Shown here piece by piece: positions 1-25,613 of a stretch of 25,613 nucleotides of DNA; the first letter of the stretch is position 1; every line of letters starts with the position of its first letter. The stretch lies in IMG/VR virus record IMGVR_UViG_3300035034_002500, positions 1 to 25,613 of that record; one strand, given 5' to 3'. Source of the DNA: a virus. The notes under the pieces are model-generated. The model saw only the letters and a list, made by a program, of their open reading frames with translations, did no database searches and had not been told where the DNA came from. The position numbers and the translations under genes are program-made.

Positions 1-89
1 CACAACTGTTTCAATCAAAAGAACTATTTGAAGCCACATATGATGCTATAATAGATTTCTTGGAATGGTGGTCGTCAGCTGACCGCTAA
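1..89 (+). CDS. C-terminal fragment of an unidentified protein
   Basis: The window opens inside a reading frame (third frame) that runs to a TAA at 87-89 and encodes 28 residues ending FLEWWSSADR. The composition (acidic/aromatic helix, FEATYDAIIDFLEWW) looks like the end of a genuine small phage protein. The N-terminus lies outside the window, so the function cannot be assigned. The stop codon lies inside a GCTAACG element that recurs in related form behind two other genes here. Confidence 0.5.
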   Translation, partial: QLFQSKELFEATYDAIIDFLEWWSSADR

Positions 90-112
90 CGAATAGTGTA
101 AGCGTAGTTGCG
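85..112. repeat. GCTAAC-type intergenic element, copy A
   Basis: GCTAACG begins at 85 and contains the stop codon of the preceding gene. It is followed about 20 nt later by GTAGTTGCG. Similar GCTAAC...TTGC layouts occur behind the 60-aa ORF (311) and the ASCH-like gene (6243). They resemble the gene-end repeats of cassette-like genes in Bacteroidota. That resemblance is from memory and was not computed. Confidence 0.3.
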
Positions 113-132
113 TATAAATTAAAATAAATATT

Positions 133-315
133 ATGGATAGTTATAAAGAAATTGAAGGATTAAGAAAGTTAGTTAAAGAACAAAGTGAGCAATTACGTTT
201 ACACAGTGTTAGCAATAGTGTTGCGACTGAATATGCTGAATTTTGTGTAAGGTGTGACCGTGAAAAATTACCATTGCTTTGTTTAGAGGACTACATTAAG
301 CAATATTGTTGCTAA
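133..315 (+). CDS. Small hypothetical protein (60 aa)
   Basis: A 60-aa reading frame starts at ATG after an A/T-rich leader (aaataaatatt). The N-terminal half is a charged helix (MDSYKEIEGLRKLVKEQSEQ). The C-terminal half contains CVRCDREKLPLLC and ends in CC, so it carries five cysteines. The spacing does not form a clear zinc finger. It sits ahead of the primase-helicase with other small genes of the early block. Its family is not recognised. The cysteine-rich C-terminus and the neighbouring elements suggest that it is real. Confidence 0.5.
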   Translation: MDSYKEIEGLRKLVKEQSEQLRLHSVSNSVATEYAEFCVRCDREKLPLLCLEDYIKQYCC

Positions 316-340
316 CACCTGTATATCATCATTGCTGATA
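311..340. repeat. GCTAAC-type intergenic element, copy B
   Basis: GCTAACACCTGTATATCATC, then ATTGCTGATA, begins at 311. As in copy A, the TAA stop of the upstream gene (313-315) is embedded in the GCTAAC. An inverted relative (GTGTTAGCAATAGTG) lies within the preceding ORF near 205-219. Confidence 0.3.
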
Positions 341-370
341 TATCGTATAACAACCATGTGATTAAAAAAA

Positions 371-508
371 ATGACTAGCTGCACCTGCACCATCCTTACT
401 GTTAAATCTAAAGGCTACATAACGCACCTATGTAACTCTTGTGCCACTCAAATGAATAAACATTTAAATAAGTATCCATACCCACCCTTTGAAGAATCAT
501 TAGGATAA
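371..508 (+). CDS. Small four-cysteine zinc-ribbon-like protein (45 aa)
   Basis: A 45-aa ORF starts at ATG 371 and ends at TAA 506-508, just 14 nt before the primase-helicase. The translation starts MTSCTCTILT, and a CNSC pair follows 13 residues after the CTC pair. That gives four cysteines in a CxC...CxxC arrangement suited to binding one zinc ion. Such mini zinc-ribbon proteins are common in phage early regions. The function is unknown. It is too short for standard ORF cut-offs, so it could be missed or spurious. The poly-A just upstream of the ATG is typical of starts in this window. Confidence 0.5.
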   Translation: MTSCTCTILTVKSKGYITHLCNSCATQMNKHLNKYPYPPFEESLG

Positions 509-522
509 ATACATCATCAACA

Positions 523-3500
523 ATGCCATATATAAAAGCAGAAATAATAGATAAAATTTTTGAAGCCACTGATACCCTTACCGTTCTTCAGGGATATATA
601 AAACTCTCTAAAAAAGGGGCAAACTGGATGGGACTTTCACCCTTCACGGACGAAAAGTCAGGAAGTTTTTCATACAACCCAGCAAAAGGGATTTGGAAAT
701 GCTTCAGCTGTGGTAAATCTGGAAGCAGCGCTGTTTCCTTTTTAATGCAAAAGGAAACACTAACCTATCCTCAAGCTCTAGAGGTGCTTGCCTCAAAGTT
801 TGGTATTACCGTTGAGTATGAAGATGGAGAGCGTGCTAAAGAAGTTGCTATGCTTGAGGAAAGACGAACAGATTTAAGGCCAGTGCTTATGAGCACTATT
901 AATGCCTTTGAAAAAGCATACGCAGAGCTTCCTGAAAAACATCCTGCTCGCTTAGAGGTTGAAAGCAAGCGGGACTATAATGCGCAAATTATTGATAGGT
1001 ACAGTATAGGGTATGCTCCAGGGGGCGATTTTATTTATAAAAAATGTGTAGAAGCAGGAAAGGTAGAGGAAGCACACGCCTTAGGTATTATAGATAAGGA
1101 AAACAAAAGAGACAAATGGGTAGACCGGGTAATATATCCGCTTATGGAACGCAAAGGCAGTTCTCTATTTCCTGTAGGCCTCGCCGGGAGAACCATCAGT
1201 GATAATAAAAAATATGCAAAATGGACCAATAGCGCAGATAGTGAGCTTTATAATAAAAGCAAATATTGGTACGGACTAGAAAGCGCACGCGAAAGCATTG
1301 TAAAAACTGGCGAAGCCTGGATAGTTGAAGGATATAATGATGTGATAGCTGCGCATCGTTGTGAAGTACCTAACACGATAGCCTCTAGCGGTACAGCTAT
1401 TGCCATTGGCCAAATTAAAATATTGAGCAAACTTTGTAAAAAAGTGATTCTTTGCTTTGATCAAGATCCTGCCGGTATTAAATCAATGATTAAGTATATT
1501 CCTGTTTTTTTAAAGGAAGGCTTCCGGGTGCAGCTTGTAAACCTAGGCAAGGGCATTGACCCTGACGATTTTGTACGAAAATATAATTTAAAAAATAGAA
1601 AACACGTGCTTGCGCGTATGTCTCATAATAATAAGTATCGCAAAGATGGTTTTGGTTACTTAATGACCGCAATGCTAAAGGGTAAGGATGAAGTAGAGGT
1701 TATTTCTGAAGCAAAAAAACTTTCAATAATTATAAAAGCCCTCGATGATGAAGGGATGCGCATATTATACAGCCGCTGGCTACAAAAAGAGAGTAAACTA
1801 ACTTTAACTCAGGTCAAAGAGTGGTTGAAAAATGAGCCTGTATTGGACAAAAAAAACCTCTTAAAACTACAACCTACTAATGATGAGTATTATACGCTTC
1901 CTAAAAAAGTAAAGATTCCTCTTGCTGAGTTGCGCCCCATTATAGAAAAATACCAGTGTTTTATGGCTAACAATCAGGTGTGGATGCAATCACAAAGTGA
2001 AGAACCTCCTTTTACTTTTAGATCTGTTTCAAATTTTAGTATTGAAATAATACAACATATGAATGATGATAAATTTCCAAGTAAATTGGTGCGCGTAAAA
2101 AATACACGCAACGAAAACAAGGTTTTTGATGTGCGTTCTAGTGAAATGAACCAGCCTATGTCTTTTGAAAATGCTGTTACTAATCACGGTAACTTTAGAT
2201 GGAAAGGCAACCGTAAGGATCACGAGACTCTTAAAACATACCTCTTTGATAATATGGGGGTTGGTAGAAAAATAGATGTTTTAGGATGGCAAAGTGAAGG
2301 TTTTTGGGTGTGGAATAATCGCATCACAGTACCAGGGAAAGATCCTATTGAAATTGATCAAAACGGTGTGTTTGATTTTGACAACACCTGCTATTATGTG
2401 CCCAGTGCAAATTCAATTTACAAAAACAATCGAGTTAAATATGAGGCTCAAAAAAAAGCAATATGCCTTTCATCATCTCAAAATTTTAACGCCATCACAT
2501 CTCAAATGCTCAAAGTACATAGAGACCACGCTATTATTGCAACCTTATTTTGCGTGGCCAGCGTCTTCCAAGATATAGTGGTTGACGAGATTGATGCCTT
2601 TCCTCTTCTATTTCTTTATGGTCCCGCCTCCTCAGGGAAAGATCAACTTGCAGATTGTGTAAAATCCTTTTTTGGAAAACCGCAAACAGCCATAAATCTA
2701 GAGGGTAACGCGAGTACTGTCAAGGCAAAAATTAGAGAATTCGCACAATTTAGCAATATGATTTCTGAACTTTCAGAGTATAAACCAGGCAACGCAGACC
2801 TTGATGGTGTTTTAAAAGGCCTTTGGGGTCGTGAGGGCTACAAACGAGGAAATATAGAAAGTATGTTTGGCACAGAGTCTATCCCCATCACAAGTGCCGC
2901 CATTATTACAGGAAACTTTGCCCCAGATCAAGAGGCTTTAATTACACGTAAAATTTGGGTAAATATGATTAGAACTGTTTTTTCTGACGAAGAAACAAAG
3001 GAGTTTGAAAAACTCAATGATATGATTAAAAAAGGCATTAGCGGTATTACAGAGACCTTTATCCATCAACGCGATAACGTTGTGAAAAACTTTAAACATA
3101 AGCAACGTGCTTTTAAAAGCGTACTAGGAGAGCGAGCACCTGAAGCTAATAGTAGGATGCTTACTAACCTAAGCGTGTTAGGTGCTTTCTATCAATTGTT
3201 TCAAGATGTAGATAATGTCATGTTTCCTTTTTCTCATACTCAAATGATGGATCATTTTGAGAAAACTCTAGAAATGCAGATGAATAAAATGACCAGCGCA
3301 AGCATTATTGTAAGGTGGTGGGACTGCTTTTTAGTATCAATGAGGGGTAATGTGAGCGCACAGCTTCGCCACGGGAGAGACTTTAAACTAGAGGGCGATA
3401 TCCTGTATTATAATTTTACAAGCTGCTACTCAAGGATCAGCCAGCAATGGTATATACAATATAAAGATACTGTGCCATCAAAAGGAGTGATGATGGACGC

Positions 3501-3732
3501 TTTGAAAAAGGATAGCTCTTGGCTGGGTAATAAAGCAGCTATTAGATTTGCTCCTGGGGCTTTGTCAAAATCCACTAGTGCTTATTTAGGATCTCTCAAC
3601 CATATAGATGTTAGTGACGAGATTAAGTTTTCTGTCGATTTTCAAAACCACGAATCTTCTTTTTTCCCATCCCCTGCCACCCCTGATAAAAATTCAGAGT
3701 TTGAGAAAAAAGATACAGAACTACCCTTTTAA
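523..3732 (+). CDS. Phage primase-helicase (CHC2-like / Toprim / P-loop ATPase)
   Basis: This 1069-aa protein probably primes and unwinds phage DNA. Residues about 33-75 match a CHC2 primase zinc domain in layout, but the first two ligand positions read Ser39 and Thr42 (GLSPFTDEK where the family has C-P-F-H). Only Cys60 and Cys63 remain. A Toprim domain follows, with EGYND at 269-273, FDQDPAG with the acidic pair Asp313/Asp315, and a downstream GIDPDDF. The C-terminal half has a P-loop, GPASSGKD (700-707), and an acidic Walker-B-like ISELSEY (747-753), consistent with a helicase ATPase such as those fused to phage primases. The bifunctional role is inferred from domain content. Start ATG 523 follows the tiny zinc-ribbon gene by 14 nt. 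A large inverted repeat lies directly downstream. Confidence 0.85.
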   Translation: MPYIKAEIIDKIFEATDTLTVLQGYIKLSKKGANWMGLSPFTDEKSGSFSYNPAKGIWKCFSCGKSGSSAVSFLMQKETLTYPQALEVLASKFGITVEYEDGERAKEVAMLEERRTDLRPVLMSTINAFEKAYAELPEKHPARLEVESKRDYNAQIIDRYSIGYAPGGDFIYKKCVEAGKVEEAHALGIIDKENKRDKWVDRVIYPLMERKGSSLFPVGLAGRTISDNKKYAKWTNSADSELYNKSKYWYGLESARESIVKTGEAWIVEGYNDVIAAHRCEVPNTIASSGTAIAIGQIKILSKLCKKVILCFDQDPAGIKSMIKYIPVFLKEGFRVQLVNLGKGIDPDDFVRKYNLKNRKHVLARMSHNNKYRKDGFGYLMTAMLKGKDEVEVISEAKKLSIIIKALDDEGMRILYSRWLQKESKLTLTQVKEWLKNEPVLDKKNLLKLQPTNDEYYTLPKKVKIPLAELRPIIEKYQCFMANNQVWMQSQSEEPPFTFRSVSNFSIEIIQHMNDDKFPSKLVRVKNTRNENKVFDVRSSEMNQPMSFENAVTNHGNFRWKGNRKDHETLKTYLFDNMGVGRKIDVLGWQSEGFWVWNNRITVPGKDPIEIDQNGVFDFDNTCYYVPSANSIYKNNRVKYEAQKKAICLSSSQNFNAITSQMLKVHRDHAIIATLFCVASVFQDIVVDEIDAFPLLFLYGPASSGKDQLADCVKSFFGKPQTAINLEGNASTVKAKIREFAQFSNMISELSEYKPGNADLDGVLKGLWGREGYKRGNIESMFGTESIPITSAAIITGNFAPDQEALITRKIWVNMIRTVFSDEETKEFEKLNDMIKKGISGITETFIHQRDNVVKNFKHKQRAFKSVLGERAPEANSRMLTNLSVLGAFYQLFQDVDNVMFPFSHTQMMDHFEKTLEMQMNKMTSASIIVRWWDCFLVSMRGNVSAQLRHGRDFKLEGDILYYNFTSCYSRISQQWYIQYKDTVPSKGVMMDALKKDSSWLGNKAAIRFAPGALSKSTSAYLGSLNHIDVSDEIKFSVDFQNHESSFFPSPATPDKNSEFEKKDTELPF

Positions 3733-3914
3733 CTTCTAACACTTCAACAGGTAAGTTAAAGTATTATATATCAATTAGTTAATGTATATATAACCTGTTG
3801 AAAAGCTGTTGAACCTGTTAGAAGTTGTTAGAAGTATAAATTGTGTTTCTAACAGGTTCAACAGCTTTTAAGGGATAACTAATTGATTATCAAGACTGTT
3901 GAAGTGTTGAAGTT
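3731..3914. repeat. Nested inverted-repeat region, candidate replication origin
   Basis: Three inverted repeats are nested around roughly one centre. Outer: 3731-3752 with 3895-3914, built on AACTTC(T)AACACTTCAACAG, with one or two single-base gaps. Middle: ATCAATTAGTTA at 3770-3781 with its complement at 3876-3887, perfect over 12 bp. Inner: 3801-3823 with 3847-3869, perfect over 23 bp, with a 23-nt loop. CTGTTGAA/TTCAACAG units recur within it, like iterons. The position right behind the primase-helicase gene suggests an origin or a protein-binding control region. A MITE-like element is the alternative. Confidence 0.6.
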
Positions 3915-3929
3915 GTAAGTGCATTTTCA

Positions 3930-3942
3930 CCCCGGGGTACCC
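3930..3942. other. GC-rich double palindrome CCCCGGGGTACCC
   Basis: CCCCGGGG (3930-3937) overlaps GGGTACCC (3935-3942). It is a short GC island in very AT-rich DNA, about 20 nt before the next start codon. It could be a protein-binding site. Nothing else in the window explains it. Confidence 0.3.
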
Positions 3943-3961
3943 GGATCTAAATATTTTTTTT

Positions 3962-4237
3962 ATGTCAGAAATAGCAATAATACCACAAATAGAAGTGCCT
4001 GATGGTGTCTTCTCTGCACAGATAAAGCTACGTATAGCGGTGCCTACAGACTTAAAGCATAATAATTTTAAATTAAAAACAGGTTTTCCATATTGGCAAC
4101 GATCTATTAAAACAGGGCTTTTTGATCAAAGGACCTATTTTTTGAGCGAGGACACAGATTTGTATGAATTAGCTACAATGCTCAATTTAAAAATGATATA
4201 TGTTGCTATAAACTGGAGAGATGAGCAAATTAAATAA
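3962..4237 (+). CDS. Hypothetical protein (91 aa)
   Basis: A 91-aa ORF starts at ATG 3962 directly behind an AT-rich tract (atattttttt). The protein has no membrane segment or metal-binding motif. Alternating hydrophobic residues (SAQIKLRIAVP, MIYVAINWRDEQIK) suggest a small beta/alpha fold, and the middle is rich in aromatics and Lys (FPYWQRSIKTGLFDQRTYF). It is the first gene after the inverted-repeat region, and the next gene begins 11 nt after its stop, so it probably heads a small early operon that runs to the 79-aa gene. Its family is not recognised. Confidence 0.55.
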   Translation: MSEIAIIPQIEVPDGVFSAQIKLRIAVPTDLKHNNFKLKTGFPYWQRSIKTGLFDQRTYFLSEDTDLYELATMLNLKMIYVAINWRDEQIK

Positions 4238-4248
4238 GAAAATTAGTT

Positions 4249-4440
4249 ATGAATTATACCCCTACAGAAATATTAAAAATATTAAAATTTTGCACAACAT
4301 CCAGTTCATTATGTGAAGCATCAATGGCCATTCGCGCTACGATGAAAGATGAGGATGATTTTAAACATTTACCTCTTTTATCAGACTGGGCAGAAATCAG
4401 ATTAAAGGAAATTGAATTATTTAACAAAAAATCAAAATGA
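4249..4440 (+). CDS. Hypothetical protein (63 aa)
   Basis: A 63-aa ORF lies 11 nt downstream of the 91-aa gene. Its TGA stop overlaps the ATG of the next small ORF (ATGA), which indicates translational coupling. The sequence is largely helical (TEILKILKFCTTSSSLCEAS..., LSDWAEIRLKEIELFNKKSK) with two cysteines and no recognisable domain. The operon position supports expression. The function is unknown. Confidence 0.5.
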   Translation: MNYTPTEILKILKFCTTSSSLCEASMAIRATMKDEDDFKHLPLLSDWAEIRLKEIELFNKKSK

Positions 4441-4598
4441 AAGAAAAATCCAAAACAAAGGAGCTTCCCTTCTGGGAGTCAATGGTGCATCCTATAACAG
4501 GATTTAAAGAGATAGGTAATTACCACCGCAATGTAACTCAAGAAGAAAGACTTAAGTCTAATTTAAAACTAAAACTAAAAAGAAAAAAAAATGCCTAG
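4437..4598 (+). CDS. Small basic hypothetical protein (53 aa)
   Basis: This short ORF starts at an ATG that overlaps the previous stop by 4 nt (ATGA) and ends in a TAG that overlaps the HNH gene start (4591). The 53-aa product has a middle part with FWESMVHPITGFKEIGNYH and a very basic tail (KLKLKRKKNA). The tight couplings on both sides argue for a real gene. The basic tail would suit nucleic-acid binding, but that is only inference. Confidence 0.45.
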   Translation: MKEKSKTKELPFWESMVHPITGFKEIGNYHRNVTQEERLKSNLKLKLKRKKNA

Positions 4599-5223
4599 AG
4601 GATCTTACATACCATTTACAGCACAGCAAGAGCAAATTATAAAAGATCAATTTTTAGCAAAGCCTGTTAAACAACTTGCTCGGCAAGTTGGCTCTACCGG
4701 TGGTCGTATTATGCGATTTTTAAAGAAGAATAACTTAGATATTCCCCAGGCATTAATTGAGCAAAGAAAAAGAGATAGCTATAAAAAAAAAGGCGATGTG
4801 CCATTCAACAAAGGAAAAAAGCAAATTGAATATATGAGCTCACAAGCTATTGCTCGTACAAAAATAACTCGCTTTAAAAAAGGAAACGCTCCTCACAATA
4901 CAAACCCTGAAGGCAACGGTGCTATAGTTTTAAGAAAGGATAACTCTGGCCGCATCTATAAATATATAAGGATCAAAAAAAACGAATGGCATTTGTACCA
5001 TAGGGTACTTTGGGAAAGAAACCACGGAAAAATACCAGATAATCACGTTATCTTTTTTAAAGATGGTGATTCTTTAAATACCACCATTGATAATTTATCA
5101 CTCATTACAATGAAGGAAAATATGCTCAGAAATTCAAAACACAATTATCCACAAGAAATAATACCATCAATGGTATTAATAAGTCAAATTAACTCAAAAT
5201 TAAAAAAAATCCAAAATGGCTAG
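4591..5223 (+). CDS. HNH homing-type endonuclease
   Basis: This 210-aa protein probably cuts DNA with an HNH (beta-beta-alpha-metal) active site. The core begins about residue 133 (WHLYHRVLWERNHGKIP). It continues with His152-Val-Ile-Phe-Phe-Lys-Asp-Gly-Asp160 and SLNTTIDNLSLI around 161-172, the layout of phage HNH proteins with an FKDG(N/D)xLN motif. The N-terminus (about 8-45, KPVKQLARQVGSTGGRIMRFLKK) looks like a helix-turn-helix, and the linker is Lys/Arg-rich. The first histidine of the usual HH pair is present, but the second is Phe, as in this subgroup. It lies in a coupled gene row and overlaps both neighbours. It may be a free-standing homing endonuclease or serve in replication or packaging. 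Confidence 0.75.
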   Translation: MPRGSYIPFTAQQEQIIKDQFLAKPVKQLARQVGSTGGRIMRFLKKNNLDIPQALIEQRKRDSYKKKGDVPFNKGKKQIEYMSSQAIARTKITRFKKGNAPHNTNPEGNGAIVLRKDNSGRIYKYIRIKKNEWHLYHRVLWERNHGKIPDNHVIFFKDGDSLNTTIDNLSLITMKENMLRNSKHNYPQEIIPSMVLISQINSKLKKIQNG

Positions 5224-5455
5224 AAATACACTATCAGATTTAAACAACCATCTTTTTGCGCAGCTAGAAAGATTAAGCGATGAAGATATCACGCAGGAGC
5301 AATTAAGCAAAGAAGTTGAAAGGTCAAGAGCTATTAATGGCGTTGCAAAAAACATCATTGATAATGCTAAAACAGCACTAGAAGGCGCATTATTTGCCTA
5401 TGAAAAATTACCATTGAATAAGCCAGTGCCAGATCAATTTAGAATAAAGGAATAA
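5216..5455 (+). CDS. Conserved small phage protein (79 aa)
   Basis: The ATG overlaps the end of the HNH gene by 8 nt. The 79-aa product begins MARNTLSDLNNHLFAQLERL, the typical opening of a small helical protein family found in many phages and prophages of Gram-negative bacteria. It continues with KEVERSRAINGVAKNIIDNA. I know the pattern as a conserved phage hypothetical. No function is established to my knowledge. It is wholly alpha-helical in appearance, with no cysteine or membrane segment. It appears to be the last gene of the early operon that starts at 3962. Confidence 0.65.
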   Translation: MARNTLSDLNNHLFAQLERLSDEDITQEQLSKEVERSRAINGVAKNIIDNAKTALEGALFAYEKLPLNKPVPDQFRIKE

Positions 5456-5487
5456 TGCAATAAAAAAAACAATCATTCACAGAGAGC

Positions 5488-5670
5488 TTGACTAATGTAG
5501 CCATTGGCTATTTAATATCATTGCTCTCTCTATTTGTAATCTTCCCTGTTTTAGGCATAGCAAGTAGCCCAGGCAAAAACATAGTGATCACTTTATACTT
5601 CACTATACTAAGCATCACCAAGACCTATATTTTAAGAAGGTATTTTAATAAGAAGAAAATTAATAAATAA
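5488..5670 (+). CDS. Small two-helix membrane protein (60 aa)
   Basis: A 60-aa ORF begins at TTG 5488. The only nearby ATG (5495) is in another frame and stops at once. Two hydrophobic segments are visible: residues about 3-25 (NVAIGYLISLLSLFVIFPVLGIA) and about 32-48 (VITLYFTILSITKTYI). They are followed by a basic tail (LRRYFNKKKINK), so both termini may face the same side of the inner membrane. The function is not known. Exclusion or lysis-control roles are possible but unsupported. The TTG start makes it less certain than its neighbours. Confidence 0.45.
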   Translation: MTNVAIGYLISLLSLFVIFPVLGIASSPGKNIVITLYFTILSITKTYILRRYFNKKKINK

Positions 5671-5677
5671 CAATTTT

Positions 5678-5699
5678 TTAGCGTTGGCAAATGGCTAAC
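5678..5699. repeat. Inverted TTAGCG...GCTAAC element, copy D
   Basis: TTAGCGTTGGC is followed by AAATGGCTAAC, just ahead of the ASCH-like gene. Its reverse complement starts GTTAGCC, so the ASCH gene is bracketed by GCTAAC elements (here and at 6243). Confidence 0.3.
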
Positions 5700-5725
5700 T
5701 ATAGGAATATAAATTACAGACAATT

Positions 5726-6241
5726 ATGACATTAGCATTTATGACCAAATTAGATGGTAAACCTACTTATTTTATCGAAAAAATATGGCAAAGTTTTCCT
5801 GATGAAAAAACCGCAGATATATTTTCATATTATTTAGATGGAATGGATTCAGTACATTATAATTTTTCTTGTGATGCAATTGATATGCGAGAAAAAATTC
5901 ACACTATTAGACTTGATAAATCTAAAAGATGGAAAGTAGGTAATAAAATACATTTTGTAATTAATAATAGAACACCTAAACGCTACCAATTTGCGCCAAT
6001 AGTTATAGTAAAGTCTGTTCAAGATATTAAAATTACCGAAATGTTAATGACACAAACAGCCTACTGCACTGTCTCAAATAATAAAATATTTAAAGTTGAA
6101 ATTGATGGTAGAGTTTTACATAAAAGCGAAGTTGAAAAGTTAGCTTTTAATGATGGATTTGAAAACGTAGATGCTTTCTTTAATTACTTTAATGAAGATT
6201 TTAAAGGTAGCTTAATTCACTGGACGGAACACGAGTATTAA
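5726..6241 (+). CDS. ASCH-like domain protein (171 aa)
   Basis: This 171-aa protein resembles phage proteins with an ASCH (RNA-binding, PUA-like) fold. Visible features are HTIRLDKSKRWKVGNKIHF around residues 54-72, the R-W-x-G-x-I-H signature of ASCH beta strands. The C-terminal KLAFNDGFENVDAFFNYF...LIHWTEH (about 138-169) recurs in phage ASCH proteins. ASCH domains bind RNA or act on modified nucleosides, and the precise role here is unknown. It stands apart from its neighbours, bracketed by GCTAAC elements at 5678-5699 and 6243, so it may have arrived as a cassette. The long gap afterwards marks the boundary to the tail module. Confidence 0.6.
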   Translation: MTLAFMTKLDGKPTYFIEKIWQSFPDEKTADIFSYYLDGMDSVHYNFSCDAIDMREKIHTIRLDKSKRWKVGNKIHFVINNRTPKRYQFAPIVIVKSVQDIKITEMLMTQTAYCTVSNNKIFKVEIDGRVLHKSEVEKLAFNDGFENVDAFFNYFNEDFKGSLIHWTEHEY

Positions 6242-6242
6242 T

Positions 6243-6277
6243 GCTAACGTATTGTACAAGACACGGCAATTTTGACT
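6243..6277. repeat. GCTAAC-type intergenic element, copy C
   Basis: GCTAACGTATTGTACAAGAC, then ACGGCAATTTTGAC, begins one base after the ASCH gene stop. It has the same layout as the copies at 85 and 311: GCTAAC at the gene end, a spacer, then a TTGC/GCAA-type half site. Confidence 0.3.
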
Positions 6278-6346
6278 TATTTACACCTTAAACACGATTC
6301 ACTACCCTCCCTAACAAAGTATTTTTTCTATAAAAAAGCTAATTAT

Positions 6347-6390
6347 TAAAGAATATATTCTTTATATTCATACTTTTGTAGAATATATTC
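6347..6390. promoter_or_regulatory. Promoter with two palindromic operator-like sites
   Basis: An 18-bp perfect palindrome (6347-6364, centre GAATATATTC) is followed by a second GAATATATTC core at 6381-6390. The centres are 30 bp apart, about three helical turns. Both copies continue with TTTATAT. Between them lies TACTTTTG (6371-6378), a match to the Bacteroidota -7 element TAnnTTTG. No clear -33 TTTG is seen, so an activator may be required. Transcription would start near 6384, only about 12 nt before the next ATG. The second site would cover the transcription start. Confidence 0.6.
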
Positions 6391-6395
6391 TTTAT

Positions 6396-6896
6396 ATGAG
6401 CACCTTACTTTCATCAAAGGCCTCTGGGCATCCTTTTATTTGTGGCGTCCTCTTAGCTACAAATGCCATTGCATTACCAGTACATGGCAATGGAGGATTC
6501 CAGCCTTTTTTTGATAGCCTTTTTGTAGAGGAAAATTTCATACCCCTTTATAACAGTGCAGGTAAAGTAACCTTCACAGAAACCGGTAAAGAAACAACTG
6601 GAGGCATACTATATACCCAAACCCTTTCTATGCGATTTCCTAATGGAGATTTACAAAAAGCTACAAGAGTTTCAGAAATTTTAAAAGCCACCTTCTTCGC
6701 TATCGCCCTAACTACTGGCAGATTTTTAATTATAGGGCGCAACGATGTCTATCAAAATACATCCCCCGTTATTGAAACCCGAAGTCTTGTAAACACTACA
6801 GAAGTAACAATCACCGTACTCAGCATCTTTTCAGCAGGGTACCTTTATATAGAAGGCAATGCTACATTTCCATTTGTTATACCCTCTAGCACTTAA
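6396..6896 (+). CDS. Putative tail/appendage structural protein (166 aa)
   Basis: This is the first gene of the tail module, starting 12 nt or so after the predicted transcription start. The 166-aa protein is beta-rich, with many Thr/Ser/Gly/Phe (HGNGGFQPFFDSLFVEENFIPLY..., ILYTQTLSMRFPNGDLQ), no signal peptide and only short hydrophobic strands. No conserved domain is recognised. The composition and the position before the tail-fibre genes point to a tail, baseplate or fibre-associated structural protein. This is inference from context. It has no cysteine apart from Cys16. Confidence 0.6.
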   Translation: MSTLLSSKASGHPFICGVLLATNAIALPVHGNGGFQPFFDSLFVEENFIPLYNSAGKVTFTETGKETTGGILYTQTLSMRFPNGDLQKATRVSEILKATFFAIALTTGRFLIIGRNDVYQNTSPVIETRSLVNTTEVTITVLSIFSAGYLYIEGNATFPFVIPSST

Positions 6897-6905
6897 ATTT
6901 TTATT

Positions 6906-7472
6906 ATGGCATTTTTAAATCTTGAAACAAAAGAAGATAGCGCTCAGCAAATTGAAGCTGCAGCAGGACTGTTATCAAAATTTAAATACACTGCTCAAGA
7001 GTGGAATTTAATTCGTGATAAAATTAATCAGGTTCATTCAATAGCTACTGGTGGTCCTAATTCTGGTGGCTTTAATGAAGTGATTATAACAGATGATAAT
7101 GTTACGGTAAATAACGCGCTAGACAAAGCTGTTGTGCTTGTAGCCTCACCATTAAATAACGCTTTACAAGTGCGTTTTGAATTACAAACCACCTCGCCTG
7201 TAAATATAAGTAAAGGACTCTCCTTTAGTGTTATACAGCATACAGTCACAGCTCCTAGCATTTTTTTAGCTGATGGCGTATCCCTTTTATTTGATTCAGG
7301 GGCTGCTCCCTCTTTTGCCGCGATTAATACTGGATTAAAATTCACATATATAGGCACTAATAAATGGCAGGTGTTTAAATTAACAAGCAAGGATGAAGGT
7401 TTGAATACCCTATTAACGGAAGCAATAGATTATAATTATTCAAACGCATTGTCAAATCAATTAAATTTTTAA
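6906..7472 (+). CDS. Putative tail structural protein (188 aa)
   Basis: This 188-aa protein lies 9 nt after the preceding gene. The N-terminal 45 residues look helical (SAQQIEAAAGLLSKFKYTAQEWNLIRDKINQVHS). The rest is a beta-rich domain with strands such as VVLVASPLNNALQVRFEL and LKFTYIGTNKWQVFKL. A helical lead followed by a beta domain that ends in a Trp-containing strand (NKWQVFKL) resembles the C-terminal part of other structural proteins here. No family is identified. A tail fibre or baseplate component is the best guess, since the next two genes are fibre-like. Confidence 0.6.
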   Translation: MAFLNLETKEDSAQQIEAAAGLLSKFKYTAQEWNLIRDKINQVHSIATGGPNSGGFNEVIITDDNVTVNNALDKAVVLVASPLNNALQVRFELQTTSPVNISKGLSFSVIQHTVTAPSIFLADGVSLLFDSGAAPSFAAINTGLKFTYIGTNKWQVFKLTSKDEGLNTLLTEAIDYNYSNALSNQLNF

Positions 7473-7507
7473 AAATAAATATTACTTAACCCTAAATAAA
7501 TAAAAAA

Positions 7508-8332
7508 ATGGCAACATTAAAAAGTAGATTAACAGACCTTAAAAATGTATTAGTAACAAAATTAAACTTACTTAATACAAATAAAGAAGATAAATCAAAC
7601 AAGCAAACTGCTTTAACTTCGACAAACACAGCACATTACCCTAATGTTCCTGCTGTCAAAGCTGGTATAGATGCAGGAGTAACTTCCGCTGTTGGCACAG
7701 CAGAAACTTATACTGATGATGCTTTAGCAGCTTTACCTAATTATTTACTTGCTTCTCAAAAAGGTGCAGATAATGGAGTTGCTGAACTTGTTAATGGTTT
7801 AGTACCCTCGGCTCAATTACCTTCATTTGTAGATGATGTTATTGATTTAGAAAATTTTGTAACAAGCAATCCTACTTCTGGTATGACTGTTGGCCAAATT
7901 TGGTACAACTCTGCCACGGGTAAACTATTTACAGCTACTAGCGCAAGTGCAGGTACCGCTTCTGATCCTAAAGCAAGTAAAATTTATATCAATAAATCTA
8001 ACAATAAAACTTATAGATGGAGCGGTACAGCAATGGTTCAAATGAACGGAGGTTTAGCTCTCGGAGAAACTTCTACTACTGCTTACCGAGGTGATCGAGG
8101 TAAAACAGCTTTTGATCACGTTTCTCTAAATACAAACCCCCATGGTGTTACTAAGGGTCAAGTAGGCCTTTCTAATGCTGACAATACAACTGATGCTAGT
8201 AAACCTGTTTCAAGTGCTCAAAGAATTGCTATTGATGTAGTACAAGATGATTTAGATGATTATAGAACAAATGATTTAGGTACAGCTTTTCCAGATTATG
8301 CAGCACAAGCAACAACTGACCTTGATTTTTAA
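7508..8332 (+). CDS. Tail fibre protein (274 aa)
   Basis: This 274-aa protein is probably a tail fibre subunit that helps recognise the host. Residues about 185-240 carry the fibre repeat signature LGETSTTAYRGDRGKTAFDH, then NPHGVTKGQVGLSNADNTTD, known from many phage tail fibres and collagen-like appendages. The first 55 residues (LKNVLVTKLNLL..., YPNVPAVKAGID) are shared with the next gene, so this part probably anchors the protein to the tail. The middle (about 110-180) has GQIWYNSATGKLF and KTYRWSGTAMVQMNGG, typical of phage surface-domain repeats. It lies 35 nt behind the preceding gene, presumably in the same operon. Confidence 0.8.
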   Translation: MATLKSRLTDLKNVLVTKLNLLNTNKEDKSNKQTALTSTNTAHYPNVPAVKAGIDAGVTSAVGTAETYTDDALAALPNYLLASQKGADNGVAELVNGLVPSAQLPSFVDDVIDLENFVTSNPTSGMTVGQIWYNSATGKLFTATSASAGTASDPKASKIYINKSNNKTYRWSGTAMVQMNGGLALGETSTTAYRGDRGKTAFDHVSLNTNPHGVTKGQVGLSNADNTTDASKPVSSAQRIAIDVVQDDLDDYRTNDLGTAFPDYAAQATTDLDF

Positions 8333-8343
8333 AAAGTTTTTAT

Positions 8344-8838
8344 ATGGCAAGTTTGAAAGCAAAAATAGGTAGTTTAAAAGACGTTTTAGTAGAAAAATTA
8401 AACGTATTATTTGCAGACAAAGAGAATAAGTCAAACAAAAAAACTGATTTATCTTCTACAAGTGACGCTGACTTTCCTAATGTTCCGGCTGTTGTAGCAG
8501 GTATTAATTTTGCTACCACAAAAGTAAGTAAACCTATAAGTTCTACTACTTATAATTTAGTTTTAGCAGACAAAGATTTCAATTTAAAATTCACTAATAC
8601 TACTGCATGTAATGTAGTTGTTCCTTTGGGATTACCAGCTGATGTTTTTTTTCAAGGGGAACAAAGAGGCACAGCAGCTGTTACTTTTTCGGGTGCTGTT
8701 GCTGGTTTTGTTGCGGTTACTGTTCAGGTTAATTCAACATACACAAAACAATTAAAAGGACAATATTCTGCGTTTACATTGAATACTAACGGCAATAATT
8801 TAATCACTCTTTCTGGTCATTTAGAAATAGATAAATAA
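8344..8838 (+). CDS. Tail fibre paralogue with a different distal domain (164 aa)
   Basis: This 164-aa protein begins 11 nt after the tail fibre gene. Its first about 55 residues parallel that protein: MASLKAKIGSLKDVLVEKLN and FPNVPAVVAGI match MATLKSRLTDLKNVLVTKLN and YPNVPAVKAGI. The C-terminal part (about 65-164) is an unrelated beta domain (TYNLVLADKDFNLKFTNTTA..., YSAFTLNTNGNNLITLSGHLE) like those in phage structural decoration domains. A shared attachment module with distinct outer domains suggests that both proteins use the same docking site, or alternate on the virion. The exact role is inferred. Confidence 0.7.
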   Translation: MASLKAKIGSLKDVLVEKLNVLFADKENKSNKKTDLSSTSDADFPNVPAVVAGINFATTKVSKPISSTTYNLVLADKDFNLKFTNTTACNVVVPLGLPADVFFQGEQRGTAAVTFSGAVAGFVAVTVQVNSTYTKQLKGQYSAFTLNTNGNNLITLSGHLEIDK

Positions 8839-8858
8839 TCAACCCATAGGTTTACTTT

Positions 8859-9416
8859 ATGTCCCACACGCTCATTCCCGTTAACATTCGTCCACATTTA
8901 GTTGCTTTCCTCTTTCAAGAGTTTCAAGGCGTTGAGGCGCAATATTATAATAAGAGAGTAAAAGCGGTAAAAATATCTACAAGAAATACCCTGGGTAAAA
9001 CCATACGCCTGCTTGTTGAAAAAGCAGACCTAAAGCCTACAAACAAAAAGTCGACAATTTTTTTATCTATTCAAAACAAGCAAGAAAGGACTCATTATTT
9101 TGGCAAAGTATACCGCTATGTCGATGGCCGTAATAGTTTTCTTTATCTCCCTGAAGAAGGTGTTACTTTAATCAATGAACACCTGGAGGGAATTTTTAGA
9201 ACTTCACTTCTTTTTTACCTGGACGGATGGGTCCAGCAAAACGGCAATAAGACTTTAAGCGATGGTATTAGAAAATTTATGGAAACATACGCCCTTGAAG
9301 ATTACGGTTTTGATCTCAATGGACTTAGAGTAAATTACCATCGATGGAAAATCAAAAAAAATCGCCTGCAATTTCTCGTCAATCAAAGCCCTAACAGGGT
9401 TATGAACTTCAAATAA
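8859..9416 (+). CDS. Hypothetical phage protein (185 aa)
   Basis: This 185-aa protein is not similar to a named family I can identify. It looks globular and mixed alpha/beta, with a basic N-terminal half (NKRVKAVKISTRNTLGKTIR) and a helical C-terminal half (LINEHLEGIFRTSLLFYLDG, KTLSDGIRKFMETYALEDYG, NYHRWKIKKNRLQFLV). I recall similar-looking proteins between the tail and lysis genes of Bacteroidota phages, but no function. It lies 20 nt after the fibre paralogue and is followed by a promoter-like site, so it ends the tail operon. The basic surface could suit a nucleic-acid or assembly role; this is weak inference. Confidence 0.6.
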   Translation: MSHTLIPVNIRPHLVAFLFQEFQGVEAQYYNKRVKAVKISTRNTLGKTIRLLVEKADLKPTNKKSTIFLSIQNKQERTHYFGKVYRYVDGRNSFLYLPEEGVTLINEHLEGIFRTSLLFYLDGWVQQNGNKTLSDGIRKFMETYALEDYGFDLNGLRVNYHRWKIKKNRLQFLVNQSPNRVMNFK

Positions 9417-9449
9417 AACCGTGTAACAGCACAGCGCACTACAAGCTTG

Positions 9450-9457
9450 TAATTTTG
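9450..9457 (+). promoter_or_regulatory. Candidate -7 promoter element of the lysis cassette
   Basis: TAATTTTG matches TAnnTTTG exactly. Transcription would start near 9464, about 25 nt before the first lysis-cassette ATG (9490). No clear -33 TTTG is seen, so this is moderate evidence only. Confidence 0.4.
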
Positions 9458-9489
9458 TAAGTAATTAAGCCCATAAATTATAAAGCCTT

Positions 9490-9783
9490 ATGCAAGCAAA
9501 TGAAGTAATAGAAGCCTTTTGGAACGCAATCAATGAAAATATAAACTTCATAGTGGTGCTTATAGTAATAACAGCAGGCTATATGGTGCGGTGGATAAAT
9601 ATACTTCCTTATTGGAATAAAACCCTAAAAATCGCCATAATAGGCTTAGTAGTCTCTTTGATTTATATATTGATAGAGGGCGTATCTGCCTCACAATGGC
9701 TAGTAAGTTATTTTGTTGCATTCGGGTTTCATAGCTTAATATTAAAAAAATTGATAGACGAACCGTTAAATATAAAAAAATAA
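9490..9783 (+). CDS. Small membrane protein of the lysis cassette, holin-like (97 aa)
   Basis: This 97-aa protein has three hydrophobic segments: about 15-35 (NINFIVVLIVITAGYMVRWI), 44-64 (LKIAIIGLVVSLIYILIEGV) and 69-88 (QWLVSYFVAFGFHSLILKKL), followed by a basic tail. Size and topology fit a holin or holin partner in the inner membrane. It lies directly upstream of a holin-4 type gene (1 nt gap) and the amidase, so it may be a second holin, an antiholin or a pinholin. No family was recognised from the sequence alone. Confidence 0.65.
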   Translation: MQANEVIEAFWNAINENINFIVVLIVITAGYMVRWINILPYWNKTLKIAIIGLVVSLIYILIEGVSASQWLVSYFVAFGFHSLILKKLIDEPLNIKK

Positions 9784-9784
9784 A

Positions 9785-10189
9785 ATGCACACAAAACAAC
9801 TTTTACTCATTCTCGCAAGTAGTTTAGGCGCATTATATGCTGAAACTATTGAAATGTTTTTAAATGAAAAATGGCAATTTTTAGCGATACTAATGGTGGT
9901 GCTTGTAGATGCTATTTTAGGCATATCAAGGGCTTTTATGCACAAGCAATTTAAAACCCAAAAAGCTTTTAAAGGAGTATTTATGCTAGTTGCCTTCTGG
10001 CTCATACTAGCAATGCTTTTAACTATTGAAAAAGGCTTTCCTTATGCCTCTTTTTTAAGCGAAATGGTACTATTACCCATTTGTGTTTTTCAAATAACAA
10101 GCATAGTAAAAAACGCGCACTTAATGGGTTTGATAAATGGACCCTTAGCAGATAGGATTTTAAGAAACATTGATAGCCATAAAAAATGA
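9785..10189 (+). CDS. Phage holin, holin-4 (toxin secretion/lysis) family
   Basis: This 134-aa membrane protein is probably the holin that lets the amidase reach the cell wall. It has a hydrophobic N-terminus (about 5-20), a central helix QFLAILMVVLVDAILGISRA (about 30-50), a basic stretch with KTQKAFKGVFML, and two further helices (about 66-82 VAFWLILAMLLT; about 90-108 SEMVLLPICVFQITSIV). The V-D-(A/x)-I-x-G pattern followed by a basic segment and K-x-x-x-G is characteristic of phage holin family 4 (PF05105). It starts 1 nt after the preceding small membrane gene and ends 31 nt before the endolysin gene, as in typical lysis cassettes. Confidence 0.8.
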   Translation: MHTKQLLLILASSLGALYAETIEMFLNEKWQFLAILMVVLVDAILGISRAFMHKQFKTQKAFKGVFMLVAFWLILAMLLTIEKGFPYASFLSEMVLLPICVFQITSIVKNAHLMGLINGPLADRILRNIDSHKK

Positions 10190-10220
10190 ATGCTTAAAGT
10201 AATCTTCAAACCATAAAGTA

Positions 10221-10745
10221 ATGATAGCAGCTAAAATAAAATACATAGCCATACATTGTACAGCTGGCTATGGCAATGTACAAGCCATAAAAAATTTTTG
10301 GAAAAACACGTTAAAGTGGAAAAACCCCGGCTATCACGTTATTATTGATATTGATGGCACAGTACATTATATTCATCCTTTTGATAAAGCAGCAAATGGG
10401 GTGCGGCATTTTAACAGCGTATCATTGCACATCTCCTACATAGGCGGGGTTGATCCTAAAAACTATAAAAAAGCCGTTGATACTAGAACAGATTTACAAA
10501 AGCAATCTATTGAAAAAGTTATTATTGAAATGCGTGATTGGCTACAGGCTAATGGAAAGACAGACATGGAGTCTAATTTTTTTATTTTAGGTCACCGTGA
10601 TTTTAGCCCAGATGTTAATAAAGATAATATAATTGCAAGCTGGGAGCGTATAAAAGAGTGTCCTAGTTTTGACGCAATTAAAGCATATAAGCACTTAAAC
10701 TGTAATGCCTCTGACCAAACGCTTCCTTATAATTTACAAAAATAA
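10221..10745 (+). CDS. N-acetylmuramoyl-L-alanine amidase (endolysin)
   Basis: This 174-aa protein is a zinc amidase of the T7-lysozyme-like Amidase_2 family and cuts the bond between MurNAc and L-alanine in peptidoglycan. Visible active-site residues are His12 (IAIHCTA), Tyr38 (NPGYHVIID), His125 (GHRDFSPD) and Cys147 with Lys145 (IKECPSF). Zinc ligands are expected at His12, His125 and Cys147, and Tyr38 and Lys145 are the catalytic partners by analogy with T7 lysozyme. The length is that of a complete single-domain enzyme. There is no signal peptide, so export should depend on the upstream holin. The gene sits between the holin and the spanin-like pair. Confidence 0.92.
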   Translation: MIAAKIKYIAIHCTAGYGNVQAIKNFWKNTLKWKNPGYHVIIDIDGTVHYIHPFDKAANGVRHFNSVSLHISYIGGVDPKNYKKAVDTRTDLQKQSIEKVIIEMRDWLQANGKTDMESNFFILGHRDFSPDVNKDNIIASWERIKECPSFDAIKAYKHLNCNASDQTLPYNLQK

Positions 10746-10772
10746 AAAAAATCAACACTATTAATTTGAATT

Positions 10773-11159
10773 ATGGATGTAAAAAAAAATACTTTGTGGC
10801 TTGTTTTAATAGGCCTTTTGCTTTTTTGGGTAGGGCACACTCACTTTAAATCTAGTCAACAATCAAAAAGACTTAACAAGATAATAGAAAGCGTACAGAT
10901 TGATTACTCTAATCAAGTAGATAGCCTATTAAGTAGGCAATTAAAATATAAAGACACGGTAAAGTTACAGCGCAAAAAAGCAGATAATCTTATTGAAAAA
11001 ATATTAGACTTGACCCAGAAATCACAAGTAATTAAAACTCAAAAAAATGAAGCAGTTAATAATATTAATGGTTTTGCTGAATACAAACTGGACAGCATCC
11101 TCTCAAATTTCAGGCTTACAGATAGCCCAAAAAAAAGAAATAGCAATCGCGCTAATTGA
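10773..11159 (+). CDS. Spanin-like inner-membrane coiled-coil protein (128 aa)
   Basis: This 128-aa protein has one N-terminal membrane segment (about 7-23, LWLVLIGLLLFWVGHTHF), followed by a long charged, coiled-coil-like region (about 28-105, rich in Lys, Gln, Leu and Ser). The topology, a membrane anchor with a periplasmic coiled coil, is that of an i-spanin (Rz type). It lies 27 nt after the amidase. Its 3' end overlaps the next ORF by 113 nt in another frame, much as Rz and Rz1 do. The Rz homology is a topological match only. The function (disrupting the outer membrane at lysis) is inferred. Confidence 0.6.
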   Translation: MDVKKNTLWLVLIGLLLFWVGHTHFKSSQQSKRLNKIIESVQIDYSNQVDSLLSRQLKYKDTVKLQRKKADNLIEKILDLTQKSQVIKTQKNEAVNNINGFAEYKLDSILSNFRLTDSPKKRNSNRAN

Positions 11160-11418
11160 ATACCCTTTTTTAAAAGCACAAGTAAGTAATGAATCTCAAT
11201 TAAAAATATATTGTCAACAAGCTTTAAAATCGCTAGAACTCTTAATTGATGCAAAAGAAGAACAAGTAAACGCTTTGCAACAGGCAAATTTATTGTTATC
11301 AAAACAGCTAAATATAAAAAACGAACAGTTAAAAATCAAAAAAAAAAGTAAAGGGTTAATTTGGCTCCTAGTAGGCATAACAGCTGGAGTAACAACAAGC
11401 GTGTTTTTAGTTAAGTAA
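11047..11418 (+). CDS. Overlapping envelope protein with signal peptide and C-terminal membrane helix (123 aa)
   Basis: This ORF starts inside the preceding gene, in a different frame, and extends 259 nt beyond it. Residues 1-19 look like a signal peptide (MKQLIILMVLLNTNWTASSQ). Residues about 30-100 are helical and coiled-coil-like (LKIYCQQALKSLELLIDAKE, ALQQANLLLSKQLNIKNEQL). Residues about 102-121 form a membrane helix (KGLIWLLVGITAGVTTSVFL). No lipobox Cys follows the signal peptide, so it is not a classic Rz1 lipoprotein. Position and overlap still make it a candidate second half of a spanin-like pair. Real expression of the overlap is inferred from the domain layout. Confidence 0.55.
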   Translation: MKQLIILMVLLNTNWTASSQISGLQIAQKKEIAIALIEYPFLKAQVSNESQLKIYCQQALKSLELLIDAKEEQVNALQQANLLLSKQLNIKNEQLKIKKKSKGLIWLLVGITAGVTTSVFLVK

Positions 11419-11446
11419 CTTTTTTAACGTTCGTTTTTTATAAAAT

Positions 11447-11467
11447 AAGTATCAATTCAATCCCCTT
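11447..11467. repeat. Left copy of a 21-bp direct repeat flanking the leftward block
   Basis: It begins AAGTATCAATTC and ends CCCCTT. The copy at 15822-15842 matches at 19 of 21 positions in the same orientation. The two repeats enclose the entire minus-strand block. This copy overlaps the stop codon of the leftward 126-aa gene. Confidence 0.65.
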
Positions 11468-11837
11468 TTTTTATAGTCTTGAGTTTATCTACTCGATACT
11501 TATCTCTAATCTTTAACTGTAAAAAGATTGCATCGGCCTTTGATGGAGGGGTTTCAAAATTCCAAGCCCCCGCGTTGTCACAAAAGCCGTAATGCTTCAT
11601 AAGTGGCATTAGTCTAGTATCTAGTTTGTTTTTTTTTGACCACTCAGTATAGGTGTCTCTGGGGGTTTTTGATTTAGATCGCAAATAAAACAACCTAAGC
11701 TTCTCGTATAAATCATCTATTTTTTTATGAAATGAAAATACATAAGCCAGGTCGTTCATAATGAAAAGATCATTAGTTGTAATACTTATTTGACCCACAT
11801 TTCCTGCGGTTCCAGAATTTCTTTTTATCTTTGACAT
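11457..11837 (-). CDS. Hypothetical protein (126 aa), leftward
   Basis: This 126-aa protein is encoded on the opposite strand to the lysis genes. It is basic, with helical segments (VFSFHKKIDDLYEKLRLFYLR) and a central part TYTEWSKKNKLDTRLMPLMKHYGFCDNAGAWN. It ends KLKTIKKGD. It has no membrane segment, and its family is not recognised. It is separated from the IbrB-like gene by 152 nt that holds two hairpins, so it probably has its own signals. A control protein or moron product is possible but unsupported. Its 3' end overlaps the left 21-bp direct repeat. Confidence 0.55.
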   Translation of the reverse strand: MSKIKRNSGTAGNVGQISITTNDLFIMNDLAYVFSFHKKIDDLYEKLRLFYLRSKSKTPRDTYTEWSKKNKLDTRLMPLMKHYGFCDNAGAWNFETPPSKADAIFLQLKIRDKYRVDKLKTIKKGD

Positions 11838-11861
11838 AGTAATTAATTTTGGCTAAGTAAA

Positions 11862-11892
11862 TTCTGAATTCATATTTTTTATGAATTCAGAA
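11862..11892. other. 12-bp inverted repeat, terminator- or operator-like
   Basis: TTCTGAATTCAT (11862-11873) and ATGAATTCAGAA (11881-11892) are exact reverse complements with a 7-nt loop. No long T-run follows in either direction, so an operator for the 126-aa gene is as likely as a terminator of the IbrA/B operon. Confidence 0.45.
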
Positions 11893-11950
11893 CAAGCCTG
11901 TTTTATAGGGATTATTTTTTATAGTCGATTATTCCGTTGTGAGAACATTC

Positions 11951-11979
11951 AATGTGGTGCTAAATTTTAGCATCACATT
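11951..11979. terminator. 14-bp hairpin downstream of the IbrB-like gene
   Basis: The arms 11951-11964 and 11966-11979 pair over 14 positions with one G-T pair. On the + strand it is followed by T-rich sequence (TTTATTTTTTG), so as an RNA hairpin it looks like a rightward terminator. It also lies 11 nt beyond the stop of the leftward operon. The direction is therefore uncertain. Confidence 0.4.
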
Positions 11980-11989
11980 TATTTTTTGT

Positions 11990-12502
11990 CTAATTATTGT
12001 TTCTATCCCATGATTGTGAAAACTTTTTATTTTTAAACAATTCTGCTAACCCAGATATCTGTTTTAACCTTAATAATTCGTCTGCGTCCATTCCTATGTT
12101 TTTAAGAATCCAAGCATCAGACATTCCTGCTTGTGTTAATTCAGAAACAATACCTGTCATTAATTCAATTGAATGAGATCCACGAGCTCTGTTATGTCTA
12201 ATTGTTGAAGCCATTCTATTACTTTCGTCTTTTTCGATAACAACAACAGGTAACTTTCCTTTTTCTCTTTTGTAAATATCTCTATGTTTTAACATTACAG
12301 TATACCTATGATAACCGTCTACTATCTCATATTTATCAATTTCTGTTAAATAATAACAGACAATTGGCATAGTATAACCATCTTCTTTAATAGATTGATA
12401 CAACAGCTTCATTTCAGGCGGTGCAACACTATTTGGGTTGTAGGTATTTGCTTGTATTTTATCTATAGATATTGCTTTTACCTTGTAAACTGGACTTATC
12501 AT
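11990..12502 (-). CDS. IbrB-like ParB/sulfiredoxin-fold protein
   Basis: This 170-aa protein is the last gene of the leftward operon. It has the ParB-like nuclease/sulfiredoxin fold: residues 5-20 (VYKVKAISIDKIQANTYNPN) lead the domain, the active-site-like loop is VDGYHRYTVM with DGYHR at 62-66, and RHNRARGSH (102-110) is the signature of the IbrB group. IbrB pairs with IbrA in enteric prophages, where the two activate host immunoglobulin-binding genes. The biochemical activity is not firmly known to me. Its start overlaps the stop of the IbrA-like gene by 4 nt (ATGA), so the two are translationally coupled. A DNA-binding/nicking or ATP-binding role is inferred from the fold. Confidence 0.8.
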   Translation of the reverse strand: MISPVYKVKAISIDKIQANTYNPNSVAPPEMKLLYQSIKEDGYTMPIVCYYLTEIDKYEIVDGYHRYTVMLKHRDIYKREKGKLPVVVIEKDESNRMASTIRHNRARGSHSIELMTGIVSELTQAGMSDAWILKNIGMDADELLRLKQISGLAELFKNKKFSQSWDRNNN

Positions 12503-13779
12503 AATATTGATTTATATTTTGTGATTGCTGATTTCCTTCTTTGCATTTCATTTTTAGTTAATGAAAAACCCATATACTTGCATAAATGATCATTTTTCAT
12601 AATACAAATACACATTCTTTTAAATGTTGGTATTTCTTTAGCTTCTGAAATATTTACATCATCTAAATAATCCATTCTTACTGGTTTCTTTTCTGTTTTG
12701 TAATTTGAACTTTCTGAAATTTTAATCTTAATACCAGATTCTTTTAATTTTTCAATTACTTCATTAGATAAAACACCACCTTTTCTTTTCCAAAACTTTA
12801 TAGAGGTTTCTAATTTGCACAAGTAATTTTCTTTTGTGTCTTCAGGTAAGGTAGACAGCAGAAAGTGCATATAACTTTCCCAACTATGATTTGCAGGTAA
12901 TTTAATTGTTTGCCACCCCATTGCTGTAGTACCTCCATAAAGTCCTGTAAAATTAACACCATTAACTCTACCAATCATTTTTGCCCAATTGTGCGGATCT
13001 ATTATTTTGTATAATTTTAAACTTTCTTGAGCTGTAGAGATAAAAGGACTTGCAACTCTTTGTTGTTCTATTCCAACCCCTGCTTGATAATACAAATCAT
13101 ATAACTTATTATAACTCCACTCAAACTTAGCGTTTGCAGTCCATACGTCAGTGGTTAGCCAATCATAAATGGGGTAGGCATTATATACGTTTTCAGAAAT
13201 CGTTTTAGTCCATTTTATACCTTGGTAATTCTTGTAATTTTTTTCAGAATGAATAGCACGCCATCTGTGCAGGCTTTCCTGCGTTCTAATACCTACCAAA
13301 CAAGCTGTTTTATTTGCTTTGTTTTTCTTGTGATACCAAGTACTGAATTTAGTTTGAAACTCATAATCAGTCATTCCTTTTTTCCAAAAATCAAAACTAT
13401 GATTATCTTCTGTAATGGCGTTTTTAGGCATTTTTCTAACCCAAATATTCTCTTTAGATTTCTGCCAAGGAAACCAATATCTTTCTGTCATAGATGTACA
13501 GGTCGTTACTTTTATAGGTAGGCAAACTCTGTACACTTCAAAAATATCTGAATTACTTTCTAAAACATCATCTGTATAATCTGTAGTCATTTGGTATTGC
13601 GCTTCATAGTCTAAATGAAAAACACCTACTTTTTTAGTGATCTTATTTTTACGCATATAATCGACTACTAAATTTAACATAACGCCACTATCCTTTCCTC
13701 CTGAAAATGATATATAGATGTTGTCAAATTCTTCAAATAATAATTTTATCCTTTTATTTGCCATTTCATAAACATTCAT
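12499..13779 (-). CDS. IbrA-like PAPS-reductase-family protein (PP-loop, DUF3440)
   Basis: This 426-aa protein has an N-terminal PP-loop ATP pyrophosphatase motif, SGGKDS (26-31), as in PAPS reductases and DndC. The rest matches the IbrA/DUF3440 group: NAYPIYDWLTTDVW, YDLYYQAGVGIEQQRVASPF and GFSLTKNEMQRRKS near the C-terminus. The family is paired with IbrB in prophages. The PP-loop activates a substrate by adenylation, which suggests sulfur- or nucleotide-directed chemistry, but the real substrate is unknown. The gene overlaps both neighbours by 4 nt (SNF2-like stop, IbrB-like start), showing a single coupled operon. Assignment to IbrA is strong. A DndC role is less likely because DndD/E partners are absent here. 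Confidence 0.85.
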   Translation of the reverse strand: MNVYEMANKRIKLLFEEFDNIYISFSGGKDSGVMLNLVVDYMRKNKITKKVGVFHLDYEAQYQMTTDYTDDVLESNSDIFEVYRVCLPIKVTTCTSMTERYWFPWQKSKENIWVRKMPKNAITEDNHSFDFWKKGMTDYEFQTKFSTWYHKKNKANKTACLVGIRTQESLHRWRAIHSEKNYKNYQGIKWTKTISENVYNAYPIYDWLTTDVWTANAKFEWSYNKLYDLYYQAGVGIEQQRVASPFISTAQESLKLYKIIDPHNWAKMIGRVNGVNFTGLYGGTTAMGWQTIKLPANHSWESYMHFLLSTLPEDTKENYLCKLETSIKFWKRKGGVLSNEVIEKLKESGIKIKISESSNYKTEKKPVRMDYLDDVNISEAKEIPTFKRMCICIMKNDHLCKYMGFSLTKNEMQRRKSAITKYKSIL

Positions 13780-14984
13780 ATTGCCTCTTTTTTAAACTCT
13801 TGTAAGGTCATTTTTTTAAATTCTTGCAACAAGTCTTTTTTCTTATTTACATTGTCCCACATTAAAGATTCTAATCCACAATTTCCTTTAAAACGCCTAA
13901 CGATACAATCTTCTTTTTGTCCGGTTCTGTATATACGTTTTTGGATCTGATCTAGTAAACCATAATCCCAATGCTGTTCAAACAATACCATTTCATTATA
14001 TTTTTGAAGATTTAAACCGTGTGCGTGTTTCTGCCAGCTTAATATTCTTGCATCAGGAAACAAAGCCTTTAATTTATTTTGAGTAGCTATATATTTTGCT
14101 ACAACAAGCGTTTTTGGTTCTCTTTTTAAAACAGCTTTTAATAGTACTATTTTTTCAGCATTTAAAGAGTAATTATTTTGTAGCCTTTGGGTTAAACTTA
14201 AAAAGAAATTAGGTTTTGCCATTAGCCACTCATCAGACAAAACTTGATCTATAACTCTAGTATGCTCATTCATCTCTTCTTCTGAAAGATTAAAATTAAC
14301 CTCTATATTTTGAAGATTAACATCTAACATTAAGTTAGATCTAAAAATATAAGGTTCTATCAATTTATACAAATAATCTAAATTGTGATATTTAACAATC
14401 CATTCTTTAGTTCTGGATTTACTACCTTTTCGTATTGTAGTTATTTTATATTCGCAAAAATTGTTTTTAAATTGCGTTTCATTCATTTTTAAAATAGATG
14501 GTGATAAGAATTCCATTTGCGCCCATAAATCAAGTAAATTTCTACTTAATGGTGTACCGTTTAAAATGTATCTATACTTTACTAATGTTGCTAAAGTTAA
14601 AATTCTTCTAGTTCTTTTTGCATCGCTATTTTTTATTTTCAAACTTTCATCTACAATTAAAACAGCTTTTTTTGCTTTAGATAATTTTGCGTGAAGTTCT
14701 AAATATGTTTTATCAGAATTTTGAATACTTTCTATACCAATTAAATCAAAACTACAGTTAAAACCACCCCATTTATTTATTTCAAACAAAGTACTTTCTT
14801 TTTCGTTGGTGGTATTTATGCATTGATAAGGTGCAAAATATAAAACGTAGTCTGGTTTAATTTCGTTTACCAGCTCAACACAAGGTCTGGTTTTTCCTGT
14901 TCCTGCATCCATAAAGAAAGCGCCAACATACATTTGTTGAAGTTTCTTTTTACTCTCTATCTGTTGCTCTAATAAGGGTTTCAT
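13776..14984 (-). CDS. Compact SNF2-like helicase/ATPase
   Basis: The product is about 402 aa and is a superfamily-2 ATPase likely to move along or remodel DNA. Motif I is MDAGTGKT (about 25-32), motif II is VDESLKIKN (DEAD-like DES), motif III includes NGTPLSRN, and motif VI is QKRIYRTGQKED, the SNF2-type H/Y-R-x-GQ ending. There is no extra accessory domain. The ATG at 14984 (MKPLLEQQ) was chosen because it limits the overlap with the preceding gene to 35 nt. An upstream in-frame ATG at 15032 would add 16 hydrophobic residues and an 83-nt overlap. The stop overlaps the IbrA-like start (ATGA), placing it in the same operon. A role in loading or targeting the IbrA/B pair is inference. Confidence 0.8.
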   Translation of the reverse strand: MKPLLEQQIESKKKLQQMYVGAFFMDAGTGKTRPCVELVNEIKPDYVLYFAPYQCINTTNEKESTLFEINKWGGFNCSFDLIGIESIQNSDKTYLELHAKLSKAKKAVLIVDESLKIKNSDAKRTRRILTLATLVKYRYILNGTPLSRNLLDLWAQMEFLSPSILKMNETQFKNNFCEYKITTIRKGSKSRTKEWIVKYHNLDYLYKLIEPYIFRSNLMLDVNLQNIEVNFNLSEEEMNEHTRVIDQVLSDEWLMAKPNFFLSLTQRLQNNYSLNAEKIVLLKAVLKREPKTLVVAKYIATQNKLKALFPDARILSWQKHAHGLNLQKYNEMVLFEQHWDYGLLDQIQKRIYRTGQKEDCIVRRFKGNCGLESLMWDNVNKKKDLLQEFKKMTLQEFKKEAI

Positions 14985-15282
14985 CTTTTTTAATATTAGA
15001 AGCATCAAGCTTTTTAGGTGTATGATGCTCAATCGTTATATTGCCAATATTCTTACCTTCTTTTGTGAAAATTGTACTTTTTTTTGTTGAATACTGTAGG
15101 TTTTTCTTTTCTAGTATCCATTGTGAAATCCAATAAGCGTCACTTTTAGAAACATCAAAATCCTGGCCGTAAAATTGGGAAGCCGGTATAAGCGCTTCGC
15201 TGCCATCAAATGCTATTGCTTTATAGCATTTAGGTGAGATTGAAACAAACGACTCCAATCTCACTGAAATACACTTAGGCAT
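14950..15282 (-). CDS. Hypothetical operon protein (110 aa)
   Basis: This 110-aa protein is the second gene of the leftward operon. Its ATG overlaps the stop of the first gene by 1 nt (TAATG), and its 3' end overlaps the SNF2-like gene. It has a beta-rich start (KCISVRLESFVSISPKCYKAIAF), AYWISQWILEKKNLQYSTKK in the middle and a polar C-terminus (KKDETLIRATDRE). No known motif is visible. The stable coupling to the helicase suggests a partner or adaptor function. This is context only. Confidence 0.55.
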   Translation of the reverse strand: MPKCISVRLESFVSISPKCYKAIAFDGSEALIPASQFYGQDFDVSKSDAYWISQWILEKKNLQYSTKKSTIFTKEGKNIGNITIEHHTPKKLDASNIKKDETLIRATDRE

Positions 15283-15725
15283 TATACAGAGGTTGCATAA
15301 AGGAAACTTTTTAAGGTAACAGTTTCTTTGAGTTTTAATTCTTTGAAAATCTCAATTAAATTATCGGTATGCTGCTTTCTAAAAGATTTATTAAAGTTAA
15401 AATTAATATCATATTCTTCTTTAGATCTACAACATTCTGTTTTCATCTTTTCAGAAATTATAATATTTTCTTTCCATAATTTAACTGACTTATCAGTCGA
15501 TAAAATTTCGCCAGCAATGCGGCTTCCTCTATCAGAATCTGAGGGAGTTAATATCCATTTTTCTATAACTTGCTGGTTTTCTTTTAATAAAAGTTGATGT
15601 TGTACAGATCTATCTGTTTCGTATCCTTCAAAATAATAAGCATTACCTATATAGCAATCTACTTCGTTGATTAAAAATATTGAGTCTTCGCTATTAATTT
15701 CTAATTGTCTGTTTAAAGTTTCCAT
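15282..15725 (-). CDS. Hypothetical operon lead protein (147 aa), possible Toprim-like fragment
   Basis: This is the first gene of the leftward operon, about 35 nt behind a good promoter. The 147-aa protein is mixed alpha/beta. Features that stand out are SIFLINEVDCYIGNAYYFEG (about 15-34), WILTPSDSDRGSRIAGEILS (about 57-76) and a basic helical tail (FNKSFRKQHTDNLIEIFKEL). The LTPSDSDRGSRIA stretch resembles the D-x-D-x-x-G strand-loop of Toprim-type domains (as in FDxDxAG), and the N-terminal NEV-x-C could supply the preceding acid. This is an unproven idea, and I do not recognise the family. It carries no membrane segment. Confidence 0.55.
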   Translation of the reverse strand: METLNRQLEINSEDSIFLINEVDCYIGNAYYFEGYETDRSVQHQLLLKENQQVIEKWILTPSDSDRGSRIAGEILSTDKSVKLWKENIIISEKMKTECCRSKEEYDINFNFNKSFRKQHTDNLIEIFKELKLKETVTLKSFLYATSV

Positions 15726-15766
15726 AATTTCTGTTCTAAAGTGTTAGTGTTAATTATTGTACCCTA

Positions 15767-15797
15767 CAAATATATACTTTTAATTAATATATTGCAA
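15767..15797 (-). promoter_or_regulatory. Bacteroidota-type promoter of the IbrA/B-SNF2 operon
   Basis: On the minus strand the -7 element is TATATTTG (15767-15774), an exact TAnnTTTG. A TTG -33 element lies at 15795-15797 with a 20-nt spacer. Transcription would start near 15760, about 35 nt ahead of the ATG at 15725. It is the best promoter match in the window and lets the block be expressed independently of the rightward phage genes. Confidence 0.65.
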
Positions 15798-15821
15798 GCA
15801 ATTCACAATAAATTTTAAAAA

Positions 15822-15842
15822 AAGTATCAATTCTACCCCCTT
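15822..15842. repeat. Right copy of the 21-bp direct repeat flanking the leftward block
   Basis: It begins AAGTATCAATTC and ends CCCCTT, with 19 of 21 positions identical to the copy at 11447-11467 and the same orientation. The six bases before it also match at five positions. It lies just outside the promoter of the leftward operon and 65 nt before the head protease gene. Confidence 0.65.
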
Positions 15843-15906
15843 CTCACCTTCTTTAAAACCATGTAACGTTCAAAACCTAGCTATTAAACCAACTTTGTGG
15901 CAAATA

Positions 15907-16809
15907 ATGATGATGAATTTTAAAACACTTCTTTATGAGCTTTCGCACGGTGAGTGGTTAATGTCCTTAGGGCATTTAAACCAGTTGCGTGATAGCATCC
16001 TTACAGGCGTTACTTCAAAGCATACTATGAGCCAGACCCAGCAGGAATATAAACGTCCAGAGGCTATTGACTGTATTTCATTTTACAATGAAGATGGGGC
16101 TCGCGTCAATGCGCGCAATGTTAATGAAATACCTGAAGGTAGCGTTGCGGTTGTACAAGTTGTAGGTGGAATGATGAAGTACGGTAGCTGGTATATGATA
16201 GGCGCTGATGAAGTTATAGCCCAGTTAGATTTTGCAAATAATTTGCGAAATGTTGCCGCTATACTAATGTACGTAGATGGTCCAGGTGGAGCAGTTGCCG
16301 CTATTGCTCCTTTTATTGAATTTGGCAAACGCAAACGCAAGCCTGTAGTGGCTGTTTGTGACAATGCACTTTCCTTGCATTTTTGGATGGTTCACGCGGT
16401 GGCAGATCACGTGATGGCAGACAATATTATTTCAGCAAGATTTGGAAGTACCGGCGTAATGAGCTCCTGGATGGATTTCAAAAAATACTGGGAATCTTTA
16501 GGCATAGAAGAACACGCTGTCTATGCAGATGAGTCTACTCATAAAAATGAAATTTGGCGCATTATGGATAATGATCCAGTTAAGGGCGAACGTATGTTAA
16601 TTGATATGCACCTATCCCCTACTGCAAAGATGTTTCAGGATTTTGTTAAAGATAAAATGCCGCAAATGAAACAAAGCGTAGAAGGTGTAATGACCGGTCG
16701 AACCTTTGGGGCTCAAGAAGCACTTGCTAATGGAATGATTCACAGCATAGGTAGCCTACAAAAAGGGATGGAAATGGCGCAAATGCTAGCAGAAGTAAAT
16801 AATAACTAG
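15907..16809 (+). CDS. S49-family prohead protease (SppA/ClpP-like)
   Basis: This protein of about 300 aa is a signal-peptide-peptidase-like (S49) serine protease that would mature the phage head by cutting scaffold from the capsid precursor. A crotonase-type fold is visible: AAILMYVDGPGGAVAAIAPF gives the oxyanion-type G-G loop, the presumed nucleophile is Ser156 in NALSLHFWMV, and ISARFGSTGVMSSW and GIEEHAVYADE follow. VMTGRTFGAQEALANGMIHSIG (C-terminal) is typical of the family. ATG 15907 was taken as start because MMMN follows at once. A TTG at 15895 would add four residues. A weak promoter-like CAACTTTG lies at 15890-15897. It directly precedes the capsid gene, as in many phages. Confidence 0.85.
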   Translation: MMMNFKTLLYELSHGEWLMSLGHLNQLRDSILTGVTSKHTMSQTQQEYKRPEAIDCISFYNEDGARVNARNVNEIPEGSVAVVQVVGGMMKYGSWYMIGADEVIAQLDFANNLRNVAAILMYVDGPGGAVAAIAPFIEFGKRKRKPVVAVCDNALSLHFWMVHAVADHVMADNIISARFGSTGVMSSWMDFKKYWESLGIEEHAVYADESTHKNEIWRIMDNDPVKGERMLIDMHLSPTAKMFQDFVKDKMPQMKQSVEGVMTGRTFGAQEALANGMIHSIGSLQKGMEMAQMLAEVNNN

Positions 16810-16845
16810 AGTATAAATGAATATTAATTATAAATCCTAAGTAAA

Positions 16846-19032
16846 ATGAAAAGATTGAAAAAAACAATCGCACAGGTAAAAGAGCTCTTAGGGATTGATT
16901 CAATCCCATTTGAAAACGGAGCCTCAAACTTTGCGCCAGATGAAAAAGCCAAGCTTGAAAAAGCGATGGGGGCACAGCTCACTCAAAAAGTGATTGATGC
17001 CATTGACAAAGAAGCTAATACTATTTTAAAAGAGCAAGGCGAGAATACCGTGCTTACAGAAATTGAGGCAGAGCTTGCAGAGGCTTTAAAAGACACTAAC
17101 ATTTCCGCAGATGAAGCCGTGCAAATAGCTACAGATGCAAAAAAAGCAGACCCCACAGCACCAGACGCAGAGACTATTTCTCTAAGCGAGAAAGTGCAAA
17201 AGCTATCTCAGCAATTAATTGAAGAGAAACGCAAGAGCGATGCCCTTGTAGCAAAACTGATTGAAGATCCGGAAGGCGATGCTCCAGTGGCTAAAGGCAT
17301 TGTTAAAGAAACAAATGTTATGAAACACAGCAAGACACACCTTATGGCTACTAATAATGCCTATGATGCTTTTGATGGACGTACATGGAACCAGCGCGCA
17401 GCAGGTATCACAAAATCCTTTACCGACTGGGCAGGAGATAACGGCGTTAGTGTAGGCAAGTTAAATCAGGATATGGATCACTACTTTAGAGAAAATCCTG
17501 AGTCTATCAGCTCTTACATCTGGGATATGTTTGGACTTCCTGCAAATTGGAAAAAAATACCTAACATAACGCACGAGCGTGCCACAGCGACTATTACGAC
17601 TAAGGAGATCACTCAGGGGCGCAAGTTGCCTTGGTTGCCTAAAAACGAGCAAGAAATTGAGCCAGAGATTGGCCGTATTTTTCCAGTACAAATTGACGCG
17701 CAGTATGTGGGTCAAATGTTACAGGACCTTGAGGAATCTTGGTTAAGTAAATTTGTAGGCGGAGGCTCACAGCCTTATAAAACTAGTTTTGTTGCTTACT
17801 TAGCAGGAGAGCTTAACAAGCAAGCACGTATTGAAGATAGAATTAGTTCTGTTTTAGGAATACACGTTAAAACACCCAATGGTGCTACCTCTCCAGGTTT
17901 AATGTTAAGCCGTCAGGATGGTTTATTATTCCAAGCGTGGAAAGCTATTTATGTAGATAAAAAGGTGAAGACAAAAAACATTGGCACACCTACATCTATC
18001 AACATATTAGACCACGTGCGTGATATTATTGAAAAGAATTTACCTCGCACAGTGAGAGATACGCGTATGCCTTTAGAGCTGTATATGTCTGCTCATTGGG
18101 CAAGAGCATATAGTGATGCTTACAGACGCAAGCACGGTAACGAAACAGATTTTGATGGCAACACAATGTCTATTCAAAACTTTAGCAATATCAAGATAGT
18201 TGTGCTAGATGACCTTGCAGAAACAGACTTTATGTTTATCACAGATCCTAAAAATGTTTCTATTTTAGAAAACATTCCTGCGGAAAAGTCTATGTACCGT
18301 TTTGAGTACCTATTGCGTATGATTTACATTTTAGGCGACTACAAGCTAGGTATTATGTTTGATCACTTAGGCCGTGAAATTGCAGACAATGACCCTCGTG
18401 CTTTTTCATTGCAAATGTTATGGACTAACGGTGTACCTCCTTTTCCTGCAGAGCGTTTTGTACCAGTATTTGACGATACCTCAGGTAAAGTGAAAATCAA
18501 GTACCCTAACCTTCAAGTAGTATCTACGTGGAATACTGATATTACAGAAATCACAGGCACTAAGGCTGGGATGGTTGTAAAAATCAAAGGAGATAGCACT
18601 TTAGCCGCCGCTCGCAATGTAAAGCGTAACGCTAATTTATTGCTTACAGCTACAGACTTCCCGCTTAACACAGGTGGTACACTTACACTATTTGTGCAAA
18701 CAGATGGAAAGTTAAAAGAGTTGAGCCGTACCTCACAGCCAGACCTTATAGTGCAGGAAGATGTAACCTTCAACACTAATATAATTGATGCAGGACAAGG
18801 AAGCGACCAGATATTTAACGGTACCACAGTTACTACTCTAGCCGAAATTATAAACGGTAACGAAGGCCAAGAGTTGAAGTTGACACAAACGTCAACCACA
18901 GCGCTTACCATTAACAGTGTGGCAGGAAACTTACAAGTAGCTAGTGAAGCTGTACTTGATGCTGTAAATGATACAATATCATTTGTAAAAGTGGACGGTG
19001 TATGGATTGAAACATCTAGAACCATAGCCTAA
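16846..19032 (+). CDS. Major capsid protein with N-terminal scaffold and C-terminal beta extension
   Basis: This 728-aa protein appears to be the capsid precursor. Residues about 1-150 are charged and helical, with low-complexity Glu/Lys/Ala segments (IEAELAEALKD, LSQQLIEEKRKSDALVAKL), as expected of an internal scaffold or delta domain. The core (about 165-545) contains capsid-like segments such as RVFPVQ-like IFPVQIDAQYVGQMLQDLEE, LPRTVRDTRMPLELYMSAHW and YKLGIMFDHLGREIADNDPR. From about 550 the sequence turns Thr/Gly-rich and beta (LPLNTGGTLTLF-like, LTINSVAGNLQVAS, WIETSRTIA), like a decoration domain. It follows the S49 protease by 36 nt, which should remove the scaffold part. Capsid identity rests on order and composition rather than a named domain hit. 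Confidence 0.75.
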   Translation: MKRLKKTIAQVKELLGIDSIPFENGASNFAPDEKAKLEKAMGAQLTQKVIDAIDKEANTILKEQGENTVLTEIEAELAEALKDTNISADEAVQIATDAKKADPTAPDAETISLSEKVQKLSQQLIEEKRKSDALVAKLIEDPEGDAPVAKGIVKETNVMKHSKTHLMATNNAYDAFDGRTWNQRAAGITKSFTDWAGDNGVSVGKLNQDMDHYFRENPESISSYIWDMFGLPANWKKIPNITHERATATITTKEITQGRKLPWLPKNEQEIEPEIGRIFPVQIDAQYVGQMLQDLEESWLSKFVGGGSQPYKTSFVAYLAGELNKQARIEDRISSVLGIHVKTPNGATSPGLMLSRQDGLLFQAWKAIYVDKKVKTKNIGTPTSINILDHVRDIIEKNLPRTVRDTRMPLELYMSAHWARAYSDAYRRKHGNETDFDGNTMSIQNFSNIKIVVLDDLAETDFMFITDPKNVSILENIPAEKSMYRFEYLLRMIYILGDYKLGIMFDHLGREIADNDPRAFSLQMLWTNGVPPFPAERFVPVFDDTSGKVKIKYPNLQVVSTWNTDITEITGTKAGMVVKIKGDSTLAAARNVKRNANLLLTATDFPLNTGGTLTLFVQTDGKLKELSRTSQPDLIVQEDVTFNTNIIDAGQGSDQIFNGTTVTTLAEIINGNEGQELKLTQTSTTALTINSVAGNLQVASEAVLDAVNDTISFVKVDGVWIETSRTIA

Positions 19033-19043
19033 TTAATAATCTA

Positions 19044-19069
19044 AGTCCCGTTAGGCAACTAACGGGACT
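19044..19069 (+). terminator. Perfect 10-bp hairpin after the capsid gene
   Basis: AGTCCCGTTA (19044-19053) and TAACGGGACT (19060-19069) form a GC-rich stem with a 6-nt loop, 11 nt after the capsid stop. The following sequence (ATTTAAAAAC) is only mildly T-rich, so it may be an attenuator or mRNA-stabilising hairpin that sets a high capsid mRNA level rather than a full terminator. Confidence 0.6.
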
Positions 19070-19088
19070 ATTTAAAAACTAAAAATTT

Positions 19089-19913
19089 ATGTTACGTTCA
19101 GTATATAAAAATAGAAGTGATTTTAGCCCAGGAGCGGCAACGCCAAAAGCTCCTAACGTTACTATCATTTTAACAGACGATTTAGTAAGCACTCCAGATA
19201 GAAACGCTGGTGGTGTCCTTATGGAAGGGAATTTTGTATTTAAACCGGGTACGGGTCCTTTACAATGCTACATGACGGCTTCAAAACAAGCACCCTCTTT
19301 TGAAGGTGAAGGCGAAGAAGATTCAATAAGTGTAAAGCACAAGTTTGATGGGATGCACCCTGGTGATGCGCTTGAAATTAATGAGCTAGTGCAAGGTTTA
19401 ATGGGTCAAAATGTAATTATTATTTATGGTAGTTGCTCAAACACTATTAAAAAAGTGTATGGTACGCCCTGCGCGCCACTACAGTTAAAGCCTAGCTTTG
19501 TTGCTAATAATGATATGACAGGTCACACACTTGTTTTTGAAGCATTTCAAAAAACAAAGTATCTACCAGGTCATTATTTAGGCGAGTTACCTACGGGTAA
19601 TCCTACGGCTGTAGTAGGTGCTGCTGTTGAACTTTCTGTAGCGGATGGTTTCCAATACAAACTAGCGCCATTTGCAAGCACAGCAAGTATCACAGCCGAA
19701 AATACAGACTTACCAGCAGGTACCTTTGTAACGCTTATAGGTGGTGGTGGTGCAAACCCAGCTACTTTAGCCACAGGCGCAGGTAGTGGGGACAATGCAG
19801 ATGTATTGCTTAGAGGCGGTGCAAACTGGATAGCCCTAGACGGTGCAACCATTGATCTAGAAGTATTTGATGACGGTACTACTACGCACTTAATAGAGCG
19901 TAAAAGAAGCTAG
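19089..19913 (+). CDS. Phage structural protein, tail-tube or head-completion-like (274 aa)
   Basis: This 274-aa protein lies after the capsid hairpin. The N-terminal about 165 residues (NVTIILTDDLVSTPDRNAGG, GPLQCYMTASKQAP, VIIIYGSCSNTIKKVYG, MTGHTLVFEAFQKTKYLPGHYLG) look like a beta-sandwich structural domain. The C-terminal about 95 residues (YKLAPFASTASITAENTDLP, GTFVTLIGGGGANPATLATG, ANWIALDGATIDLEVFDDG, ending in LIERKRS) resemble the extension of the capsid protein in rhythm. Both end in a Trp/acidic plus R-S pattern. No named family is recognised. A virion structural role is well supported by context. Tube or stopper identity is open. Confidence 0.65.
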   Translation: MLRSVYKNRSDFSPGAATPKAPNVTIILTDDLVSTPDRNAGGVLMEGNFVFKPGTGPLQCYMTASKQAPSFEGEGEEDSISVKHKFDGMHPGDALEINELVQGLMGQNVIIIYGSCSNTIKKVYGTPCAPLQLKPSFVANNDMTGHTLVFEAFQKTKYLPGHYLGELPTGNPTAVVGAAVELSVADGFQYKLAPFASTASITAENTDLPAGTFVTLIGGGGANPATLATGAGSGDNADVLLRGGANWIALDGATIDLEVFDDGTTTHLIERKRS

Positions 19914-19943
19914 TAATAGCAGTTTTTTGAGTTAGTTGTTAGG

Positions 19944-19976
19944 AAAGCAATGCCTGTTATGGGCGTTGCTTTTTTT
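19944..19976 (+). terminator. Rho-independent terminator
   Basis: AAAGCAATGCCT (19944-19955) pairs with GGGCGTTGCTTT (19961-19972), with two G-T pairs and a 5-nt loop, followed by a run of T to 19976. It is the strongest terminator in the window and closes the capsid operon 31 nt after the stop of the structural gene. Confidence 0.85.
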
Positions 19977-20006
19977 CATGTAACAAATAAAGGTGTATAT
20001 CATAAT

Positions 20007-20014
20007 TACATTTG
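20007..20014 (+). promoter_or_regulatory. Candidate -7 promoter element after the capsid terminator
   Basis: TACATTTG matches TAnnTTTG exactly. Transcription would start near 20020, about 28 nt before ATG 20049. It follows the terminator, consistent with a separate packaging-gene operon. No clear -33 element is seen. Confidence 0.45.
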
Positions 20015-20048
20015 AAGTTATAAGCAATAACTCTATAAAATTTTTAGT

Positions 20049-21047
20049 ATGAAATCAACTGTTTTAAAAGTACTGAGAGATACATCTCTTACTACTCCTA
20101 ATAAATACAATGCTTTGATGGAGCTGTTAAGCAACACTACGGAGGCAAATCCTGTTTCCTTACGCTCCTACAATCAAGCAGGTGCAAATGAGCAAACCAT
20201 CGCACTAATCACTTATGACCTTCAAAAATTTTACGGCATTAAAGATGCAGAGCTTCGTCCTGGGTATATTGATCCTTCTAAAAACCTGAAAGCGGTTAAA
20301 GCAGCATCAACGAATGCGCAAATTAGTGACGATGCTATTTTAGGATTTGACCTAAAAAACGCAAATTACCACAAGGACTTAAAACCTTTTGCCCTCGCCC
20401 TTGCCCTAGCTAAAAATATTGAATTGCCAGATGCTAATTCAAAAACCCTTATTGATTTTATACAAGAGCAACAAAACAGCCTTCAACCAGCTCCTGATTT
20501 TGTAAATCCATTTACAGATGCTTCTATTGAGGCAAAGCAAGGATTAAAGCTTAGAGATGAGTTTCCTTTTTTAAGCGACCCTAACGCTCCTATCAAGTTA
20601 AAAGGACTTGTTACAGACAAGCTCACGGCTTTTTATGCTGTGCTAGATGCGCGCAAAGAGTTGTTTGGGCAACTAGATGAGCAAGGAAACCTTATTGAGG
20701 ACGCACCGCTTAACGAAGAGAGAGCTTTAGATCTTTGCAAAAGTGCTGTTGAAAATTTTGAGTTAAATCAGTTGATTTATGACGAGCTCAACCACTTTAA
20801 AGAACACGGTATCATTTTAGGCAAGCACCCTGTTTTTGCAGCCGAAGTGCTACAGCGTGAGGTTGACGAAATGAGCGACAATGATGCCCACAAGGCAATT
20901 AGAACTATTAACACCTACATTTCAAAAGAAAAAAAGAAACTAGCCAGCGCTAAGACAGATGAATCTACCATAAAAATCCAGCAAGTAATTGAGGGACACG
21001 TTACAAAAATTGACTTACTAAAAATCAAGCTAGGTCTTGAAAAATAA
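20049..21047 (+). CDS. Hypothetical phage protein (332 aa)
   Basis: This 332-aa protein is mostly helical and acidic. Recognisable stretches are FYGIKDAELRPGYIDPSKNL, DFVNPFTDASIEAKQGLKLR, EFPFLSDPNAPIKLKGLVTD and a C-terminal coiled-coil-like part (IRTINTYISKEKKKLASAKT). It has no membrane segment and no clear catalytic motif. It starts the packaging operon after a terminator and promoter-like site, and overlaps the next gene by 11 nt. Head completion, packaging accessory or internal virion roles are possible from context. I do not recognise the family. Confidence 0.6.
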   Translation: MKSTVLKVLRDTSLTTPNKYNALMELLSNTTEANPVSLRSYNQAGANEQTIALITYDLQKFYGIKDAELRPGYIDPSKNLKAVKAASTNAQISDDAILGFDLKNANYHKDLKPFALALALAKNIELPDANSKTLIDFIQEQQNSLQPAPDFVNPFTDASIEAKQGLKLRDEFPFLSDPNAPIKLKGLVTDKLTAFYAVLDARKELFGQLDEQGNLIEDAPLNEERALDLCKSAVENFELNQLIYDELNHFKEHGIILGKHPVFAAEVLQREVDEMSDNDAHKAIRTINTYISKEKKKLASAKTDESTIKIQQVIEGHVTKIDLLKIKLGLEK

Positions 21048-21657
21048 ATTTTTTGATACTAAAGAGGTAGATAAAAATGTATCTACAGGCAAGGCTTCAA
21101 CAATGTATCGCTCACAATATTTATTAGCGCATTTTGAAAAGCTTTCAAATATTGAAAAAGAATTAACAAGGTTACCTTCAGAGGAGGAGTTTTTTTTTCT
21201 TCAAACTGAAAAACAATTTAACGCCTTTACCTTTATTCCTGCGGTAGCAAAAGTACACAGCATTCGTCATTTATACGCCTGTACATATAGTTTGAGCCGT
21301 AGAACCATTGAAGCCCTCATTGAACTGCACGACAAAGGGTTGATTGAAGCAATCACGTTAAGTATTAGTGATAGTTTAATTAAAAGAAACCCAAAAACGG
21401 TAGACCTTTTAGTCGCTCAAATATCTAGCCGTGCAAATATTAAGGTGTTATTTACTTGGAGCCACGCAAAAGTTGCGCTTTTAGAAACAAATGAAGGCTA
21501 TTATGTTATTGAAGGAAGTGGTAACTGGAGTGAAAACGCTCATTATGAGCAGTATATTTTTGCAAACAGCAAATCACTTTTTGATTTTAGAAAAGAATTA
21601 TTCACCGCCGTGAAAGTTCGCTATATAGCAGACACAAACGGCCTTAAACAGTTGTAG
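21037..21657 (+). CDS. PLD-like (HKD) nuclease-fold protein
   Basis: This 206-aa protein has features of the phospholipase D/nuclease superfamily. His143-Ala-Lys145 (SHAKVALLE) fits HxK, and GSGNWSENAHYEQY (160-173) matches the GSxN region with a downstream acid. The canonical HxKx4D Asp is replaced by Glu or displaced, so catalysis is uncertain. Members with one HKD motif act as dimers. The frame begins at TTG 21037 (11-nt overlap with the previous gene); ATG 21103 is the alternative and would lose 22 residues. The position just upstream of the terminase genes suggests a role in DNA packaging or processing, an inference. Confidence 0.65.
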   Translation: MKNKFFDTKEVDKNVSTGKASTMYRSQYLLAHFEKLSNIEKELTRLPSEEEFFFLQTEKQFNAFTFIPAVAKVHSIRHLYACTYSLSRRTIEALIELHDKGLIEAITLSISDSLIKRNPKTVDLLVAQISSRANIKVLFTWSHAKVALLETNEGYYVIEGSGNWSENAHYEQYIFANSKSLFDFRKELFTAVKVRYIADTNGLKQL

Positions 21658-21658
21658 T

Positions 21659-21811
21659 ATGAAAGTAGATGCAAAAAAAGTAATGGATTCAAAAACAGTT
21701 CAAAATCCATTTTTACCACAAAACATGGTGAAATCAGTAAAAAAATTCCCTGCGGAAACCCCTGTTAGCGCAAAAAAGAAATCTAAACGATCTCCTGAAA
21801 AGAAAAAGTAG
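21659..21811 (+). CDS. Small basic protein (50 aa)
   Basis: A 50-aa ORF begins 1 nt after the stop of the PLD-like gene (ATG 21659) and ends at TAG 21809-21811. The product starts MKVDAKKVMDSKTVQNPFLP and has a very basic tail (SAKKKSKRSPEKKK). Tight spacing and codon usage like the neighbours support expression. A basic tail suits DNA binding or packaging, but the function is unknown. It is too short for standard ORF cut-offs. Confidence 0.5.
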   Translation: MKVDAKKVMDSKTVQNPFLPQNMVKSVKKFPAETPVSAKKKSKRSPEKKK

Positions 21812-21869
21812 TAAGTCTCTTAAAAAAACATCCAGTGCTTTATTATAAGCAAATTCACAACGCAAAACT

Positions 21870-22190
21870 ATGAGTTTAACGGAAGAAGAATATGAAGCTA
21901 TTGAAGATCTTGCTGGCTGCAATTATGGACCCAACAGGATAGCTAAGTATTTAGGGGTAGATATAGCTTCATTTATGAGCGCTTGGTATAATTCTGAAAG
22001 TGAGGTACGTAACCGGTATGATAAAGGGCAATTGCAAAGTGAGTTTTTAATAGCTCGCAAACGTAAAGAAAACGCAGAAAAAGGAAACCTCACCGCAGAC
22101 CAGCAACATACTAAGGAGCTAGAGCGTAGACGTAATGAAGATATAAAAATGCGCCTTCTATACGGAGGCGCACCTATTATTCCTATATAA
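21870..22190 (+). CDS. Putative terminase small subunit (106 aa, HTH)
   Basis: This 106-aa protein has an N-terminal helix-turn-helix (LTEEEYEAIEDLAGCNYGPNRIAKYLGVDIASFMSAWY, residues about 3-40; recognition helix near IAKYLGV), then a charged helical tail (RKRKENAEKGNLTADQQHTK). The DNA-binding plus oligomerising helix layout, and the position three genes ahead of the large terminase, fit a small terminase that recognises phage DNA. Its stop overlaps the next ATG (TAATG). The 209-aa gene that follows could alternatively hold this role. Confidence 0.6.
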   Translation: MSLTEEEYEAIEDLAGCNYGPNRIAKYLGVDIASFMSAWYNSESEVRNRYDKGQLQSEFLIARKRKENAEKGNLTADQQHTKELERRRNEDIKMRLLYGGAPIIPI

Positions 22191-22819
22191 TGAATGTACA
22201 GAAAGCAGTTGAAAAACTAGACATAGATGCTATTATAGAATTTAGGGACAGTGGCACAATCACTAATGTCCCTGAAGAAGTAGTTTTGTACCTTCAAGAA
22301 ATGTCAAAGGTGCACGGGATGATTTTGAGAAACGATCAATATGGGGGTAGAGATGCTGTTATTAATCATTTAATGAAATTTGATGGATACAGCCAATACC
22401 TAGCCTCAAAAATTTATAACGAAACCACAGAGTATTTCTATACTGGCAGAGAAATTTCAAAAGAAGCTCACAAAAATAGATTAGCAGACCTGATGGAGCG
22501 AGGCATAAACACCGCCCTTGCCCTCGCAAAAGACAGTAGAGATATAGTGATGGCTATTGGAAAGATTCCAGAAGTAGCAAAATTACTAGATTTAGACAAA
22601 ACAGATGCAGAGCTTTTTCCGCAGTCTCTTTTATCTCGCCCTATAAAACTATACACATCTTCTGCGGAAGATTTAGGAATGCCCAAAATAGATCGTTATG
22701 CCCTAGGTGCTATCATTGACAGTTTACCAATGATTAGTGATGCGGCAAAAGTAATGTGTAAGCGAGACAGCCAATTATTACCCGTTAAATTTTTTAGAGA
22801 TGATAGACCTACAGAATGA
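22190..22819 (+). CDS. Putative packaging accessory or second small-terminase candidate (209 aa)
   Basis: This 209-aa protein is coupled to the HTH gene (TAATG) and overlaps the large terminase start by 20 nt, so all three are translated together. It is largely helical (IDAIIEFRDSGTITNVPEEV; YLASKIYNETTEYFYTGREI; MERGINTALALAKDSRDIVM). It has DNA-binding-like character only by position. The function is not recognised. The tight coupling makes a packaging partner the best inference. Confidence 0.55.
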   Translation: MNVQKAVEKLDIDAIIEFRDSGTITNVPEEVVLYLQEMSKVHGMILRNDQYGGRDAVINHLMKFDGYSQYLASKIYNETTEYFYTGREISKEAHKNRLADLMERGINTALALAKDSRDIVMAIGKIPEVAKLLDLDKTDAELFPQSLLSRPIKLYTSSAEDLGMPKIDRYALGAIIDSLPMISDAAKVMCKRDSQLLPVKFFRDDRPTE

Positions 22820-24503
22820 TGCCGTAGAGGGCAGGTATGCAAGTTGGGTAAAGCAAGGGATTGATTTTATTGCGCCTAAAAATTTGATGCTCGTAGCGGG
22901 ACGTGGTACTGCAAAAACTACAGACATATTAGCGGACAGGTCTATTGATATCAATTATGATATGCCCCGCTCTATGCTCGCCCTTGTGAGCGATACATAC
23001 GTCAATAGCTTAACAAACATTGTTCCTTCATTACTGGAAGGATGGCGAGAGCGCAAAGGATGGATAGAAGGCATCCATTATGTTACAGATGAACGCCCGC
23101 CCTCACACTTTGCCACCTGTTACAGGCCTGTTATTAATTATAAACATACGATATCCACCCACACAGGATGCCTTTTTAGATTGGGCAGTCTTGATCAAGC
23201 TTCCTCACTTGCGGGTGGTTCGTATCAACATATATTTGGCGATGAGTCAAAGTATTTAAATCCTAAAAAGTTAAAGACATTAATGCCTGCCCGTCGTGGT
23301 TTCCCTGAGGTAGCACATTCTATTTATTACAGGGGATTGACCTTTACAACAGATATGCCCAATGTGGTAGAAGGGGATTATGACTGGATACTCAATCACG
23401 AAAAAAATATGGATATTGAGCAAATAAAACTAGCCTTGCGCGCTGGTTCTGTGCTCAATGAAATACGCAAGGAGTTTTATACGGCTTGCGAAAAAGGAAA
23501 AGATCAAAATGCCATTTCAAAAATTCAAAAAAAGTACACTCGCTGGTATGAGCGTTGGTACAGGTCAAGGATAGACAGCACCTTTTTTTACATGGTAAGT
23601 AGTTTTGCAAACGCAGATATTTTGCAACCTGGTTACTACAAAGATGTTTTAGAGAGTGATGGTATTGAGGAATTTAAATCGTCCATCCTAACCTTAAAGC
23701 CCACGGTAAAACCTGGGGAGCGTTTTTATATCAACCTAGGCAAGCACCATTTTTATGATGATGGTGTGAACAATCAATATTATATTGACAACTTTGGACT
23801 TTCAGACAAAGTAAGGCATACAAGCTATACGCTCAAGTATGTAAACCCAAAAGAGGAGCTTGACGGCGGTATGGATTTTGGCGATATGATGAGCCTTGTC
23901 ATAGGTCAAGAAATGGGTAGTTATTATTATTGCCTTAAAAATCATTACACCTTAGCCCCTGAAAACCTAAAAGATTTAGCCAGGCAGTTTATAGATTTCT
24001 GGGAGCCACACCCTACAAAGGTGTTAAATTTGTTTTATGATCGTAGTGGAAACCAGTATCACAAAATACGCCGTGATATGGCTAGTGAATTCAAGGACCA
24101 TATAGAAAATTATGACGGCGCACACACAGGCTGGACAGTAAATTTAATGAGCGAAGGGCAGGAAACCATTTACCATCAGCAGGAATTTGATTTTGCTAAA
24201 AAGTTAATGGGCGGATATTATGATGCTTTACCACAGCTAAAAATTGACCAGTACCAGTGCAAAGAGTTAAAGGCTAGTTTAGAGCTAGCAAAGCAAATTA
24301 TGGCGCGCCACGCACAGACAGGTAGTGCCTATCTTAAAAAAGACAAGAGTAGCGAAAAGCTACACATAAGCAAGTTGCCTATGTTTTCTACAAATATGAG
24401 TGATGCGTTTAAATATTTGATGTACCGCCCAGATTGGGTGCGCTTATCTCTCAGAGAGGAAAAACAAGAATGGAGTAGCCCTGAGGTTATTAGTGGGGAT
24501 TAA
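22800..24503 (+). CDS. Terminase large subunit
   Basis: This 567-aa protein is the DNA-packaging motor. It has a Walker A AGRGTAKT (33-40), a Walker B with the acid pair FGDE (Asp148-Glu149), a likely coupling region after it, and a C-terminal nuclease domain with GGMDFGD (about 355-361) and later acids, such as NLFYDRSGNQY (Asp near 419). The length is typical of large terminases. It overlaps its small-subunit-like neighbour by 20 nt. It is followed by a hairpin rather than the portal gene usual in phages, and the downstream genes run leftward, so the portal must lie elsewhere. Confidence 0.9.
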   Translation: MIDLQNDAVEGRYASWVKQGIDFIAPKNLMLVAGRGTAKTTDILADRSIDINYDMPRSMLALVSDTYVNSLTNIVPSLLEGWRERKGWIEGIHYVTDERPPSHFATCYRPVINYKHTISTHTGCLFRLGSLDQASSLAGGSYQHIFGDESKYLNPKKLKTLMPARRGFPEVAHSIYYRGLTFTTDMPNVVEGDYDWILNHEKNMDIEQIKLALRAGSVLNEIRKEFYTACEKGKDQNAISKIQKKYTRWYERWYRSRIDSTFFYMVSSFANADILQPGYYKDVLESDGIEEFKSSILTLKPTVKPGERFYINLGKHHFYDDGVNNQYYIDNFGLSDKVRHTSYTLKYVNPKEELDGGMDFGDMMSLVIGQEMGSYYYCLKNHYTLAPENLKDLARQFIDFWEPHPTKVLNLFYDRSGNQYHKIRRDMASEFKDHIENYDGAHTGWTVNLMSEGQETIYHQQEFDFAKKLMGGYYDALPQLKIDQYQCKELKASLELAKQIMARHAQTGSAYLKKDKSSEKLHISKLPMFSTNMSDAFKYLMYRPDWVRLSLREEKQEWSSPEVISGD

Positions 24504-24521
24504 TAAAAAAGAAAAAAGAAA

Positions 24522-24556
24522 TCCCGAACTTCGCCCGTAAGGGCGAAAATTCGGGA
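24522..24556. terminator. Bidirectional terminator hairpin behind the terminase
   Basis: TCCCGAA (24522-24528) pairs with TTCGGGA (24550-24556), and TTCGCCC (24530-24536) with GGGCGAA (24541-24547), with a small internal bulge and a GTAA loop. A-rich sequence ahead of it gives a strong T-run when read leftward, so it suits the leftward small genes best. It may end the terminase transcript too. Confidence 0.7.
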
Positions 24557-24614
24557 GCGAATTTTGAAATAAAAAAATAGTTATTTAAGTAGGTTTCGTT
24601 TTACTTTCGGACTA

Positions 24615-24707
24615 TTACCAATATTGGACGTTAAGCGTTTTCAGGTTTTTTTTTACGAGGTACATCTCAAAAGCCGTGATACAAAATTCATCCTCTTGCG
24701 CATCTTT
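24615..24707 (-). other. Frame-shifted C-terminal continuation of the 74-aa gene
   Basis: Directly after the TAA stop (24706-24708) of the leftward 74-aa gene, the +1 frame stays open for 30 codons to a TAA at 24615-24617. It reads like protein: KDAQED, then EFCITAFEMYLVKK, then NLKTLNVQYW. It has no start codon of its own before an internal Met. The shift point is TTT-TAA-A, in a TTTT run. Removing one T would fuse both parts into about 104 aa. Confidence 0.6.
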
Positions 24708-24930
24708 AAAAGGTGTATTCGTTAAAATCGTTTTGCTGTGGATTTGCTTCCTCTATAAATTTTTGAGCTATTGCTTGTGATTTATCAAAAGCTTTGCCAC
24801 ATTGTTTTTTAAAAAATGTATAGTCTCTCATATTAAAAAGTGCCGTAAATCCTTTTGAGTTTAAAATTTGCTTTACTTGATTTGAGAGTAAAAAAGCTGT
24901 ATTTTTGTTTTCTATATTTTTGTTGGTCAT
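24706..24930 (-). CDS. Hypothetical protein (74 aa), probably frameshifted at its 3' end
   Basis: This 74-aa leftward protein begins MTNKNIENKNTAFLLSNQVK and is mostly helical and basic (FKKQCGKAFDKSQAIAQKFI). It ends ...FNEYTF* at a TTT-TAA in a T4 run. The other frame continues with sequence of the same character for 30 residues, so the intended product is likely about 104 aa. A programmed +1 shift, a true mutation or a sequencing indel are all possible. It is 62 nt downstream of the 131-aa gene and probably in the same leftward unit. The function is unknown. Confidence 0.55.
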   Translation of the reverse strand: MTNKNIENKNTAFLLSNQVKQILNSKGFTALFNMRDYTFFKKQCGKAFDKSQAIAQKFIEEANPQQNDFNEYTF

Positions 24931-24952
24931 AACGAGAATATTTAATTGTTAA

Positions 24953-24982
24953 GCCCCTTTGCACCGTGAAATGCATAGGGGC
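24953..24982. other. Hairpin between the two leftward genes
   Basis: GCCCCTTTGCA (24953-24963) and TGCATAGGGGC (24972-24982) pair over 11 positions with one T-T mismatch and an 8-nt loop. It lies between the 131-aa stop (24993) and the 74-aa start (24930), so it may terminate or attenuate between the two leftward genes. Confidence 0.5.
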
Positions 24983-24992
24983 ATTTTAATTT

Positions 24993-25388
24993 TTAGATAC
25001 TGTAGTTTAAAATTGTTTTTTCGCTTTCAGACAAAAAACGCTCTATGATTTTTGTGACTACCTCCGTAACTTCCTCCACTACTTGTGAGTTGCTAATATC
25101 TAAACTAAATCCTTTAGCGTTTGAAAGTGTTATTTTCTCCTGCGTGCCATCACTACTTAATATAAATTTCTCTAGTTCGTCTTTCTTTTTTTGAAGAAAC
25201 TCATGTTTATCTGCAAGGATTAGCATGTTTTGCATTTTTTTAATTCTCCCCTCTGCTGTTGGATTTAAAATATCATTAAGTTTAGTCGTGGTTTTTTCTA
25301 CTATTGCCCCAGTGACCTTTTCTTTTGATACATTAGTACTTTTGTTTTCCTTAATACTTGGTTTTAAGTCTTTTACCTTTGTTTCCAT
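24993..25388 (-). CDS. Hypothetical protein (131 aa)
   Basis: This 131-aa leftward protein has a Lys/Thr/Glu-rich, probably disordered N-terminus (KDLKPSIKENKSTNVSKEKV), a helical middle (IKKMQNMLILADKHEFLQKK) and a C-terminal acidic helix (VVEEVTEVVTKIIERFLSES). No named domain is recognised. It lies beyond the terminase, on the opposite strand, about 40 nt behind a palindromic operator-like site. It could belong to a small early or maintenance transcript. That role is not supported by any motif. Confidence 0.6.
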   Translation of the reverse strand: METKVKDLKPSIKENKSTNVSKEKVTGAIVEKTTTKLNDILNPTAEGRIKKMQNMLILADKHEFLQKKKDELEKFILSSDGTQEKITLSNAKGFSLDISNSQVVEEVTEVVTKIIERFLSESEKTILNYSI

Positions 25389-25427
25389 AATATATGTTTA
25401 TATGATTAATAATATTAAAGATACACA

Positions 25428-25450
25428 ATATTAGTCAATCTGACTAATAT
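25428..25450. promoter_or_regulatory. Palindromic operator-like site ahead of the leftward genes
   Basis: ATATTAGTCA (25428-25437) and TGACTAATAT (25441-25450) are perfect 10-bp arms separated by 3 nt, a typical dimeric repressor site. On the minus strand it includes TTGAC, followed by TATCTTTA (a near match to TAnnTTTG), so it would overlap the -33 region of a promoter for the 131-aa gene. Confidence 0.55.
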
Positions 25451-25613
25451 AATAACAATAAAATAGTAAAAAAAAGCATTTTTAAAAATCAATGTTTTCG
25501 TTTAAAAAACGTGTCTTCTTGGGTTTATAAAAAAAAATAAAACTGTAATGTTTTAAAAATCAAGACACAAACATTTAATAATTAAAAATTATTAAATGTT
25601 TTGTCTAACTCAC
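25451..25613. other. AT-rich gene-free end of the window
   Basis: No ORF longer than a few tens of codons is supported here. The stretch holds A/T runs, a short CGTTT/AAACG hairpin near 25499-25511, GTGTCTT (25509-25515) with its complement AAGACAC (25562-25568), and the long inverted repeat at 25569-25601. Confidence 0.5.
25569..25601. repeat. 15-bp perfect inverted repeat near the window end
   Basis: AAACATTTAATAATT (25569-25583) and AATTATTAAATGTTT (25587-25601) are exact complements with a 3-nt loop. With a one-base bulge the pairing extends into AGACA/TGTCT on both sides. It could be a terminator for a gene outside the window, an operator or a recombination site. Confidence 0.55.

Follow-up and report, generated by a model that had tools for sequence, protein, structure and literature searches.

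IbrA and IbrB carry the historic annotation 'coactivator of prophage gene expression', and the sole published role of the pair that we know of is to activate the eib genes of prophages in E. coli. The window analyzed here, an IMG/VR virus record of 25,613 bases that is probably a fragment, contains an IbrA-IbrB pair in an operon that also encodes an SNF2-like ATPase and two further proteins. An earlier note on this DNA had proposed that the helicase may deliver the pair to DNA, giving a phage-borne system of DNA modification, inter-phage defence or host control. This locus raises the question of whether the genes form a unit and, if so, what that unit might do.

Reading of the open reading frames confirmed a leftward five-gene row at 11990-15725, entirely on the minus strand. 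It consists of gene A (15282-15725; 147 aa), gene B (14950-15282; 110 aa), a compact SNF2 ATPase (13776-14984; 402 aa from ATG), a long-type IbrA (12499-13779; 426 aa) and IbrB (11990-12502; 170 aa). Genes A and B overlap by 1 nt, while the SNF2/IbrA and IbrA/IbrB overlaps are each 4 nt (ATGA). The ATG at 14984 is the best start of SNF2, as it aligns with relatives, which places the B/SNF2 overlap at 35 nt; the start at TTG 15032 given by the mechanical ORF call found no support among relatives. The earlier note had also assigned the operon its own promoter. A promoter-like sequence of Bacteroidota type, TTG-N20-TATATTTG, does lie at 15767-15797 on the minus strand, 42 nt upstream of gene A, but the match is at chance frequency, with the loose pattern expected about 6 times per window. 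Thus, an own promoter is plausible, and the sequence match is suggestive only.

The family assignments of the three larger proteins made in the earlier note held. The SNF2 protein matched SNF2-rel_dom (Pfam, 4e-13, over the cut-off), with Walker A, DES, LNGTP and RxxRxG intact and helicase motifs I, II, III, V and VI present. IbrA contains PAPS_reduct (E 9e-14) and DUF3440 (E 7e-91), and IbrB contains a ParB N-terminal-like domain (ParB_N, 5e-8) and a DGxHR motif; these Pfam matches were likewise over their cut-offs. The SGGKDS loop of IbrA is intact in the window, and this motif, D57xE59, GxRxxES..R and YPIYDW are kept in almost all IbrA forms. Conserved cysteines C86, C390 and C400 occur in long-type IbrA, while the short type lacks all three. 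A sulfur-relay cysteine common to all IbrA forms was thus ruled out, and thiolation would be possible in the long type but is unsupported as a general sulfur transfer.

In its predicted structure (pLDDT 86), IbrA resembles a PP-loop ATPase of the PAPS-reductase/ATP-sulfurylase/FAD-synthase class. The model aligned best with the PAPS domain of FAD synthase (Z 16.0, rmsd 2.7, 173 residues aligned) and the CysD subunit of ATP sulfurylase (Z 15.2, rmsd 2.6, 165 aligned), followed by APS/PAPS reductases (Z 13.5-15.0), and scored lower against the tRNA-modifying PP-loop enzymes TilS/MesJ (Z 12.2) and NcsA (Z 11.4). FAD synthase, CysD and the APS/PAPS reductases activate or handle phosphate or sulfate, so that a phosphate, for example in the DNA backbone or at a DNA end, would be the leading candidate substrate of IbrA.

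Relatives were gathered from viral contigs and bacterial genomes starting from SNF2, not from IbrA, and linkage was counted at loci whose sequence continued for 2.6 kb or more downstream of SNF2. IbrA and IbrB adjoined SNF2 on the same strand in 72/72 viral loci and 49/50 genome loci, counts that are not fully independent because a few loci duplicate one contig (e.g. L007/L088/L167). This linkage persists in several phyla, even where SNF2 identity falls to 26%, and neighbouring genes of the cassettes most often share a 4-nt overlap. Host records include Bacteroidota, Bacillota (Listeria, Lactobacillus, Gemella), Verrucomicrobiota (Opitutales), Nocardia and a Desulfobulbus bin, and the cassette was also found in phages of Streptococcus, Lactobacillus, Fusobacterium and Flavobacterium. 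The lone exception, a Succinivibrio locus (L142, 6556-8311), carries a B-like ORF and SNF2, the sole orphan motor among the loci, in a genome where DUF3440 was not found anywhere. When viral loci were anchored on IbrA instead, IbrB was present in 79/79, with SNF2 in 25/79 and without it in 54/79. These results show that the operon is real rather than a chance neighbourhood, and that SNF2, IbrA and IbrB are a fixed unit.

The earlier note had looked for all five families to co-occur, and had counted a lack of conservation of the helicase and the two other genes beside IbrA/IbrB elsewhere as evidence against its proposal. Both SNF2 and gene B (phrog_5809, 1e-35), which usually precedes SNF2, proved to be conserved there. 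Gene A, in contrast, occupies a variable slot, whose proteins fell into 25 sequence clusters among 59 loci, which rules it out as a conserved fifth component. Gene A of the window had no family match in Pfam or PHROG and has relatives at a few loci only (e.g. L092/L093). It carries a recurring 'SDSDR' motif (TPSDSDRGSRIAGE); SDxDR was present in 15/48 distinct A-slot proteins vs 19/1812 other ORFs, against 0.2 expected from shuffles, although independent cases are fewer than 15 because most of the motif bearers form one homologous cluster. The motif never occurred with B type 2, and a second A family, marked by NTKKM, accompanied B type 2 but was never seen beside B type 1. Another variable slot lies between B and SNF2, where some cassettes have one more gene, about 90-145 aa long (24 loci, 12 clusters; e.g. 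L007 5742-6035).

Gene B itself has two parts, an N-terminal domain that can be exchanged and a C-terminal tail that remains with SNF2. Its predicted structure, a small all-beta protein (pLDDT 90), had no significant match in the PDB or among viral models, and the best VIA-align hits (Z 4.1, ribosomal proteins, followed by SH3-like folds) were uninformative. Three loci of distant Bacillota (L147 5803-6993, L153 5202-6383, L157 5790-6986) instead have a protein of about 390 aa with an LTGTEKQxxWA motif in the place of B before SNF2, assigned to phrog_16123 in L147.

How the parts recombine was apparent from seven related loci whose SNF2 proteins share 86-96% identity in every pairing. The N-terminal domain of B is of two kinds, 63-96% identical within and 16-23% between kinds, while its 26-residue tail is 77-88% identical across both kinds in pairs without L014 or L017 and 46-58% in pairs with them. 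The IbrAB pair is also of two kinds, with IbrA 88-96% or 27-29% identical, and all four possible combinations of B N-terminal domain and IbrAB pair were seen. Similarly, in Flavobacterium-type loci that are 98.5-99.9% identical over their flanks, the IbrAB pair alone has been replaced, long IbrA-IbrB in one arrangement and IbrB-short IbrA in the other, with one breakpoint in the last SNF2 codons. Thus, gene A with the B N-terminal domain, and IbrA with IbrB, are swapped as two independent modules, and the constancy of SNF2 and the B tail between swapped sides marks these two as the hub.

IbrAB loci with and without SNF2 differ in their companions and in their genomic address. A family of about 137 aa with an NRKAWIGHAA motif, for which no Pfam or PHROG family was found (e.g. 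L188 6293-7606, L213 4507-5825 and ~50 other loci), was present in 53/62 SNF2-less vs 0/174 SNF2-bearing IbrA loci, so that it and SNF2 plus B are mutually exclusive in this sample. An EctC-like cupin (Pfam Ectoine_synth, E 2e-40) was found in 25/62 SNF2-less vs 1/174 SNF2-bearing loci. The SNF2-less type adjoins replicative helicases, primases, loaders and recombination genes, whereas the SNF2 type adjoins integrases and endolysins. These differing addresses suggest that IbrAB requires access to DNA, which it may gain either through the replication machinery or through a motor of its own.

The genomic setting of the cassette suggests that it is mobile. The window phage is collinear with the Duneviridae phages laban6-1, 6H and Ingeline, and its head and packaging genes at 15895-24503 are collinear with those of Duneviridae phages of Flavobacterium and Cellulophaga. 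At the junction where laban6-1 has 25 nt, the window has about 4.4 kb consisting of the inverted cassette and a leftward 126-aa ORF (11457-11837) downstream of IbrB, which had no relative in the compared loci. The window cassette is therefore a cargo-like insertion, inverted between the lysis and head modules (segment 11419-15894, not assigned to a strand). Elsewhere, it lies behind a 274-aa head gene (6H group), behind a homologue of window 22800-24503 (L063 and L017), or before the protease, but in forward orientation (L020). Phage 6H (L019 8367-9505) has a short-type IbrA split into two frames that is intact in the 99.8%-identical L009/L010; unless this is a sequencing error, the system is dispensable in 6H.

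That the system is phage-borne, as the earlier note had it, is true of the phage copies, but it is also fixed at one chromosomal site in Listeria, the tkt-pyrH interval (layouts L105, L106 and L111, with the same flanking ORFs in L108), where phage genes were not found beside it. In these four loci the order is SNF2-IbrA-IbrB with a B-like ORF in front. The L. monocytogenes genes lmo1309-lmo1311 (IbrB, IbrA, SNF2) represent the same three families as the phage cassette, although on the chromosome, and we found no link between them and phage cassettes in the open-access literature. They have been listed, with no function given, as Listeria sensu stricto genes (PMC5736727), and inter-protein co-variation of lmo1309/lmo1310 was reported alongside the proposal, and no more than a proposal, that this pair is a toxin-antitoxin system (PMC7020466). 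A 243-aa SAM-dependent-methyltransferase-like ORF directly follows IbrB in L106 (10026-10757), as well as in L105 and L111, and IbrA is also split in L105 (Listeria farberi). The dN/dS values, 0.02-0.06 for the Listeria copies and 0.08-0.10 for the Flavobacterium set, indicate that the cassette genes are under purifying selection and that function has been retained.

Among known systems, IbrAB and YbdN/YbdM of E. coli (DUF3440 and ParB) belong to the same two families as the window pair. The window cassette differs in joining SNF2, B and a variable A to the pair, while the pair of Escherichia phage PhiR5_2 has no adjacent SNF2. The Dnd/Ssp systems, like IbrA/IbrB, combine a PP-loop enzyme of the PAPS-reductase class with a ParB-superfamily protein, DndB, and phage PAPS-reductase-like proteins were likened to DndC earlier in M. 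abscessus prophages (PMC8092301). However, window IbrA scored 24.5 bits against an equivalog cut-off of 290.4 for DndC, DndD and DndE were not found among the operon proteins, and no PF00266 cysteine desulfurase (DndA) was found in the 25.6-kb record, a fragment whose host could supply that enzyme. This agrees with the earlier view that the cassette is not a standard Dnd system, and because Dnd genes are missing it is not a Dnd member. Dependence on a host Dnd system was rejected as well, since 11/12 cassette-bearing bacterial genomes were without a DndC over the cut-off.

The Dpd 7-deazaguanine system is similar in having a ParB-like ATPase, DpdB, and an SNF2 helicase, DpdE. Window SNF2 matched DpdE (E 4e-11) only over residues ~115-193 (~80 residues), a superfamily-level similarity, while IbrB had no DpdB match and the TGT-family DpdA was not found in the window, which may be a fragment. 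Among the phages compared, a TGT gene lies close to the cassette only in Fusobacterium phage phiFN37 (L006 6001-13057), where the cassette genes run IbrA-IbrB-B-SNF2 and three further genes come next, one ParB-like, one resembling queuine tRNA-ribosyltransferase (DpdA-like) and one for a queuosine precursor transporter; this region is possibly a combined DNA modification island. The window SNF2 core also resembles ZorD of Zorya type I, at 43 bits vs a cut-off of 1500, and ZorA, ZorB and ZorC were not found in the operon. PADLOC gave no system-level match for the cassette. By membership, it is not Dnd, Dpd or Zorya, and it may resemble the working of these systems only broadly, as a motor combined with chemistry on DNA. 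In the open-access papers searched, SNF2 and IbrAB were not found described as one system with an SNF2 hub, swappable modules and two types; one report mentions COG3969 solely where it maps the genes of an efflux pump, apparently through a misprint (PMC8272295).

Taken as sequence comparisons, these observations indicate that the cassette is most likely a motor-assisted, DNA-acting enzyme system, serving either modification or inter-phage defence, and the proposal that the helicase brings the IbrA/IbrB pair to DNA fits the evidence. Our favored model, held tentatively and at somewhat less than even confidence, is a mobile cassette whose enzyme system acts on DNA around a small dsDNA motor, with a covalent DNA change as the likeliest outcome. 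SNF2, judging from its family, would translocate on or remodel duplex DNA. The part formed by A and the B N-terminal domain would be attached to the motor by way of the B tail, and may determine the timing or the site of motor action. IbrA and IbrB would form one exchangeable catalytic pair, in which IbrA, as expected of its PP-loop class, would bind ATP and activate either phosphate or sulfate, with a phosphate of DNA as the probable target, while its ParB-like partner would bind and position DNA or a nucleotide. The resulting change would aid the carrier phage or lysogen by self-marking, anti-restriction or exclusion of other phages. A stronger form of the model, which we regard as rather doubtful, is that the cassette represents an undescribed class of DNA-modifying or DNA-surveying system, with an SNF2 hub, a recognition module (A and the B N-terminal domain) and a catalytic module (IbrA and IbrB), present in phages from many phyla, with a domesticated form in Listeria, and in which IbrA activates DNA phosphates for a new backbone or terminal modification. 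The DNA-acting reading must contend with the IbrAB pairs that lack SNF2 in most IbrA-anchored loci, the lack of a cysteine conserved across all IbrA forms, the published role of IbrAB in eib activation, the broken IbrA of 6H and the PADLOC result.

An alternative, on balance unlikely, is that the cassette serves inter-phage or anti-invader defence, with SNF2 scanning DNA and foreign or replicating DNA triggering IbrAB, through an ATP-consuming or nucleotide-modifying activity, to halt either the invader or the cell itself; the variable sensors would then be A and the B N-terminal domain. Conflict systems typically show such a variable first gene and such module swaps, the position of the SNF2 type beside integrase and lysis genes is the usual place of cargo, fixation in Listeria chromosomes argues that the cassette is useful to a bacterium, and SNF2 weakly and partially resembles ZorD and DpdE. 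However, neither a nuclease nor a known toxic effector domain was found in the cassette, it is flanked by phage genes and not by defence islands, and its carriers include phages reported to be lytic, such as FCL-2, for which no integrase or repressor was reported (PMC4541368). A defence-island context was in fact rejected, as the PADLOC matches of the neighbours were mostly methyltransferases.

The 'coactivator' label would instead have IbrAB, with SNF2, control phage or host transcription, as IbrAB does for the eib genes in E. coli. The ParB-like fold is compatible with such regulation, as is the repression of chromosomal ybdNM of E. coli by CitR, together with effects on citCDEF (PMC9068703), but a dedicated PP-loop enzyme with active-site residues kept in almost all forms exceeds the need of a regulator, and a target gene shared by the cassette neighbourhoods was not found; we consider this reading improbable. 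Least probable of all, and very unlikely, is a helper role in sulfur or nucleotide metabolism with SNF2 as a bystander phage helicase. PHROGs does class IbrA among auxiliary metabolic genes, and the EctC-like cupin accompanies the SNF2-less type. Nevertheless, the SNF2 subfamily occurred without the pair just once (L142) and mostly overlaps it by a few bases, and in Streptococcus phage Pika the replication module encodes another, separate DNA helicase.

IbrA/IbrB has been an almost untested old label, yet the pair is widespread in phages. A large subset of these pairs lies in a fixed unit with a DNA motor, SNF2 and B can be replaced by a small protein, and the parts are swapped combinatorially. 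This linkage and these swaps turn a vague annotation into a testable machine, and since copies exist in Listeria chromosomes and in cultured Streptococcus, Lactobacillus and Flavobacterium phages, its function can be tested by genetics and DNA chemistry.
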